Shown: positions 1 through 64,000 of the stretch, piece by piece
Layout of the letters: the number at the start of each line of letters is the position of its first letter
Numbering within the stretch: the stretch's first letter is position 1
Source of the DNA: Sphingopyxis yananensis
GTDB taxonomy: Bacteria > Pseudomonadota > Alphaproteobacteria > Sphingomonadales > Sphingomonadaceae
Length of the DNA stretch: 64,000 bases
Direction: 5' to 3'
Assembly: GCF_020687785.1 (NCBI RefSeq)
Contig: NZ_JAJEWI010000005.1
Coordinates: forward strand, 682,001 to 746,000
Made by a program: the position numbers and the translations under genes
The notes under the pieces: generated by a model
Seen by the model: only the letters and a program-made list of their open reading frames with translations
Database searches by the model: none
What the model was told of the DNA's origin: nothing

Positions 1-1551
1 GTCGGCTGCATCGGGGTAGCGCCACATCATGGTCAGACCGGTGGCTGCGCGAACCAAGGGGCCATAGCCAAGGCGTTTTGCCCATGGTCCTGTCGGACCA
101 AAAGCGGAACTGTCTGCCATGATCAGGGTGGGGTTGATGGCCAAGAGCGTGTCGGGTCCCAAGCCTAGACTGTCCATCGTGCCCGGTTTGAAGTTGGACA
201 GAAGAATATCGGCGTGCCGCACGAGATCGAGAAAGAGCGCGCGACCTTCTTCGTGGCGTAGGTCGAGGCCAAGGCTGCGCTTGTTCCGATGACCCGCGGC
301 AAAGCTTTCTGACAAGCCATAGGGCAGATAAGATTGGCGTGATCCGTCCGGAAAGGCTGTGCTTTCGATTTTGATGACGTCGGCGCCGCCATCCGAGAAC
401 ATGCGTCCTGCTTCTGCTCCGACGACGATGACGCCAAGGTCCAGAACCTTTAGCCCGTCAAAGGGCCGTTCAACCTGTTCATCACCCAAGGACTGGGGAT
501 GGGGGGACGGGAGCGCTGCGGCAGCAGCGTTTACGGGGCCCATTCTGGCACCGTCGATAGTTAGGACGCCGTTTGGCACAATGACCTGATCGCCGCTTGG
601 CGTGGTGAGGGTGGTGAGGGCTTGGCGCTGGGCGATTTGGTCGCTGGCTGCAAATTCCGAAAAACTGAGCATGGCCGAAATTGGAACACCGTGCGCCTGA
701 CCTTGGGTTTCGAGATCGGCACGTCGGCGCGACGCGAAAAAGGTTGCGAGCGAAGATTGCAATTCGGTGGATTGCTGACGGGTGCTGATTTTGGCAAATT
801 CCGGTGCCGCAAAAGCGGCGGGTTCACCCATCCAGCGAAACATGCCTTGCCATTGACGGGGCGCAAGCAGGCAGATGCGAACCGCACCATCGGCGCAGTC
901 GAATATGGGATATTGTGTGCCAATCGCTGGGCGATCACGCGATAAAAGATGAGCTGGGCGACCCATGGTGGCGCTGCCGTTAATGCCATAGCCGGGGTCG
1001 AGTGCCTGCATCGCACCGTCTAGCGCGGAATAGTCGATATGTTCGCCAGTTCCGCAGCGCAGGGCTTTGAAATGGGCGGCCAGCATCACATAAGCGGCTT
1101 GGGATGCTGCACATTGCCACGCGAGTTGGCCGGGGGGGAGCAATGGCGCGCGGCCCCGAATGCCGGAGCGAGACAGGCCGCCGGACAAGGCGTGGAGCAC
1201 GGCATCGCTGGCTTTCCATTCGCTAAGGCTGTTATTTTGGCCAAAAGGGCTGATTTCCATCAAAATTAGGGATGGCTTGGCATGGGCCATTAACGCCATA
1301 TCCAGAGAGGATGGCGGTGCGACGATGATATCTGCTTGCCTGATATGGTCCAGATCAAGTGGCGTCGATACAAAGATTTTTCCAGCATTGGCTGCGATGT
1401 CGTCGGCGGCGGTTGAGGGTGGGCGGAAGCGCGCTACATGGGCGCCCAGTTCCGCCAGATAGCGCGTGGCAGACGCTAATGGGCCGTCGATCAGGTCGAT
1501 GACATATAGGCCGCTTAATGGGCGGTCTGTGAAGCTGTGGGGCGTCGTCAT
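1..1551 (-). CDS. Tandem (two-lobe) CaiB/BaiF family III CoA-transferase, 3' end outside window
   Basis: The minus-strand frame is open from ATG 1551 to the left edge, so at least 517 residues are present and the C-terminus is missing. Family III CoA-transferases move CoA between carboxylic acids in the cytoplasm. Lobe 1 (about residues 1-330) opens with the family's typical PLSGLYVIDL and has the conserved TGEHIDYSALDGA stretch. A second lobe starts near residue 365 with FDGLKVLDLG and continues through NKRSLGLDL, DILLSNFKPGTMDSLGL and SAFGPTGPWA. Where single-lobe members carry the catalytic Asp (consensus xDxxAG), lobe 1 reads AWQCAAS, so this lobe appears to lack it; the matching part of lobe 2 lies outside the window. 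The start overlaps the stop of the GFA gene (ATGA), so the two are co-transcribed from 1958. It probably activates a pathway acid of the island; the substrate is unknown. Confidence 0.85.
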   Translation of the reverse strand, partial: MTTPHSFTDRPLSGLYVIDLIDGPLASATRYLAELGAHVARFRPPSTAADDIAANAGKIFVSTPLDLDHIRQADIIVAPPSSLDMALMAHAKPSLILMEISPFGQNNSLSEWKASDAVLHALSGGLSRSGIRGRAPLLPPGQLAWQCAASQAAYVMLAAHFKALRCGTGEHIDYSALDGAMQALDPGYGINGSATMGRPAHLLSRDRPAIGTQYPIFDCADGAVRICLLAPRQWQGMFRWMGEPAAFAAPEFAKISTRQQSTELQSSLATFFASRRRADLETQGQAHGVPISAMLSFSEFAASDQIAQRQALTTLTTPSGDQVIVPNGVLTIDGARMGPVNAAAAALPSPHPQSLGDEQVERPFDGLKVLDLGVIVVGAEAGRMFSDGGADVIKIESTAFPDGSRQSYLPYGLSESFAAGHRNKRSLGLDLRHEEGRALFLDLVRHADILLSNFKPGTMDSLGLGPDTLLAINPTLIMADSSAFGPTGPWAKRLGYGPLVRAATGLTMMWRYPDAAD

Positions 1552-1958
1552 TGGGGATTGCGTGCAAATTGAGGAAGGTCCGCAGGAATATTCACCCATG
1601 GCAATGCGGTGGATGTCCAGACATGAATGGCGGGCGTCAAGCGGGCCGGATCATCAGCCGTTCCCGCTTTGATAATCGCTATTTGCGGAGACGCACTGGA
1701 CAGCGAACAAATGGGCGATCCGCATTGGGCGCAGAATTGGCGGTCGACGGGCTGGCCGCTGTCGGTGTCATGGTCGGTGTAGGTTGTGAGGGTCCCGCTG
1801 ATATGCATGGCGGCCGCAGGAATGATGACGTTGACGGAGAATGCGCTGCCGGATTGGCGCCGGCAGTTGCTGCAATGGCAAATGGCCACCGTCATTGGAT
1901 TGCGGTTTATTTGATAGCGCACCGCGCCGCAATTGCACCCGCCTTTGATCTCGTTCAT
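1548..1958 (-). CDS. GFA / CENP-V family zinc-binding protein
   Basis: The protein has 136 residues and the metal-binding pattern of the glutathione-dependent formaldehyde-activating (GFA) family: GGCNCGAVRY at the start, CHCSNCRR in the middle and FCAQCGSPI later. Family members bind zinc; some act on S-hydroxymethylglutathione, but many have unknown roles. An earlier in-frame ATG at 1970 exists, but its own codons form the GGAGAG ribosome-binding site for ATG 1958, so 1958 is preferred. It is the first gene of a minus-strand pair with the CoA-transferase. Palindrome copy A lies about 35 bp upstream, between this gene and the divergent aldehyde dehydrogenase. A role in detoxifying an aldehyde produced by the pathway is conjecture. 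Confidence 0.8.
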   Translation of the reverse strand: MNEIKGGCNCGAVRYQINRNPMTVAICHCSNCRRQSGSAFSVNVIIPAAAMHISGTLTTYTDHDTDSGQPVDRQFCAQCGSPICSLSSASPQIAIIKAGTADDPARLTPAIHVWTSTALPWVNIPADLPQFARNPQ

Positions 1959-1992
1959 CACTCTCTCCATTTATCTTTGCTGTTGCGCTTTT

Positions 1993-2009
1993 AACTAATG
2001 GCATTAGTT
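1993..2009. promoter_or_regulatory. Palindromic operator, copy A
   Basis: AACTAATGGCATTAGTT is a perfect 8+1+8 palindrome in the short divergent region between the GFA gene (minus) and the aldehyde dehydrogenase (plus). Close relatives occur at 7524, 14573 and 15110, each at a promoter region of the same catabolic island. It is probably the binding site of the TetR protein at 13119-13751; that link is inferred. Confidence 0.7.
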
Positions 2010-2071
2010 TACGGAGTCGGCAACCGTCAATCGATCCGCAAGCAGCGGGCTGTAATCAGGTGGAGAGTGGT

Positions 2072-3484
2072 GTGAACGAACAATATGCGATGACGATCGG
2101 TGGGCAGGCGGTTTTAGCGGCATCGACGATAGAAGTCCGTAATCCGGCGACTGGTGAGTTTTTTGCCCTAGCGCCCGATGCCTCGGCGGATGATCTGGAT
2201 GCGGCGGTTGCGGCCGCGACGCTGGCCTTTCCTGCATGGCGCGATACCCCGATGGCCGATCGCAAGGCCTGTTTGGTGAAAGCGGCCGAAGCGATTGAAG
2301 CCCATGCGGATGAATTGGCGTCTTTGTTCGTGGCAGAGCAGGGCCGACCTTTGGCTGGTGCCAAGATGGAAATCTTGGGCGCGGCGATGTGGCTGAAGGC
2401 CACGACCATGTTAGATATTCCCGTTGATGTGACAGAGGATAATGATAAGCGGCGGATTGAGGTGCATCATGTGCCCTTGGGCGTGGTGTGCGGAATTGTG
2501 CCATGGAATTTCCCCGTTTTACTAGCGTCGTGGAAAATCGGACCGGCATTGATGGCAGGCAATACATTGGTGCTGAAGCCATCGCCCTTTACCCCGCTAT
2601 GTACGTTGCGGATTGGCGCGTTGATCCGCGAGGCATTTCCGGCCGGTGTGATTAATATCATCAGCGGCGGCGATGCGCTGGGCCCATTGATGACCGCGCA
2701 CCCTGGTTTTGCGAAGATTAGCTTTACGGGGTCTACGGCAACGGGACGTCGCGTGATGGAAACCGCAGCGAAAGACTTGAAACGGATTACGTTGGAATTG
2801 GGGGGTAATGATGCCGCCATTGTCATGCCCGACGTGGACGTAGATCTGATTGCCGAGCAATTGTTTGAAGGCGCGTTCCATAATAGCGCGCAAGTCTGTG
2901 TCGCGACAAAGCGCTTGTATATTCATGCGGATATTTATGATCAGCTGCGGGACCGATTACACCAACTCGCGCAGCAATTGCCAGTGGGTGATGGCACCCA
3001 GCAAGGTGTGCGTTTTGGTCCTGTGCAAAATGAACCGCAATATCGGCGTGTTTTGGCGTTGTTGGAAGATGCGCGGGCCAATGGTCTGACCTTGCTGGAA
3101 GGCGGAGCGGTGCCGGAACAAGGGTATTTCATCCCATTGACGCTGGTGGATAACCCGCCCGAAGATAGCCGTGTGGTGGTCGAAGAGGCGTTTGGACCGA
3201 TATTGCCACTGCTGAAATTTACTGATGTTGATGATGTGGTCACACGGGCCAATGATACCGAATATGGGTTGGCGGGCGCGGTCTGGTCCGCTGATATTGA
3301 GGCAGCAACAGCCATCGCGCATCGTTTGGACACGGGGACAGTCTGGATTAACCAGAATTTGCAATCGACCCCATTCACCCCTTTGGCAGGGGCGAAGCAG
3401 TCGGGCTTTGGGCAAGAAAATGGCTTGGCTGGGCTGTTGGAATTTACCCGTCCGAAGTCGATTTTCATTCCAAAGGCGGGATAA
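2072..3484 (+). CDS. NAD(P)-dependent aldehyde dehydrogenase
   Basis: About 470 residues of the aldehyde dehydrogenase superfamily, which oxidise aldehydes to carboxylic acids in the cytoplasm. Visible hallmarks are PWNFPVLL in the cofactor domain, FTGSTATGRRV, the ELGGND motif with the general-base Glu, and the catalytic Cys in NSAQVCVATKR (about residue 276 from this start). The C-terminal part has FGPILPLL and the FTPLAGAKQSGFG region. The frame opens at a GTG at 2060, but a GGAGAG ribosome-binding site at 2062-2067 points to GTG 2072. The gene is divergent from the GFA gene and shares palindrome copy A. The acyl-CoA dehydrogenase gene follows after 4 bp, so both form one operon ending at the terminator near 4720. 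The likely substrate is an aldehyde formed by the island's P450, Rieske or GMC enzymes. Confidence 0.9.
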   Translation: MNEQYAMTIGGQAVLAASTIEVRNPATGEFFALAPDASADDLDAAVAAATLAFPAWRDTPMADRKACLVKAAEAIEAHADELASLFVAEQGRPLAGAKMEILGAAMWLKATTMLDIPVDVTEDNDKRRIEVHHVPLGVVCGIVPWNFPVLLASWKIGPALMAGNTLVLKPSPFTPLCTLRIGALIREAFPAGVINIISGGDALGPLMTAHPGFAKISFTGSTATGRRVMETAAKDLKRITLELGGNDAAIVMPDVDVDLIAEQLFEGAFHNSAQVCVATKRLYIHADIYDQLRDRLHQLAQQLPVGDGTQQGVRFGPVQNEPQYRRVLALLEDARANGLTLLEGGAVPEQGYFIPLTLVDNPPEDSRVVVEEAFGPILPLLKFTDVDDVVTRANDTEYGLAGAVWSADIEAATAIAHRLDTGTVWINQNLQSTPFTPLAGAKQSGFGQENGLAGLLEFTRPKSIFIPKAG

Positions 3485-3488
3485 GGTG

Positions 3489-4694
3489 ATGCAGCTTAGC
3501 CCTGAAAATGAAGCCTTCCGTGATGAGGTGCGAGCCTTTTTCGAAGCGGAGCTAACACCAGAGTTGCGCCGTTCCGGCAAGTTGATGACCAGTGTTTATG
3601 CTGATCATGAATCGCAAATGGCGTGGCAAGCAAAGCTTCATGCGAAGGGTTGGGCGGCACCAGCTTGGCCGGTGGAATATGGTGGGTGCGACTGGACGGT
3701 CGTGCAGCATCATATTTTTGCGGCAGAGCGGGTGCGGGCTGGCGCGCCGCCTGTGTCCCCCATGGGGATTAAAATGTGCGGTCCTGCGATCATTGGATTT
3801 GGGACAGAGGAGCAGAAAGCATATTTCTTGCCGAAAATGCTGAGCGGCGAGCATTTTTGGTGTCAGGGATATTCGGAGCCGGGTGCGGGGTCTGATTTGG
3901 CGGCGTTGCAGATGAAAGCCGTGCGTGACGGCGATGATTTTATATGCACCGGCACGAAAATCTGGACCACCCATGCCAATGTGGCGGATTGGATTTTCTG
4001 TTTGGTGCGGACCAAGAAAAGTGACCGCAAACAGCGGGGTATCAGCTTTTTGTTGATTGATATGCATTCACCCGGCATCGAAGTTCGTCCCATTATCATG
4101 GCTTCTGGTGAACATATTCAAAACCAGATTTTTTTCGACAACGTCCGCGTGCCCGTGGCCAATGTGTTGGGCGAGATTGATGACGGTTGGACGGTCGCCA
4201 AATATTTGTTGGAATTTGAACGGGGCGGCAGTGCCTATGCGCCCGAAATTGCCGTCGCATTGGACGAATTGGCGAGCCAGATTCAGGCGCAGCCTGATGG
4301 CCCAAGCCGTGCAATATTGGACATGAATATCGCCGAAGCGCGTATTCGTTGTGATATATTGGCGCGATTGGAAAGTGATATTTTATCCCGCCTGTCCGCT
4401 GGGGCACCCACGGGCGCGGATGCGTCCATGATGAAGATATTGGGCACGGAGTTGCAGCAGCGTGTCACAGAATTGGCACTGGACGCAGCGGGCCCGCTGG
4501 CGCGGGCATTTCAACCCGGCGTTGCGATGCCCGGCGGCCCAATCCCCCATCACGACATCAGCGATTATTGCAGCGGCGAGATATGGCAAGCCATTGCGCC
4601 GTTGCACTATCTGAATGAACGGGCCAGCACCATTTATGCTGGCACCAATGAGATTCAGCGTGGGATTTTGGCGAAGGCTGAATTGCGGATTTAA
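3489..4694 (+). CDS. Acyl-CoA dehydrogenase, long subunit
   Basis: 401 residues of the flavin-dependent acyl-CoA dehydrogenase family, which introduces an alpha-beta double bond into acyl-CoA thioesters. Recognisable segments are WCQGYSEPGAGSDLA in the FAD/substrate domain, KIWTTHA, the GISFLLIDM stretch and the C-terminal STIYAGTNEIQRGILAK. The frame is open further upstream, but ATG 3489, 4 bp after the aldehyde dehydrogenase stop, begins the typical N-terminal helix (MQLSPENEAFRDEVR). A second, shorter acyl-CoA dehydrogenase lies convergent at 4845-5849. Such long/short pairs form heterotetramers in steroid and other cyclic acid degradation (FadE26-27 and FadE28-29 types), so these two may be partners; that is inference. 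Confidence 0.92.
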   Translation: MQLSPENEAFRDEVRAFFEAELTPELRRSGKLMTSVYADHESQMAWQAKLHAKGWAAPAWPVEYGGCDWTVVQHHIFAAERVRAGAPPVSPMGIKMCGPAIIGFGTEEQKAYFLPKMLSGEHFWCQGYSEPGAGSDLAALQMKAVRDGDDFICTGTKIWTTHANVADWIFCLVRTKKSDRKQRGISFLLIDMHSPGIEVRPIIMASGEHIQNQIFFDNVRVPVANVLGEIDDGWTVAKYLLEFERGGSAYAPEIAVALDELASQIQAQPDGPSRAILDMNIAEARIRCDILARLESDILSRLSAGAPTGADASMMKILGTELQQRVTELALDAAGPLARAFQPGVAMPGGPIPHHDISDYCSGEIWQAIAPLHYLNERASTIYAGTNEIQRGILAKAELRI

Positions 4695-4719
4695 TCTGGT
4701 CAACAGGATTATTATGTCG

Positions 4720-4750
4720 GGGGCGCCTGTTGTGCGCCCCTTAATTTTTT
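4720..4750 (+). terminator. Rho-independent terminator of the ALDH-ACAD operon
   Basis: A GGGGCGC/GCGCCCC stem (4720-4726 with 4734-4740) with a 7-nt loop is followed by TTAATTTTTT. It lies 26 bp after the acyl-CoA dehydrogenase stop codon in the convergent gap. Confidence 0.8.
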
Positions 4751-4844
4751 GGCAGCTAAGTTGGTAAGTCAGGGGTGATTTCGGGCAAATATTGGGCGGT
4801 CTAGCGTTTTGCGCGCTGCCCAATATGGAAAGCTGGAGGTCCGC

Positions 4845-5849
4845 TTAGCCGAGCGCCATATAGCGCGCCAGATGGTCATCGCGGGTACCAAATTCGCTTT
4901 CAATCACAGTTAAGCGTTTGAATAATGGTGAAATGATCAATTCCTCGGTCATTCCCATACCGCCATGTAATTGGACGGCATTTTGACCAACAAAGCGGCC
5001 AGTCTCCGCGATGGTGACTTTGGCCGCGCTGATGGCTTTGGCCCGATCTTTAGGATCATGGTCCAGAGCATCCGCCGCCAGAGCGGCGGCAGCGGCGGCG
5101 CGGCGTGATGCAATATGCATATCCACAAGCCGATGTTGGATGACCTGAAAGCTGGAAATCGCCTGATCAAATTGTTTGCGTTGAACGCAATAGTCCCGTG
5201 TGTCGCTGACCAATTTGACCATGATGGCCGAGGCTTCGGCACAAATGGCCGCGGTGGCAAGGTCGATCATGTCGTCAATGTCTTGGGGATCCAGCGGCAG
5301 ACGCGCGTCGTTTGGAACGACGACGTCGTCCAACAATATGTCGGCGGCGCGTCGCCCATCGATGGTCGGATAGCTATGCATCACTAGTGCCGAGCGGGGA
5401 ATCAGGAAGGCCGTAACTTCGCTATCAATTTGAGCGGTGATGATGACCGCGTCTGCTTCGGCCGCGCCAATAGCCAAAAGCTTGCCGCCCGACAAGCGCC
5501 AGCCCGCCGCATCGGGGGCTGCGTAGGCGGCCTCTTTGTCATCCAGCGAAGCGAAAGCAATAGAAGCTTCGCCTGCCGCTACACGTGGCAACCATTGGGC
5601 CGCGTGCGGACCGCCGGATCGGTCGAGCAGGGTGCCCGCCAACAAAATATATTCCAAATAGGGTGTGGCGATGGCCCGTGGGCCCAATATTTCCAGAACA
5701 GCAAAGCCATTTTTGGGCGAAAGAGCTAGTCCCCCATGGGCTTCGCTGAATGGCAAGGCCAATGCGCCTGCTTCGGCCAGAGCGGACCATATGTCCGCGC
5801 CTGCTGAAAGGCGATCAAATTGTGCGGCAAGAGCGTCTTTCCATTCCAT
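4845..5849 (-). CDS. Acyl-CoA dehydrogenase, short subunit type
   Basis: 334 residues, shorter than the usual 380-400, with a divergent N-terminal half. The C-terminal helical domain is typical: DYCVQRKQFDQAISSFQVIQH and QLHGGMGMTEELIISPLFKRL. Short, divergent members often serve as one partner of alpha2beta2 acyl-CoA dehydrogenases acting on bulky CoA thioesters, and the long subunit at 3489-4694 is the obvious candidate partner. The frame is open to 5993, but ATG 5849 (MEWKDALAAQ) sits 1 bp after the stop of the GMC oxidoreductase gene. The two genes are therefore translationally coupled and share a promoter near palindrome copy B. Which subunit carries the catalytic Glu cannot be decided by eye. 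Confidence 0.88.
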   Translation of the reverse strand: MEWKDALAAQFDRLSAGADIWSALAEAGALALPFSEAHGGLALSPKNGFAVLEILGPRAIATPYLEYILLAGTLLDRSGGPHAAQWLPRVAAGEASIAFASLDDKEAAYAAPDAAGWRLSGGKLLAIGAAEADAVIITAQIDSEVTAFLIPRSALVMHSYPTIDGRRAADILLDDVVVPNDARLPLDPQDIDDMIDLATAAICAEASAIMVKLVSDTRDYCVQRKQFDQAISSFQVIQHRLVDMHIASRRAAAAAALAADALDHDPKDRAKAISAAKVTIAETGRFVGQNAVQLHGGMGMTEELIISPLFKRLTVIESEFGTRDDHLARYMALG

Positions 5850-5850
5850 A

Positions 5851-7467
5851 TCAATCCACCTTTTCTGTGGGTGCGTCGCGTAAAATAATGTCGGCGGCGC
5901 GCCACGCCATCGCCATCGTGGGGCCATTGGTGTTGCCGGACGGAATGACCGGCATAATCGATGTGTCGATAATGCGCAGTCCTTGAATACCACGAACTTT
6001 TAGTTGTGGGTCCACCACAGATTCGGGATCATGGCCCATGCGGCAGCTTCCGACGGCATGATATCCACAGGTGCCAAAGCGATCATAGGCATCCATGATT
6101 TCTGCGTCGCTTTGGAAGGCTACGCCGGGCATGGTTTCGGACGAAATCATGTCGGCGAGCGGAGCTTGGCGGACATAGTCGCGCATCATGCGTACCGCGG
6201 CTACCATGGTTTCCCGATCCTCTGGGGTCGCGCGATAATTGGGCTTGAAGGTGGCGGCGGTATCAGGATCGGACGAACTGATATGAATGCTGCCGCGCGA
6301 TGTCGGGCGCAGCGGATAGAGTATGGCATTCATGCCAGGCTGGCGTTCCAATTGGCTGCGCTGGGTGGCCATGTCAAAGCTGAAGGGTGCGATGAGCATT
6401 TGGGCGTCGGGGCGATTAAGGCCAGCACGTGTTTTGAACCATCCGCCCACTTCATAGGCTGCGGCTGACATGGGGCCGTCGCGCGTCAGCACATATTGCA
6501 GCGTGGCCCATAGTAAACGCCACCCGCGAAAAATGCGATTTTGTGACAAAGCGGCTTTGGTTAATTCCCATTGCATGATGATGCCGCGATGCTCGATCAG
6601 GCCCTCTCCGACTTGTGGGTGATGGAGGACCACAGGAATAGACAAGGCGGCCAGACGATTCTGGTCACCGATACCAGATCGTTCGAGAATGGCGGGACTA
6701 GCCATCGCTCCGCCGCACAAAATGACCTCGTGTTTCGCATGGACGGTCTGTCGTTGTCCCTTGGACCGCAATTCGACGCCGATAGCGCGCAGGCCGTCAA
6801 AAAGCACGCGATCGACGGTGGCGTCGGTCAGGATGGTAAGATTGGGCCGCTTTTCGGCGGGGCGTAAAAATGCTGTGGCAGCGCTTTGGCGTTTGCCTTT
6901 CCAGATGGTGCGCGGGGCATAGCCAATAGCGACTTGATCATCAGGCGCATTGACGTCGGCTTTGTTGGTCCAGCCCATCGCCTGACCAGCCGCGATTTGC
7001 GCATCGCTGATTGGCAAGCGCTGGGTTGGCATGGATATTTTGAGTGGCCCGCTATCGCCGCGCGTCGGGGCGGCGCCCATTTCGTGATTTTCGATGGCCT
7101 GATATGCGGCGCCGATATGCGCCCAATTCCAGTCCGGGCTAGAGCATTCTGCGATGGCGTCGAAATCGGCCGGTTGACCCCGTACATACATCATACCATT
7201 GATGGACGAGGACCCGCCCAAAACCCGCCCGCGAACCCATGCTTCGGACTGGCCAGCCGTCGATTCTTCGGGTTGGCTCATATGGACCCATAGATGCTTT
7301 GGGTCTTGCATGACTTTGGCTAGCCCTTTGGGCATCGTAATAAACGGGTGGCCGTCGCGCGGCCCCGCCTCGATCAATGCGATTCTGAGCTTTGGATTTT
7401 CGGACAGGCGATAGGCCAGCACACAGCCCGCAGCTCCAGCGCCGCAAATAATATAATCGAAACTCAT
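5851..7467 (-). CDS. GMC-family FAD-dependent alcohol oxidoreductase
   Basis: 538 residues of the glucose-methanol-choline oxidoreductase family, which oxidise alcohols to aldehydes or ketones. The N-terminus has the Rossmann motif DYIICGAGAAGCVLAYRLSE with EAGPRD after it. The GMC signature region is GRVLGGSSSINGMMYVRGQPADFD. The C-terminus has GTCGYHAVGSCRMG with the active-site His and the final GNTNGPTMAMAWRAAD. Upstream ATG 7494 is possible, but ATG 7467 (MSFDYI) follows a GGGAG ribosome-binding site and places the dinucleotide-binding strand at the N-terminus as usual. It is the first gene of a minus-strand pair with the short acyl-CoA dehydrogenase and is divergent from the Rieske gene, sharing palindrome copy B. 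It may oxidise an alcohol made by the P450 or released by the sulfatase/esterase. Confidence 0.93.
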   Translation of the reverse strand: MSFDYIICGAGAAGCVLAYRLSENPKLRIALIEAGPRDGHPFITMPKGLAKVMQDPKHLWVHMSQPEESTAGQSEAWVRGRVLGGSSSINGMMYVRGQPADFDAIAECSSPDWNWAHIGAAYQAIENHEMGAAPTRGDSGPLKISMPTQRLPISDAQIAAGQAMGWTNKADVNAPDDQVAIGYAPRTIWKGKRQSAATAFLRPAEKRPNLTILTDATVDRVLFDGLRAIGVELRSKGQRQTVHAKHEVILCGGAMASPAILERSGIGDQNRLAALSIPVVLHHPQVGEGLIEHRGIIMQWELTKAALSQNRIFRGWRLLWATLQYVLTRDGPMSAAAYEVGGWFKTRAGLNRPDAQMLIAPFSFDMATQRSQLERQPGMNAILYPLRPTSRGSIHISSSDPDTAATFKPNYRATPEDRETMVAAVRMMRDYVRQAPLADMISSETMPGVAFQSDAEIMDAYDRFGTCGYHAVGSCRMGHDPESVVDPQLKVRGIQGLRIIDTSIMPVIPSGNTNGPTMAMAWRAADIILRDAPTEKVD

Positions 7468-7523
7468 ATCCAATTCTCCCGAGAAATTGGCCATTTTTTG
7501 GTTCTCGTTATCGCTTCATAAAA

Positions 7524-7540
7524 AACTATTGTCATTAGGT
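7524..7540. promoter_or_regulatory. Palindromic operator, copy B
   Basis: AACTATTGTCATTAGGT is an imperfect palindrome centred at 7532. It matches copy A at most positions and lies between the divergent GMC oxidoreductase and Rieske oxygenase genes, where both promoters must lie. Confidence 0.65.
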
Positions 7541-7587
7541 AAAGAGTGGAATAGGCTGATTGCAACAAGAAGGAGAGGATCTGGGAT

Positions 7588-8766
7588 ATGAGTGAGGTTG
7601 CAGAAGTTTCACGGCCTGCCCGCAAGCTGACAACCCTTGCCGACCTGACGCCAAGTCAGATCGAAGCGATCCGCAAGATACCGGCTGAAAAAGACGCCGT
7701 TGTGGTTCCCTTTGGTGCGACACGGCCCAGTAATATTTTCACCGGTCAGGAACGTTTTGACCAAGAGCAGGAAAAGATTTTCCGTCGGTATCCGGTGCCG
7801 GTCACGGTGTCGGCCTTGTTGCAACCAGGCAGCATCGTTGCCAATGACAGCTATGGCTTTCCGATGTTGGTGTCGCGCAAGCGGGATGGAACGATCAAAG
7901 CGTTTGTGAACGCGTGTCAGCACAAGGGTTCCAAGATTTTGGAAGATTGTGCGGTTCACAAGCAGGACCGTGTAACCTGCCCTTATCATGCTTGGACCTA
8001 TGGCATTGATGGTCGTTTAATTGGTGTTTCGCGCAGTGAATCCTTTGAAGGATTGGATAAGAGCAAGCGCGGATTGGTGGAGTTGGAAGCACGGGAGTGG
8101 GGCGGCATTGTTTATGTGCAGTTGAACCGTGACATCCCAGCCGATTGGTCGAAATTGTCGGATCAGGTCGCCGAGGATTTCACGGCGCTGGGTTTGCCCG
8201 ATGCACATGTTTATGGCCGTAAGACATTTGACCTGAAGGCCAATTGGAAAGTGGTTTTGGAGCCATTTTTGGAAGGTTATCATGTCCAGCGTTTGCACGC
8301 AGCGTCCATTGGTGACCGCTTTCAAGACGCGCCCAATATTGTCGACATGTTTGGCACGAACATCCGTCAGGTTTCGGGACGTATCGGATATGTTCCTGAA
8401 ATGTTGGACGAAGATCCAGCCGCCAATGTGCATAAGCTGGTAACCCATGCCTATACGACTTTTCCAAATTGCGTGGTGATTACCAGCCAATATTACACCA
8501 GTGTTATGTTGCTAGTCCCGCGTGCGCCGGATCGGACAATTGTGGAATATTTTATGCTGACGCCGGAAGCGGCGACGACGCCAAAGGCCGAAGAGGTTTT
8601 TGCGCGATCTTATGAGCTGATCTTGAACGTCTTTGGCGGAGAAGATTTTCGGGCTGCGGAAATTAGCCAACAAGGGCTGAGTGCCGGTGTGCCAGAGGAA
8701 GCGATATATTGCGGGTTGGAGACGAATATCGTCCGTTACTATGAAGCTATTGAAGCGCTTTTGTAA
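7588..8766 (+). CDS. Rieske non-haem iron oxygenase, alpha subunit type
   Basis: 392 residues. The N-terminal Rieske [2Fe-2S] domain has C110-Q-H112 and C131-P-Y-H134 (CQHKG and CPYHAWTYG). The catalytic domain has NWKVVLEPFLEGYHVQRLH, which supplies the two His ligands of the mononuclear iron and the acidic bridging region. These enzymes hydroxylate or demethylate hydrophobic substrates using O2 and electrons from a reductase. No reductase or ferredoxin gene is present nearby, so electrons must come from elsewhere. The start has an AGGAGAGG ribosome-binding site 11 bp upstream. It is the first gene of an apparent plus-strand operon with CoA ligase, P450, DUF35 and thiolase-like genes, preceded by palindrome copy B. 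The reaction cannot be told from the sequence. Confidence 0.92.
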   Translation: MSEVAEVSRPARKLTTLADLTPSQIEAIRKIPAEKDAVVVPFGATRPSNIFTGQERFDQEQEKIFRRYPVPVTVSALLQPGSIVANDSYGFPMLVSRKRDGTIKAFVNACQHKGSKILEDCAVHKQDRVTCPYHAWTYGIDGRLIGVSRSESFEGLDKSKRGLVELEAREWGGIVYVQLNRDIPADWSKLSDQVAEDFTALGLPDAHVYGRKTFDLKANWKVVLEPFLEGYHVQRLHAASIGDRFQDAPNIVDMFGTNIRQVSGRIGYVPEMLDEDPAANVHKLVTHAYTTFPNCVVITSQYYTSVMLLVPRAPDRTIVEYFMLTPEAATTPKAEEVFARSYELILNVFGGEDFRAAEISQQGLSAGVPEEAIYCGLETNIVRYYEAIEALL

Positions 8767-8803
8767 TTCATGAACCGGCGATAGACCGGATGGAGAGGGA
8801 TTG

Positions 8804-10303
8804 ATGGCGCAGACTTTGTCCAGCGCATTGGCATGGTGGGCGCGTATGCGTCCCACCCAGCCGGCGGTAATTCTTGGTGGTGATCGGCTGACTTATGGCG
8901 AGTATAAGGCATGGTCTGACCGTGTCGCCGCTATGTTGGAAGCTGACGGCCTGCAAGCGGGTGACCGTGTTGCAATATGTTCGACCAACAGTCTGGCCTA
9001 TTGCGCGCTGGTGATGGGGGTGATCCGCGCGGGCGGCATCGTAAATCCCGTCAATTTCCGTTTTACGGCGCGCGAAATTCGCGAGCTTTGCGAGACGACG
9101 CAGCCGCGTTTTACGTTTGCGGCCCCAGAATTTGAGGCCAATGTGCAGGCTGCTGGCCTAGTTTCGCGTTCGATGGCGCAGGTGGAAGAATTGCGGACGG
9201 GCGGGGTTCTCGTGCCCTTGCACGACCCCCAGCCAGATGCGCCAGTCGTCATTATTGCGACCAGTGGGTCGACGGCGAAACCCAAAGGGGTGGTGTACAC
9301 CAATCGGTCCATGACGGCCTATGCGGCCTGTTGGGCGCTGGAAGAAACATCGTCGTCCCCCGGAGCGCGGGTGATCAGTCTGGCACCGTTGAATACATCA
9401 GCCGGCTTTGTGCAGTTGATCCATTATACCACGCAGGGCTGCACGGTGTATATGGAGCCGAGCTTTGTACCCGAGGCTATCTTGCAGTTGTTGCAGGATG
9501 AAAAGATCAACTGCTTCGGGGCTGTGCCGACATTTTTTGAGGCCATCGCCCGTTGCCCTGGTTTCGGCGAGGCCGATTTATCGGCGATCCGCCTTGCTAC
9601 AGCAGGGGGGGCACGCGTCAGCCGTCAGTTGCTGGATATATGGAAAGCAAAGGGCGTCACCATCCGTCAGATATACGGCCAGACCGAGGTTGGCGGCAAT
9701 GTGACCATGATGCCCGAGCATCTGGCCATGGAAGAACCCGAAAAATGCGGCTGGGGTAATATTTTTATGGAAGTACGTGTGCTGCGTCCTGATGGCAGCG
9801 CATGCGAGCCGGGGGAGGCGGGCGAAATTGTGATGCGGTCGCCAGGTATGATGACGGGATATTGGCGCAATGAAGAGGAAACGGCCAAGGCCATTCGGGA
9901 CGGATGGTTGTGGTCGGGCGACATTGGGACGATGGATGAACGCGGCTTGTTGACCTTTGTAGACCGGCTGAAAGATTTGATTATTTCAGGCGGGTTAAAC
10001 ATTTCGGCAGCCGAAATTGAACGCGTGGTGTGTGAATTTGATGGCGTTGACGAAGCTTTGGCGATTGCGGCGCCGGACCCCAAATTTGGGGAGACTCCGT
10101 TCATTATATATCATGGCGCTGCGGAAGTTGATGTTGCGGCCTTGATCGCCCATTGCAACGCCAATTTGTCCAATTACAAAGTCCCCCGCTATGTCGTTTA
10201 TTCGGCGGAACCATTGCCGCGTTTGGCGACGGGGAAATTGTCGAAGCCAGCAGTTCGGGAACGTTATGCCGATGCCCATCAGCAGTTGGAGCGCGTCCGA
10301 TGA
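8804..10303 (+). CDS. AMP-forming acyl-CoA synthetase (ligase)
   Basis: 499 residues of the ANL (acyl/aryl-CoA synthetase) superfamily, which activates a carboxylic acid with ATP and CoA. Motifs seen are the phosphate loop ATSGSTAKPKGVVYTN, YGQTEVGG in the A5 region, the A7-A8 segment WLWSGDIGTMDERGLLTFVDRLKDLIISGG, and the C-terminal PLPRLATGKLSK carrying the catalytic Lys. ATG 8804 is chosen over the adjacent TTG 8801 because GGAGAGGG lies just upstream. Its stop overlaps the P450 start (ATGA), showing tight coupling. It probably activates the acid formed after oxidation of the island's substrate. Confidence 0.92.
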   Translation: MAQTLSSALAWWARMRPTQPAVILGGDRLTYGEYKAWSDRVAAMLEADGLQAGDRVAICSTNSLAYCALVMGVIRAGGIVNPVNFRFTAREIRELCETTQPRFTFAAPEFEANVQAAGLVSRSMAQVEELRTGGVLVPLHDPQPDAPVVIIATSGSTAKPKGVVYTNRSMTAYAACWALEETSSSPGARVISLAPLNTSAGFVQLIHYTTQGCTVYMEPSFVPEAILQLLQDEKINCFGAVPTFFEAIARCPGFGEADLSAIRLATAGGARVSRQLLDIWKAKGVTIRQIYGQTEVGGNVTMMPEHLAMEEPEKCGWGNIFMEVRVLRPDGSACEPGEAGEIVMRSPGMMTGYWRNEEETAKAIRDGWLWSGDIGTMDERGLLTFVDRLKDLIISGGLNISAAEIERVVCEFDGVDEALAIAAPDPKFGETPFIIYHGAAEVDVAALIAHCNANLSNYKVPRYVVYSAEPLPRLATGKLSKPAVRERYADAHQQLERVR

Positions 10304-11532
10304 CGGCGGCGATAGAGACATCGCCCAGCGTGATGGCTGCGGTTCCAGCACATATTCCCGACCATTTGATATTCGATTTTGATATTTATGCCGACCCGCG
10401 CATCAACCAAGATGTGCAAGGCAGCTATGCCCTGGCATTGGCGAATGCGCCTGACATATTTTGGACGCGTTTGAACGGCGGACATTGGATCGCCAAAAGC
10501 TTTGATACGATTAGCAAAATCGTGCTGGATCCCGAACATTTTTCTGTGCGCGAAATGCAGATTCCGCGCGTTGAAAATCCACCATTTTTCATACCGCTAA
10601 GCCTCGATCCGCCGGAGAATTTGCCTTATCGTAAGGCGATGATGCCGATGTTCGGACCAAATGCTATCAGGGCATTGGAGCCCCGCATTCGGGAATGGGC
10701 AGCGGAGCTGATCGATGCGGTGGCCGACAAAGGATCTTGCGATTTCCAAGCCGATTTAGCCAAACAATTTCCGGTTAATGTGTTCATGGAATTAATGGGC
10801 ATGGACCTGTCGCGGTTGAGCGATTTTCGGGCATTGGCGGAGGCGTTTTTTGCCGCGCAAAATGATTCCGATGAGCTGTCGCGTTTGAGCGGCGAGATTC
10901 TGGGCGAAATGGCCAGTTTGATCGACGCAAAGAAGCGGGCGCCCGATGACAAGTTGATGTCGCATTTCATTCATGTCGATATTGATGGCCGGAAAATGGG
11001 TCAGGATGAAATTCTGGCGATGAGCTTTGTGCTGTTTCTGGGTGGAATGGATACGGTCACCAATGTGACGGGTTTTGCCTTTCAGCAATTGGCACAGATG
11101 CCGGATGTTCAGCAGCGATTGGCAGCGGACCCGTCGTTGATACCGGCCTTCACCGATGAAGCCGTGCGATTATATGGTGTGGTGAACACGCCTCGCTTGG
11201 TGATTGCGGATCACAATATTGGTGACGCCCAATTTCGTGAAGGCGAAATGGTGTTGAACATTTTATGTTTGGGTAGCCGTGATCCCGCCAAGTTTGACCA
11301 GCCCAATATTTTTGATTTGGACCGCCGGAAAACAGCGCATCTGACCTTTTCGTCCGGCCCACATTTGTGCGTCGGGCACGTCCTTGGACGAGCAGAATTG
11401 CGTATTTTAACAGAGGAATGGGTGAAGCGTATCCCGTCATTTCGTGCGGTAGCGGGCGAAAAGCATGCGTTTCGGATTGGCACGGTGATGGCGCTGGAGA
11501 CCTTGCCCCTAGAGTGGACAGAAGTAGCCTGA
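10300..11532 (+). CDS. Cytochrome P450, P450cam (CYP101)-like
   Basis: 410 residues. The protein aligns by eye along its length with camphor 5-monooxygenase: HLIFDFDIY at the start, LNGGHWIA, FFIPLSLDPPEN, the I-helix GGMDTVTN with the Asp-Thr proton relay, and the haem loop FSSGPHLCVGH with the thiolate Cys at residue 357. The C-terminal LPLEW matches P450cam's LPLVW. In P450cam Tyr96 hydrogen-bonds camphor; the same place here reads NPPFF, so this Tyr is not conserved and a different substrate is expected. Redox partners (ferredoxin and reductase) are not encoded nearby. ATG 10300 overlaps the ligase stop (ATGA). Hydroxylation of a terpenoid-like or alicyclic substrate is a reasonable inference. 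Confidence 0.92.
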   Translation: MTAAIETSPSVMAAVPAHIPDHLIFDFDIYADPRINQDVQGSYALALANAPDIFWTRLNGGHWIAKSFDTISKIVLDPEHFSVREMQIPRVENPPFFIPLSLDPPENLPYRKAMMPMFGPNAIRALEPRIREWAAELIDAVADKGSCDFQADLAKQFPVNVFMELMGMDLSRLSDFRALAEAFFAAQNDSDELSRLSGEILGEMASLIDAKKRAPDDKLMSHFIHVDIDGRKMGQDEILAMSFVLFLGGMDTVTNVTGFAFQQLAQMPDVQQRLAADPSLIPAFTDEAVRLYGVVNTPRLVIADHNIGDAQFREGEMVLNILCLGSRDPAKFDQPNIFDLDRRKTAHLTFSSGPHLCVGHVLGRAELRILTEEWVKRIPSFRAVAGEKHAFRIGTVMALETLPLEWTEVA

Positions 11533-11534
11533 TT

Positions 11535-11930
11535 ATGACGATATATGATGGCGCAGATGCGCCTTATTGGAACGGCTTGACCGAAGGTCGCTTGGTGTTG
11601 CCGCAATGTGCGTGCGGGGATTGGTTGTGGCCCGCTGTCAGCCAATGCGGGACTTGTGGCAGTGAAAATATCCAATGGCTGGAACAGGCCATGCGCGGCA
11701 CGATTTTTTCGTGGACACGCACATGGCATCGTTTCGGATTTACGGAAAATATTGATCTGCCGTTCATTTCCATCGTCGCGACGGTCGAAGGGTGTGGCAT
11801 TCGCTTGCTGGGCCGCTTGGATGATCCGGACCAAATTGATCCGGTGATTGGCGAGAATATATATGGGAAAATCGGTGCGACGCGCGTTGGCGAGCGCGAC
11901 ATTCCCACAATTATCTGGAGGCGCGGTTGA
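11535..11930 (+). CDS. DUF35 / OB-fold zinc-ribbon protein
   Basis: 131 residues. The N-terminus binds zinc with CACGDWLWPAVSQCGTCG, and the C-terminus forms the DUF35 OB fold (TIFSWTRTWHRFG). Proteins of this family partner thiolase-like enzymes; the DUF35 part of ChsH2 activates the Ltp2 aldolase in steroid side-chain degradation. Here it lies 2 bp after the P450 stop, and its own stop overlaps the thiolase-like start (TGATG), so a one-to-one complex is likely. Unlike some relatives it carries no fused MaoC hydratase domain. Confidence 0.87.
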   Translation: MTIYDGADAPYWNGLTEGRLVLPQCACGDWLWPAVSQCGTCGSENIQWLEQAMRGTIFSWTRTWHRFGFTENIDLPFISIVATVEGCGIRLLGRLDDPDQIDPVIGENIYGKIGATRVGERDIPTIIWRRG

Positions 11931-13096
11931 TGCACCCATTATATGGTACCACCGCTGTCGCTGGTATTGGCATGTGCCAATATAAGCGCGGGTCGTCCCC
12001 GCTGCCGGAGCAAGGTGTGTTGGCCAAGGCCATTCGCATCGCTTGTGCCGAAGCGGGCTTGGATACGGCCGATATTGACGGCTTTGTATCCTATGGCGAC
12101 GATAAGAATGAACCTGTTCGTTTAATGCCGACACTGGGCATTAAAGAATTGAAATGGTCCAGCAGCATTTGGGGCGGCGGTGGCGGCGGTATTGCCGGTG
12201 CATTTGGTTTGGCCGCCTCGGCCATTCTATCTGGGCAGGCTAGCGCTGTGATCGTATTTCGCGCCTTGGTTGAAGGGGCAAGTGGCCGCTTGTCGGCGGC
12301 GGTGATGGCGCACCATTTGAACGATCATATGTTGGCGGCCGGTCTGGTCGCACCAGCACAGATTTGCGCCATTCGTGCCAATCGGATGTATGAACATCAT
12401 GCTGTGCCCAAACAGGCCGCAGAGGAGTTGGTTCGTGCGTCCTATTTCCACGGAGCCCGCAACCCAGAAGCCGTTGCTTATGATAGATCGCTTGATTTGG
12501 ATGCGATGCGGAATTCGCGCTGGATTGCCGAACCGTTTCGCTTGTTCGATTGCAGCCGTGAAAATGACGGGGCCGCCGCATTTTTGATGGTGTCGGCAGA
12601 ACGAGCCCGTGATTTGAACAAGCAGCCTGTCTATTTGCTGGGATGCGCCAATGGCGCGGAAAAGGGTTGGGGGGACTTGCTGGAAAATGACGACGAGCAA
12701 TTATACCCAACCACGGGATTTCGGCCCATTGCAAGGCGTCTCTATGCCGAAACGGGTTTGTCTCCAGCCGATATTGATGTCGTTCAGCTATATGAAAATT
12801 TCAGTGCGCAGGGCGTAGCATCGCTGATTGACCATGGTTTTTGCACCTATGAAAATGTGGCTGAGGTGGTGAAGTTTGAAAATCTAATTGCCCCCACCGG
12901 CAAGCTGCCTGTGAATACAGGCGGGGGGAATTTTGCGCAGGGTTTCATTCACGGCATAGGCACAGCTTATGAAGCGGTGAAACAATTGCGGGGTGAATCC
13001 GCCAACCCAGTGCCCGATGCTAAGCTGTGCTTGTTGGCCGGTGGGCCAGGCGCGCCGACGGTCAGTTCCGCAATATTTGGGCGGGAGATCCCATAG
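11930..13096 (+). CDS. Thiolase-like protein, Ltp2/SCP-x aldolase type
   Basis: 388 residues with a thiolase fold. The N-terminus reads TTAVAGIGMCQYKRG, and the C-terminal region has GGNFAQGFIHGIGTAYEAVKQL. The nucleophilic Cys of true thiolases is missing: the expected stretch is SSIWGGGGGGIAGAFGLA. The motif LYENFS corresponds to the Tyr-containing YDxFT region of non-cysteine, Ltp2-like enzymes, which cleave beta-hydroxy-acyl-CoA by a retro-aldol reaction together with a DUF35 protein. The gene overlaps the DUF35 gene by one base and ends the Rieske-ligase-P450-DUF35 operon, so retro-aldol removal of a short acyl-CoA is a plausible final step. A hydratase that would make its substrate is not seen in the window. 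Confidence 0.85.
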   Translation: MHPLYGTTAVAGIGMCQYKRGSSPLPEQGVLAKAIRIACAEAGLDTADIDGFVSYGDDKNEPVRLMPTLGIKELKWSSSIWGGGGGGIAGAFGLAASAILSGQASAVIVFRALVEGASGRLSAAVMAHHLNDHMLAAGLVAPAQICAIRANRMYEHHAVPKQAAEELVRASYFHGARNPEAVAYDRSLDLDAMRNSRWIAEPFRLFDCSRENDGAAAFLMVSAERARDLNKQPVYLLGCANGAEKGWGDLLENDDEQLYPTTGFRPIARRLYAETGLSPADIDVVQLYENFSAQGVASLIDHGFCTYENVAEVVKFENLIAPTGKLPVNTGGGNFAQGFIHGIGTAYEAVKQLRGESANPVPDAKLCLLAGGPGAPTVSSAIFGREIP

Positions 13097-13118
13097 CAGC
13101 CGCGCCAGCGGTCCGAGC

Positions 13119-13751
13119 CTAGTTGAGTGGGCAACCGATCGTATCGGTTGCCACACGTTCCCTTACGCCAATCAGGAATAAGCGTAGCGATTCCACGAAC
13201 AATTGTTCGTCGTTAAAGGGGTTATCGGCAATCGCTTTGGCGAGGCTCGGATATTTGCCGTCGTCAACACGCGGCATCGGCGGGATTCCACGTGAACGGG
13301 CGGATGCTTCGAACAGGGCCGCGCCATAGGTATATTTTTCGATCGCGTCGATTACCGTCATCTGAATGGGCGTAGGATAGGGTTCTTCGAACGCGGCGCG
13401 GTCATAGGCGGCCAAGAGCAAGTGACGCGGGAAGTAACGCAAAATCAAGGGCGCTGCATTGGGATGCTGAAGCAGGGTTTGGCGCGTTGCCACACAGCGT
13501 GCGATAATCTCTTCTTCGAACGACCGATCGGTTGCGCTGGCGGCTGGCATTTTGAGCAGCATGATCCGCGCAACTTCTTGTAATAATTCTGATTTATCTT
13601 TGAAATGATGATATAGGGACGGAGGCCGCACGCCCAATTTCTTGGCGACCAAGGCGAGGCTGAGTTCCTCCAGTCCATGTTCGTCGATGACTTCCAATGC
13701 AGCCTCTGCTGCATTTTTACGAGAAATCAATGGTTTAGATGGTCTTGCCAA
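13119..13751 (-). CDS. TetR-family transcriptional regulator
   Basis: 210 residues. The N-terminal helix-turn-helix is clear: SRKNAAEAALEVIDEHG, then LALVAKKLGVRPPSLYHHFKDKSELL. The C-terminal ligand-binding domain resembles the TetR_C_1 type but is not assignable further. Translation starts at TTG 13751, preceded by GGGGA. The gene is convergent with the thiolase-like gene and lies at the centre of the catabolic island, upstream of the SDR gene's tail. It is the best candidate to bind the four palindromes at 1993, 7524, 14573 and 15110. No copy lies directly upstream of its own start, so it may not be autoregulated. Confidence 0.92.
   Translation of the reverse strand: MARPSKPLISRKNAAEAALEVIDEHGLEELSLALVAKKLGVRPPSLYHHFKDKSELLQEVARIMLLKMPAASATDRSFEEEIIARCVATRQTLLQHPNAAPLILRYFPRHLLLAAYDRAAFEEPYPTPIQMTVIDAIEKYTYGAALFEASARSRGIPPMPRVDDGKYPSLAKAIADNPFNDEQLFVESLRLFLIGVRERVATDTIGCPLN
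13130..13152. repeat. Hairpin in the convergent thiolase/tetR tail
   Basis: A 10-bp perfect inverted repeat (13130-13139 with 13143-13152, 3-nt loop) falls inside the last codons of the TetR gene and about 35 bp past the thiolase stop. It lacks a T-run, so a role in mRNA 3'-end stability is as likely as termination. Confidence 0.45.
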
Positions 13752-13829
13752 AAGTTCGTCCCCTGTTTCAGCCGCTTATGGCAGTAGTAGGCTGTGGGGG
13801 CCAGCCTAAAAGGAGTCGGTTTAAGCGGA

Positions 13830-14549
13830 TCAACGCAGGACTAGGCCTCCGTCGACAATCAAAGATTGGCCTGTGATATAGGAGGCTTGGGGCGAAGCAA
13901 GGAACAGCGCCGCAGTTGCTACCTCTGCGGGGGTTCCAAAGCGTTTGACCGGTATTGCGCGCAATGTATTGCTGGATTTGCGTTCATCGGTGTGGACATT
14001 GGCGGTCATACGAGTTTCGATAAAGCCAGGGGCGACCATGTTGACGCGTATTCCATCGCGTGCCCATTGGTCTGCGATGGCGCGGGTGAAACCCAGCATT
14101 CCTGTTTTGCTGGCGGTATAAGCCGGAGCATAGCCAATCGCGATGAACGCAGCGCAAGAGCCAATGTTGACGATGGTGCCGCCGCGTTCCCGAAGTATGG
14201 GGTGAAAGCGATAGCATAGTTCGACTGCGGCGTTGAGATTGACGTCAATGACCGTGCGATAATTTTCCAGATCATATTCGTCCGACAGCGATAATCCGGC
14301 ATTGTTGATCAGAATATCAATTGGGCCGGCCGCGCTGATGAGGGCATCGCGATCAGCGGGTTGGTCAAGCCGTGCGCGCAAATAGGTGAAGCGGGATAGG
14401 TCTTCGTCATATTGGCCGATGTCGCTGCGTGTACCGGTAATAAGCACTTCGCCGCCCGCGTCTGCGAAAGCTTGGGCAATGCCAAGTCCGATACCTTGGG
14501 TGCCGCCTGTTACCAAGATACGTTTCGATTGAAAATTGAATGACATCAT
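13830..14549 (-). CDS. SDR-family NAD(P)-dependent oxidoreductase
   Basis: 239 residues, a classical short-chain dehydrogenase. The cofactor loop is TGGTQGIGLGIA, the NNAG motif appears in ILINNAGLSL, and the catalytic residues are Ser in NIGSCAAF with YTASK (Tyr and Lys). The C-terminal VAPGFIETRM and SYITGQSLIVDGGLVLR are typical. Two adjacent ATG codons at 14549 and 14546 are possible; GGGAGAGAG precedes both. Palindrome copy C lies about 25 bp upstream. Classical SDRs interconvert alcohols and ketones, which suits a hydroxy intermediate of the island, but specificity is unknown. Confidence 0.92.
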   Translation of the reverse strand: MMSFNFQSKRILVTGGTQGIGLGIAQAFADAGGEVLITGTRSDIGQYDEDLSRFTYLRARLDQPADRDALISAAGPIDILINNAGLSLSDEYDLENYRTVIDVNLNAAVELCYRFHPILRERGGTIVNIGSCAAFIAIGYAPAYTASKTGMLGFTRAIADQWARDGIRVNMVAPGFIETRMTANVHTDERKSSNTLRAIPVKRFGTPAEVATAALFLASPQASYITGQSLIVDGGLVLR

Positions 14550-14572
14550 CGGCTCTCTCCCATTTTTCTTAA

Positions 14573-14589
14573 ACCTATTATCATTAGAT
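14573..14589. promoter_or_regulatory. Palindromic operator, copy C
   Basis: ACCTATTATCATTAGAT, centred at 14581, lies just upstream of the SDR gene on the minus strand. It keeps the CATTAG half-site and most of the other arm. Confidence 0.62.
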
Positions 14590-15109
14590 AAGATCAGATG
14601 CAGAGTTTTGGCAAGAGTGAGAGGGATGGCAGATGCAAAAACAATGAGAAGCGCTGATTGTGCGAAGGGAGCGCGGGCGGGTTTTCACGACGTTTCCCCT
14701 ATGGTGGGGGTGTCCGTTTGGGCTGCTATTGTGACCCGCTGATTTTGTCGGACCGCGTAGGCCGTCATCCGGTGAGTGTGCGGCCGCAGGGGGTGGCGCG
14801 TACAGCATGCAGGGGAAGGTCTGGGCGGTCTGCCTGATATATTTTGTTGGGGCGCCGTATGTTTGTTGGCGACGACGGCGTTGCGGCGTTCGGGCCTTGA
14901 TTCCTTGTGCTACGATTCCGGATTTCGTGGGAGCGGATCCTACAGTGGCGGGCGGCGCTCGCTGACACATTGACGGACGTGCCGATCAGATTTTCGACAT
15001 GGAATTTGGTTTTTGGCGGTCGAATGATTAATTTAACTGATTGTAAAATAATAAATTATTTTCAAAATTTTGAAAAACCTTATGTTGTTATATTTCTGAT
15101 TGACTTTAA

Positions 15110-15126
15110 ATCTAATAGCAATAGGT
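15110..15126. promoter_or_regulatory. Palindromic operator, copy D
   Basis: ATCTAATAGCAATAGGT, centred at 15118, lies 51 bp before the TonB-receptor start and between a possible -35 (TTGACT) and -10 (GGTTAT). Binding there would block RNA polymerase, which fits a TetR repressor. Confidence 0.62.
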
Positions 15127-15176
15127 TATCGTGCAAAGGCCCCCAATAATGGCCTGCATGTAGGAGAGGACTCGTC

Positions 15177-17606
15177 ATGGATCGCCGTGCTGCGCTTCGC
15201 GCCATTCGTTATACTTGTTTCGTTTCGATTATCGCTGTCGCTGGGGCGGGTGCCCCTGTTCACGCACAGGAATCGTCGGCCGATCCGGTGGCCAATACGT
15301 CCAACGAGGGCGAAATTATCGTGACGGCGCGCCGCCGGGATGAGCGTTTGATTGACGCCCCTGTGGCCATTACCGCACTGGGCGCGGCGGCGCTGAACAA
15401 TTATGCTGTGACCGAATTTACCGACATGGCGTCGCTGGTTCCGACCATGGTGGCTGGTAAGGCTGCATCGGGTTCGTCGGCGAGCATATTTTTGCGCGGT
15501 GTCGGCTCGACCGCGTTGAGCGCTGGGTTCGACCAGTCCGTATCCTTTGTTGTTGATGGTATGCCGATGAGCCGTGGGCGCGAAATCAGCATCAGCCAAT
15601 ATGACGTGCAGCGGGTCGAAGTATTGAAGGGGCCGCAGGCGCTGTTCTTTGGCAAAAACGCAACAGCGGGTCTGATAGCTGTTTCCACCAATGGGCCAAC
15701 CGACACATTTGAGGCTGGTTTTAAAGCAGGCTATGGATTTCGAGCCCAAGAGAAATATGGTGAAGGCTATATTTCCGGTCCTTTAGCGGACAGTGTGCGG
15801 GCGCGTTTGGCATTTCGTTTGTCGGACAGCGAAGGGCCGTTTACCAATACGGCTGACGCGACTTATTTGGATCCGAACGGCATGGAGCGGCACCGGAACA
15901 GCAAAAAGCGCGGGGGTGGCAGCACCTATAGCGGCCGCGCGACAATCGAATGGGACGCCGCGCCCAATCTGACATTTCAGTTGAAAACAGGTTATACGGA
16001 TCAGAAAGATGGTGGCCCCACCGATTTGATCGAACGTATATGTGCCAATGGGCGCACCACGCCGTTCACCGCCAATGGTGTGCCGCCTAGCCCGAATGCC
16101 GATTGTAAGATTGACGGACGTTCGGACAGTTCATCACTGCCGGTGGAAGTTGCGCAGGCTGATTATCGCTATGCACGGGATGGAAATCTCTATTCGAAGC
16201 TGAAATCGGGTTATGCCATTTTGACGGCCACTTTGAACACGGATGTGTTCGATATTACGTCCATCACATCCTATTATCGGTTCAAGCAAACCGACTTGAA
16301 TAATGTGTCAGGCGAAGCCTATCCGGCCAGCTTCTCTCAATTGGCGGACTATCGTCAGACGGTGGAGGAATTGCGATTCCAGTCCAAATGGGACGGGCCG
16401 GTGAATGTGTTGTTTGGGTTGTTTGCGTCCAGCAACAAATTTATTTTTAACACCGATGCCTATATCTTCCCCGTTGCGATAGACCCCGTCAATAAGACCT
16501 ATACGACGTTTAAACGCGACAATGGTTTTACTGGAAACTCTATGTCGGCCTTTGGTGAAGTGACGGCCAATCTGTCGGATCAGATCGAAGTGGCTGCGGG
16601 CGCGCGCTGGAGCCATGAAGCGCGCGATTCTTATCAAATATCCTTGCCGGCCCATTCGCAGTTTGAGCCTGCGTTCCCATGGAATAAGCGTTTGGATGAT
16701 CGGTATCGGGAAAGTGATTTTTCCCCCCAAGTGACGGTGCGTTACAAGCCATCGCGCGATTTGACATTCTATGGTGCTTATAAAGAAGGTTTTAAATCCG
16801 GCGGATTTAATATTTCGCAATCCATGACCCCAGGAGCGAGTGTGCCGGCCGGCCAGTTCGGTGCAGAACGGGCGCGCGGTGGTGAAGCAGGTGCACGTGC
16901 TATTTTATTGGGAGGCAGCTTGTCGTTGAACGCGACGGCCTATCTTTACGACTATCTGGATTTGCAGGTGCAGAATTTCGATCCTGTGACCATCGGTCAA
17001 GTGGTGGCCAATGCTGGTACGCTGCGGGTGAAGGGCATCGAAGGCGATTTCAACTGGCGCATGGGTGATTTCAACCTGCGCGGTGCGCTTGCCTATAACC
17101 ATGCCCAATATAAGGATTATATTGGACAATGTTTTGCGGGTCAGACGGTGGCACAAGGCTGTGATTTGCTGCGGCCATCACCAACTGACGCTTATACCAG
17201 CCAAAATTATGACGGGCGTACGCCGCCCAAGGCGCCGCGTTGGGCTGGACGCATTGGCGCAGGTTATGAAGTGCCCTTGTCGGCATCGGGTTGGACGTTG
17301 GAGCTGAATGGCGACATGAGCTATAGTTCCAAATATAATTTTTCCGACACGCTGCGTCCCGATGCGGTGCAGGGTGCTTATGCCAAATTTGACGCCTCTA
17401 TGCGCTTGAATGGTCCAGATAAGCGTTGGTCGCTGGCGCTGATTGGGCGCAATTTGGGCAATAAATATGTCGTGACAGGCGGTTCCGATATTCCATTTGC
17501 GGGTGGCACGGGTACGGGGACGAACGGAACGGGCGTTTGGGCTGATATGTCGGCATTCGTTGACAATCCACGCGAAGTTTATTTGGAAGCATCGGTGAAA
17601 TTCTGA
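15177..17606 (+). CDS. TonB-dependent outer-membrane receptor
   Basis: 809 residues. A signal peptide ends near AHAQ (about residue 31), followed by a TonB-box-like EIIVTARRRDERL. The plug domain has FLRGVGS, VVDGMPMSRG and the conserved VEVLKGPQALFFGKNATAGLI. The beta-barrel ends with the typical aromatic terminus (EASVKF). Such receptors import specific large or scarce substrates across the outer membrane with energy from TonB-ExbBD. The FFGKNATAG form of the plug is common in the Pesticin/FyuA-like sphingomonad receptors encoded beside catabolic genes. It opens an operon with an esterase and a sulfatase (each start overlaps the preceding stop) under palindrome D, so it likely takes up the island's substrate. 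Confidence 0.94.
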   Translation: MDRRAALRAIRYTCFVSIIAVAGAGAPVHAQESSADPVANTSNEGEIIVTARRRDERLIDAPVAITALGAAALNNYAVTEFTDMASLVPTMVAGKAASGSSASIFLRGVGSTALSAGFDQSVSFVVDGMPMSRGREISISQYDVQRVEVLKGPQALFFGKNATAGLIAVSTNGPTDTFEAGFKAGYGFRAQEKYGEGYISGPLADSVRARLAFRLSDSEGPFTNTADATYLDPNGMERHRNSKKRGGGSTYSGRATIEWDAAPNLTFQLKTGYTDQKDGGPTDLIERICANGRTTPFTANGVPPSPNADCKIDGRSDSSSLPVEVAQADYRYARDGNLYSKLKSGYAILTATLNTDVFDITSITSYYRFKQTDLNNVSGEAYPASFSQLADYRQTVEELRFQSKWDGPVNVLFGLFASSNKFIFNTDAYIFPVAIDPVNKTYTTFKRDNGFTGNSMSAFGEVTANLSDQIEVAAGARWSHEARDSYQISLPAHSQFEPAFPWNKRLDDRYRESDFSPQVTVRYKPSRDLTFYGAYKEGFKSGGFNISQSMTPGASVPAGQFGAERARGGEAGARAILLGGSLSLNATAYLYDYLDLQVQNFDPVTIGQVVANAGTLRVKGIEGDFNWRMGDFNLRGALAYNHAQYKDYIGQCFAGQTVAQGCDLLRPSPTDAYTSQNYDGRTPPKAPRWAGRIGAGYEVPLSASGWTLELNGDMSYSSKYNFSDTLRPDAVQGAYAKFDASMRLNGPDKRWSLALIGRNLGNKYVVTGGSDIPFAGGTGTGTNGTGVWADMSAFVDNPREVYLEASVKF

Positions 17607-18865
17607 TGTCGCATATATGGAAAAAGATGAAAGCATCGCTGCATATTGCAGCGATGCTAGTGCTGACCACCGCACCGATCGCGCAAGCTGCGGGTGAGGT
17701 TCTGCCTGCGGGTAAAGCACAGTCTGGGAGTGATGTCGGGGACGGCGGATTGTCTGCATTTTATGATTGGCGCGGAGCGTTGCCAAGCGATGCTGGGGTG
17801 ATCATTGCCGAAGAAAATTTGCCCCCAGAATATTCGGTAACCAGCGCATCAAAGGCCATGCGCATATTATATACGGCGCGCAACGGCATTACCGATCAGG
17901 GCGTGGTGGCTGTTTCAGCGGCAGTTTTTGTACCGAAGGGAAATCCCCCAGCAGGCGGCTGGCCCATATTGGCTTGGGCCCATGGCACAACCGGCATTGC
18001 TGATATTTGTGCGCCATCGGCGCGGCCCCGTGGTGATCGTGACAGTCAATTTTTGTCGCACTGGTTGGACAATGGCTTCCTTGTGGTGGCCAGTGACTAT
18101 CAAGGCCTAGGGACGCCTGGCATTCACCCTTATTCCAATTATCGGGCCCATTCTTATAGCCTGTTAGATAGCGCGCGTGCGCTGCTGGGAAAAGCGTCAT
18201 ATCGGGCGGCCAATAAGGTGATTTTGGCAGGGCAATCCCAAGGGGCAGGGGCTGTGGTTGCGGCGGGTGGATATGCGCCCATCTACACACCCGACTTGTC
18301 GGTGCGCGCCGTGATTGCGACGGGGGCACCCAATTTATCGCGTGACGCCATTGAGACTGGGCTGGCATCCAGTGCGACGGACGTGATGGTTACGGGTGCT
18401 TATACGATGATCGGCTATGAGTTGACCCGTATTCACCCCGATTTGTCTGCGGACCAGATTTTCACCCCGAAAGGCCGCGAATTGGAAGCGCGGGTTAGCG
18501 ACGCCTGTTTGCCCGAATTAATGTCTGAAGCGGTAGCAAGACAATTGGACCCATCGAAGACGTTTCAGGCGGGCATGTTGAAAAAGCTGTGGGATACCGA
18601 TGTTGACCTGCGGTCCTTTCCATCCATGACATTGGGTATGCCATTGTTTTTTGGGATTGGGGCGAAAGATACGGCGGCCTTGCCGATGACGACGCTTAGC
18701 TTAGTCAATGACCTGTGCGGGTTGGGAAACACCGTGGAAGCCCATATCTATAAAGATAAGGACCATTCTGGGGTCGTGAACGCAGCGGCTCCCGATGCCA
18801 TCGCTTTTGCCAAGTCCGTGGTGGGCGCGGGACCTATGGCGGCGACTTGTAAGGTGCCATCATGA
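17606..18865 (+). CDS. Secreted alpha/beta-hydrolase, secretory-lipase type
   Basis: 419 residues with a signal peptide ending near AQAA (about residue 29). The alpha/beta-hydrolase fold shows LAWAHGTTGIADICAPS (oxyanion-hole region), SDYQGLGTPGIHPY, and the nucleophile elbow GQSQG with Ser at residue 211. A late Asp and His (DKDHSGVV) complete a plausible triad. It resembles the secretory lipase (LIP) family of ester hydrolases acting outside the cytoplasm. The start overlaps the TonB-receptor stop (TGATG), and its stop overlaps the sulfatase start, so the three proteins are made together. It may release an esterified substrate before uptake or in the periplasm. Confidence 0.85.
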   Translation: MSHIWKKMKASLHIAAMLVLTTAPIAQAAGEVLPAGKAQSGSDVGDGGLSAFYDWRGALPSDAGVIIAEENLPPEYSVTSASKAMRILYTARNGITDQGVVAVSAAVFVPKGNPPAGGWPILAWAHGTTGIADICAPSARPRGDRDSQFLSHWLDNGFLVVASDYQGLGTPGIHPYSNYRAHSYSLLDSARALLGKASYRAANKVILAGQSQGAGAVVAAGGYAPIYTPDLSVRAVIATGAPNLSRDAIETGLASSATDVMVTGAYTMIGYELTRIHPDLSADQIFTPKGRELEARVSDACLPELMSEAVARQLDPSKTFQAGMLKKLWDTDVDLRSFPSMTLGMPLFFGIGAKDTAALPMTTLSLVNDLCGLGNTVEAHIYKDKDHSGVVNAAAPDAIAFAKSVVGAGPMAATCKVPS

Positions 18866-21165
18866 TAAATTATTTCCGGTTGCATGGATCGTTGCTGGCG
18901 TTGGCGGCCGGATTGGCTGGAATTTCAACCGTTCTTTCTGCGCAGCCGGTGATTAAGCGTACGATCGATGAATCTGTCGAAGCCCCAGTTGTGCGCCCTG
19001 CCGCAAGGCAAGGGTCCCCCAATATTCTGATCTGGATGATCGACGATATGGGGTTTGGACAATTGTCGGCTTATGGTGGGTTGGTGGACACGCCCAATAT
19101 TGACCGCGTTGCCGCCAAAGGGCTGCGTTATGCCAATTATCACTCGACCCCTATTTGCTCTGCTAGCCGCGCATCTTTGTTGACGGGGCGCAATTCGCAT
19201 GAAGTGCATATTGGTGGTCATTCCGCCATGGCCATTGGTTTTCCGGGCCAAGACGCGCTGGTGCCGCGCAGTGCAGGGACCATTGCGGAAAATCTGCGGC
19301 AGGCAGGCTATCGGACCTATGCGGTCGGAAAATGGGATCATTTACCACCACGTGATGCGTCGGCAGCAGGTCCATTTACCTATTGGCCCAGTGGTCAGGG
19401 CTTTGACCGATTTTATGGATTTTTGTCCTATGATGCGGATAATTTCAGTCCCTTGCTGTGGAGTGACCACAGCCCATCGCCCATTCCCGCAGATGATGCG
19501 TATCATCTGAGCGGCGACATGGCCGATCAAGCCATTGCGATGATCCGCGCACGATCGGCGGCTGGAACAGAGCGTGCCCCATTTTTCCTGTATTGGGCAA
19601 CGGGTGCCAGCCATTCCCCGCACCATGCACCCGACGATTGGTTGGAGCGATATCGTGGACGGTTTGACGCCGGATGGGATGTCGCCCGCGCAGAGATTTT
19701 GGCGCGCCAAAAGGCAATGGGGCTGATTCCAGCTAGTGCCGAATTGCCGCCGCGTCCCGAAGGGATGAAAGCTTGGGCCGATTTAACCCCAAATGAGCGT
19801 AAATTGCATGCACGCGGCATGGAAGCCTTTGCGGCGCAATTGGCCCATGCGGACCATGAATTTGGGCGTATGTTGCAAGCGTTGGAAGAACAGGGCGAAT
19901 TGGATAACACGATCATTGTCGTGACGTCGGACAATGGTGCCAGCGCGGAAGGCGCGCCGAATGGGACCTATAGCGAACAGTTGATGGCCAATGGGCGCTT
20001 TGCGACAGCCGATGAAAATTTGGAACATCTGGCCGAGTGGGGCCGCCGAGGCACCTATCCGCTATATGCGGTTGGTTGGGCAGTGACGGGAAACACCCCG
20101 TTTCGCTATTATAAGCAAACATCCTTTGAAGGGGGTATTCGCGTTCCCCTGATCATCACATGGCCCAAGGGAATTGGGGCCCGGGGTGAGGTGCGTCAAC
20201 AATATGCGCATATTAGCGACGTGATGCCAACATTGCTGGAGGCGGCTGGGGTTACATTGGCCCCTATTGTGAATGGTGTTCGCCAACAGCCGGTTAGCGG
20301 TACGTCATTGGCGTACAGCTTTTCCCAAGCCGCAGCGCCGGATGCGAAGAAAGTTCAATATTATGAAATGTACGGCAATCGCTCTATTTGGGCGGATGGT
20401 TGGAAAGCTGTCATGCCGCACCGATTGCAAACATGGGATTTTAAGAAGCAATCGCCCTTGACCGAACAGGGATGGCAATTGTTTGATCAGCGGCGCGATT
20501 TTAATGAATTGCATGACGTTGCCGCTGAAAATCCGCGTAAACTGGCGGAGCTTCGCAAATTATTTGATCGTGAAGCGCGCAAATATAATGTTTTCCCGTT
20601 GACCAATACGGGCGCAGCGCAGCGACTGATGGCCGCAAAGGCTGAGGCCCGATTGACCCAAAGCGGTGGCCTCTATCGCTATCAGGGGCGTGTAGACCGT
20701 GTTCCAGAAGCCTTGGCACCGCCCATTCACACCCATAGCTTTGCTATGCGGATGGCGATTGACGCGGGCACGCGCGGCCATGGTAGCTTGATGGCGATGG
20801 GTGGAAAATTTGGCGGGCTGGGTCTGTATCTGCGCGATGGCGTTCCCGTCTTGGCTGTGCGGACGATGGACGGAAAGCTGGCGGTGCTGGAAGCGCCGAA
20901 TATTGTGACCGGAAAGCATGAAATTGGCCTGCGCTTTGACCGTTTGGGGCCGGAACGGGCACGGGCCGTTATTTTGGTGGATGGAAAAGAGGTTGCTGCT
21001 TCGGAGTTTAGCGGCGCATTATCTGTCTTTATTTTTTCGGGGAATGAGACATTTGACATTGGTTCAGACCCCGGCACCACCGTGCTGGACGGCGTCGCGA
21101 TGCCATTTGCATTCAACGGGAGCATCGGTGAGACGGAATTTATGGTGACGTCGCCTGCACGCTGA
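18862..21165 (+). CDS. Secreted type I sulfatase (arylsulfatase)
   Basis: 767 residues with an N-terminal signal peptide (LAALAAGLAGISTVLSAQ-like). The sulfatase core has metal-binding NILIWMIDDMGFG with the paired Asp, and the formylglycine motif CSASRASLLTGR with Cys99, followed by GKWDH and VVTSDNGASAEG. The C-X-A-S-R form requires maturation by a formylglycine-generating enzyme, which is not encoded in the window. The extra C-terminal part after about residue 560 looks like a beta-sandwich. These enzymes cleave sulfate esters. The operon with a TonB receptor and an esterase suggests that the substrate, or a conjugate of it, is sulfated (steroid or alkyl sulfate, for example); this is inference. 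Confidence 0.92.
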   Translation: MINYFRLHGSLLALAAGLAGISTVLSAQPVIKRTIDESVEAPVVRPAARQGSPNILIWMIDDMGFGQLSAYGGLVDTPNIDRVAAKGLRYANYHSTPICSASRASLLTGRNSHEVHIGGHSAMAIGFPGQDALVPRSAGTIAENLRQAGYRTYAVGKWDHLPPRDASAAGPFTYWPSGQGFDRFYGFLSYDADNFSPLLWSDHSPSPIPADDAYHLSGDMADQAIAMIRARSAAGTERAPFFLYWATGASHSPHHAPDDWLERYRGRFDAGWDVARAEILARQKAMGLIPASAELPPRPEGMKAWADLTPNERKLHARGMEAFAAQLAHADHEFGRMLQALEEQGELDNTIIVVTSDNGASAEGAPNGTYSEQLMANGRFATADENLEHLAEWGRRGTYPLYAVGWAVTGNTPFRYYKQTSFEGGIRVPLIITWPKGIGARGEVRQQYAHISDVMPTLLEAAGVTLAPIVNGVRQQPVSGTSLAYSFSQAAAPDAKKVQYYEMYGNRSIWADGWKAVMPHRLQTWDFKKQSPLTEQGWQLFDQRRDFNELHDVAAENPRKLAELRKLFDREARKYNVFPLTNTGAAQRLMAAKAEARLTQSGGLYRYQGRVDRVPEALAPPIHTHSFAMRMAIDAGTRGHGSLMAMGGKFGGLGLYLRDGVPVLAVRTMDGKLAVLEAPNIVTGKHEIGLRFDRLGPERARAVILVDGKEVAASEFSGALSVFIFSGNETFDIGSDPGTTVLDGVAMPFAFNGSIGETEFMVTSPAR

Positions 21166-21513
21166 GGGCGCAATTTTTATCCTTTCCGCTCCATCCCCGT
21201 TAAGGTTGCAGCCGTGAGGGGGATGGAGGGTGGTGGTGTCGTACTGGAAAATATCCGTGCGATTGCGGATGCTGGGTCGCGTGAATAACGGTAAGATGCT
21301 GATATCTTATCATATTTTATAAATTTAAGACCCTTTTTCTGGAAATGGGATGCTTTGGTCTGTGTCTCGGATAATGCTTGGGATATCGGCACTGCGTCGA
21401 CGGATGAAGACATGGGCAGAGGTGGATTGATTTTTGGTCGGCTTGGCGTGAGTTTCTTGATGACAGAATCATCGCCCACGTAAGGCGGTGACTATCACAT
21501 CGGAGAGATGCCC
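21166..21513. other. Intergenic region before the second acyl-CoA synthetase
   Basis: About 340 bp with no credible gene. An AT-rich stretch near 21300-21330 (TTATCATATTTTATAAATTT) could hold a promoter for the downstream synthetase. No copy of the island palindrome was found, and no clear terminator for the sulfatase operon is visible. Confidence 0.4.
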
Positions 21514-23274
21514 ATGGCGAATGACACAAGTGCCGAGCCTATCATTTCCTTGGACCCGAGTTGGCCAAAAATGTCATTGGCCGCCGCGACGGCGGCGCTG
21601 ACGGTAGCCGGTAGCCAGTTTGAAATGGACCAGATAGCGATAGACGGCATTTCCACGCGTATATGGAAAAATACCCCCCATGATCTGGGCATCTTGCTGG
21701 ACCTGTCGCGCGCACATGGGGACCGCTTGTTCACCATGTTGGATGATGAGCGCATAAGCTATGAGGCCAATTGGCGGGCCACGGCGGCGTTGGCCCATGC
21801 ATTGCAGGCCATGGGCGTCGAGAAAGGAGACTGTGTCGCCTTTGCCATGCGGAATTTGCCAGAATGGCCCGTGATATTCATGGCGATCACCAGCATTGGG
21901 GGCATCGCGGTGCCGCTGAATGCTTGGTGGACCGGCGGAGAATTGCTTTATGGTATCCAAGATTCTGGGGCCAAAATCATTATCATGGACGCAGAGCGTT
22001 ATGACCGCATGCAGCCGCATGTCGATGATCTTGGCGGCAGGGCGCAGATTATCATAACCCGTGCGGCGCAATTAGCGCAGGGTGCCATGGCGCTGGAGGA
22101 TATTATTGGGCCGCCCTCACGCTGGGCTGGGTTGGCGGACAAGCCGCGACCCACTGTTGATTTGGCCAGCGATGATGCGGCGACGATTTTTTATACGAGC
22201 GGGACCACGGGGCGGCCAAAAGGAGCGCTGGGGTCGCATCGCAATTTGTTGACCAATATTTTGTCGGGCGGCTTTGCCGCAGCACGTGGGTCGCTGCGTC
22301 GCGGGGAAGCGCCGCCAGCGTCCACGCCCAAGACGGTGCTGCTGGTTATTCCGATGTTCCATGTGACCGCCTGTTCCGCGACACTGATGGGCAGTTTGGT
22401 AGCGGGGAACAGCATCATTTTTATGCGGAAATGGGAAACTGTGCCCGCGATGGAGATTATCCAGCGCGAAAAGGTGAATGTGACCGGCGGGGTTCCGACC
22501 ATTGCGTGGCAGTTGATCGAGCATCCGGCGCGCGGCGAATATGATTTATCGTCACTGGAAGCGATTGGATATGGCGGTGCGCCCTCTGCCCCCGAATTGG
22601 TGAAGCGCATTTATGAGGAATTTGGCGCGTTGCCCGGGAATGGCTGGGGAATGACGGAGACAATGGCCACGGTGACGTCCCATTCGGCCGAAGATTATTT
22701 TAACCGACCGCAAAGCGCGGGCCCAGCGGTTCCGGTGGCGGATATTGAAATTCGTGCCGACGATGGTGTGACCGTCTTGCCAGTCGGAACGGTGGGCGAA
22801 TTATGGGCGCGCGGACCCATGGTGGTGAAGGGATATTGGAACAAGCCAGAGGCCAGCGCTGAAACATTTGTGAACGGGTGGGTTCGGACGGGTGATTTGG
22901 CCAGAATAGATGATGAAGGCTTTGTGTTCATCGTCGACCGCGCGAAGGATATGGTGATCCGCGGCGGGGAGAATATTTATTCGTCGGAGGTGGAGAATAT
23001 TTTATATGCTCATCCGGCGGTGACAGATTGCGCGGTGATCGGCATTCCCCATCGGACCTTGGGGGAAGAGCCGGCCGCGGTGGTTCATTTGGCCCCCAAT
23101 ATGATAGCCAATGAAGCCGAGTTGCAGGCATGGGTGCGGCAGCATCTGGCGGCGTTTAAGGTGCCCGTGGCGATTAAATTTGTGACCGATACTTTGCCGC
23201 GCAACGCCAATGGTAAAATTTTGAAAAAAGAGTTGAGGGCCTTTTTTGCACCGGAGGAGGTGGCTGGTGGTTGA
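21514..23274 (+). CDS. AMP-forming acyl-CoA synthetase
   Basis: 586 residues of the ANL superfamily. Motifs are FYTSGTTGRPKGALGSHRN (phosphate loop), GWGMTETMATVTSH (A5), GWVRTGDLARIDDEGFVFIVDRAKDMVIRGGENIYSSEVE (A7-A8, split here only for description) and the C-terminal LPRNANGKILKKEL with the catalytic Lys. An ATG at 21508 lies directly against the GGAGAG ribosome-binding site, so ATG 21514, six bases beyond it, is the better start. It is a single gene after the sulfatase operon, without the island palindrome. It probably supplies a second acid-activating activity for the same or a related pathway. Confidence 0.92.
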   Translation: MANDTSAEPIISLDPSWPKMSLAAATAALTVAGSQFEMDQIAIDGISTRIWKNTPHDLGILLDLSRAHGDRLFTMLDDERISYEANWRATAALAHALQAMGVEKGDCVAFAMRNLPEWPVIFMAITSIGGIAVPLNAWWTGGELLYGIQDSGAKIIIMDAERYDRMQPHVDDLGGRAQIIITRAAQLAQGAMALEDIIGPPSRWAGLADKPRPTVDLASDDAATIFYTSGTTGRPKGALGSHRNLLTNILSGGFAAARGSLRRGEAPPASTPKTVLLVIPMFHVTACSATLMGSLVAGNSIIFMRKWETVPAMEIIQREKVNVTGGVPTIAWQLIEHPARGEYDLSSLEAIGYGGAPSAPELVKRIYEEFGALPGNGWGMTETMATVTSHSAEDYFNRPQSAGPAVPVADIEIRADDGVTVLPVGTVGELWARGPMVVKGYWNKPEASAETFVNGWVRTGDLARIDDEGFVFIVDRAKDMVIRGGENIYSSEVENILYAHPAVTDCAVIGIPHRTLGEEPAAVVHLAPNMIANEAELQAWVRQHLAAFKVPVAIKFVTDTLPRNANGKILKKELRAFFAPEEVAGG

Positions 23275-23967
23275 GCGTTGAGGCGGCGATTTGCTTTGGT
23301 TCCGTACCCAGCAAGAGGATAGGATAAAGGCACCGCGATGCGCATCGCAAGAAATAGAACTGTTTCCAAGCCTAGGGTGCCGGATTTGAGCGCTATGGGG
23401 TGCTGAAAAGTGGATGGGCGGCTGGCGACTTATTTGTGCTGCTTTTCTGTCCATTGTCCGCCATTGGACGCGCTATCTTCCTATGTGAAAGCCTGAAATA
23501 GTTAAAAGCAGTAGCGAGGCTTCTGTTGAGCAGCGTTATTTGATTCATGGGCGATATCATCAATATAGATTCTGCACGCGTGAGCCCGTTGCGATATAAG
23601 GCGTGGCGCAGCGAGCGGGCGATCTGATCGCTGCGGCAGGGCATGGGAACGGTATAGCAATACAGCCTGCCGATTAATATTTTTTAGATATATCATTGAA
23701 TTTAAATGAAAAATTTACGAATCGTTCACAGCGGTTTTGAGCGTTTTTTACCTAAGTAATTTCCGGTTGTTGCAGCGGGACAATATTTTTTGTCAGATGA
23801 ACAGCCTACGAAATTGTGGGACCTATGTTAAATTTCATCGATAGAGCAAATTGCATGCGAGTTTTCTCGTCTATGTAGTGACTACATACGCTTATCGTAA
23901 AATATTTTTATAATAAAATTATAGTAAAATTAGGATGGATGCTGATTTTTAATAAGGGGTAATTATC
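23275..23967. promoter_or_regulatory. Long AT-rich leader of the second TonB receptor
   Basis: 693 bp without a supported gene; short open frames on both strands show no domain or signal that I recognise. Composition becomes very AT-rich from about 23690 to the start codon. A 17-bp perfect palindrome is at 23872-23888, and AAGGGG precedes the start codon. Confidence 0.45.
23872..23888. promoter_or_regulatory. Perfect 17-bp palindrome upstream of TonB receptor
   Basis: TATGTAGTGACTACATA has 8-bp arms around a single G and lies 80 bp before the receptor's start. It differs from the catabolic-island palindrome, so another regulator would bind it. Confidence 0.6.
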
Positions 23968-26940
23968 ATGAACAATAGGGAGATCGCTGCTTTACGCGGC
24001 ACGAGCTTTTTGACGGTTGCCGCGCTTTTTATCGGCGCGCCGGCGATGGCGCAAAGCGGAGATGCGGCGACCGAGGCCAATGCTGAAATTGTCGTCACGG
24101 GTTCGCTGTTGCGCTATAGTAATAAAGAAACCGCCCTTCCGATCACCGTCATTTCCACGGATAGCTTGGACCGCGCGGGTGTAACCAATATTGCGGATGC
24201 CATCCGCCAAGCATCCGCAGATGGTGCGGGCTCCATTGGTATTGGCTTTACCAGCGGCTTTTCGGCTGGTGGGGCCGCCGTTTCGCTGCGTAACCTTGGG
24301 GTGTCATCAACGCTAGTGCTTGTGGATGGATTGCGCTCGGCAAATTATCCTTTGAGCGACGATGGTCACAACGCCTATGTTGATCTGAACAGTATTCCGC
24401 AAGTGAATCTGGAACGTGTTGAAGTGTTGAAGGACGGTGCTTCCTCTTTATATGGCGCAGATGCCATTGGCGGCGTGGTGAATATCATCACACGCAAGCA
24501 ATTTTCAGGAATAGAAGGCGGCGCGGAAGCCGGTGTGACCGAAAAAGGTGATGGGCATAAATATCGCCTTCGTATGATGGCGGGCTATGGTGATTATGAT
24601 AGCCAAGGATTTAATATTTACGTCGGCGGCGAATATGAGAAAAATGGTAAGATTACCGCTGACTCCCGCGGCTTTCCGTTTAACACACTGGATTTACGCG
24701 CTATTGGTGGGAAAGATAGTAACCGTGCGGACGACTCTCTGACCACGGCGACGCCAAATGCTGTGGTAACCCGTGTCGTGCAGACAGATTTGAACAATCC
24801 GCTGGCCGGCAGCGTTACAAATGCTACGACGCCAGCGATCTTTAACTCGTTGACTCCATTGGCCGACTGTCCATTTGGAACCTACACGCAAAATACAGCC
24901 CAATTGAGCGGTACGGCCTGTGCGCATGACTTAACGCGAGAATATATCCAAATTCTGCCCAAGCAGGAACGCTATGCGGGTGTCGCGCGGCTGAGTATTC
25001 GTTTGGGCGAGAATATCGAAGGCTATGTTGCGGGCAGCTATTCGCACAACAAGGTTGATATTACCCTGATTCCCCGCGCGATCCGCCAGAATCAGGCCTT
25101 TGGCGGTTCACCCGCCACGTCGACGCTGAATCCCGGTATCGTTCTGCCTGTCTGGATTTGCCCATCGGGTGTGGACTGTGCGAACCCTGCAACGCCTGGT
25201 CGCACACTGAACCCCAATAATCCCTATGCGGCAGCCTATGCCAATGATCCGGCCAATGGTGCGGCGCGGCTTTATTATCTGTTCGGCGACGTCAAGGCCG
25301 GTTCCGAGCGCACCAATGAATTATATCGTATTACGGCGGGATTGCATGGGACGATTGCCGATGTTTGGAATTGGAAGGCCGATGTTGGATATTCGCGTGA
25401 TGAGCTGAGTTTGACGCAGACGGGCTTCGCCAATCTCAATGGGTTGGTGAAGGCGATCAACACGGGTTCCTATAATTTTGTAAACCCATCTTTGAATTCG
25501 CAGGCCGTTCGGGATTCGGTGCTGCCGCCAATTACGTCGCTTTCCAACTCCAGCGCTTTTACCGTCGATGCTTCGGTTAATCGCAGTCTGTTCACCCTGC
25601 CGGGTGGTGACGTTCAAATTGCGGTGGGCGGTCAATTTCGAAAAGAAAAATTGGCCAATCGCAGTGCGAATCCGAACCGCGATGTGCCGGGCCTGTCGAC
25701 GGCTCAGGCATTTGGTGAGCGCGACGTATGGGCCGCTTATTTTGAAGTGAATGCGCCAATTCTTGATAGTTTGGAGGTCAACGCATCGGGGCGCTATGAC
25801 CATTATTCCGAAGGGTTTAGTGCTTTTTCTCCCAAATTTGGGATCAAATTTTCGCCCATTAAACAGCTGGCGTTACGCGGCACATATTCAAAAGGTTTTC
25901 GTGCCCCGACCTTTGCTGAAATTGATCCCCGCAGCTCCTTTTCTGGTTTCGTCGGCTTTGATCCAGTGACAAAGGCGCCTGATTTTGCGGCGGCACATGC
26001 TGCCAATCCCAGCTATTTCGCAAATTATAACGTCGGACGCGGTTTCGTAGGGAACCCAGATATTCAACCCGAAAAGTCGCGCAGCTTCACGCTGGGCGCG
26101 GTGTTCCAGCCGACGAATTGGGCGACGTTCACCGTCGATTATTTTAACGTCAAAAAGTCTGGGCTGATCACCGCTGGGCCCTTAGCGGGTGAGGCGATTA
26201 ATGCTTATTATTCCGTGGCTGGTCAGAGCTTTGCATCTGCCGCCGATGCCGCCGCGGCTGGTTGCGCGCGGGTTGCGGCGATTGGTGCGGGTTATTCGTG
26301 CGACGTTATTGATGGTGCAGATCCATTTGCCTTAAACGCCTTGCCGCGTTTGCTGGTGGTTAATGCACCTTATGTGAACTCGGACTATGACCTGACGACG
26401 GGATTGCAGTTCACCGCCAATGCTCAGGTTCCGATCAATGATAATATCCGATTTGAAACGCGACTGGATTTGCAGGCTACGCTGAAATTTAATCGCCACC
26501 TTGATAATGGGGATATTCAGCGATTTGCGGGCACCGTTGGTCCAGCGGATTTGTCATCGGGTGGTGGTACGCCCAAATGGCGCGGAAATTGGCAAAATAC
26601 CATCAGCATTGGGCGATTCTCGCTGACAGCGACAACCTATTATGTCGGCCGAATCAAATCGGTCGCGACCGATCAGGGCAGTTTGGGAACATCCTGTGCC
26701 GATGCGATCTATGATCCGAAATTCTGCTATATTCGGCGGTTTATATATGCGGATTTGAACGCCACCGTGCAATTGAACGATGATTTTAGTTTCTATGCGA
26801 TTGTCGGCAATTTCACCAATGCCAAGGCACCAATTCACCCGAATACTTTCTATACCACCCAGCCTAATTATCTGGCGTCTTGGCATATCCCGGGCTTGGT
26901 TGGCCGGACCTTCCGCGCAGGCGCCAATTTCAAATTCTAA
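23968..26940 (+). CDS. TonB-dependent outer-membrane receptor (large)
   Basis: 990 residues. A signal peptide ends at PAMAQ (about residue 29), and the TonB-box-like EIVVTGSLLRYSN follows. The plug carries VSLRNLGVSSTLVLVDGLR and VEVLKDGASSLYGADAIGGVVNIITR, the form found in many sphingomonad and Caulobacter receptors. The barrel contains GTYSKGFRAPTFAEIDP and NPDIQPEKSRSFTLG, and the protein ends in a terminal Phe (GANFKF). There are paired Cys residues in extracellular-loop regions (for example DCPFG...GTACAH). The gene stands alone between a long leader with a palindrome and a strong terminator. Its substrate is unknown; nearness to catabolic genes gives only weak guidance. Confidence 0.94.
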   Translation: MNNREIAALRGTSFLTVAALFIGAPAMAQSGDAATEANAEIVVTGSLLRYSNKETALPITVISTDSLDRAGVTNIADAIRQASADGAGSIGIGFTSGFSAGGAAVSLRNLGVSSTLVLVDGLRSANYPLSDDGHNAYVDLNSIPQVNLERVEVLKDGASSLYGADAIGGVVNIITRKQFSGIEGGAEAGVTEKGDGHKYRLRMMAGYGDYDSQGFNIYVGGEYEKNGKITADSRGFPFNTLDLRAIGGKDSNRADDSLTTATPNAVVTRVVQTDLNNPLAGSVTNATTPAIFNSLTPLADCPFGTYTQNTAQLSGTACAHDLTREYIQILPKQERYAGVARLSIRLGENIEGYVAGSYSHNKVDITLIPRAIRQNQAFGGSPATSTLNPGIVLPVWICPSGVDCANPATPGRTLNPNNPYAAAYANDPANGAARLYYLFGDVKAGSERTNELYRITAGLHGTIADVWNWKADVGYSRDELSLTQTGFANLNGLVKAINTGSYNFVNPSLNSQAVRDSVLPPITSLSNSSAFTVDASVNRSLFTLPGGDVQIAVGGQFRKEKLANRSANPNRDVPGLSTAQAFGERDVWAAYFEVNAPILDSLEVNASGRYDHYSEGFSAFSPKFGIKFSPIKQLALRGTYSKGFRAPTFAEIDPRSSFSGFVGFDPVTKAPDFAAAHAANPSYFANYNVGRGFVGNPDIQPEKSRSFTLGAVFQPTNWATFTVDYFNVKKSGLITAGPLAGEAINAYYSVAGQSFASAADAAAAGCARVAAIGAGYSCDVIDGADPFALNALPRLLVVNAPYVNSDYDLTTGLQFTANAQVPINDNIRFETRLDLQATLKFNRHLDNGDIQRFAGTVGPADLSSGGGTPKWRGNWQNTISIGRFSLTATTYYVGRIKSVATDQGSLGTSCADAIYDPKFCYIRRFIYADLNATVQLNDDFSFYAIVGNFTNAKAPIHPNTFYTTQPNYLASWHIPGLVGRTFRAGANFKF

Positions 26941-26966
26941 AGGCGCTGGCGTCTATCAATCAGAAG

Positions 26967-26995
26967 GGACGGCCTATTTTAGGCCGTCCTTTTTT
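26967..26995 (+). terminator. Strong rho-independent terminator
   Basis: A perfect 10-bp stem (26967-26976 with 26980-26989), 3-nt loop and six T residues follow the TonB-receptor stop by 26 bp. Confidence 0.93.
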
Positions 26996-27152
26996 ATGCG
27001 GAGAGGGGTTGGCCGGTGTCGGAAACTTTTGATGGGGTGCAGCCTGCGTTGATGTCCGCAAAGAAAAGCACAAAGCGCGACATGGTTTAGCCGGCCATTG
27101 GGGCACTGTTTTACAGCATATATGTGATTTTCTTGGTCCCGATGGACTATGA

Positions 27153-27239
27153 TGGTGCGGTCAAGAAGACTCGAACTTCCACGGCCTTTCGGCCACAACG
27201 ACCTCAACGTTGCGCGTCTACCAATTCCGCCATGACCGC
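27153..27239 (-). tRNA. tRNA-Leu (anticodon GAG)
   Basis: An 87-nt class II tRNA is read from 27239 down to 27153. The acceptor arms GCGGTCA and TGACCGC pair, the anticodon stem CAACG/CGTTG encloses loop TTGAGGT with anticodon GAG (reads CUC), and a long variable arm (GGCCGAAAGGCC) is typical of leucine tRNAs. The T loop is GTTCGAGTC, and the 3' CCA is encoded. No att-like repeat was seen beside it. Confidence 0.95.
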
Positions 27240-27641
27240 ACATCATGTAGGGCCGAGAGCTTGTCTCGACGCTGGGTAGGTGCGGGCGATTAGCAAAGGG
27301 TTATCGCTTAGGCAAGCAGGCAAATGGACTTTGGAACCGATTTTTCAAGAAATATTCGAGACCTAGGAATGTAGCGCGCGGCGATTGGGTCGGTGTGGGA
27401 GCCGTCTGGGCATCCGGTCGAGTATCCGGTGGATGGGTCATCCAAGCTTTTCGCCGCGCGGCAGATGGGCTGTGGCCAAAATGCTACGTCATCAAGTGGA
27501 CATAAAAGAGTCTCTGATTTGTCATCATAGCTGCGTCAGACCGTCATCGAATCCCCTTAGGGCGCAGATGACCGGGGGCAGGGTGCGTTTTGTTCTCCGG
27601 CAGTTCATCACGCCCTTGGCGGCAAGGGACACGGAGATTCT
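27240..27641. promoter_or_regulatory. Leader of the lipoprotein-TonB receptor-T2SS block
   Basis: 402 bp with no credible gene. It holds the upstream region of the tRNA on the left and, at 27484-27549, an array of GTCAT-like elements every 11 bp. A GGAG ribosome-binding site lies directly before ATG 27642. Confidence 0.5.
27484..27549 (+). promoter_or_regulatory. 11-bp-phased GTCAT repeat array (PhoB-box-like)
   Basis: GTCAT-like pentamers start at 27488 (GTCAT), 27499 (GACAT), 27510 (GTCTC), 27521 (GTCAT) and 27543 (GTCAT); only the 27532 unit is clearly off. Eleven-bp spacing of GTCAT elements is the hallmark of Pho boxes bound by PhoB. It lies about 95-150 bp before the lipoprotein start. 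Regulation by phosphate is a hypothesis. Confidence 0.5.
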
Positions 27642-29216
27642 ATGTCAGCTTTTGCACGCATTCGTTTGGTCATGCTTACAGGCGTGGCCGGTTCTATTCT
27701 GGCCGCTTGCGGGGCCGATAATGTGGCATCGCCTGGGGAAGGCGTGATCATTTTGCCGACCCCCACGCCAACGCCGACCCCGACGCCCACACCAACGCCA
27801 ACCCCGGGCGCGGTGACGCCCGCCGCCAATTGCCCGTCGCTGGTTGGGGCGACGCTGACCGATCGCGGTTTGATCGAGGATAAGGCCAAGGATCGCGCAT
27901 GGCGCGTTTGCCAATTGCCCGCTCGCTTTACGCAGGACACGGTGCTGACCGATGTGGCGGGTGTGGTCTATGCCATCAATGGCCGCGTGGACGTGGGCAG
28001 TGATTTGGGCGCGACACCGACGAGTGGTGAAAATGGCGTGACGCTGACCATTCAGCCGGGTGTGCTGCTATATGGTGAAACGGGGCCGTCATGGTTGGCA
28101 GTGAATCGTGGCAATAAGATTAACGCCGTTGGCACGGCGAGCCGCCCGATTGTGTTTACGGGCCGCGCCAATTTGGAAGGCACAGCCACCGACAGCGATT
28201 CGCAAATGTGGGGCGGTGTGGTGTTGCTGGGCCGTGCGCCCATCACCGATTGCCAAAACCCCAATGCTGAGGCGGGCACCGCCGCTTGTTCGCGTGATAC
28301 CGAAGGCGCCAGCGGCGCTTTATATGGCGGCGCCACACCCGCTGATAACAGCGGCGCCATGGCTTATGTGCAGATCCGCTATTCGGGTTATACTTTGTCG
28401 GCGGACAAGGAATTGCAGGGCCTGACCCCGTCGGGCGTCGGCAGCGGAACGCGCATGGACCATATTCAGGTTCACAATAGCTCGGACGATGGCATCGAAA
28501 TATTTGGTGGCCGCGTGAATATGAAGCATCTGGTGCTGACCGGAAACGACGATGATACGTTGGATACCGACGTTGGGTATAAGGGCAATATTCAGTTCGT
28601 GATCGCTGCCCAGCGGTTCAATGGCACGTCGGGCGATTCGATGATGGAAATTGATTCGGATGGCAATGAAGACGCCATGCCGCGTCAGAATGTGAAAATT
28701 GCCAACTTCACCTTCATTCAGCGCAACAATGCGGCGGGCAATGGCGCGGCCATTCGTATTCGCGGCGGCGCGGATTACAGCTTTGCCAATGGTGTGATTG
28801 TATCGCCTGGCATCAATTGCCTGCGTATCGACAGCACGACCACCACGCGCCCAGCCAATCCGGCGCTGGATGAAGCCGGTCCGCCGGTATTCCATTCGGT
28901 GGCCATGCAATGCGGCGGTGATGTGTTCCGCAACAGCACGGGCAACACCAGCGCCGAAATTCGCTCGATCTTTGAAGCGGGCACGAACAATATTTCGACG
29001 CTGGTGCCGACGCTGACAAACTTGTTCGTCAATGGGGCAACGGAAACGGGCCGCCCAGCCTTTGACCTGACGCCATGGGGCAGCTTCTTTACGGTCACCA
29101 ATTATATTGGCGCGGTGAAGGATGCCAATGACACTTGGTATGCCGGTTGGGCCTGTAACAGCCAGACCGCCAGCTTTGGCAGCACCAGCGGCGCTTGCAC
29201 CGACATTCCGGTTTAA
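27642..29216 (+). CDS. PT-repeat lipoprotein with beta-helix-like domain
   Basis: 524 residues. The signal peptide ends in a lipobox ILAAC with Cys at about residue 22, so the protein should be lipid-anchored. A Pro-Thr dipeptide linker (about ten PT units, residues 39-55) follows. The long C-terminal domain is rich in Gly, Asn and Asp with repeated patterns such as NGVTLTIQPGVLLYG, MDHIQVHNSSDDGIEIFGG and VGYKGNIQFV, suggesting a parallel beta-helix; four or more Cys residues could form disulfides. No enzyme motif is visible. It heads the block with a TonB receptor and T2SS genes, so it is a candidate surface lipoprotein exported by that T2SS and working with the receptor. This link comes from gene context only. 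Confidence 0.8.
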   Translation: MSAFARIRLVMLTGVAGSILAACGADNVASPGEGVIILPTPTPTPTPTPTPTPTPGAVTPAANCPSLVGATLTDRGLIEDKAKDRAWRVCQLPARFTQDTVLTDVAGVVYAINGRVDVGSDLGATPTSGENGVTLTIQPGVLLYGETGPSWLAVNRGNKINAVGTASRPIVFTGRANLEGTATDSDSQMWGGVVLLGRAPITDCQNPNAEAGTAACSRDTEGASGALYGGATPADNSGAMAYVQIRYSGYTLSADKELQGLTPSGVGSGTRMDHIQVHNSSDDGIEIFGGRVNMKHLVLTGNDDDTLDTDVGYKGNIQFVIAAQRFNGTSGDSMMEIDSDGNEDAMPRQNVKIANFTFIQRNNAAGNGAAIRIRGGADYSFANGVIVSPGINCLRIDSTTTTRPANPALDEAGPPVFHSVAMQCGGDVFRNSTGNTSAEIRSIFEAGTNNISTLVPTLTNLFVNGATETGRPAFDLTPWGSFFTVTNYIGAVKDANDTWYAGWACNSQTASFGSTSGACTDIPV

Positions 29217-29309
29217 TTGCAGCGATAATGACGGGACGAAGCGCGTGGCAGCTGGGCACAATCCAGCGCCGTGCTTCGTCCCCACTTTCATGAAATCAGG
29301 GATAAAGAT

Positions 29310-32012
29310 ATGAACACGCGCCCGCTTTTCGCTTCCTTGTTGCTGATGTCGTCGGCGCTGGTAGCACCTGCGACACTGGCAGCAGAAAATCTGACATCGT
29401 CCGATGCGCGGTCCGCCGATAGCGGCGCTGACACCGCTGCTGGTGCCAACGAGCAGCCGAGCAATGAGCAGGGGAGCGATGAGCAAGGGGTTGATGTGTC
29501 CATTCCGGGTGGACGCAACGCGGATATTGTGGTGACGGGCCGCTTTACCCCCAATGTTGTGCGCACAACGCCAGAAGTGGTGTCCTTGCTGTCATCGGCG
29601 GATATTGCGCGGGCGGGGGACGGGGATATTTCCGGCAGCTTGCAGCGCGTAACCGGATTGTCCGTTGTCGGCGGCGGTTATGTTTATGTGCGCGGTTTGG
29701 GCGATCGTTATTCGCTGGCGCTGCTGAACGGGTCGCCCTTGCCCAGCCCCGAGCCGTTGAAGCGCGTTGTGCCGCTGGATATATTCCCGACCAACGTCAT
29801 TGACAGCACGATGGTTCAGAAAAGCTATTCGGCCAACTTCCCCGGCGAATTTGGCGGCGGGGTGATCAATCTGACCACCAAATCCACGCCCAAGGAAAGC
29901 TTTTTGACGATCAGCGGTGGGCTGGGTTGGGACACAGAAACCACCAATGAATTGGGCTATACCTATTATGGTAGTAGCACCGACTGGACGGGGTTTGATG
30001 ATGGCGAACGCAAAATCCCGCGCTTATTTGGTGATGCGCTGAACAGCGGGCATCCGGTGATTGAAGGGGCCAATTTTAGCCGCGCTGACATTCAGGCGAT
30101 GCTGATGGGCTTGTCGAACACGCCGACGACTTTGTTGCAAAAGAATAATCATATTCCCGTGAATTGGTCGGCTTCGCTGACGGGTGGGACCAATATTGAT
30201 CTGGCCGATGGTCAGTTGGGCATTATTGCCACCGCTGGCATCAGCAACAAATGGCGTACGCGCGACAGCTTGCAGCAAACATCGCTGAACGCGGATTTGT
30301 CGGGTGATCCGCAGACCAGCTATCAACGCGTGACCACGGACAATCGCATTGTCGTCAATGGCCTGTTGGGATTTGGGCTGGAATTGGGCGAGCATAAGGT
30401 GCGGTGGACGAACTTGTTCATTCGCGACACGTTGAAGCAAGGCAAATTGGCGCTGGGCACCGACCGCAACCAAAGCGACCGCGACATTATGAAGCAGGAT
30501 ACCGCTTGGTATGCCCGCCAATTGTTCAACAGCCAGATTGCCAGCGAATTTCAATTTGACCGGTTGAAGCTGGACCTGCGCGGCGGATATGCGAAGTCGC
30601 AGCGGGATGCGCCCTATGAGCGCGGGTTTACCTATGTTCGCACTAATTTGCCGACCGATGTGGACCCAATGGGCGAAAAGTTCGTCAATGATTTGGGCGG
30701 CAATCGCGGCGACGCAACGCTGGCCTTTTCGGAATTGGACGAGACATTATGGTCGGGCGGTGTGGACCTGAGCTATGAAGTGTTGCCGCGAGTAACCGCT
30801 ACTGTGGGTTATGCGTTTAGCGACACCAAACGTTATAGCGAGCGCCGATCCTTCATTTACCGCGCCAATGATTTGCCGCGTGCGGTGCAGCAATTGCGCC
30901 CCGATTATTTGTTATCGGACGCCAGCATTCAGGCCTATAATATCACCATATTGGAAACATCGGCGCAGGAAGGTACGGCGGCCTTTGACGCGGCGCTGCG
31001 CACCCATGCGGCTTATGGTCAGGTGCAGGCTGAATTGACGGCCGGTGTGAATTTGAACGCTGGTGTGCGATATGAAACGGCGAAACAGCGTGTTGCGGCG
31101 GTGGACTTGTTCAACAGCGGCGGCGATTTGGCCTTGGGGACCAGCCTTGATAAAAGTTACTGGTTGCCCGCCATTACGGTGACGTGGGAAGTCGCGCCGG
31201 ATATGCAAATTCGCGCCAACGGGTCGAAGACCATTGCCCGCCCGCAATTTCGCGAATTGGTGCAGCAAGTCTATCAAGACCCTGAATCCAACCGGCTGTA
31301 TCGCGGTAACGCGTCCTTGGTGGACAGCCAATTGTGGAATGCGGAACTGCGCTATGAATATTATTTTGCGCGCGAACAACGCTTTACCATCGCCGGATTT
31401 TTCAAGTCGATTGATAATCCCATCGAGGCCTATACCAGCGTTGCCGATAGTTCCGTCAACACCAGCTTTGCCAATGCGCCCAAGGCCAAATTATTTGGTG
31501 TAGAGGCCGAGGTGCAGAAATATTTTGATCTGGAAGGGAGCAGCCGCCGCGTGGTGGTGGTGGGCAATTATACCTTTAGCCAGTCGAAAATTTCGGTTCG
31601 GGATGGTGATGTGTCGATGGTCGGCGGCCAAGAAGTGGCAGCCAGCGACTTGTTCACCGACGGCGTGCCGTTGACGGGCCAGTCGGACCATTTGGTGAAT
31701 GTGCAATTGGGCCTAGAGGATAAGGACCGCTTGTCACAGCAGACATTGTTGCTGACCTATAGCAGCCCGCGCGTGACCAGCCGTGGTCCATCGGGTCAGC
31801 CGGACCTGCGCGAAAAGCCCGGATTGCAATTGGATTTCGTGGCGCGTCAGGGATTTGATGTCGGTGGCCGCGAGGTGGAGTTGAAATTTGAAGCCCGCAA
31901 TTTGACGGGCCGCGATTATCAAGAGGTGCAGGAAAGCGGGAATAATCGCATTTATTTCAACCGCTATAAATTGGGCCGGACATTCTCTTTGAGTGCGTCG
32001 TTAAAGTTCTGA
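29310..32012 (+). CDS. TonB-dependent receptor linked to the T2SS locus
   Basis: About 900 residues. A signal peptide (SLLLMSSALVAPATLAA) is followed by an acidic Gln/Glu/Ser linker with short repeats (SNEQ, SDEQ), then the TonB-box-like DIVVTGRF. The plug has GLGDRYSLALLNGSPLPSPEP and VQKSYSANFPGEFGGGVINLTTKS, and the barrel ends in SASLKF. The frame is open from 29271, but ATG 29310 starts the signal peptide after an AGGGA site. It lies 93 bp after the lipoprotein and 136 bp before gspC on the same strand. The GEFGGG-type plug differs from the two other receptors in the window. Its ligand is unknown, and the lipoprotein is its likely partner. Confidence 0.92.
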   Translation: MNTRPLFASLLLMSSALVAPATLAAENLTSSDARSADSGADTAAGANEQPSNEQGSDEQGVDVSIPGGRNADIVVTGRFTPNVVRTTPEVVSLLSSADIARAGDGDISGSLQRVTGLSVVGGGYVYVRGLGDRYSLALLNGSPLPSPEPLKRVVPLDIFPTNVIDSTMVQKSYSANFPGEFGGGVINLTTKSTPKESFLTISGGLGWDTETTNELGYTYYGSSTDWTGFDDGERKIPRLFGDALNSGHPVIEGANFSRADIQAMLMGLSNTPTTLLQKNNHIPVNWSASLTGGTNIDLADGQLGIIATAGISNKWRTRDSLQQTSLNADLSGDPQTSYQRVTTDNRIVVNGLLGFGLELGEHKVRWTNLFIRDTLKQGKLALGTDRNQSDRDIMKQDTAWYARQLFNSQIASEFQFDRLKLDLRGGYAKSQRDAPYERGFTYVRTNLPTDVDPMGEKFVNDLGGNRGDATLAFSELDETLWSGGVDLSYEVLPRVTATVGYAFSDTKRYSERRSFIYRANDLPRAVQQLRPDYLLSDASIQAYNITILETSAQEGTAAFDAALRTHAAYGQVQAELTAGVNLNAGVRYETAKQRVAAVDLFNSGGDLALGTSLDKSYWLPAITVTWEVAPDMQIRANGSKTIARPQFRELVQQVYQDPESNRLYRGNASLVDSQLWNAELRYEYYFAREQRFTIAGFFKSIDNPIEAYTSVADSSVNTSFANAPKAKLFGVEAEVQKYFDLEGSSRRVVVVGNYTFSQSKISVRDGDVSMVGGQEVAASDLFTDGVPLTGQSDHLVNVQLGLEDKDRLSQQTLLLTYSSPRVTSRGPSGQPDLREKPGLQLDFVARQGFDVGGREVELKFEARNLTGRDYQEVQESGNNRIYFNRYKLGRTFSLSASLKF

Positions 32013-32148
32013 TCGCTCCGGTTTCAATGGCTTGTTCGGGTGTGGAGACTCGATTGGGTGTCAAAAAACTGTAACCTTCGCGTCAATTGATTGTCATGGA
32101 AGGCGCGTAAGCGATTCGGTGCGTCAGTTGCGCGGGGGTTTCAAGTTT

Positions 32149-33087
32149 ATGCGATGGTCGTGGTCAGGGTTAGCAGGGCGTTTGCCTGTCATATTGCGTG
32201 GGAAGCGCGGGCGGGGGATGTCGGCTGATATTGGGACAGGTCGCCCCCGCCTCGCCGCGCTGTGGCCGCATATGCTGGTGGCGCTGTTGGCAGCGGCGGT
32301 GATTGTGCAGGCGGTGCGCTTGCTATGGGCGCTGGTGGTGCCGCTTAGCCCGTTGGGCGCGTGGCAACCCAAGGGCGCAGATATTTTGCCCTTTTCGCAG
32401 CGCGCCAGCTTGTTTTCGGCCTTTGACCCCTTTTTTCGCAGCGTCAATAATGGCCCCGTGGCCGCCAATGTGACGTCGATGGCGCTGGTGCTGCATGGGA
32501 TTAGTATGAACGAAGCCACGGGCGGTGGTTCGGCCATCATTTCCGGCGAAGATGGCGTGCAAAATAGCTTTGCTGTCGGCGATGAGGTGGCGGCAGGCAC
32601 AATATTGGCGGCAGTGGCCTTTGACCATGTGGTGTTGGAACGCGGCGGTGTGCGCGAAAGCCTGTTTTTGGACCAAGGCGGGGATGAGGCGGCAGTGCAG
32701 CAAGCGGTGACAGGCCAGCCTGCCACCGGCCAGCCAGCCGTAGGGCAAGTTCCCGCCGCGCCAGTAGCCGAGCCTGCATTGGGTGCGGGCGGAGCCGGTG
32801 CGGCGTTGACGGCGGAGGCGTTGAAGCAAGGCGTGCGCTTTTCCCCCCGCGCCGAAGGCGGCAAAGTGACAGGGGTTCATGTCGCCGCGGGCGGTGATGG
32901 CGCGGTGATGCAGGCCTCTGGCCTGCGCGCCGGGGATGTTATTCGCAGCGTCAATGGCCGTGCTATTTCAGGGGCCGGTGATGTGGCGGCCTTGTCGTCT
33001 ATGCTGCGCGCAGGGGCGCGTATTTCGTTGGAAGTCGAACGCGGTGCTAGCCTCATTCCCATTGCCATTTTGATCGCAAAGTCATGA
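32149..33087 (+). CDS. gspC: Type II secretion protein C
   Basis: About 312 residues. The order is a short cytoplasmic N-terminus, one membrane helix (LVALLAAAVIVQAVRLLWALVV), the periplasmic HR domain around AFDPFFRS...LVLHGI and EDGVQNSFAVGDEV, an Ala/Pro/Gln linker, and a C-terminal PDZ domain (ASGLRAGDVIRSVNGRAI). GspC links the inner-membrane platform with the secretin GspD. The frame opens at 32032; ATG 32149 and ATG 32218 (next to a G-rich stretch) are both possible, and the latter gives the more typical short N-terminus. Its stop overlaps the gspD start (ATGA). Confidence 0.88.
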   Translation: MRWSWSGLAGRLPVILRGKRGRGMSADIGTGRPRLAALWPHMLVALLAAAVIVQAVRLLWALVVPLSPLGAWQPKGADILPFSQRASLFSAFDPFFRSVNNGPVAANVTSMALVLHGISMNEATGGGSAIISGEDGVQNSFAVGDEVAAGTILAAVAFDHVVLERGGVRESLFLDQGGDEAAVQQAVTGQPATGQPAVGQVPAAPVAEPALGAGGAGAALTAEALKQGVRFSPRAEGGKVTGVHVAAGGDGAVMQASGLRAGDVIRSVNGRAISGAGDVAALSSMLRAGARISLEVERGASLIPIAILIAKS

Positions 33088-35255
33088 AGAATATGCGTTT
33101 ACCAAAAACATTATTATTGGCGGCGGCCTTGGTCGCGGCGGTGCCGGTTCAGGCGCAATATGTGCTGAATGTGCGCGATGCCGATGTGCGCGCCTTCATT
33201 CAGGATGCGGCGCGAGTGACAGGGCGCACCTTTGTGATTGATGGCCGTGTGAATGGCAAAGTGTCGGTGGTGACGGACCGGCCCCTGTCTCGCAGCGAAT
33301 ATTTTGAAATTTTCCTGTCGACCCTGCGCGCCAATGGATTGGTGGCGGTGCCGGGGCAAGGCGGTAGTTATCGTATTCAGCCGTTGGACGGGGCGGCCGC
33401 CCAGCCCAGCCGCATTGGCAGTGCGCGGGCTGCGCAAAATCAATTTGTGACGGAAATCATCCGGCTGAGGCATATTGAGGCGGCATCGGCGGTGGAAACC
33501 TTGCGCCCATTGGTGAGCGCGCAAGGGTCGTTGACCGCCAATCGCAATGCCAACAGCTTGGTAATTGCCGATTTTGCTGACAATATTCGCCGCATAAGGG
33601 CCTTGGCATCCAGCATCGACCGCGACACATCGACCAGCCAGATCGTGTCCTTGACCAATGCTGGTGCCCGCGAAGTGGCGGCGGCGTTGCAGGCCTTGGT
33701 GCCTGCAGCGTCCGAAGGTGCATCGGCAGGTGTGGCGATTGTACCTGTCGACAGCAGCAACAGTGTGGCGCTGCGCGGCGATCAGGCGCTGGTGGCGCGC
33801 TTTGTGCAAATGGCCAAGGATTTGGATGGGCGGGCCGCCGCCGGAACCGAATTGCGGGTTTATTGGCTGAGCCATGCCAATGCCGAAACCTTGTTGCCGA
33901 CACTGCAAAGCCTATTGGGGCAAAGCAGCAGTAGCGCGTCCGCGCCATCAGGGGCCAGCGGCGATAGCAGCGCGGGGGTAAAGCCCGCAGCAGCGCCGGT
34001 GATGGCGGCCAGCACGGGGGCATCAGGCGGCGGCATTGCGGCGCGGGGACCTGCGATTGTGACCCGCTATGAAGGGGCCAATGCGATTATTGTGGCGGCC
34101 AACCCCGATGTGCAGCGCATGTTGGGCGAATTGATCCGCCAATTGGATGCGCGGCGCGAACAAGTGTTGGTGGAAGCCATTGTGGTGGAAATTGGCGATG
34201 ATGCCGCCAAGCGTTTGGGCGCGCAATTTGTGCTGGGGGGCAAGAATATTCCCTTTGTCGCGACCAATTATAGCAATGCGCAGCCCAATATCTTTACGCT
34301 GGCGGGGGCTTATGCCGCCGATAAATTGGGCCGCCAAGAAACCACCACGGTCAATGGACAAACGGTGGTGACGCAAAATTCGTCCAGCTTTGGCAGCGGG
34401 CTGCAAGAGGCGGCGGCTTCGTCGATTATGAGCGCCACGGGCGGCTTTGCGGGTTTTGCGGGCGATATTGGCAAGAACACCATATTTGGCGCGATTATCA
34501 ATGCCGTGCAGTCGGATACGACCAGCAATTTATTGGCCACGCCGCATATTGTGACCTTGGACAATCAACAGGCCAAATTCTTGGTCGGTCAAGAAGTGCC
34601 GATCACCACCGGAGAGGCGCTGAGCGGCAATTTCGACAATGCATTTCGCACCGTGCAGCGCGAGGAAGTGGGCATTAAGCTGGAAGTCACGCCGCAGGTG
34701 AATGCGGCGGGCGAGGTGAAATTATATCTGCGCCAAGAAGTGTCCAGCGTCGCAGGGCCGGTGAACAGCCGCAGCAGCGATTTGATTTTGAACAAGCGCA
34801 GCTTTGAAACGACGCTGACCGTCGATGATGGTGAGATTTTTGCCATTGGCGGTTTGTTGAATGATGATGAACGCCGCACGATTGAGCGGATACCCTTGCT
34901 GAGCGATATTCCGTTGGTCGGCGAATTGTTCAAATCGCGCAGCCGCAGCCGCGCCAAGACCAATTTGATGGTGTTCATCCGCCCGACGATTTTGCGCAAT
35001 CGCGCGGATAATGCGGCGCTGACGGCGCGGCGCTATGGCTATATTCGCGATTTCCAGCGCGAGCGTAACCCCGACAGCGAACCCGCCATTGATGCCTTGG
35101 TGCGCGATTATTTGGGGGCGACCCCGCCAGTGATGAGCGCGGCGGGGCAAAGCGATGTGATTGCTGACCCTGCGCAAAACATACTGCGCCGTGTGGATGG
35201 GGTGATTGTGCCGGTCGATGTTCCGTCGTCGGTTGATGCGGATGGGCGGCCATGA
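33084..35255 (+). CDS. gspD: Type II secretion secretin
   Basis: 723 residues, close to the family's usual length. A signal peptide ends at VQAQ (about residue 25). The N0 domain (YVLNVRDADVRAFIQDAARVTGRTF) is followed by N1-N3 repeats with RLRHIEAASAVETLRPL and SLVIADFADNIRRI, a Ser/Ala-rich insert near residues 280-310, and the secretin core (VEAIVVEIGDDAAKRLGAQF, VGQEVPITTGEAL, KLEVTPQVN, PLLSDIPLVGELF). GspD forms the outer-membrane pore. No pilotin gene (gspS) is seen. It overlaps gspC and gspE by 4 bp each. Confidence 0.95.
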   Translation: MKNMRLPKTLLLAAALVAAVPVQAQYVLNVRDADVRAFIQDAARVTGRTFVIDGRVNGKVSVVTDRPLSRSEYFEIFLSTLRANGLVAVPGQGGSYRIQPLDGAAAQPSRIGSARAAQNQFVTEIIRLRHIEAASAVETLRPLVSAQGSLTANRNANSLVIADFADNIRRIRALASSIDRDTSTSQIVSLTNAGAREVAAALQALVPAASEGASAGVAIVPVDSSNSVALRGDQALVARFVQMAKDLDGRAAAGTELRVYWLSHANAETLLPTLQSLLGQSSSSASAPSGASGDSSAGVKPAAAPVMAASTGASGGGIAARGPAIVTRYEGANAIIVAANPDVQRMLGELIRQLDARREQVLVEAIVVEIGDDAAKRLGAQFVLGGKNIPFVATNYSNAQPNIFTLAGAYAADKLGRQETTTVNGQTVVTQNSSSFGSGLQEAAASSIMSATGGFAGFAGDIGKNTIFGAIINAVQSDTTSNLLATPHIVTLDNQQAKFLVGQEVPITTGEALSGNFDNAFRTVQREEVGIKLEVTPQVNAAGEVKLYLRQEVSSVAGPVNSRSSDLILNKRSFETTLTVDDGEIFAIGGLLNDDERRTIERIPLLSDIPLVGELFKSRSRSRAKTNLMVFIRPTILRNRADNAALTARRYGYIRDFQRERNPDSEPAIDALVRDYLGATPPVMSAAGQSDVIADPAQNILRRVDGVIVPVDVPSSVDADGRP

Positions 35256-36817
35256 GCATGAAGGCGGAGGCAGCGGGCGGCGACATTGCTGGGCCGCACG
35301 ATGAAGCGGTTGGTGAAACGCCCATTACCGTGGGCACGTCGCCGGTCGACATACCTTATGCCTTTGCGCGCCAATATGGGGTGGTGATTGCGCCCGATGC
35401 GGCGGGGGGGTGGCTGACGAGCTTTCGCGAAAATGCCGATCCAGCGGCGTTAATTGAGGTGAAGCGGCACCTAAGCCAGCCTTTGCGCGTCGATATGCTG
35501 AGCAGCGAGGATTTTGATCGGTTGTTGTCGCGCCATTATGCGGTGGATGCGTCCAGCGCCATGGCGGGGTCGGTGGCTGGGTCGATGACGGGCGGCGAGC
35601 TGGATTTAATTGCTGGCGGCGTGCCGAGCGCCGAAGATTTGTTGGACAGCGCCGATGACGCGCCCGCCATTCGCCTGATTAACGCGATTATCGCGGAGGC
35701 GGTGCGGCAGGGCGTCAGCGATATTCATATTGAACCTTATGAAAGCGGGCTGGTGGTGCGGATGCGCGCGGATGGCGTATTGCGCGAACATTTGCGGATG
35801 CCCGCCCATGTGGCCCCTGTGGTGGTCAGCCGGATTAAGGTGATGGCGCGGCTGGATATTGCCGAGCGGCGGGTGCCGCAGGATGGACGCATTTCCTTGA
35901 CGCTGGCCGGAAAAGCGGTGGATGTGCGTGTGTCGACGCTGCCCAGCCGTGCGGGCGAGCGGGTGGTGATGCGCATTTTGGACAAAGACACCGCTGGCAT
36001 TGATTTTGATATTTTGGGCCTGAGCGGCGAAGCCGACCGTATTTTGCGCGAAGCCTTGACGGAACCCAATGGGATTATTTTGGTCACGGGGCCGACAGGC
36101 AGCGGCAAGACGACTACGCTATATGCAGCCCTGCGCCAGCTGAATGATGGCGAGCGCAATATTTTGACCGTCGAAGATCCGGTGGAATATGCCGTGGATG
36201 GCATTGGTCAGACCCAAGTGAACGCCAAGGTTGGCTTGGATTTCGCCGCCGGATTGCGGGCCATTTTGCGCCAAGACCCCGATGTCGTGATGGTCGGCGA
36301 AATTCGCGACCGCGAAACGGCGGATATTGCGGTGCAAGCGTCGCTGACGGGGCATTTGGTGCTGAGCACCGTGCATACCAATGATGCGGTGGGGGCGATT
36401 ACCCGCCTGAAGGATTTAAAGGTCGAGCCATTTTTGCTGGCGTCCACGCTGCGCGCCGTGCTGGCCCAGCGGTTGGTGCGCCGTTTGTGCGACCAGTGCC
36501 GCGAACCGGTGCAGGCCGATAATGGCGTGGCGGCAGTGTTGGGGCTGGATATTGGCACCATCATTTGGCGGGCCAAGGGATGCCGCGCTTGTGGCCAGAC
36601 CGGATATAAGGGCCGCATTGGCGTGTATGAAGCGATTAAGGTCGATGAGACGGTGCGCCGCTATATTTATGCGGGCGGCGACGAAGCGATGATATCGCGC
36701 CATGTCTTTTTGAAAGCGCCAACGCTGGCGTCCTCGGCGCGGCAGATGGTGACCAAGGGGCTGACCACGCCCGAAGAAGCCATTCGCATTGCGCGGCGCG
36801 AGATGGATTTGGACTGA
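35252..36817 (+). CDS. gspE: Type II secretion ATPase
   Basis: 521 residues. Walker A is GPTGSGKTTT (about residue 279), the Asp box is ILTVEDPVEY, Walker B is DVVMVGEIRD, and the His box is TGHLVLSTVHTNDA. A zinc-binding pair of CxxC motifs (LCDQC and CRACG) sits near residues 415-450. GspE is the cytoplasmic hexameric ATPase that powers pseudopilus assembly. It overlaps gspD (ATGA), and its last base is the first base of the gspF ATG. Confidence 0.96.
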   Translation: MSMKAEAAGGDIAGPHDEAVGETPITVGTSPVDIPYAFARQYGVVIAPDAAGGWLTSFRENADPAALIEVKRHLSQPLRVDMLSSEDFDRLLSRHYAVDASSAMAGSVAGSMTGGELDLIAGGVPSAEDLLDSADDAPAIRLINAIIAEAVRQGVSDIHIEPYESGLVVRMRADGVLREHLRMPAHVAPVVVSRIKVMARLDIAERRVPQDGRISLTLAGKAVDVRVSTLPSRAGERVVMRILDKDTAGIDFDILGLSGEADRILREALTEPNGIILVTGPTGSGKTTTLYAALRQLNDGERNILTVEDPVEYAVDGIGQTQVNAKVGLDFAAGLRAILRQDPDVVMVGEIRDRETADIAVQASLTGHLVLSTVHTNDAVGAITRLKDLKVEPFLLASTLRAVLAQRLVRRLCDQCREPVQADNGVAAVLGLDIGTIIWRAKGCRACGQTGYKGRIGVYEAIKVDETVRRYIYAGGDEAMISRHVFLKAPTLASSARQMVTKGLTTPEEAIRIARREMDLD

Positions 36818-38097
36818 TGGCACAATATCGCTATCTGGCGGTGGATGAGGCGGGCCAAGAGCGCGGCGGGCAATTGCAGGCCGCCAGCGAAGAGGCAGCG
36901 CGCCGGCAATTGCTGGACCGACGATATCATATTGTTGAATTGGAAGCGGCGCGGACCAGCGGCGGGGCTGGCAATGGGTTGTCCGCCGAGCGCCGGATAT
37001 CGGACGCGGATAATCCGTCGCTGCTGGGCGGATTATCTGCCCTATGGGCGCAGCAGCGCAGCAAGCTGAACAACAAAGAATTGGCGCTGTTTACACGGCA
37101 ATTGGCCACATTGGCCGAGGTTGCGCCCTTGGAAGAGGCGCTGCGCACGCTGACCCGCCAAAGCGAGGGGGCGCGGGTTCGCGCCGTGATCGAAGATGTG
37201 CATCAAGGCTTGTTGGAAGGGCGGCGCTTGGCCGATGCGATGGGCCGTCAACGCGCCAGCTTCCCGCCCTTATTTCGGGCCATGGTGGCGGCGGGGGAAA
37301 GCACGGGCAGTTTGACCAGCATTTTGGCGCGCTTGGCGGATTTGCAGGAACGCCAAGCCGAGGTGCGGGGGAAATTGCTGGCGGCGCTGGCCTATCCCAT
37401 TGTCCTGACGGTGGTGGCGATGGGCGTGGTGGCGGCGTTGATGATTTTTGTGGTGCCCCGCGTGGTGGAGCAATTTTCCGATGTTGGCCAACAATTGCCG
37501 TGGTTGACCCGCGCTGTCATGACATTGTCGGCCTTTGCCGCCAGTTGGTGGTGGCTGATTTTGCTGCTGCTGATGGCGGGGGGCGCGAGTTTTGCGGCAG
37601 CGATGAAGCAGCCGGAATTTAAATATCGGGTCGATGCGGGCTTGCTGCGGCTGCCGTTGCTGGGGCGCTTGTTGCGCGATTTGCATGCGGCGCGTTTTGC
37701 CCGCACGTTGGCGACCATGGTGTCCAGCCGCTTGCCATTGGTAGAGGGGCTGCGCTTGACGGTGCCGACCATCAGCAATGCCGCCTTGGCCAGCGCCACC
37801 AATGGCTTGGTGGATCAGGTGCGCGCGGGCGGCAGCTTGTCGAGCGCGATGCGCGATGCCGATATATTTCCGCCCTTGCTGGTCTATATGGCGGCCAGCG
37901 GGGAAAGCGCGGGGCGGTTGGAAACCATGTTGGAACGCGCCGCCGATTATATGGAACGCGAATTTGACCGGTTTACGGCGGCCAGCATGGCCTTGCTGGA
38001 ACCGGTGATTATCGTGTTGATGGGGTCCTGTGTGGCCCTGATTATTTTGGCGATTTTGCTGCCAATCCTTCAGTTGCAGACTTTAGCAGGACTATGA
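36817..38097 (+). CDS. gspF: Type II secretion inner-membrane platform protein
   Basis: 426 residues with the two T2SSF repeats: FTRQLATLAEVAPLEEALRTL in the first and FARTLATMVSSRLPLVEGL in the second. Three membrane helices are visible (around LAYPIVLTVVAMGVVAALMIF, WWWLILLLLMAGG, and the C-terminal VIIVLMGSCVALIILAILLP). GspF anchors GspE and the GspL/M complex. It shares one base with gspE and overlaps gspG by 4 bp. Confidence 0.95.
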   Translation: MAQYRYLAVDEAGQERGGQLQAASEEAARRQLLDRRYHIVELEAARTSGGAGNGLSAERRISDADNPSLLGGLSALWAQQRSKLNNKELALFTRQLATLAEVAPLEEALRTLTRQSEGARVRAVIEDVHQGLLEGRRLADAMGRQRASFPPLFRAMVAAGESTGSLTSILARLADLQERQAEVRGKLLAALAYPIVLTVVAMGVVAALMIFVVPRVVEQFSDVGQQLPWLTRAVMTLSAFAASWWWLILLLLMAGGASFAAAMKQPEFKYRVDAGLLRLPLLGRLLRDLHAARFARTLATMVSSRLPLVEGLRLTVPTISNAALASATNGLVDQVRAGGSLSSAMRDADIFPPLLVYMAASGESAGRLETMLERAADYMEREFDRFTAASMALLEPVIIVLMGSCVALIILAILLPILQLQTLAGL

Positions 38098-38597
38098 ACA
38101 TGTCGTTGATGCAGCTTTTCATGCGTTTGATGTTGGACATGGAGCGGCCCATTCCCAGCCGCGCAAAATCGCGGCGCAAGGGGGAGGATGGTTTTACCCT
38201 GACGGAATTGATGGTGGTGATTTTCATCATCGGTTTGCTGGCGACGGTGGTGATGATCAATGTGCTGCCCAGCCAAGACCGCGCGATGGTGACCAAGGCC
38301 AAGGCGGATATTGCGACCTTGGAAACGGCGTTGGAGCAATATCGTTTGGATAATCTGACCTATCCTAGCAGCAGCGATGGGTTGCAAGCGTTGGTGACAG
38401 CGCCGCCGTCGCTGATGCAGGCGGAACGTTATCGGCGCGGCGGTTATGTCAAAAGCCTGCCGCAAGACCCATGGGGGCGCCCCTATCAATATCAGTCGCC
38501 AGGGATGAATGGACAGCCTTTTGATATTTTGTCCCTGGGCGCGGATGGTGCGCCTGGGGGCAGCGAAGACAATGCCGACATAAGGTCCGAGGGTTAA
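38094..38597 (+). CDS. gspG: Major pseudopilin
   Basis: 167 residues. The prepilin-peptidase site is EDG/FTLTELMVVIFIIGLL with Glu at +5, after a leader of about 33 residues, longer than usual. The C-terminal part has the GspG signatures YRLDNLTYPSSSDGLQALV and YVKSLPQDPWGRPYQY, including the calcium-loop region near the end (GADGAPGGSEDNADI). GspG forms the shaft of the pseudopilus. Inner ATG codons at 38100 and 38112 could also serve as starts and would shorten the leader. Confidence 0.94.
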   Translation: MNMSLMQLFMRLMLDMERPIPSRAKSRRKGEDGFTLTELMVVIFIIGLLATVVMINVLPSQDRAMVTKAKADIATLETALEQYRLDNLTYPSSSDGLQALVTAPPSLMQAERYRRGGYVKSLPQDPWGRPYQYQSPGMNGQPFDILSLGADGAPGGSEDNADIRSEG

Positions 38598-38600
38598 GCC

Positions 38601-39170
38601 TTGGCCCCTGATGCGCGCCCTGCGCCCGCCGCGTCCCCCTATGTAGGGAGCGGAGCGCGGAGTGACTGGCCCGTTTCGGCGGGGCAGGCGGGTTTTACCT
38701 TGGTGGAATTGATGGTGGTGCTGGCGATTATGGGATTGGCGGCGGCAGCGGTCGTGCTGACCATGCCCAGCCAAGACCAAAATATGCGGCAGGAAGCCGA
38801 TCGTTTGGCGGTCCGCTTGGCCGCTGTGCGGGATTTGGCGGTGGTGGAAGGGCGCGGCACGGCGGCGGTAATTAGCCCGTCGGGATATTGGTTTGAGCAG
38901 CGGACGCGGGGCGAATGGCAAATGCTGCACGGGCGGGCCTTTGCCCAGCATGATTGGCCGCAGGATATTCGGATTGTGGTGGATGGGGCGCGTTCGGACG
39001 GCAGCGTTTCGGGCGTTTCGGAAGGAGGGCAGACGCGCATCTTGTTCAGCCGCTTGGGCACCACCCCGACGCCGCAAAGCCTGACGATGCTGACGGCGTC
39101 CGCCGATGCTGAGGGCGCGCGGGAGAATATTCATATTGGCGCGAGCGGGGAAATTAGCCGTGCGCGGTGA
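38601..39170 (+). CDS. gspH: Minor pseudopilin H
   Basis: 189 residues from a TTG codon at 38601, 3 bp after the gspG stop. The prepilin site is QAG/FTLVELMVVLAIMGLAAAAVVL after a leader of about 31 residues. The C-terminal half has MRQEADRLAVRLAAVRDLAVVEGR, typical of GspH, and a beta-rich tail. No ATG lies upstream of the prepilin site in this frame, so the TTG start, or another rare start, is needed. It overlaps gspI by 11 bp. Confidence 0.87.
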   Translation: MAPDARPAPAASPYVGSGARSDWPVSAGQAGFTLVELMVVLAIMGLAAAAVVLTMPSQDQNMRQEADRLAVRLAAVRDLAVVEGRGTAAVISPSGYWFEQRTRGEWQMLHGRAFAQHDWPQDIRIVVDGARSDGSVSGVSEGGQTRILFSRLGTTPTPQSLTMLTASADAEGARENIHIGASGEISRAR

Positions 39171-39567
39171 AGCGCAAGCGGCGCCGCGCGCATCCGGCAA
39201 GGCGGTGCGCCCGCCTGAACAGGGGTTTACCCTGTTGGAAATGCTGGTGGCTTTGTCGATTTTGGCGGTGGCGGCGTTGACCTTGGTGCGGCTGGATGCC
39301 TTTTCCTTGCGGACAGCGGGGGATTTGGATGACAAAAGTTTGGCCGCCATGGTGGCGCAAAATCGCGCCGTGGAATTGGCGAGCGATGCTGCTGCGCCGA
39401 CCATTGGGGTGTCCGCGATGGTGGTGGAAAATGGCGGGCGGCAATATCGGGTGCAGCAGCAGGTGGCCCGAACGGCGGATGCCCATTTGCTGCGGATTGA
39501 TTTGCGGGTCGAGTCGGTGGCGGGCCGTGGGCAGGCGGTGTTGACGATGGTGAGGCCCGCAGGATGA
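39160..39567 (+). CDS. gspI: Minor pseudopilin I
   Basis: 135 residues from GTG 39160, with GGGGAAA nine bases upstream; the frame is open from 39106 but that would bury it in gspH. The prepilin site is EQG/FTLLEMLVALSILAVAALTLV, followed by ELASDAAAPTIG and a beta-rich domain. GspI nucleates the tip complex with GspJ and GspK. It overlaps gspH by 11 bp and gspJ by 4 bp. Confidence 0.87.
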   Translation: MRGEAQAAPRASGKAVRPPEQGFTLLEMLVALSILAVAALTLVRLDAFSLRTAGDLDDKSLAAMVAQNRAVELASDAAAPTIGVSAMVVENGGRQYRVQQQVARTADAHLLRIDLRVESVAGRGQAVLTMVRPAG

Positions 39568-40190
39568 CGGCGCGCGGCAATGACCAAGGTTTTACGCTGG
39601 TGGAGATGCTGGTGGCGTTGGCGCTGTTTGCGGCGATTGCGGCCATGGGCGTGACCTTGCTGCGCAGCAGTGTGAACAGCCAAGAAAGCGTGCAAAAGCG
39701 CCTGTCGTCGATGGGCGGCGTCAATCGATTGCGGGCCATTTTGGCCGAGGATTTGGCGCAGGCTCTGTCGCGCCGCACGCGGGATGTCGCGGGGGCGGAG
39801 GTGCCAGCTTTTGTGGGCACCGCGGAGGATATGGCCTTTGTGCATGGCGGGGCTGGCGGCTGGGAAGGCCGAAGCGCGCCGGATGTGCAGCGCGTGCGCT
39901 ATGCGTTGGAAAATGGCACATGGACCCGCGCCGTTCAGCCGATGCTGGATGGCACAGTGATGGGCAAGGGCGATGTTTTTGCCCGCGATATCGCCCAAGC
40001 GACACTGCGATACCGCGATGGGCGGGGCGGGTGGCATGATATGTGGCCGATTGCGGATGGCACGGAATTGCCGCGCGCGGTGGAATTGACCTTGGTGAAA
40101 AATAATACGCCCCCGCTGCGGATGTTATTTGCGCTGGGGCCGGTGCCGATTGTCGTGCCGCCGACCGGAATAGCGGGGGATAGGCCATGA
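39564..40190 (+). CDS. gspJ: Minor pseudopilin J
   Basis: 208 residues. The prepilin site is DQG/FTLVEMLVALALFAAIAAMGV after a short leader (MTARGNDQG), followed by LLRSSVNSQ and NRLRAILAEDLAQAL. The tail has VRYALENGTW and LRYRDGRGGW, typical of the GspJ tip subunit. It overlaps gspI and gspK by 4 bp each. Confidence 0.92.
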   Translation: MTARGNDQGFTLVEMLVALALFAAIAAMGVTLLRSSVNSQESVQKRLSSMGGVNRLRAILAEDLAQALSRRTRDVAGAEVPAFVGTAEDMAFVHGGAGGWEGRSAPDVQRVRYALENGTWTRAVQPMLDGTVMGKGDVFARDIAQATLRYRDGRGGWHDMWPIADGTELPRAVELTLVKNNTPPLRMLFALGPVPIVVPPTGIAGDRP

Positions 40191-41206
40191 CCCCCCAGCA
40201 GCCAGAAGTGGAACAGGGCGAACGCGGCGCGGCTTTGTTATCGGTGCTGTTGTTGGTGGCCGTAATGGCGGTGATTGCGGCGGCGGCGCTGGACCGATTG
40301 ACGCTGGCGACGCGCATATCGGGCAGCGCGGCGATGGTGGACCAAGGGCGCGCCTTTGTGATGGCCGCGGAACAGTTGGCGTTGGGCCGTGTGCAGGCGT
40401 TGGTGGACGCCGACCATCATAAATTGACCAATGAAGCGGGGTGGCAGGACCGCCCCTTTGCGCTGCCTTTGCCCATTGGGTCGGGGACGGCCAAGCTGCA
40501 TGATGCGTCCAATTGTTTTAACCTGAATGGATTGGTGAGCGAAACCACGCCCGACCGGTTCAGCCAGCGCCCGCGCGGCATCGAGCAATTGACGGCGCTG
40601 ATGACCATATTGGGCGTGCGGCAGCATGAAGCGGCGGCAGTGGCGGCCGCAACGGGCGATTGGCTGGATAGCGATGATGCGCCGACACCCTTGGGCGCGG
40701 AAGATGCTGCCTATCGCGGGATGGAACAGGGATATTTGCCCGCCAACCGATTGATGGTGGATGCCAGCGAATGGCGCGCGGTGCGCGGGGTGACGCCCGC
40801 CCTATATGCGCGCATGGCCCCATGGATTTGTGTGTTGCCAGTGGCGGAACCGGTGCGGCCCAATGTCAACACGCTGCGCCCTGAACAGGCGGCGTTGATT
40901 GCGATGATGATGCCCGATGATATTTCGCTGGGCGCGGTGCGGGCGGCGCTGGCGGCGCGGCCCAGCGGCGGCTATGGTAGCAGCCAGCGTTTCTGGCAAT
41001 CTGGCCCCTTGGCGGGCGTGGTGCCGCCGCCCGATGCGGCGCAGCAGGTGCAAATGACCAGCCGTTGGCTGGAGCTGGAGATGATGGTGGAGTTAGGCGA
41101 TAGCATGGTGGCGGCGCGGGCGTTGATCGACGCTTATGGCGGAGCGCCGCAAGCAGGACAGGCGAAGGCCGCCATTGTCCGGCGCATGTGGGGCGAATGG
41201 GACTGA
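40187..41206 (+). CDS. gspK: Minor pseudopilin K
   Basis: 339 residues, the largest pseudopilin, as expected for GspK. The N-terminus reads ERGAALLSVLLLVAVMAVIAAAAL, a prepilin-like helix where Gly-Ala replaces the usual Gly-Phe. Later motifs are CFNLNGLV, DWLDSDDAPTPLGAEDAAY and NVNTLRPEQAALIAMMM, all characteristic. It caps the pseudopilus tip. It overlaps gspJ (ATGA) and is followed by gspL after 1 bp. Confidence 0.93.
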   Translation: MTPQQPEVEQGERGAALLSVLLLVAVMAVIAAAALDRLTLATRISGSAAMVDQGRAFVMAAEQLALGRVQALVDADHHKLTNEAGWQDRPFALPLPIGSGTAKLHDASNCFNLNGLVSETTPDRFSQRPRGIEQLTALMTILGVRQHEAAAVAAATGDWLDSDDAPTPLGAEDAAYRGMEQGYLPANRLMVDASEWRAVRGVTPALYARMAPWICVLPVAEPVRPNVNTLRPEQAALIAMMMPDDISLGAVRAALAARPSGGYGSSQRFWQSGPLAGVVPPPDAAQQVQMTSRWLELEMMVELGDSMVAARALIDAYGGAPQAGQAKAAIVRRMWGEWD

Positions 41207-41207
41207 G

Positions 41208-42386
41208 ATGACGGATATATTGATTCTTGGCCTGCCAAATGTCGCTGATCTGGCGGCTCAGGCCCCTGACTGGCCGCGCCTTGACGCCCCATATTGGGCG
41301 CATATTGCTGATGGGCAGATGGTGTCGAGCGGCGCGGGCAATGGCTGGCGCAGCGTTCGGGACCAGTTATTGGGCCAAAGCCGCGACTTGTCTTATGCGC
41401 TGTTGGCCCCCGCATGGGATGCGCCCGTGCGCTATCGTGCCTTTCCCAATGCATCGCCCGCGCAGGCCTCGACAGCGGGGCGGCTGGATGTGCAGCAGCA
41501 AATTTTGGGCGCGACAGACCAGCAGCATGTGGTGGCGGGCCTGCCAAGCCGTGCGGGCGAAAGCTTTGCGGTCGCGGTGACGACCCATAGCGCGATGGCG
41601 CTGTGGCTGGCGTGGTTGGCGGAGCAGGGCATTGCGAGCGAGGATATGCGTGCGATTATGCCTGCTGCGGCCTTGTGGCCCGAACCGGCAGAGGGCGTGT
41701 TGCTGGGGGCGGCCTTGGGCGATGAGCAGATCATGCGCAGCCGCAGCTTGGGCTATGCCGCTGATCCGGTGATTGATGAGTTGTTACGCGCGGGGGATGG
41801 TGCGGCGGATGTCATCTGGATGACGGACGCAGAACGCGATGTCTGCGCCGCGAATGCGGCGATGCAGCCGATGCTGGATTTGCGCAGCGGACGCTGGGCG
41901 GTGAAACAGCGCCGATCATGGGACGGCGCAATGCTGTGGTGGATCAAGCGGTTGGCGCTGGCGTTGGTGGTGCTGACCATCGCCATATTTACCGTGCAAA
42001 TGCTGCGCTTGGCATCGGAGCGCGCACGGGCGGAACAAGCGGTGATGGATAAGGCGCAAAGCCTGAACATAGAGGCCGCCGATGCCGCCAGCGCGGAGGC
42101 GGAGATGGACCGCCGATTGATGCAGCGCGGCGGCGGGCCCTTGGCCTTTTCGGTGCCGGCGTCGGCCCTATATGCGGCCTTGGGCGATGCGCCAGCGGTG
42201 TCCTTAAAGACGTTGTCGCACAGAGCGGACGGCACGTTGAGCGCGACATTGGGCGCGCCGCGCGTTGAGGATTTAAACCCCGTTTTATTGGCGTTGCAGG
42301 CCAAAGCCTATCGTATCACCGCCCAGCCGATGGCGGGCAGTGATGGGCAACAAATGGCAAATATAACGATCAGGGCCGTGCCATGA
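41208..42386 (+). CDS. gspL: Type II secretion protein L
   Basis: 392 residues from ATG 41208, the first base pair after the gspK stop; the frame is open further upstream inside gspK. The N-terminal cytoplasmic actin-like domain binds GspE. One membrane helix (ALALVVLTIAIFTVQML) is near residues 250-268, followed by a short periplasmic ferredoxin-like domain (DLNPVLLALQAKAYRITAQP). GspL recruits the ATPase to the membrane. Sequence is poorly conserved, so identification relies on topology and gene order. Confidence 0.88.
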   Translation: MTDILILGLPNVADLAAQAPDWPRLDAPYWAHIADGQMVSSGAGNGWRSVRDQLLGQSRDLSYALLAPAWDAPVRYRAFPNASPAQASTAGRLDVQQQILGATDQQHVVAGLPSRAGESFAVAVTTHSAMALWLAWLAEQGIASEDMRAIMPAAALWPEPAEGVLLGAALGDEQIMRSRSLGYAADPVIDELLRAGDGAADVIWMTDAERDVCAANAAMQPMLDLRSGRWAVKQRRSWDGAMLWWIKRLALALVVLTIAIFTVQMLRLASERARAEQAVMDKAQSLNIEAADAASAEAEMDRRLMQRGGGPLAFSVPASALYAALGDAPAVSLKTLSHRADGTLSATLGAPRVEDLNPVLLALQAKAYRITAQPMAGSDGQQMANITIRAVP

Positions 42387-42871
42387 TGGACAGATGGAAA
42401 CTTTATTGGGCGGGCCGTTCGCCGCGTGAACAACGCCTGTTGGTGGTGGCGGGCGCCTTGGCGGCGCTGATACTGATCTGGCTGATGATTGGGTCTGCGA
42501 TGACGTGGACGCAGCAGATGCAAAGCGCGAGCCGAGAGGCGGTGGAACGCGAGGGGCGGGTGATCGCCAAGGCCAAATTATTGGCGAGGCCGGCGGGTGC
42601 AGCGGGTGCGAGCGCGGAGATTGGCAATGGCGCGGCGCTGGACCAATATTTGGCGCAATCGGCCAGCGAATTGGGCCTGAGCTTGTCGCGCAATGAGCCA
42701 CGCGGCGCGGATGGCGTCAGTATAGCGATGAGCCAAGCCAAGGCGCAGGTCGTGACACTGTGGTTGGCGGAGCTGGAGCGGCAGGGCATGGTGCTGGATA
42801 ATCTGACCCTGACGCCGCAAACCGATGGGACCTTGGGTGTGACGGCCGATTTGCGGCGGGTGACGCCATGA
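42383..42871 (+). CDS. gspM: Type II secretion protein M
   Basis: 162 residues. A short N-terminus (WAGRSPREQRLLVVAGAL) leads into one membrane helix (LAALILIWLMIGSAM), then a periplasmic domain. The RSPREQ motif before the helix is typical of GspM, which partners GspL. ATG 42386 is an alternative start three bases on. It overlaps gspL and gspN by 4 bp each. Confidence 0.87.
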   Translation: MMDRWKLYWAGRSPREQRLLVVAGALAALILIWLMIGSAMTWTQQMQSASREAVEREGRVIAKAKLLARPAGAAGASAEIGNGAALDQYLAQSASELGLSLSRNEPRGADGVSIAMSQAKAQVVTLWLAELERQGMVLDNLTLTPQTDGTLGVTADLRRVTP

Positions 42872-43605
42872 TCACGCGCAAACGGGCCATGATGAGGGCG
42901 GGGACGAGGGCGGCCATATTCGCATTGGCGGTGGTGGTGGCAAGCTTCCCGATGCGTTTGGCGCTGGATATGGGCGATGCCGCAAAGGCTGGCCTGACCG
43001 CCCGCGCGGTGAGCGGCAGCATTTGGTCGGGCCATATGGCGGCGGCCAAATGGGGGCCGCTGGACTTGGGGAATGTTGATCTGGCCCTGTCGCCTGCGTC
43101 CTTGCTGGGCGGAACAGCTGCCATGTCCTTTCGCCGCGTGGACAGCTTGGCCCCCAATGGCTTGGGTGTGAGCGGTGTGCTGTTCACGGGAGCGAACAAG
43201 GGTTGGCGCGATGTGAATGGGCGCTTTGATGTGGGGATGCGCTTGGGCGGGCTGACGATTGCCTATGTGGATATGCGCGATGCGGCGGTGCGCTTCAACA
43301 GCTTGGGCCAATGCACCGAGGCGGCGGGCCAAGTGCAAGCGGCGCTGACCGCGCCGATTGGCGGATTGACCCTGCCGCAGGGGATGAGCGGCACGCTGCG
43401 CTGTATGAACGGTCAGGCGCATATAGCGCTGACCAGCCAGTCGGGCATGGAAGTGTTGGAGGCAGAGCTGAGCGGCAAAGGGGCATGGAAAGCCCGATTT
43501 TTGGTGAAGCAAGTGGCCGAACCGGCCATGGTGAACGCGCTGTCGGCCATGGGATTTCGCCCACATGGAGATGCGTATTTGTTGAACGCCTCGGGTCAAT
43601 TGTGA
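42868..43605 (+). CDS. gspN: Type II secretion protein N
   Basis: 245 residues with an N-terminal membrane helix (AAIFALAVVVASFPM) and a periplasmic beta-rich domain: ARAVSGSIWSGHMAAAKWGPLDLGNVDL is the family's characteristic region. GspN is present in only part of T2SS loci and its role is not well defined. The stop overlaps the GTG start of gspO. Confidence 0.85.
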   Translation: MITRKRAMMRAGTRAAIFALAVVVASFPMRLALDMGDAAKAGLTARAVSGSIWSGHMAAAKWGPLDLGNVDLALSPASLLGGTAAMSFRRVDSLAPNGLGVSGVLFTGANKGWRDVNGRFDVGMRLGGLTIAYVDMRDAAVRFNSLGQCTEAAGQVQAALTAPIGGLTLPQGMSGTLRCMNGQAHIALTSQSGMEVLEAELSGKGAWKARFLVKQVAEPAMVNALSAMGFRPHGDAYLLNASGQL

Positions 43606-44414
43606 TCGATTTTGGGGCTTTGGACAGGCTGCCCTTGGCGTTTTCGGCCGCGTTGGCGGCGTTGCTGGGCGTGATTTGGGGCAGCTTTGCGGCGGCCTTG
43701 GTGCTGCGCTGGGCGCGCGGGCAGGGTCTGGGCGGTCGGTCGATGTGCGACCATTGCCGACAAGTGCTGCGCGTCGATGATTTGGTGCCCTTATTGTCGC
43801 ATCTGTGGCGGCGCGGCAAAAGCCGTTGTTGCGGGCAGGTGATCGACCCATTTCATTCCTATGTTGAGGCCGCAGGCGGGGCGATTGGCGCGGCGGCGTT
43901 GCTGATGATGGGCGGCGCGGCGGGGTGGGTGTGGGCCTTGATGGGCTGGCTGTTGATGCCGCTGATTTTGCTGGACGCGCGGATGCAATGGTTGCCGGAC
44001 CGTTTGACGATCATTTTGGCGGGGGCCGGATTATTGTTAGCGGGACCTTTGATGGGCACCGACATGACCCAGCGCTGGGTGGGCGCACTGGCGGCGGGGT
44101 TCAGCCTGTCTTGCGTGCGCTGGGCCTATTACATGCTGCGCGCTCGTGAGGGGATGGGCGGCGGTGACCCCAAATTATTTGCGGCGCTGGGCGCGTGGCT
44201 GGGGTGGCAGGCCCTGCCGCTGGCGCTGTTGTTGGCCAGTGTGACGGGCTTGATTTGGGCCTTGTTGGGGACGGTGCTGTTTGGAACGGTGCGCGCCAAA
44301 AGAAAAGGGACCCAGCTGGGATCGTCGATCATGACGCAGCGGGTCCCCTTTGGGGTGTTTTTGGGGGTGGGCGGCTGGTTGTCGGCCGCCCTATTTCCCC
44401 AGATATTCCGGTGA
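43602..44414 (+). CDS. gspO: Prepilin peptidase / N-methyltransferase
   Basis: 270 residues from GTG 43602 (GTGA overlap with gspN); a longer upstream frame is spurious. The cytoplasmic zinc site has CDHC and RCCG, slightly unlike the usual two CxxC pairs. The catalytic aspartates are in LLDARMQWLPD and GGGDPKLFAALGAWLG (the GxGDxK motif). Several membrane helices are present. The enzyme cleaves and methylates the pseudopilins GspG-K of this locus. It ends the T2SS block, 10 bp before the convergent pal gene. Confidence 0.93.
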   Translation: MIDFGALDRLPLAFSAALAALLGVIWGSFAAALVLRWARGQGLGGRSMCDHCRQVLRVDDLVPLLSHLWRRGKSRCCGQVIDPFHSYVEAAGGAIGAAALLMMGGAAGWVWALMGWLLMPLILLDARMQWLPDRLTIILAGAGLLLAGPLMGTDMTQRWVGALAAGFSLSCVRWAYYMLRAREGMGGGDPKLFAALGAWLGWQALPLALLLASVTGLIWALLGTVLFGTVRAKRKGTQLGSSIMTQRVPFGVFLGVGGWLSAALFPQIFR

Positions 44415-44424
44415 TAGGCCGCGA

Positions 44425-44943
44425 TTAGCGAGCGATCACCACCGTCACAGCGCGGCGGTTTTGGGCATAGGCATTTTCGTCCGAACCAATAGCGGCAGGG
44501 CGTTCCTTACCATAGCTCAGCACGTCGATGCGCGAGCCGCTGATGCCCAGCGATACCAAGAAATTCTTGGCGGCATTGGCACGGCGTTCACCCAAAGCGA
44601 TGTTATAATCGCGCGTGCCGCGTTCGTCGGCATGGCCTTCGAGGATGACGCGAACGGCGGGGTTGCGCTGCAACCATTCGGCTTGGCTGCGCAGGGTCGC
44701 CTGATCTTCGGCATCGACATTATATTGGTCGAAACCAAAGAAGATGCGGTCTGACGCAACGCTGGCCACAAAGTCAGCCTGCGAACCGGGGACGACCTGA
44801 TTTTGACCAGCATTGGGGTCATAGCTGCCGGTGTCGGTGCCAGCGGGCGGCGGCGGCAGATCGGCAGGTGCCTTTTTCGAGCAAGCGCCGACCGTCAGCA
44901 TCGCGACGGCCAATAAAGCGACGGTGGACTTTTTCATGGTCAT
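44425..44943 (-). CDS. pal: Peptidoglycan-associated lipoprotein Pal
   Basis: 172 residues. The signal peptide ends in a lipobox VGAC, followed by a Pro-rich linker (DLPPPPAGTDTG). The OmpA-like domain has VYF-type FFGFDQYNVD, ILEGHADERGTRDYNIALGERRA and the C-terminal VLSYGKERPAAIG, with the Asp/Arg pair that binds meso-diaminopimelate. Pal anchors the outer membrane to peptidoglycan as part of Tol-Pal. ATG 44943 has an AGAGGA site eight bases upstream; ATG 44937 is the alternative. It is the last gene of the tol cluster. Confidence 0.96.
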   Translation of the reverse strand: MTMKKSTVALLAVAMLTVGACSKKAPADLPPPPAGTDTGSYDPNAGQNQVVPGSQADFVASVASDRIFFGFDQYNVDAEDQATLRSQAEWLQRNPAVRVILEGHADERGTRDYNIALGERRANAAKNFLVSLGISGSRIDVLSYGKERPAAIGSDENAYAQNRRAVTVVIAR

Positions 44944-45075
44944 TCTAGGGGTCCTCTCAGAATCAAACTGGCGCAATATAAACACAGTTTATCGCATAAA
45001 GATGAACTTTTTTACAATTTAAAGGCGGAAAAGTGCGCGAGTCAAATTTCCGCCTGAAGTATCAGGCCTGAAGCA

Positions 45076-46458
45076 TCAGGGTTGAACAGGACCCCAGCTA
45101 GGATCCGAGCCGTCTTGGGGCGTTGGCAAGCGGCGCAAGTTCACGCCGGTCAAGTCAACCTGCCACAGACTGGATTTGCCGTCGCGCCCTGCCGAGGTGC
45201 GGAAGAATTGCAGCACACGGCCATTGGGCGACCATGTGGGGGCTTCGTCCTGCCAGCTGTTGGTTAGCAAGCGTTCGCCGCCGCCCGATGGGGTCATCAC
45301 CCCAACGCGAATATTGCCGCCGCCCAAGCGGGTGAAGGCCACCAAGTCACCGCGCGGCGACCATTCTGGCGTGGCATAGCGGCCACCGCCAAAGCTGATG
45401 CGGCGTTGGTCGCTGCCATCGGCATTCATCACATAAAGCTGCTGTGTTCCGCTGCGGTCGCTTTCAAAGACGATTTTGCTGCCGTCGGGGGAGAAGCTGC
45501 CGCCGACATCAATGCCGGGGGTGCTGGTCAGGCGCGTGGGGGTGCCGCCGCTGGCGGGAACGACATAAATGTCGGTGTTGCCGCCAACCGCCATGGAAAA
45601 TAGAATTTTCCGGCCATCGGGCGACCAGCGTGGAGCGAAGGTGGTGTTGCTGCTTTCGGTCACCAGATTTTGTTTTTCGGTGACCGTGTCATAAATGAAC
45701 ACGCGCACGCGGTTGTTCAAATAGCTGACATAGACGATTTTCTTGTAGTCGGGCGAGAAACGCGGGCTGAGGGCCAGCGCCTGACCATTGGTGATGAAAC
45801 GGTGATTTCCACCATCGCTGTCCATGATCGCCAGACGCTTGATGCGATTCCCCTTGGGGCCGCTTTCCGCGATATAGGCGACACGGCTGTCAAAGAAGGG
45901 CGCTTCGCCTGACAGGCGCGAATAAATGGCGTCGGAGCATTTATGCGCCGCGCGGCGCCAGTCGCCTGCCTGAATTTCATAGCCCTGACGGACCAATTCG
46001 GTGCCCAGCACGGTGTCATAAAGATAACAGCCGACGATCAAGCCGCCCGTGCTGCTGGCGCGAACAAAGCCATGCACCACATTGTCGGCGTTGCGGGCCG
46101 TCCAGTCCGCGTAGCGGGGCGCGGTGACTTCATCCATGGTGATGCCGCGCACGCTGCTGGGGCCAAGCGGGGCATAAAGGCCGCTGCGTTCCAGATTGGC
46201 GGCGATAATATCGGCCATTTGGCGGCCCAAATTATCGGTGCGCAGGCCCGCGACCACTTGGGCGGACGGCGTAGCAAAAGCGGGAACCGCAATGACCGTG
46301 CGTTCATTGCTGACGTCCGCGACCACTTCGGCAGTGCGGGGGGCGTCGGTCGGGGCGGCCGCGGGCGCCGCGCTTTGGGCGCTGGCGGTGCTGGCGGCGA
46401 CAAAGGCCCCGCAGGCCGTAGCGAGCAGCGCCAATTTACGACTGAGTGAATATGTCAT
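45076..46458 (-). CDS. tolB: Tol-Pal system beta-propeller protein TolB
   Basis: 460 residues. The signal peptide ends near TASAQ. The N-terminal domain ([33 protein letters not shown]) is followed by the beta-propeller repeats [31 protein letters not shown] and [17 protein letters not shown]. TolB is periplasmic and binds Pal. The start ATG 46458 shares one base with the tolA stop (TGATG) and has an AAGGAA site. About 130 bp separate it from pal. Confidence 0.96.
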
Positions 46459-47471
46459 CACATTCCTTTCGCACGGAAGGTCACTTCCCAGACCCTCCAT
46501 TGATCATAATATTCTTCGGGCAAATCAAAAGGGGCGGCCTGACGGATAGAACGCATCGCGCGTTCGACAAACAAGGCCTGTTGTGGAGCATTGCTGTCCG
46601 TTTGGCCGGATAATTCGCCAAGCTGTGTAATATTGGTGACGCGGCCATCGCGGCTGAGGTTGATCCGCAGCACGACGCGCAATTTGTCGATATCGACGCC
46701 CGATGGCACATTCCGCCGCCAATAAGGCAAGATCGCGCCGTCAATGGCGACGTCGATCGACCGCTTTACCTCTGCCGCTGTCGCAGCGGCGGGGGCTCCC
46801 TTGCTTTGGGTGGCGCGGCTGGGGGCGCGGGACAGGCCATCGAGGATGCCGTCCAAACGGCCCGTTGGACGCGGATTGTCACCCGCCTTGGCTGCCGGAG
46901 CCTTGGGCGTCGGCGTAGGGGCCTTGGTTACGGGCTTTTTGGGTGCTGGCGCGGGGGCTGGCGTGGCCTTGGGAGCCGGACTGGGGCGTGTGGGCGCCTT
47001 GGTCGCGGCGGGCGGCGGCGACTTGGGTGTCGGACGCGGCACGGCCTTTGGCGCAGGGCGCTCGACTGCAGCGCGTTTGGGCGGTGTCGGGTCGGGCGCG
47101 GGCGGCGTGGGGCGCGGCGGCGGCGGAGCGGGCGGTGTGGGTGTGGGCGGCGTCGGTGTGGGTTCGGGGGCCGGGATGTCGCGCTCATCCTCTTCGCCCA
47201 GTCTGGCCGCCGGGGCGTCTTCGGTGATCACCGGCGCGGTGGATTTGGGCGCGGTTTCAGCGATTAAGTCCACCTCCATCGGCGGATTTTCAAAGCTGCG
47301 CTTGCCCGCGGTCCATTGCACCGACAATAAACCGATAATCAGCACATGGGCGATGACCGCCACCGCGACCGCCGAGGTTGAGCGCGACGGCCCAGCCGGA
47401 AGCGCGGCAGTGGGCGCGCCAGCGGGCGACAATTTTTTGCCCAGAGAGGCTTTGGGGCCGTTCATCTGCAT
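46458..47471 (-). CDS. tolA: TolA-like energy transducer
   Basis: 337 residues. One N-terminal membrane helix ([17 protein letters not shown]) is followed by a long Pro/Ala/Lys/Thr-rich linker (about residues 85-215) and a C-terminal TonB/TolA-type domain ([20 protein letters not shown]). TolA couples TolQR in the inner membrane to TolB-Pal. Here the linker is proline-rich rather than the helical Ala/Lys/Glu type of Escherichia coli, as is usual in alphaproteobacteria. Three bases separate it from tolR. Confidence 0.92.
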
Positions 47472-47474
47472 TGC

Positions 47475-48023
47475 CTATTCCGCCGCAGCTGAACCGTCTG
47501 TGACCATAGGGGCGGCGGCTGCGTCGTTTGCTGTGGTCGCGGCGGGAGCATTTGACGCGCTGGATGGGGTGTCCGAACCCGTCGTCACCAACGCAATGCG
47601 GGTCAGGCCGACGCGGTTAAGCTCGCCCATGATTTTCATCACGCGGCCATAATCAAGGCTTTTGTCCGCGCGCAGCATGATCTGGCGGGGGCGGTCTTGC
47701 TTGGCCTCTGCAGCGGCGATGGCTTCCAGTTTGGCGGGCAAATCTTGTTCGGCGACAATATCTTCGCCCAAATAGACGCTATTGTCGGCGTTGATCGATA
47801 ATTGCAGCGGTTCTTGTTCCTCTGCATCCATGGGCTTGGCGCGGCTTTCGGGCAGGTCAATCGGCACGGCGGAGGAAATGAGCGGGGCGGTGACCATGAA
47901 AATGATCAGCAACACCAGCATCACGTCCACAAAGGGCGTGACGTTGATTTCGGCCATCGGGGCGCGGCGGCTGCCGCGTCCGCGCCGCGAGGGGCCGCCA
48001 GATGTTGGGCCGGTCATGCCCAT
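47475..48023 (-). CDS. tolR: TolR / ExbD-family protein with C-terminal extension
   Basis: 182 residues, about 35 more than usual. The membrane helix with the proton-channel Asp is NVTPFVDVMLVLLIIFMVTAPL, followed by the periplasmic domain (IMLRADKSLDYGRVMKIMGELNRVGLTRIALV). The extra tail after about residue 148 is rich in Ala, Ser and Thr and looks disordered. TolR uses proton motive force together with TolQ. Its start overlaps the tolQ stop by one base. Confidence 0.95.
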   Translation of the reverse strand: MGMTGPTSGGPSRRGRGSRRAPMAEINVTPFVDVMLVLLIIFMVTAPLISSAVPIDLPESRAKPMDAEEQEPLQLSINADNSVYLGEDIVAEQDLPAKLEAIAAAEAKQDRPRQIMLRADKSLDYGRVMKIMGELNRVGLTRIALVTTGSDTPSSASNAPAATTANDAAAAPMVTDGSAAAE

Positions 48024-48721
48024 TAGAGATCAGCCTCAAGCTCGCGGCTGAAGGTGGCGTGCAGGCCGTCGGCGAACAAGCCCATGCGCGATTCCAAACG
48101 GTTAATGCGCTGGGAAAAGCTGTTATAGGCGATAACAGCGGGAATGGCGGCGAACAGGCCGATGGCGGTGGCGAACAAAGCCTCGGCAATGCCGGGGGCA
48201 ACGACGGCGAGCGAGCTGTTGTTCGATGCGGCAATGGCGGTGAAGCTGCGCATGATCCCCCAAACCGTGCCGAACAGGCCGACGAAGGGGGCGACCGCGC
48301 CGATGGTGGCCAGCGTGCCGATTTTTTCGGCGCGGCGGTCGATTTCGATCGCAATCGCGCTGTTCATGGCGATGTTCAGCCGGTCCCGCGTGCCGTCGCG
48401 GTCAACGCGGCGGCCACCCGTCGAGCGGCGCCATTCGCCAATGCCAGCGGCCAGCACCTTGGCGCTGGGCAGGTTTTCGCGGCCATTGGCCTCATAAAAT
48501 TTGTCGATATCCCCTGCGCGCCAGAAATCTTGTTCGAACTTGGCCGATGCCTTCATCGCTTTGCTGAGCGCGGAGCCGTTGGACAGTATGACCACCCAGA
48601 CATAGATGGACGCCGCAAGCAGGCCGATCATCACAGCCTTTACAACCCAATCCGCCTGCAAAAACAGCGCGACGGGGGACAGGGTTGCCGCATCAGCGGC
48701 CAGCGAGATATTGTCTAGCAA
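48023..48721 (-). CDS. tolQ: TolQ / ExbB-family proton channel
   Basis: 232 residues with the MotA/TolQ/ExbB domain: AVMIGLLAASIYVWVVILSNG as the first helix, then IGAVAPFVGLFGTVWGIMRSF and LFATAIGLFAAIPAVIAYNSF. No ATG starts near the right length. TTG 48721 (LLDNISLAAD) has GGAGAG eight bases upstream and overlaps the end of ybgC by 7 bp, which supports it; longer upstream frames lie within ybgC in another phase. Confidence 0.94.
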   Translation of the reverse strand: MLDNISLAADAATLSPVALFLQADWVVKAVMIGLLAASIYVWVVILSNGSALSKAMKASAKFEQDFWRAGDIDKFYEANGRENLPSAKVLAAGIGEWRRSTGGRRVDRDGTRDRLNIAMNSAIAIEIDRRAEKIGTLATIGAVAPFVGLFGTVWGIMRSFTAIAASNNSSLAVVAPGIAEALFATAIGLFAAIPAVIAYNSFSQRINRLESRMGLFADGLHATFSRELEADL

Positions 48722-49179
48722 GGGAAATTCTCTCCATTCATGATCGCGGTAAAGCGGTCTGCCCAGTTTTTCGGTTGACGGCGCGGACGGCCATCGGGTG
48801 CCAGAAAGGCAGCGGTAACACGGCCTGTCGTTAACAGTTGCTGACCGCGCATAATATTTTGCGAAATGATAACGCTGGCCCCGCGAACGGCGTCGACAGT
48901 GCTGATGACCAGCAGGTCGTCGTCCAGCTTGGCGGGAAGGCGATATTTTAAGGCAAGGTCGGTGATCGCCCATGCGCCTTCGCCGCTTTCCATCGCGGCG
49001 CGTTGGTCGATGCCCGCCAGACGCAGCATGTCGCTGCGCGCCCGTTCCATATAGCGGATATAATTGGCGTGATAGACGATGCCCGACAGGTCGGTGTCTT
49101 CGAAATAAACGCGCACGCGAAAATGGTGCGTCGCACCATCGAAATAGCCGGGCTGGAAGGGCGGAGGGCTGTTATCCAT
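48715..49179 (-). CDS. ybgC: Tol-Pal-associated acyl-CoA thioesterase YbgC
   Basis: 154 residues with the hot-dog fold. The signature VYFEDTDLSGIVYHANYIRYMERAR contains the catalytic Asp (position shown by DTDLSGIVYH). ATG 49179 begins MDNSPPPFQPG; the frame is open further upstream to 49272 without support. It is the first gene of ybgC-tolQ-tolR-tolA-tolB-pal, the common order. Confidence 0.94.
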   Translation of the reverse strand: MDNSPPPFQPGYFDGATHHFRVRVYFEDTDLSGIVYHANYIRYMERARSDMLRLAGIDQRAAMESGEGAWAITDLALKYRLPAKLDDDLLVISTVDAVRGASVIISQNIMRGQQLLTTGRVTAAFLAPDGRPRRQPKNWADRFTAIMNGENFPC

Positions 49180-49414
49180 CACTGTCTTCGATAGCCTGTG
49201 CGCTTTGGCGCGCAACCCCTGTTGGGCCACTTTATTGATATGTTGGGCCGCTATTCGGGTAAAATGCCTCAATTTTTTTGCTCGCCATCTGGCACCAGCT
49301 CCAAGATGACAGGGCGGTGACAGATGGGTGATAGGTTGATGATAGGAAGGGATTTTTGCGCGCGGCGGTTTTTGGGGGCGGTTTTTGGGGTATGTGTGTT
49401 GTTAACCATGCACC

Positions 49415-50431
49415 TTAGTCGTCGAACAGCCCGTCTTGAATTTGGCTGGGCGGGATGCGGCCCATATGTTTCCATGCCGCCGCATTCATGCAGCGGCCCC
49501 GCGCCGTGCGGGCGATCAGGCCGATTTGCAGCAAATAAGGCTCGATCACATCTTCGATGGTGTCACGCGGTTCGGACAGGCCCGCCGCCAGCGTTTCGAC
49601 GCCCACGGGGCCGCCGCCGTAAATATCCGCGATCATCGACAAATAGCGGCGGTCCATCGCATCAAGGCCCAAGGCGTCTACCTCTAGCCGATTGAGCGCG
49701 CCGTCCGCGATATTGGCGTTGACGATATCGGCCCCCGCCACGGTGGCAAAGTCGCGGACACGGCGCAGCAAGCGTCCCGCGATGCGCGGGGTGCCGCGCG
49801 CGCGGCGGGCGATTTCCAGCGCGCCATCGGGTGAAATGGGCAGGTTCAGCAAGCGCGCGGCGCGGGTGATGACCAGTTCCAATTCGGCGTGGGTATAGAA
49901 ATTGAGGCGGACGGGAATGCCGAAACGGTCGCGCAGGGGCTGGGTCAGCAAGCCTTGGCGGGTGGTTGCGCCGACAAGAGTGAATTTGGGCAGGTCGATG
50001 CGGACGGAGCGGGCGGACGGCCCTTCGCCAATCATAATATCCAGCGCGCGGTCTTCCATGGCGGGATAGAGGATTTCTTCGACGGCGGGGGACATGCGGT
50101 GGATTTCGTCGATGAACAGGACATCGCCGTCTTCTAGGTTCGTCAGCAAGGCGGCGAGGTCGCCCGCCTTGGCGATGACGGGGCCGCTGGTGGAGCGAAA
50201 GCCAACGCCGAGTTCGCGGGCCACAATTTGCGCTAACGTAGTTTTGCCAAGCCCCGGCGGGCCGAAGAAGAGGACATGATCGAGTGCGTCCTGCCGTTGC
50301 CGAGCCGCCTCAATGAAAATCCGCAGATTTTCGCGCGCAGCGGCTTGGCCGACAAATTCACCGAGGGATTTGGGACGCAGCGCGGCGTCGATATCTTCGG
50401 GGGTGCGGTTGGGGGTGGTGATGTCGGTCAT
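49415..50431 (-). CDS. ruvB: Holliday junction branch-migration helicase RuvB
   Basis: 338 residues. Walker A is GPPGLGKTT, Walker B DEIHRM, and sensor/arginine-finger region [19 protein letters not shown]. The C-terminal winged-helix has [18 protein letters not shown]. With RuvA it drives branch migration during recombination repair. ATG 50431 is preferred over the longer frame to 50458. It overlaps the upstream orphan gene by 4 bp (ATGA), rather than following ruvA directly. Confidence 0.97.
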
Positions 50432-51207
50432 TGGGTAATAGGCTCCCATTGAGAGCATCCTCTGGATCGCAAATTTCTGAGTTGAGTTAAGGTGGCATCC
50501 TCAAGGGTTCTAGATGGACTCACTATCTCGAACCCGTCAGTGCAGTCTTTGATCAAAATATCCCAATACCTGCCAGAATTAGAAAGATTTGTGCTCTTGT
50601 AGATCGTATCTACGCGACCCTCACAGTATTCTGCGATGTCTCTCAGGATGTCGGTGATCTTGAGGCTGTGTATAAGTGAGAGTGCGGCGTGTGAATTTTT
50701 AAATTCCGGTGAGTGAGCTTCTATTCCGGCGAACGACATTCTGAAAAAGTGATTTAATCGATCTATATTTATTAATAATCCACTTATGGTTTTTAATTCT
50801 TTATCTTGATCTATAGTTTCGATGAATTCCTTTATAATCTTTAGGCTATTCTCTCCAATATTTAAATCAAATGCGATCATTTCATTTTCTATCGAGGAGA
50901 ATTTGATTTCGTTGCATTGTTCATGTGCCTCTGAGAGTTCACAGATGCTTTGAAATGCAAATGAATTTTTTTCAAAAATTTGCATCAATACAGGGATCAT
51001 GGAAACTTTGATGGCGTTATGCTGGCGCCTTACGCTGTCCATGTGGATAACAAATGATGCTCGAGTCTGCTTGCGCAAGTAGTAAGCGCCAATGCCAGCA
51101 GCGAGCAAGGCTAAGCACCCGCTAGCTAACGTTTGCCAATGGTACAGGCCATTTTTCAGGGTTGCGAGATGTGAACTCAGGTCGCATCCGGCAAAGAGCT
51201 CGCTCAC
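50428..51207 (-). CDS. Orphan membrane-anchored protein inserted between ruvA and ruvB
   Basis: 259 residues, not recognised. One membrane helix is at about residues 26-44 ([20 protein letters not shown]), followed by a Lys/Arg-rich edge (LRKQTR), so the C-terminal 210 residues are probably cytoplasmic. They look mostly helical ([30 protein letters not shown]) with an Asn/Ile/Lys/Ser-rich composition. The DNA is far more AT-rich than its neighbours: 50761-50820 has only 12 G or C of 60. Start GTG 51207 overlaps the ruvA stop (GTGA) and its stop overlaps the ruvB start (ATGA), so translation is coupled on both sides. Topology is reminiscent of DUF4760-type or other helical membrane-tethered proteins, but I cannot assign it. 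Recent transfer is likely from its composition. Confidence 0.75.
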
Positions 51208-51818
51208 TTCGCTGCCTTCTTCAGCGCCAGTCTGACCAGCGCATCCAAAGTCGCGCTATCGCCCAATTCTTCGGCGGCGGCGGAGACGGCGGTGGAGGCT
51301 TCGGCGGGTTTGAAGCCCAAGGAGGATAGGGCGGATAGAGCGTCGCCAAATGGGCTGCCGCCCTTGGCGTTGCTGCTCATGCTGCCGGATGGGCCCGTAC
51401 CGGCGATGCCGCCAAGGCCAGCGGCTTTGTCCTTAAGCTCGTTGCAAATGCGCTGGGCCAGCTTGGGGCCGACGCCATTGGCGCGCGCGATCATGGCATG
51501 GTCGCCATTGGCCAAAGCGCGCTGGAGTTCATTGAGTTCCAGCGCGGAGAGGATGGCCAGCGCCACTTTGGTGCCGACGCCCTGAACGACGGTGAGCATG
51601 CGGAACCAATCGCGTTCTTCGGCGCGGGAGAAGCCGAGCAGGCGCATGAAATCTTCGCCGACCAGCAATTCGGTGTGGACGGTGACCTCGTCGCCCTTGG
51701 CCCCCAATGCGTCGAGGGTGCGGGCCGAAGCCTCCACCAAATAGCCCACGCCGCCAACGTCGATAATCGCGGAGCCTGCGCTTGTGGAATCCAGCGTGCC
51801 GGTCAGTTTTGCTATCAT
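51204..51818 (-). CDS. ruvA: Holliday junction DNA-binding protein RuvA
   Basis: 204 residues. The OB fold ([30 protein letters not shown]) is followed by the helix-hairpin-helix domain ([18 protein letters not shown]-like; [21 protein letters not shown]) and the C-terminal domain III ([20 protein letters not shown]) that contacts RuvB. It tetramerises on Holliday junctions. It is separated from ruvC by 196 bp and followed by the orphan gene in an overlap. Confidence 0.96.
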
Positions 51819-52014
51819 GTCCCATGCCTAGCGAGGTGAGAACGAAAAGGGAATATCTATTCCCCAAGGCGCAGCATGTTTTGGGATGCAGGGCGTGTCA
51901 ATGCCGTGCGGGATGTAGAAAAAGCTGGGTAGGCTAACGGCTGGTGCGGGGTGTGCGGCGCGAATTTTGGCGGCGCGGGTTAGCGGCCAATCATGTGGCG
52001 TTTTCTTGCGCGGC

Positions 52015-52494
52015 TTACCTGCCAGCAAGCCCTCGGTGGTTGGCGTGGCAGATCGCGACGGCCAGCGCGTCGGCGGCGTCGGGGCCGATGACTTTGGAAC
52101 CGGGGAGGAGGACGCGCAGCATCGCTTGCACTTGTTCTTTGCTGGCAGCGCCTGTGCCGACAATCGCTTTTTTGACCAGCCGCGTGCTATATTCGGTGAC
52201 GCTGATGCCGCCGCGCGCACAGCCCAGCATGGTGACGCCGCGCGCATGGGCCAATTTTAGCGTGGATTTGGGATTGTCGTTGACGAACACTTCTTCGATG
52301 GCGGCGACATCGGGATTATAGTCCGCGATAACGGCGGCCAGCACCGTGTCGATATAAGCCAGACGTTCGGCCATGGGGGTTTGGGCGTTGGTTTTGATTT
52401 GGCCGTTGGCGATATGGCTGATGCGGCTGCCCTCGGCGCGGATAATGCCCCATCCGGTGGAAGTAAGCGAAGGGTCGAGGCCGAGGATGATCAT
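52015..52494 (-). CDS. ruvC: Holliday junction resolvase RuvC
   Basis: 159 residues. Catalytic acidic residues match the family: D7 in GLDPSLT, E67/E68 in IEEVF, D139 and D142 in [12 protein letters not shown] 52494 starts MIILGLDPS; the longer frame to 52629 runs into yebC. It cleaves Holliday junctions delivered by RuvAB. It follows yebC after 67 bp. Confidence 0.96.
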
Positions 52495-52511
52495 AGTGGG
52501 GGATGATGCGG

Positions 52512-52540
52512 GGGCGCGGCCAAAAGCAGAGGCCGCGCCC
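52512..52540. repeat. Perfect inverted repeat between yebC and ruvC
   Basis: A 10-bp GC-only stem (52512-52521 with 52531-52540) and a 9-nt loop lie in the 67-bp gap. No T-run follows on either strand, so it may stabilise or attenuate the yebC-ruvC transcript rather than end it. Confidence 0.55.
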
Positions 52541-52561
52541 ATCGCATGTGGTTCCTGACGA

Positions 52562-53308
52562 TTAGCCAAGTTGTTCCATGATGGCGTCGGGGATTTCATA
52601 ATTGCCCCAAACGGTTTGCACATCATCATCGTCGTCGAGCACGTCGATCAGCTTGAACAGCGTTTGCGCGGTGGCAACGTCTGTGATTTCGCTTTTGATC
52701 GTGGGTTTCCACGCCAGCTTGACGCCTTCGGCCTCACCCAGTTTGGCTTCGAGGGCCTTGGCGGTGGGGTGAAGATTTTCGACGCTGGTCCAGATTTCGT
52801 GGCCGTCTTCCGTCGATTCGACATCGTCTGCGCCCGCATCCAATGCTGCTTCGAAGACGCTGTCGGCATCGCCAGCCGAAGCGGGATAGGCGATCAAGCC
52901 CAGACGGTCGAAACCGTGGCTGACGCTGCCCGATGTACCCAAATTGCCACCATTTTTCGAGAAAGCGGTGCGAATATTGGTGGCGGTGCGGTTGCGATTG
53001 TCGGTCAAAGCCTCGACGATGATCGAGGTGCCGCCAGGGCCATAGCCTTCGTAGCGGATTTCTTCGTAATTTTCACCGTCATTGCCCGAAGCCTTGTCAA
53101 TGGCGCGTTGAATCACGTCCTTTGGTACCGACTGCGCTTTGGCGGCGTTAATCGCGGCGCGCAGGCGGGCGTTGGCATCTGGGTCAGGCAAGCCCATTTT
53201 CGCGGCCACCGTGACTTCACGGCTGAGCTTCGAGAACAAGGCGCTGCGCTTTTTATCTTGCGCGCCCTTGCGGTGCATGATGTTTTTAAATTTGCTATGG
53301 CCTGCCAT
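52562..53308 (-). CDS. yebC: YebC/PmpR-family DNA-binding regulator
   Basis: 248 residues. The signature N-terminus is [21 protein letters not shown], followed by [38 protein letters not shown] and [14 protein letters not shown]. Family members act as transcription regulators and, from recent work, can aid translation of difficult sequences. The frame opens at 53320 but MAGHSK at 53308 is the universal start. It is first in yebC-ruvC-ruvA-X-ruvB. Confidence 0.96.
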
Positions 53309-53380
53309 TGCCACCTCCATGCTTGCGCTGAAATTGAGGCGCGGCCCTAGCCTGACTTGGCAAATCGCACAAGCCGCACG

Positions 53381-53698
53381 TCACAGCTTTACGGCGGTGC
53401 CCGTGGCGACGACCATCAGCATCGATCCGCCTTGGCCCAATGTTTCATAGTCCAAATCCACGCCGATGACCGCATTTGCGCCCAGACGCTGGGCTTCGGC
53501 TTCCATTTCTTGGATGGCTTCTTGGCGGGCGCGGGCCAAGACTTTTTCATATTTGCCCGAACGGCCACCGACAATGTCGGTGATGCTGGCGAAAATGTCG
53601 CGAAAGATGTTCGCGCCGACGATGACTTCGCCGGTCACAAGGCCCAAATATTGCTGAACGGGTTGGCCTTCGATGCTGTTGGTGGTGGTGCTGAACAT
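53381..53698 (-). CDS. YbjQ/DUF74 heavy-metal-binding-domain family protein
   Basis: 105 residues, matching the small pentameric YbjQ family: [28 protein letters not shown] then [34 protein letters not shown] and a C-terminal [10 protein letters not shown]. Its function is unknown. ATG 53698 has GGAG nine bases upstream; the longer frame to 53770 is not needed. Confidence 0.92.
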
Positions 53699-53780
53699 TT
53701 GGCGTTGCTCCGGTTGATATGCGCCAAATGGGGATATGCGGCGCAGTTTGTCGCCGCATATCGTGCCCATCCTTTAGGCG

Positions 53781-54023
53781 TTAATCAATGCCGAGCGCAT
53801 TTTTATAGATGTCCAAGATGGCTTCCATTTCCTTGCGGTCATGGGGCGGCAATTTGCGCAGGCGGACGATCTGGCGCATGATTTTGGGGTCATAGCCTTG
53901 GCTTTTCGATTCCAGATAGACGTCACGAATATCGTCCGAAATGCCCTTCTTTTCTTCTTCCAAACGCTCGATACGTTCGATGAAAAGGCGCAGTTGGTCG
54001 TCAGATACGGGGGCGTCGCTCAT
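53781..54023 (-). CDS. gapR: GapR/DUF2312 nucleoid-associated protein
   Basis: 80 residues. The coiled-coil core [18 protein letters not shown] is followed by [28 protein letters not shown], the DUF2312 signature. In Caulobacter, GapR binds over-twisted AT-rich DNA ahead of replication and transcription forks. The family is mainly alphaproteobacterial, which supports the taxonomic reading. It is divergent from pyruvate kinase. Confidence 0.95.
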
Positions 54024-54255
54024 GATGGTCTCCGATTATGAATTGGGATGGCGAGGGAATCGCCTTGGCTCTTCACCTAGCGGGGGGACGGGCTTTTCGC
54101 CATGCTTTCTTGGGGAAAAGCGCGCGGGGAACAGATAGAAAGCATGAAAGCAGCGGGAAGGCTTGCATAGCTATGGCGGATGGTTGCATTTGACACAATC
54201 TGACGCCATTCCTGCGTGGGTCAGCCGAATATAAAAACAAGCGGAAAGATCGACA

Positions 54256-55722
54256 GTGCCCCAGAAATTCACCCCTCGCCAACGCCATATCCGTATTTTG
54301 ACGACCATTGGTCCGGCGAGTGCTAGCCCCGATATGATTGCTGCTTTGCATCAGGCGGGGGCTGATGCCTTTCGGGTGAATATGAGCCATGGCGACCATG
54401 AGGGCCATGCGAAGGTCATTGCCGCTATTCGCGAATTGGAACGCAAAACGGGTCGACCCACGACGATTTTGGTGGATCTGCAAGGGCCGAAATTGCGGGT
54501 CGGTGCCTTTCGCGAAGGCTGGGCGGAATTGGTGACGGGCGCGGCCTTTGTGTTGGACCGTGATGTCACGGCAGGCGACGCGGAGCGGGTCTATTTGCCG
54601 CACCCCGAATTATTTGCGGCGCTGACGCCGGGGGCGCGATTGTTGGTGGATGACGGCAAATTGGTGCTGCGCGTGCAGGCCGTGACGCCGACCCAGATTG
54701 CGACGATTGTGGAGGTCGGCGGGCGGATTAGCGACCGCAAGGGCGTGAATGTGCCCGATGTCGTCGTGCCATTGGCGGCATTGACGGAAAAGGATTTGCG
54801 CGATCTGTCCTTTGCGTTGGAGCAGGATGTGGATTGGATTGCTTTGTCCTTTGTGCAGCGGCCCGAGGATGTGGCCGAGGCGCGGCGGATTATTGGTGGC
54901 AAGGCGTCTTTGCTGGTAAAATTTGAAAAACCATCGGCGGTGCTGCGGATGGATGAGATTTTGGAACTGGCGGATGCCGCGATGGTGGCGCGCGGGGATT
55001 TGGGTGTGGAAATGCCGCCCGAAGCCGTGCCGCCGCTGCAAAAACGGATTGTCGCCACCGCCCGCCGCATGGGCAAGCCGGTGGTGGTGGCGACGCAGAT
55101 GCTGGAGTCGATGATTGTGTCGCCGTCGCCGACCCGCGCTGAAGTGTCGGACGTGGCGACCGCCATTTATGATGGGGCCGATGCGATCATGCTATCGGCC
55201 GAAACCGCCGCTGGGGCGTGGCCGGTGCAGGCCGTCGCGATGATGGATAAAATTGCACGCTCGGTTGAGGCGGACCCTGAATATTTCCGCCGTTTGCATT
55301 TCACCCAAACCTTGCCAGACGCGACGACCGCCGATGCCATGTCCGAAGCGGCCAACAGCATTACCAAAACCATTGCGGCGGATGCGATTATTTGTTTCAC
55401 AGCGTCAGGGTCGACGGCGCGGCGCATATCGCGGGAACGCCCCGGAGCGCCCATGTTGATGTTGACGCCGAATTTGGATGTGGCGCGCCGCATGGGCATT
55501 TTATGGGGCTCGCACGCGGTGCAAACCAAAGATATCATCAGTTTTGAAGGAATGATTGCCAAGGGCAAGCGTATGGCGCTGCGCCACAATGTAGCAGGTG
55601 CTGGGGCGAAACTGGTGATGATGGCGGGTGTGCCATTTGGCACACCTGGGTCGACCAATGTCCTGCATGTGGCGACGCTGACGGGTCAAGAATTGAGCGG
55701 ATATGATGCCGATGGGGGCTGA
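54256..55722 (+). CDS. pyk: Pyruvate kinase
   Basis: 488 residues. The N-terminus is RILTTIGPASASPDMI, with the substrate loop VNMSHGDHEGHAKVI. The active-site motif is VKFEKPSAVLRMDEILELADAAMVARGDLGVEMP, holding the catalytic Lys, the metal-binding Glu/Asp and GDLGVE. The allosteric C-terminal domain follows (SAETAAGAWPVQAV and ITKTIAADAIICFTASG). It converts phosphoenolpyruvate and ADP to pyruvate and ATP. Start codon is GTG 54256. About 230 bp of gene-free DNA separate it from divergent gapR. Confidence 0.96.
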   Translation: MPQKFTPRQRHIRILTTIGPASASPDMIAALHQAGADAFRVNMSHGDHEGHAKVIAAIRELERKTGRPTTILVDLQGPKLRVGAFREGWAELVTGAAFVLDRDVTAGDAERVYLPHPELFAALTPGARLLVDDGKLVLRVQAVTPTQIATIVEVGGRISDRKGVNVPDVVVPLAALTEKDLRDLSFALEQDVDWIALSFVQRPEDVAEARRIIGGKASLLVKFEKPSAVLRMDEILELADAAMVARGDLGVEMPPEAVPPLQKRIVATARRMGKPVVVATQMLESMIVSPSPTRAEVSDVATAIYDGADAIMLSAETAAGAWPVQAVAMMDKIARSVEADPEYFRRLHFTQTLPDATTADAMSEAANSITKTIAADAIICFTASGSTARRISRERPGAPMLMLTPNLDVARRMGILWGSHAVQTKDIISFEGMIAKGKRMALRHNVAGAGAKLVMMAGVPFGTPGSTNVLHVATLTGQELSGYDADGG

Positions 55723-55906
55723 AGGGCAATTCCCTGTGAAATTGATAGCGAATCTAAGGGCTAATGTTATATATTGACACAAATGGCAGTAAAATGTTGC
55801 GACGTGGGATGATTCCTCAGTTGAAGCCATGATAGGCTGTTTATAGTTTCATGAAAAACGGCGGAGTCGTTTTGCAAATGGTTTGTGTAGCGGAGGTGCG
55901 GTTCGC

Positions 55907-56674
55907 GTGACGGCGACATTTCGTTTTCCTCGTTTCTTTGTGACCAGTCCGGCGCCGTGCCCCTATTTAAAGGGGCGGACGGAGCGGAAGGTGTTCACCG
56001 AGTTGGTGGGGCAAAATGCAGTGGAATTAAATGATGCGCTGGGCCGGATCGGCTTTCGGCGTAGCCAGTCTGTTGCCTATCGCCCGAGTTGCATGGACTG
56101 CACGGCTTGTGTGTCGGTGCGTGTCTGTGCTGCCGAATATGAGCCCAGCCAATCGCAAAAACGCACATTGCGCCGGAATAGCGATTTGGTGGTGACGGCT
56201 TGCCGCCCTTGGGCGACCGAAGAGCAATTTGCCTTGCTGCGATCCTATATCCAATTGCGTCACCCCGAGGGGGGTATGGCCGAAATGGATGAGCAGGATT
56301 TTGCCGACATGGTCGAACAATCGCCGGTCGACAGCCTGATGATGGAATATCGCGAACCGACCGAAGATGGGTCGCGCGGACGCTTGGTGGGTTGCTGTTT
56401 GACCGACCGTCAGGGTGACGGTTTGTCGATGATTTACAGCTTTTTTGATGCGCATCATCCAACCCGTGTGGGCTTGGGGACGTTCATTATCACCGAGCAT
56501 ATTCAGCACGCCGCCCGCGAATCCATTCCCTATGTTTATCTGGGTTATTGGATCGAAGGGGCGGAGCGTATGTCCTATAAGACGCGGTTTCGCCCGCTGG
56601 AAAAATTAGGCCCGCAAGGCTGGGTGCGGTTTGAAGAGGTCATATCGCAGGCGCAGGGCGAACTAGCCTTTTAA
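55907..56674 (+). CDS. bpt: Aspartate/glutamate leucyltransferase (N-end rule)
   Basis: 255 residues. The ATE N-terminal domain has [17 protein letters not shown] and the cysteine motif [13 protein letters not shown]. The C-terminal domain has [17 protein letters not shown] and [24 protein letters not shown]. The enzyme transfers Leu from tRNA to proteins starting with Asp or Glu, tagging them for ClpAP degradation. A TTG at 55883 opens the frame, but GTG 55907 has GGAGG ten bases upstream and is preferred. Confidence 0.94.
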
Positions 56675-57015
56675 TTTTACGGGTAGGGGCCTTCTAGCCT
56701 TGCGCGGCCAGAAGCGCCGAAGTCGACCGCAATTAGGCCCAGATAGGGAGTGAAAAGCGGCACCGCATGTGCGGAGCCTCCTTGACCAATTTGCGCAAAA
56801 AGAGGCATAGCAGGGCGTGAGGGTCAAAACGACTGGGTCGCACCAGAGTTTGATCGCCGTTTGGGGACGGTGATCGGGGGGAATGCTGCTGTGCGCGCAT
56901 GCAATGATTTACGACCGATGAAGTTGTTTCTGCTGCCATATATTGGCGGACGGGATGCGGTGTTCGTCACACAAAATAGGCATGATGGCCCAGATGTACA
57001 GCGTGTGGGGGCAGC
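56675..57015. promoter_or_regulatory. Leader of the cNMP-flavin-ferredoxin electron-transfer module
   Basis: 341 bp with no supported gene; the longer minus-strand frame here is a continuation of one lying opposite the downstream oxidoreductase. I looked for an FNR or Crp box and saw only partial half-sites (for example TTGAT near 56850 and TCACA near 56970), which are not enough to call. Confidence 0.4.
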
Positions 57016-59451
57016 GTGACAGATTTGCTGAAATTGGCCATTATTGGTTCTGGCCCCGCCGGATTGAGCGCCGCATCGCGGGCGGCCATGCTGGGCATGA
57101 GCCATATTTTGTTGGAAAAAACGGACCATCTGTCCGACACGATTTTTAAATATCAAAAGGGCAAGCGCGTTTTGGCGACGCCAGAGCGGCTGGATTTGCG
57201 GTCGGATTGCCGATTTGCCGAGGGTGCGCGCGAAGTTATTTTGGCCAATTGGGACGAAGACGCCGCGCAGTGCGGGGTGAATGTCGCCTATCAGGCCGAT
57301 GTGACGGGGGTTAGCGGGCAAAAGGGTGATTTTACCCTGACCACCGCCGATGGCCGCCAATTTCGCGCCGAACATATTGTGTTGGCGATTGGCACACAGG
57401 GCAACCCCAATCGCTTGCGCTGCGAGGGATATGATCTGCCGCATATCATCTATCAGGTGGACGATCCCGAAGATTTTAAAGACAAGCATATTACGGTGGT
57501 CGGATCGGGCGATGCGGGCATTGAAAATGCGCTGGGCGTGGCCGAAGAGGCGCTGGAAAATCATGTTACCATATTGAACCGCAGCCGCGATTTTGCGCGG
57601 GCGAAGGCCAAAAATGTGTCCGATATGATGGATGCTGCTGATAATGGTTTGATGCGCGTTCGCACGGAAACCCAGCCTAAAAAGGTCGAGGCTGGCTGGT
57701 TGACGCTGGACACACCCGATGGCGAAGAGCGTATCCCGTGCGACGTGATCGTCGCGCGGTTGGGGTCGGTCGCGCCGCGCGCCTTTGTGGAATCGATGGG
57801 CATTGAATTTACGGGGCCGGACCGCGAGGCATTCCCGAAATTATCCCCAACCTTTGAAACCAGTGTTGGCGGCATTTTCGTGATTGGGGCGCTGGCGGGT
57901 TATCCGCTCATCAAACATTGTATGAACCAAGGCTATGACGTGGCCGAGTTTATAAATGGCAATGATGCGCTGACCCCCGCCGATGAAAAGGATTTGGCCG
58001 CGATTTTTGCGGACCTGCCACAGAAAAAATCGGTCAGCGCGTGGTTGGAATATTTCCGGCAGCGGATCAGTATTTTCCACGATGTATCGCCGTTGCAGAT
58101 GCGCGAATTTATGTTGGACAGCCGCGCGGCCTTTTATGCCAAGGGTGAGGTGGTGTTTGAAAAGGGTGATCCCGGATCATCTTTGTTCGCCATTGCCGAT
58201 GGCTTTGCCGAAGTGGAGGTGGCGCCCAATGTGCGTATTCCCATTGAGCAAGGGTCGATTTTCGGCGAAGTCGGCCTGATTTCGGGGCGCAAGCGCGGGG
58301 CAACCATTGTGGCCGGCGTGGATGCCATTTTTGTGGAGGTGACGCGCACGGCGGCGCTGAAATTAATGGCGGCGGTGCCGGGGGCCAAGCGGGCGATCAA
58401 CCGGATATCGCTGGAGCGGCAATTGCTGCAAATCTTTAAGGGCGGCTTGACCGTTCAAGATTTGAGCGAGGTTGTGGAACAAGCCGAGGTCATGCGTTTT
58501 CCGGCGGGGAAAGTGGTAGTGGCCGAAGGCGATACGGGCGATGACATATATGTCATTCGGTCGGGGTCGATGGTGGTCGAAAAGGATATTGGCGGAAAGC
58601 CGATCTTTTTACGCTATTTGCCCGCGGGCAGCTATTTTGGCGAAATGTCGGTGCTGAGCGGTGCGCCGCGTAACGCCACGGTGAAAGCGGCGGTCGGGTC
58701 CGAGGTGATCAAGCTGACCGGTGAGACATTCCGTAAAATGCTGGATGCACGGCCCAATGTGCGCGCTGAAACCGAAGCCGCCATGGCCGAACGGGCCAGC
58801 ATGAACGCCTTTATTGAAAGCCGCAAAGCCAGCTATAGCAGCGCGGTGGACCTGTATAGCGACACCGCCAGCTTCATTATGAAAGAGGGGCTGGGCGAGG
58901 CGACGGACGCCTTGTTGATTGACGAAAATCTGTGCGTTGGTTGTGACAATTGCGAAAAAGCCTGTGCGGACAGCCATGAGGGCTTGTCGCGATTGGACCG
59001 CGAAGCTGGCAAAAGCTTTGCTCATTTGCATGTGCCGACCAGTTGCCGCCACTGTGAACATCCGCATTGTATGGCCGATTGCCCGCCCAATGTGATTCAC
59101 CGTGGGCCGGACGGCGAAGTGTTTATGGAGGATGGCTGTATTGGTTGCGGCAATTGTATGCGCAATTGCCCCTATGGCGTCATTCGGATGGAGGCGACGC
59201 CGCCGAAAAAGCCCAGCCTGTTCCAATGGCTGTTATTCGGCTTTGGCCCCGGACCGGGGGAGCCGTCACCCAGTTGGACGAAAAAGCAATTGGGCGATGA
59301 AAAGCCCAAAAAAATCGCGGTGAAATGCGACATGTGCAAGGGCATATCGGGCGGGCCAGCCTGTGTGCGGGCGTGCCCGACAGGGGCCGCCATTCGCGTA
59401 TCACCCGAAGAATTTTTGTCCATTGCCCGTTTGGATGGGGGGCAGGGATAA
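57016..59451 (+). CDS. Fusion: flavin reductase + two cNMP-binding domains + 4x[4Fe-4S] ferredoxin
   Basis: 811 residues in three parts. Residues 1-320 are a thioredoxin-reductase-like FAD/NAD(P) fold (LAIIGSGPAGLSAASRA; second Rossmann motif VVGSGDAGIENA; GGIFVIGALAGYPLIKH) with no CxxC redox pair. Residues about 370-605 hold two cyclic-nucleotide-binding domains; both keep the phosphate cassette Glu and Arg (FGEVGLISGRKRGATI and FGEMSVLSGAPRNATV). Residues about 630-790 are a DmsB/NrfC-like ferredoxin with 16 cysteines in four groups (CVGCDNCEKAC, CRHCEHPHCMADC, CIGCGNCMRNC, CDMCKGISGGPACVRAC), enough for four [4Fe-4S] clusters. A cytoplasmic NAD(P)H-to-quinone/haem electron conduit, gated by cyclic nucleotide, is the natural reading. 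The GTG start lacks a strong ribosome-binding site. The stop overlaps the next gene by one base. Confidence 0.85.
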   Translation: MTDLLKLAIIGSGPAGLSAASRAAMLGMSHILLEKTDHLSDTIFKYQKGKRVLATPERLDLRSDCRFAEGAREVILANWDEDAAQCGVNVAYQADVTGVSGQKGDFTLTTADGRQFRAEHIVLAIGTQGNPNRLRCEGYDLPHIIYQVDDPEDFKDKHITVVGSGDAGIENALGVAEEALENHVTILNRSRDFARAKAKNVSDMMDAADNGLMRVRTETQPKKVEAGWLTLDTPDGEERIPCDVIVARLGSVAPRAFVESMGIEFTGPDREAFPKLSPTFETSVGGIFVIGALAGYPLIKHCMNQGYDVAEFINGNDALTPADEKDLAAIFADLPQKKSVSAWLEYFRQRISIFHDVSPLQMREFMLDSRAAFYAKGEVVFEKGDPGSSLFAIADGFAEVEVAPNVRIPIEQGSIFGEVGLISGRKRGATIVAGVDAIFVEVTRTAALKLMAAVPGAKRAINRISLERQLLQIFKGGLTVQDLSEVVEQAEVMRFPAGKVVVAEGDTGDDIYVIRSGSMVVEKDIGGKPIFLRYLPAGSYFGEMSVLSGAPRNATVKAAVGSEVIKLTGETFRKMLDARPNVRAETEAAMAERASMNAFIESRKASYSSAVDLYSDTASFIMKEGLGEATDALLIDENLCVGCDNCEKACADSHEGLSRLDREAGKSFAHLHVPTSCRHCEHPHCMADCPPNVIHRGPDGEVFMEDGCIGCGNCMRNCPYGVIRMEATPPKKPSLFQWLLFGFGPGPGEPSPSWTKKQLGDEKPKKIAVKCDMCKGISGGPACVRACPTGAAIRVSPEEFLSIARLDGGQG

Positions 59452-60329
59452 TGGCCAGCCTTTTTTCCCGCCGCCGCAACAAAGCGGCGCAGAACAGCCG
59501 TGTGCGCGAGCAAAAGCATGAAGGCTTTATGCGCTATGCGGGTTTTCGCTGGGCGAAAATTTCGGGCGGGCTGACCTTGCTGGTCATGGCGTCTTATGCG
59601 CTGATTGATGTCAGTCCGCGTCACAATGGCGGCAGCTGGTATGGCTATACGCTGGGGACCATGGGCGCGTTGCTGATTTTGTGGCTGACGATGCTGGGCG
59701 TGCGAAAACGCCGCCGCAGCGATGATCATTGGTCGTTAAAGGCATGGACATCAGCCCATGTGTATTTGGGATTGTCGCTGGCGGTGATTGGAACATGGCA
59801 CAGCGGATTTCAACTGGGTTGGAATGTCCACACGCTGGCATGGGCGCTGATGATGCTGGTCATAGTGTCGGGCATGTATGGCATCGCGGTTTACGCGCTG
59901 TTGCCGCGCAGCCTGTCCGCCAACCGCGAAGAAATGACCCAGATGCAAATGCTGGAGGCGCTGCGCGCCTTTGACCGGCAATTGCATGGCACGGCGCAAG
60001 GCTTGGCCCCTGCCGACGCCGCACCGGTGTTGGCGGCGCTGAGTGAAAACCCGTTTGCGGGCGGCATGGCGGCGCGCTTGTCGGGCCGTTATCCACGCTG
60101 TGCGACGGCGGAAGCGTTGGCGCAATTGGGGCAGCGCCGCGGGACCAGCGAAGATGTGGAGAAAGTCGTGGGGTTGCTGGGCCAGAAACAAGCCGCATTA
60201 GGGCGGCTACGGCGACATTTGCGGCTGCGGGCGCTGCTGGAAATATGGTTATATGTGCATGTGCCGCTGACCTTTGCTTTGATTGCGGCGCTGTCGGCGC
60301 ATGTCATCAGCGTGTTCTTTTACTGGTAA
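59451..60329 (+). CDS. Di-haem cytochrome b-like membrane protein
   Basis: 292 residues with about five membrane helices. H103 and H117 lie in one helix and H270 and H284 in the last helix; both pairs are spaced exactly 14 residues, the arrangement that ligates two b haems in cytochrome b of bc complexes and related membrane cytochromes. Between them is a long cytoplasmic-looking loop (about residues 155-260) rich in charged residues. The protein resembles membrane anchors of DmsC/cytochrome b561-type complexes only in topology. It overlaps the upstream fusion gene by one base (TAATG) and precedes the multihaem gene by 13 bp, so it likely carries electrons from the cytoplasmic ferredoxin to the periplasmic cytochrome. 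Confidence 0.8.
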   Translation: MASLFSRRRNKAAQNSRVREQKHEGFMRYAGFRWAKISGGLTLLVMASYALIDVSPRHNGGSWYGYTLGTMGALLILWLTMLGVRKRRRSDDHWSLKAWTSAHVYLGLSLAVIGTWHSGFQLGWNVHTLAWALMMLVIVSGMYGIAVYALLPRSLSANREEMTQMQMLEALRAFDRQLHGTAQGLAPADAAPVLAALSENPFAGGMAARLSGRYPRCATAEALAQLGQRRGTSEDVEKVVGLLGQKQAALGRLRRHLRLRALLEIWLYVHVPLTFALIAALSAHVISVFFYW

Positions 60330-60342
60330 GCGGGGAGGGCAT

Positions 60343-62313
60343 ATGAGCTTCATACTTCGCCGCATTGCCACCACGCGCAGCGGCAAACAGATTATTCGCG
60401 ATAGCGTCCTGGACGGCGACCAGATTTTGCTGGGCCGCGATAGCGCCAATGCCCTTCACATCACGGATTTGGCGGTGAACCCGCATCACGCCACGATCAG
60501 CAGCCATGATGGCCGCATGGTGCGCGTGGTGGCGCAAGAGGGGTTGGGATTCGACCTGAATGGCCGCACATTGGACGTGGCGGATATTGACAGCATGGGC
60601 GGTGCGGAGCTGCGTTTTGGTAGCCACCGCCTGACCATCAGCCAAGAAGATCAGCAGATCATCTTGTTGGTCGAGCGCATTGACGAATTGTCCGAGGCAT
60701 CGCGCCATATTGACGAAGCGCGGGCCTTTTCTTTGGCGGGTTTGCTGCCTGGCAAGCGGATCAGCGCATGGCTGTTTGCGGCGCTGATGCTGGTCGCCTT
60801 TTTGGCGGGGCCAATTTGGGCGTGGCAAACATTTCGCGGCGTGGATGAACGGCCAGAGGGCTTTCATGCCGACAAGACATGGAGCAGTGGGCCTTTGTCC
60901 AGCGCCCATGCCAGTTTGAAAAATGACTGCCAAAGCTGTCACGTCGATGCCTTTGTTGCGGTGACGGACAAGGCTTGTGTGAGCTGCCATACCGGCGAAC
61001 ATAAGGCGATGAGCAAGGCCCATGCAAACGCCAGCAGCGCGATGTTGCTGGCGGCGCGGCGCGAAGGCAGTTTGGGGGACCAGTTTTTGGCCCGCATCGC
61101 CCAAAGCTTTAACCGCCCGCAAGGCCGCTGTGTGGATTGCCACACCGAACATGAAGGCGCGGGAGCGATGCCCGCCACACCGCAGAAATTTTGTGCCGAT
61201 TGCCATGATGGCATGGCCGGACGGTTGAGCCGCGCGGGGCACCCGACCACATTGGCGGACGCCGCCGATTTCGGCACCGACCACCCCGAATTCCGGCCCT
61301 TGGCGCGCACTGCCATGGGCGCGAAGCCGGAGCGTTTGGTGTTGAGCGACCAAAGCATCGACATCAATGGATTGAAATTCCCGCATGATGTCCATCTGGA
61401 TGGGAATGGCGGCGTGGCCCGCATGGCCGCCAGTTTTCGCGGCCAATATGATTTCGGCAAAAAGCTGGAATGCCGCAATTGCCACACGCCAGAAGCGGGG
61501 GGCGTGGGATTGCAGCCCGTGAATATGCAGCGCGATTGTGCGATGTGCCACAGCCTGACCTTTGAAACGGTGGGCGGGGTGAAGCGCACGCTGCGCCATG
61601 GGAAGCCGGATCAGGTAGCGGCCGATTTGACCGCTTATTACCGGTCCACCGCGCCGTCGGCGGGCTTGCAATTGGGCGGCATTGAACGACGCAGGCCCGG
61701 TCAATATGCCGAGGGGCAGATTTACAACATCTATTTCCGCGAAAGCCAAATGCGCCCCAGCCGCGCCGAAGATGCGGTGCGGGCGGTCTTTTCGCTCGGC
61801 GGGGCCTGTTATGACTGCCACACCATCTATGCGCCCACCGCTGGCAAAGGATGGCGTGTGGAGCCTGTGACGCAGACAGCACGCTTTATGGAAAAAGGCT
61901 GGTTCGACCATGGCACGCACAAGGAAACCGCTTGTGCGGATTGCCATGTGAGCGCGTCGAAGTCCGCAAAAAGTCAGGATTTGCTGTTGCCGAGCGTTGC
62001 GCAATGCCGGACCTGCCATGTTGGCGAAACAGGGGCGTCACTGAAAAAAGTGAAGGTGGAAACCAAATCTTCATGCGCGATGTGCCATGAATATCACCAA
62101 GATGGGGGGAGGCCGTGGCAGCCAGCGGACGACCGGAAAAAAGCCAATTATCGGGACAGAGAAAATATGCGGCGGAATGTCGATGTGAGCGCCGTCACAA
62201 AGTCAGGACAGGAAGCCGTATATATTAGCGCCGTGCCAATCGCGCCGAAAATGCTTTATCGTGTAACGTGGCGGGAGATCGGTCAGCCGGACAACCGCAT
62301 GGGTGCAAGTTAG
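60343..62313 (+). CDS. FHA-like domain + membrane helix + decahaem cytochrome c
   Basis: 656 residues from ATG 60343 (GGGGAGGG site). Residues 1-110 resemble an FHA domain (LLGRDSANALHITDLAVNPHHATI), but the usual Ser-Arg of the phosphothreonine site is replaced by Asn-Pro (residues 46-47), so binding may be altered. One membrane helix is at about residues 140-163 (AWLFAALMLVAFLAGPIWAW). The rest is periplasmic with ten CxxCH haem motifs (CQSCH, CVSCH, CVDCH, CADCH, CRNCH, CAMCH, CYDCH, CADCH, CRTCH, CAMCH), like cytochrome c3/c7-type multihaem proteins. It is the third gene of the module; the haem chain probably receives electrons from the cytochrome b-like protein and passes them to an unknown periplasmic or outer-membrane acceptor, or runs in reverse. 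Confidence 0.85.
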   Translation: MSFILRRIATTRSGKQIIRDSVLDGDQILLGRDSANALHITDLAVNPHHATISSHDGRMVRVVAQEGLGFDLNGRTLDVADIDSMGGAELRFGSHRLTISQEDQQIILLVERIDELSEASRHIDEARAFSLAGLLPGKRISAWLFAALMLVAFLAGPIWAWQTFRGVDERPEGFHADKTWSSGPLSSAHASLKNDCQSCHVDAFVAVTDKACVSCHTGEHKAMSKAHANASSAMLLAARREGSLGDQFLARIAQSFNRPQGRCVDCHTEHEGAGAMPATPQKFCADCHDGMAGRLSRAGHPTTLADAADFGTDHPEFRPLARTAMGAKPERLVLSDQSIDINGLKFPHDVHLDGNGGVARMAASFRGQYDFGKKLECRNCHTPEAGGVGLQPVNMQRDCAMCHSLTFETVGGVKRTLRHGKPDQVAADLTAYYRSTAPSAGLQLGGIERRRPGQYAEGQIYNIYFRESQMRPSRAEDAVRAVFSLGGACYDCHTIYAPTAGKGWRVEPVTQTARFMEKGWFDHGTHKETACADCHVSASKSAKSQDLLLPSVAQCRTCHVGETGASLKKVKVETKSSCAMCHEYHQDGGRPWQPADDRKKANYRDRENMRRNVDVSAVTKSGQEAVYISAVPIAPKMLYRVTWREIGQPDNRMGAS

Positions 62314-62363
62314 ACGATGGGATGAAGCGCGTGAATTGAGCGGAAAGAAATTGGGGGCCGCAT

Positions 62364-63224
62364 ATGTTGATCGCACAGATAACAGACGTGCATATCGGGT
62401 TTGACCCAAATAATGTGGATGAGTTTAATCAACAGCGATTGGTGGCGGTGTTGGCGGCCTTGGCCGAAGGACCGAACCAGCCGGATTTGCTGTTGTTGAC
62501 CGGCGATTTGGCCGATCATGGCGATCAAGACAGTTATTTACGATTAAAAGCGGCCTTGGGCGATTGCCCCTATCCATGGTTTCCGCTGGTTGGAAACCAT
62601 GATGTGCGGGACAATTTCCATGCAATTTTCCCTGATTATGATGATGGCCATGGTTTTGTGCAATATGTGCAGGACTTAGGCGATGTGCGTTTGGTGATGG
62701 TCGATACGCTGGAGGAGGGCCGCCATGGTGGGGCCTTTTGTGATCAGCGCGCTGCGTGGCTGGATAGACGGTTGGGCGAGGCACCGGATAAGCCAACCTA
62801 TATTGTCATGCACCATCCGCCCGTGGAATGCGGCATTGAGTGGATGAACACGGACCCAGAGGAACCGTGGGTTCAGCTTTTTTCGGCGGTTCTGGAACGG
62901 CATGATCAGGTGCGCGGACTGATTTGCGGGCATTTGCACCGCAGCGTAACGGCATCATGGCGTGGACGCACCGTGGCCATTTGTTCATCCAGCGCGCCGC
63001 AAGTGACCGCCGATTTTACACCGCTGGATAGCGAGCGGCCCGACCATCGCGCCATGATTCAGGCCGAAGAGCCGGCTTATGCTTTGCACCGCTGGAACGG
63101 GCGGGAATTGATCAGCTTCTATATGAGCGCGGGCCAACATCCGGTGTTGGCGCGATATGATGAACGAATGCAGCCGCTTGTGCAGCATTTGGAGGCGGAG
63201 CGGCCCGTTTCACCGGACATCTGA
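62364..63224 (+). CDS. Class III cyclic nucleotide phosphodiesterase, CpdA-like metallophosphoesterase
   Basis: 286 residues. The metal-binding motifs are in order: DVHIG (D-x-H), TGDLADHG, VGNHDVR, MHHPP and CGHLHRS. This is the arrangement of CpdA (3',5'-cAMP phosphodiesterase) and its relatives. It follows the multihaem gene by 50 bp on the same strand, with a terminator after it, so it may belong to the module. That would place a cyclic-nucleotide-hydrolysing enzyme beside a protein with two cyclic-nucleotide-binding domains, suggesting a local feedback. Some relatives hydrolyse other phosphodiesters, so the substrate is not certain. Confidence 0.85.
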   Translation: MLIAQITDVHIGFDPNNVDEFNQQRLVAVLAALAEGPNQPDLLLLTGDLADHGDQDSYLRLKAALGDCPYPWFPLVGNHDVRDNFHAIFPDYDDGHGFVQYVQDLGDVRLVMVDTLEEGRHGGAFCDQRAAWLDRRLGEAPDKPTYIVMHHPPVECGIEWMNTDPEEPWVQLFSAVLERHDQVRGLICGHLHRSVTASWRGRTVAICSSSAPQVTADFTPLDSERPDHRAMIQAEEPAYALHRWNGRELISFYMSAGQHPVLARYDERMQPLVQHLEAERPVSPDI

Positions 63225-63258
63225 TATGTTGAAGAGCGCTTGATGGATCAAGCGGCAC

Positions 63259-63296
63259 AAAAAACGCGGGCGCTGTCATAGCGGCCCGCGTTTTTT
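63259..63296. terminator. Bidirectional rho-independent terminator
   Basis: A long stem (63265-63274 with 63280-63290, one bulged G) is flanked by six A residues at 63259-63264 and six T residues at 63291-63296, so it can end both the plus-strand phosphodiesterase transcript and the minus-strand penicillin-binding protein transcript. Confidence 0.92.
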
Positions 63297-63363
63297 ATTT
63301 TGACCACGGAACGCCGCGCCTGAAAATAATATCAGGAGCGGTCATATTGGGTGGGAAAATCCA

Positions 63364-64000
63364 TCAATAGATCCGCGTGGCCGTGTCGTTGGACAGCGGG
63401 CGGGCCGGTGCAGGGCGCGGTTGCGATGCAGCGGCACCATTTTGGCCGCGATTGCCATCAGCGCCAGAGCCCGCTGAATTGCCAGAAGATGCGCCAGCGC
63501 TGCCACCACCAGACCCAGCACCACGGCGGCCCGTTTGTTCTTCGATCCATTTTTGGTCCAGAACAATGGGCTCGTCGGTGGGATAGGTTTCCACCTCGAC
63601 ATTAGGTTCGGCGGGCAGTTCCAGCGGCATGCCATTTTCGTCGACCAAACCATCTTGGCCTGGTTCGCCGAAATATCCGTCGCCTTCTTCTTCGAGTTGC
63701 CATTCGGGCAGGACAACCTCTGTCTCAAATTGTTCGACAGGGCGTTTGGCGACCGCGACGCGCATATAGTCGCTGAACGCCTTGGCGGGGGCGCGGCCAC
63801 CTTGCAGCCCGCCGACGGCCTTGGCATCGTCGCGGCCCATCCACACGCCGGTGGTGATGCCGCTGGAAAAGCCCAAGAACCAGCCGTCTTTGTTGCTGCT
63901 GGTGGTGCCCGTCTTGCCCGCCACGGGGCGGCCAATTTGCGCCGCGCGGCCGGTGCCGGTGTTGACGGCCGTTTGCATCAGATCGGTGATGCCAGCGGCA
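63364..64000 (-). CDS. Class A penicillin-binding protein (PBP1A type), C-terminal part
   Basis: The C-terminal 212 residues are present; the gene continues past the right edge. The transpeptidase KTGTT motif (VAGKTGTTSSNKDGWFLGFS) and the following GVWMGRDDAKAVGGLQGGRAPAKAF are typical of PBP1A, a bifunctional murein glycosyltransferase/transpeptidase. The tail is low-complexity, rich in Gly, Ser, Ala and Pro (about the last 60 residues). A role in cell-wall synthesis is secure; which PBP1 paralogue it is cannot be judged from this part alone. Confidence 0.92.
   Translation of the reverse strand, partial: AAGITDLMQTAVNTGTGRAAQIGRPVAGKTGTTSSNKDGWFLGFSSGITTGVWMGRDDAKAVGGLQGGRAPAKAFSDYMRVAVAKRPVEQFETEVVLPEWQLEEEGDGYFGEPGQDGLVDENGMPLELPAEPNVEVETYPTDEPIVLDQKWIEEQTGRRGAGSGGGSAGASSGNSAGSGADGNRGQNGAAASQPRPAPARPLSNDTATRIY

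Follow-up and report, generated by a model that had tools for sequence, protein, structure and literature searches.

A three-gene cassette of Sphingopyxis yananensis as the predicted inner half of a candidate NADPH-fed, cyclic nucleotide-gated electron conduit

Three genes at positions 57016-62313 of the window (the whole analysed stretch of 64,000 nucleotides from Sphingopyxis yananensis) raise the question of whether they pass electrons from NAD(P)H across the inner membrane, whether a cyclic nucleotide gates this flow, and where the path ends. In this cassette, gene 1 encodes a fusion of a flavin reductase, two cyclic nucleotide-binding (CNB) domains and a four-[4Fe-4S] ferredoxin, gene 2 a membrane protein for two b haems, and gene 3 a decahaem cytochrome. 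An earlier note on this DNA had described the genes as overlapping or nearly abutting, and this is the layout found: the ATG of gene 2 shares one base with the TAA stop of gene 1, and the ATG of gene 3 lies 13 bases past the stop codon of gene 2. A fourth gene is probably in the same operon.

57016..59451, + strand: gene 1, 811 aa, GTG start; assigned from Pfam, NCBIfam and PDB sequence relatives per domain and from alignments
59451..60329, + strand: gene 2, 292 aa; two b haems expected; assigned from a weak PF01292 match, hydropathy and a helical model
60343..62313, + strand: gene 3, 656 aa; FHA-like domain, one membrane helix, decahaem c domain
62364..63224, + strand: gene 4, class III phosphodiesterase-like; PF00149

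The earlier note mentions neither this phosphodiesterase-like gene (62364-63224) nor a further set of genes, for the outer membrane, located at another site of the same genome.

Relatives were sought with two peptide patterns, CEHP[HY]CM and [IF]FGE[VM]GL[IL]S. The loci that we examined are the best 80 of at least 583 relatives (tblastn, E 1e-3), ranked by likeness to the protein of locus L037; the figure of 583 is not usable as a cassette count because it includes partial matches. Since the patterns alone select Glu418 and two FeS Cys residues, the remaining invariant residues are free of that bias. Partner genes were called by a 60-bit rule, which gave matches to cytochrome b in 67 of the 80 loci, to the decahaem cytochrome in 70, to an HbpS-like protein in 57, to an outer-membrane barrel in 54 and to a giant cytochrome in 49.

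The donor side was examined by comparing the domains of gene 1 with their relatives.

57031..57933, + strand: flavin/NAD(P)-binding reductase domain, residues 6-306 (PF07992, 101.1 bits)
58258..58305, + strand: phosphate-binding cassette of CNB-A, FGEVGLISGRKRGAT; Glu418 and Arg427 in 88/88 aligned sequences
58492..58746, + strand: CNB-B, cassette FGEMSVLSGAPRNAT; Glu543 and Arg552 in 88/88; best PF00027 stretch 493-577
58912..59415, + strand: ferredoxin domain, four [4Fe-4S] clusters expected; 16 Cys in 88/88; Fer4 families, HycB/HydN-type relatives

The proposal of a flavin reductase with two intact-looking cNMP sites and a four-cluster ferredoxin was borne out by the Pfam domains and the ligand residues. 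PF00027 matched two stretches of the protein (109.8 bits against a cut-off of 27.5), and the 4Fe-4S region spans residues 633 to 800 approximately. In the alignment, which includes distant relatives, every one of the 16 FeS Cys was invariant, as was the Glu/Arg pair of each cNMP cassette (88/88). The N-terminal domain is related to TIGR04018 and to PDB entries 7a76, 7a7b and 5ygq, and thus to YpdA/Bdr disulfide reductases and TrxR-like ferredoxin-NADP reductases. YpdA has an active-site Cys. In contrast, this Cys is absent from gene 1, where residue 15 is Ala, and from 82 of the 87 rows with a residue at that position (Cys in 5/87). In addition, gene 1 falls below the TIGR04018 cut-off (119.1 vs 339.9 bits), and its reductase domain is fused to CNB and ferredoxin domains.

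Given the invariant cassette residues, we considered whether the CNB domains might nevertheless be structural or serve another ligand, leaving the conduit free of cyclic nucleotide gating. One relative (L048) has no CNB domains, the FHA-like domain of gene 3 has likewise lost a conserved pocket Ser, and no cyclase gene came to notice at the loci, all of which favour this reading. Against it stand the Glu/Arg pairs of both cassettes, three of whose four residues lie outside the search pattern, the phosphodiesterase-like neighbour, and the two class III cyclases encoded in the window's genome; we judge it unlikely. Gene 4 matched PF00149 at 66.1 bits (cut-off 21.5) and stayed under the NCBIfam cut-offs for SpdA (155.8 vs 400 bits) and CpdA (87 vs 225 bits). 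A phosphodiesterase-like gene adjoins gene 3 downstream in 11 of 18 nearer loci and lies 4.9 kb off in one more; such a match was absent in the remaining 6 of the 18 and in all 80 distant loci, and this narrow spread counts against the proposed conduit.

The membrane crossing would depend on gene 2, for which the earlier note had named two His pairs, each spaced 14.

59757..59801, + strand: haem-b ligand pair H103/H117; 75/75 rows; kept in L047 and L048
60258..60302, + strand: haem-b ligand pair H270/H284; 72/72 gap-free rows; kept in L047 and L048

Both pairs stand where they had been placed and are invariant wherever aligned; His 127 is likewise invariant (75/75 rows). The structural model is helical (mean pLDDT 88.2) and carries the pairs on helices 96-118 and 234-291. 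In NADPH oxidases, ferric reductases and STEAP proteins, the membrane domain also holds two b haems by two His pairs about 14 residues apart on two helices. Gene 2 shares this arrangement (judged by a spacing of 13-14), whereas the electron input of the cassette sits on a separate FeS protein. The Pfam search gave no Ferric_reduct match for gene 2, and STEAP1 aligned with its model at Z 7.4, which is below the trusted level of the aligner for helical bundles. Foldseek returned 0 matches of the model to solved structures at E 0.001. Two sets of other candidates were set aside: myosin light chains, the top rows of the PDB sequence search (E 0.22 and above), and helical sensor bundles, the top rows of the second structure aligner (best Z 12.2), a kind of match of which the tool itself warns. 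The model therefore has no clear solved relative, which we count against our preferred explanation. A plasmid search with gene 2 gave 12 records, all from Sphingobium; in Sphingobium herbicidovorans MH, the cassette is carried by pMSHV.

The only Pfam match of gene 2 was PF01292 (Ni_hydr_CYTB / cytochrome b561), at 24.6 bits below the cut-off of 30.1 (E 0.1). This weak match bears on whether gene 2 encodes a quinone enzyme, either an NAD(P)H:quinone or a quinol:cytochrome c oxidoreductase, or whether electrons flow inward and make NADPH from outside electrons. Quinone-handling cytochromes b also place two b haems on two helices, consistent with such a role. However, genes 1 and 2 are naturally fused in L038 and L039, so that the ferredoxin is joined to the b cytochrome, and the Pfam matches listed include no quinol dehydrogenase, neither a NapC nor a Rieske family; both make a direct route simpler, and we regard the quinone or inward reading as quite unlikely. 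The input modules also vary: L047 encodes a CNB-ferredoxin protein without the flavin domain, next to a separate gene for an NAD/2Fe-2S reductase. Because genes 1 and 2 fuse, and because the four haem-b His are kept in L047 and L048 while the input modules change, the membrane crossing and the order of the parts are supported.

Electrons leaving the b haems would next meet the product of gene 3.

60406..60624, + strand: FHA-like cytoplasmic domain, residues 22-94; Pfam Yop-YscD_cpl 17.5 and FHA 17.1 bits, both below cut-off
60760..60816, + strand: membrane anchor, residues 140-158; hydropathy 2.17
60928..62088, + strand: ten CXXCH haem c sites, by motif count

Shuffling the same protein 10,000 times gave a mean of 0.025 CXXCH motifs and a maximum of 2, against the 10 observed, and ten motifs recur in 62 of 70 homologues. 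The sole hydrophobic segment (140-158) separates the N-terminal domain from the haems, and the genome encodes CcmE for haem c attachment. The membrane-bound decahaem cytochrome of the earlier note stands. Its FHA-like domain is less firm: the window protein scores 17.1 bits against the PF00498 cut-off of 20.7, a value exceeded by two homologues, that of L119 with 31.1 bits and that of L084 with 23.9 bits. Gly-Arg is found in 76/76 rows with a residue, and the phosphothreonine-pocket Ser is not conserved. Gene 3 also aligned with hydroxylamine oxidoreductase over 61 residues (E 1e-5), which we discounted as a similarity general to multihaem proteins, and ExtN (NF040967) scored 22.2 bits against a cut-off of 200.

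By comparison of gene neighbourhoods, the cassette appears to be the inner half of a larger module. Same-strand runs read reductase, cytochrome b, decahaem cytochrome, HbpS-like protein, barrel and giant cytochrome, and most loci with enough flank carry the last three partners. In the window's genome, this outer set forms one run (L144:3818-13508) about 384 kb from the cassette. No clear FNR-type site (TTGAT-N4-ATCAA, at most 2 mismatches) was found before either operon; the site counts were 40 vs 26 expected in the window and 13 vs 6.8 expected in L144. The sigma-70 scan found 5 sites vs 4.5 expected, and the terminator scan 16 vs 9.3 expected, most of them within genes.

The three-gene neighbourhood, when searched across genomes as the earlier note suggested, recurs in alpha-, beta- and gammaproteobacteria according to the titles of the best 80 loci, and is not confined to one lineage. 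Of the 80 loci, 67 extend 4 kb or more past the reductase on its downstream side, and 65 of these have the decahaem gene, with matches counted anywhere in a locus. The downstream flank reaches 9 kb or more at 52 loci, of which 43 have the HbpS-like gene, 42 the barrel and 43 the giant cytochrome; the 9 without the last count against the proposal, although one of them, L089, is cut after the HbpS-like gene. Cytochrome b matched in 64 of the 74 loci whose downstream flank is 1.5 kb or longer. Five of the 10 others (L115, L131, L134, L135, L138) have the decahaem-to-giant run upstream, in L140 and L142 the upstream flank holds the giant cytochrome, and none of the partner genes was matched in L095, L100 or L110. 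L095 (about 8 kb downstream) and L100 (about 4 kb) thus have the reductase without a cytochrome b match and count against the proposal. In a set of 398 genomes, 16 have the cassette cytochrome b; the giant cytochrome is found in 11, every one of them among these 16 (Fisher test 5e-18, which ignores the kinship of the genomes). Within a single family (f1), 8 genomes have both and 11 have neither. Four genomes (G001, G034, G132, G153) carry the cassette without the giant cytochrome, with no contig edge noted as the cause, and are counted against the proposal. Taken on gene content, co-inheritance of the two halves is established.

Since the cassette is accompanied by the barrel, the HbpS-like protein and the second decahaem cytochrome, the electron chain probably runs on past the periplasm. 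The account in the earlier note is therefore incomplete: its domain calls, its haem ligands and its proposed path from NAD(P)H to the periplasm stand, but the outer-membrane partners had been missed. The barrel model (L119 homologue) has 18 long strands, with AlgE as the best Foldseek match (E 2.3e-18) and a resemblance to Occ porins; the barrel proteins that reach a stop codon end in Tyr or Phe. AlgE and Occ porins are substrate channels. The barrel MtrB has 26 strands. The modelled 18-strand barrel is narrower than an MtrB-type sheath, which counts against the proposed conduit; not being MtrB-like, it may instead let in a soluble acceptor. The giant cytochrome has 10 CXXCH in 42 of 49 matches, the others being mostly cut by locus ends; it gave no PDB sequence match at E 1, and two of these proteins scored 53 and 64.8 bits against ExtM (NF040943, cut-off 800).

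The literature search found no description of the whole system among the matches listed, in agreement with the view that no characterised system has this domain set. Two known systems come closest. With MtrCAB-type porin-cytochrome conduits the module shares a donor at the inner membrane, decahaem cytochromes and a barrel in the outer membrane, but it differs by the AlgE-like barrel of the model and by an NAD(P)H-type input, with a NapC-type donor absent among the Pfam matches. In the Geobacter cluster extHIJKLMNOPQS, too, a porin is combined with a b cytochrome of the inner membrane and with multihaem cytochromes, both decahaem and larger (PMC5877670). The part of that paper used here gives Ext a Rieske protein but mentions no flavin-CNB-ferredoxin protein and no LVIVD part. 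No Rieske family appeared in the Pfam matches of genes 1-4 (25 of 28 families listed for gene 1) or of the outer-set proteins searched, and the giant cytochrome, although distantly ExtM-like, is far under the ExtM cut-off.

The Ext comparison also bears on the periplasmic end. The barrel might admit a soluble acceptor (a chelated metal, for instance, or a chalcogen oxyanion) for reduction by the giant cytochrome, and no electrons would then cross the outer membrane. Consistent with this, the barrel model resembles substrate channels, and loss of the porin ExtI lowers selenite and tellurite reduction in Geobacter, in the part of PMC5877670 considered. The LVIVD region, reported in cell-surface proteins in the portion of PMC2447325 consulted, and the HbpS-like partner, lipoprotein-like by eye, point the other way, yet both are still compatible with a soluble acceptor. 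We hold this ending to be doubtful.

For the conduit through both membranes, NADPH-fed and gated by cyclic nucleotides, we see the chances as evenly balanced. The cytoplasmic flavin/FeS arm would oxidise NAD(P)H, with NADPH as the predicted donor, and a cyclic nucleotide on the two CNB domains would set the activity of this arm; in the window's family, the local concentration of this nucleotide would be controlled by the phosphodiesterase encoded next to the cassette. The two-b-haem protein would take the electrons across the inner membrane in the outward direction, and the membrane-anchored periplasmic decahaem cytochrome would receive them from the b haems. The second decahaem cytochrome, with its LVIVD region, would take them next, working with the barrel and the HbpS-like lipoprotein, so that electrons rather than substrate would cross the outer membrane to a final acceptor at or beyond it.

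The best-studied outward electron conduits are quinol-fed and transcriptionally controlled. As a tentative possibility, the module would be an unnamed trans-envelope conduit in several Proteobacteria classes, in which a second messenger (e.g. cAMP) switches NADPH electron flow to the cell surface at the protein level, and would thereby act as an electron channel gated by a cyclic nucleotide. The idea is testable because the donor side, the sensor, the inner half and the outer half are all named. If true, it would extend such conduits to Proteobacteria of soils, fresh waters and the sea that are not usually counted as electroactive, and a conduit fed by NAD(P)H and switched by a bound nucleotide would add a new means of controlling redox balance.

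The cassette lies on the forward strand of the window and encodes three proteins.
57016-62313, forward strand: cassette of three genes
Gene 1, 811 aa: flavin/NAD(P) reductase with two cNMP-binding domains and a ferredoxin with 16 Cys
Gene 2, 292 aa: membrane protein (b cytochrome) with H103/H117 and H270/H284
Gene 3, 656 aa: decahaem cytochrome with an FHA-like N-terminus, one membrane segment and ten CXXCH
The earlier note had described overlapping or nearly abutting genes for a flavin reductase with two cNMP sites and a four-cluster ferredoxin, a b cytochrome with two His pairs, and a membrane-bound decahaem cytochrome c with an FHA-like domain. These features were all found, and genes 1 and 2 overlap by one base, gene 3 starting 13 bases further. 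The gene 3 protein has ten CXXCH, against a mean of 0.025 and a maximum of 2 when its sequence was shuffled 10,000 times. In NCBIfam, none of the best 25 of 136 matches of gene 1 reached its cut-off, all gene 3 matches were below cut-off, and gene 2 had no match. The Sphingobium annotation names the genes as cyclic nucleotide-binding domain protein, hypothetical protein and cytochrome c3 family protein. The FHA-like domain (gene 3, residues 22-94) keeps the Gly-Arg. Phosphothreonine binding by it appears doubtful, because the pocket Ser is not kept.

Named genomes were scanned with the reductase alignment A1, and the best 80 loci were kept. Their titles include Lysobacterales, Solimonas, Nevskia, Rhodospirillaceae, Betaproteobacteria, Burkholderiales, Thiotrichales and Alcanivorax. 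The titles of L097, L120, L127 and L136 (Rhizobium, Klebsiella, Marinimicrobia and Bordetella metagenome bins) look misassigned, since their cassettes resemble those of other groups. Partner genes were counted anywhere in the locus at a threshold of 60 bits. The three-gene neighbourhood, which the earlier note had proposed to search for across genomes, recurred: where 4 kb or more follows the reductase (67 loci), the decahaem gene was present in 65.

In the gene 1 alignment, the 80 loci were joined by the window protein and by seven further loci of different origin. Both cNMP cassettes kept their Glu/Arg, and the ferredoxin its 16 FeS Cys, in every row (88/88); Glu418 and two of the FeS Cys are biased because they are contained in the two scan patterns, and the remaining residues are unbiased. 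In the b cytochrome, His 103, 117 and 127 were invariant (75/75), as were His 270 and 284 in the 72 rows without a gap there. Of 70 gene 3 homologues, 62 have ten CXXCH; six others are cut by the locus edge, and L098 and L133 have seven. The gene 3 homologues of L038 and L039 have nine. The position that we take to be the YpdA active-site Cys holds Cys in 5 of 87 rows and not in the window protein. Since this Cys is absent, the gene 1 flavin probably passes its electrons to the FeS clusters and not to a disulfide.

Genes 1-3 are most simply read as a chain in which electrons would pass from the donor to flavin, four [4Fe-4S] clusters, two b haems and ten c haems. We infer that the donor is NADPH rather than NADH. 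Fused and variant loci bear on the order of the parts.
L038:4850-8206 and L039:3052-6423: fusions of gene 1 and the b cytochrome (1118 and 1123 aa)
L047:2-8498: variant operon with CNB domains and ferredoxin, flavin domain absent
L048:9194-11891: related b cytochrome adjoining an ORF with 24 CXXCH
L047 carries separate genes for a NAD/2Fe-2S reductase, a C554-like tetrahaem protein, a b cytochrome and a decahaem protein in which no FHA domain was matched; the first gene of L047 is outer-membrane-barrel-like by eye. In L048, a CNB-free FeS-flavin protein is encoded on the opposite strand, about 4.4 kb off. Both variants keep the four haem-b His; the fifth invariant His of gene 2, His 127, is not kept in either. 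Across these loci, modules on the input side are exchanged while the membrane core stays the same; this supports a pyridine nucleotide as the donor and the CNB domains as an added control.

Cyclic nucleotide on the CNB domains would set the electron flow. This control is suggested by the invariant ligand residues, an adjacent phosphodiesterase-like gene and two class III cyclases that the window's own genome (G000) encodes.
62364-63224: gene 4, class III phosphoesterase, 50 bases past gene 3
The best NCBIfam matches of gene 4 are cyclic-nucleotide phosphodiesterases, both below cut-offs, and its metal-site motifs look intact by eye. Of 18 nearer loci, 11 have such a gene right behind gene 3, and every one of these belongs to the window's family or Sphingobium. 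However, it is absent beside the 80 distant loci, which counts against cyclic-nucleotide control. On the reverse strand, 63364-64000 holds an ORF that faces the operon and looks like the C-terminal end of a penicillin-binding protein gene.

The run goes on past the cassette in many of the 80 loci: on the same strand come genes for an HbpS-like protein, for a barrel protein and for a giant cytochrome that carries an LVIVD region besides ten CXXCH. Among the 52 loci with at least 9 kb downstream, these were found in 43, 42 and 43, respectively; the giant cytochrome was missing at 60 bits from L066, L081, L089, L091, L092, L114, L124, L132 and L133. Six loci (L115, L131, L134, L135, L136 and L138), four with beta titles, have the order decahaem, HbpS-like, barrel, giant cytochrome, C554-like, reductase. 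The C554-like family occurs in 26 of the 80 loci; L092, L113, L120 and L124 have a tandem pair, not one, immediately upstream of the reductase. In G000, the outer set is a tight run about 384 kb from the cassette.
L144:3818-13508 (G000:C1:345817-355507), forward strand: C554-like, HbpS-like, barrel and giant cytochrome genes
This run is likely the partner set of the cassette. Its HbpS-like protein has a lipoprotein-type signal by eye.

Co-inheritance was assessed in 398 genomes of the phylum, taken in a single draw (b-cytochrome profile, E 1e-15; giant cytochrome, E 1e-30). The b cytochrome was found in 16 and the giant cytochrome in 11, all within the 16 (Fisher 5e-18, shared descent ignored). 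The b cytochrome occurred without its partner in G001, G034, G132, G153 and G154; the G154 contig ends just past the barrel gene, and L063 is apparently the same contig, judging by its length and a 100% match. With shared descent again ignored, both were present in 8 genomes of family f1 and neither in 11, and among 60 relatives 33 had both, 26 neither and one, G328 (73% complete), the giant cytochrome only. In each of the genera g4 and g6, both are present in one genome and both absent from another, and the halves are unlinked in G000, G214, G405 and G451. Therefore, neighbourhood alone fails to explain the co-occurrence.

The b-cytochrome model was confident (mean pLDDT 88.2) and had no clear relative among solved structures. 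The barrel model, built from the L119 homologue (58% identical to the G000 barrel), had a mean pLDDT of 68.6 and 18 long strands. It matched the alginate exporter AlgE (E 2.3e-18; TM 0.69 by target, 0.50 by query) and also Occ porins. Because of these matches, an outer-membrane place for the modelled barrel is well supported and an MtrB-like sheath less likely. Beyond the periplasm, electrons may get to the surface via the giant cytochrome, or the barrel may admit a soluble acceptor.

The earlier note knew no characterised system with this domain set. A full-text literature search, which covered few subscription papers or preprints, likewise found no description of this protein set among the matches listed. 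We rate the predicted system as a multihaem trans-envelope electron conduit, a known kind, in which the donor side and the sensor are unusual.
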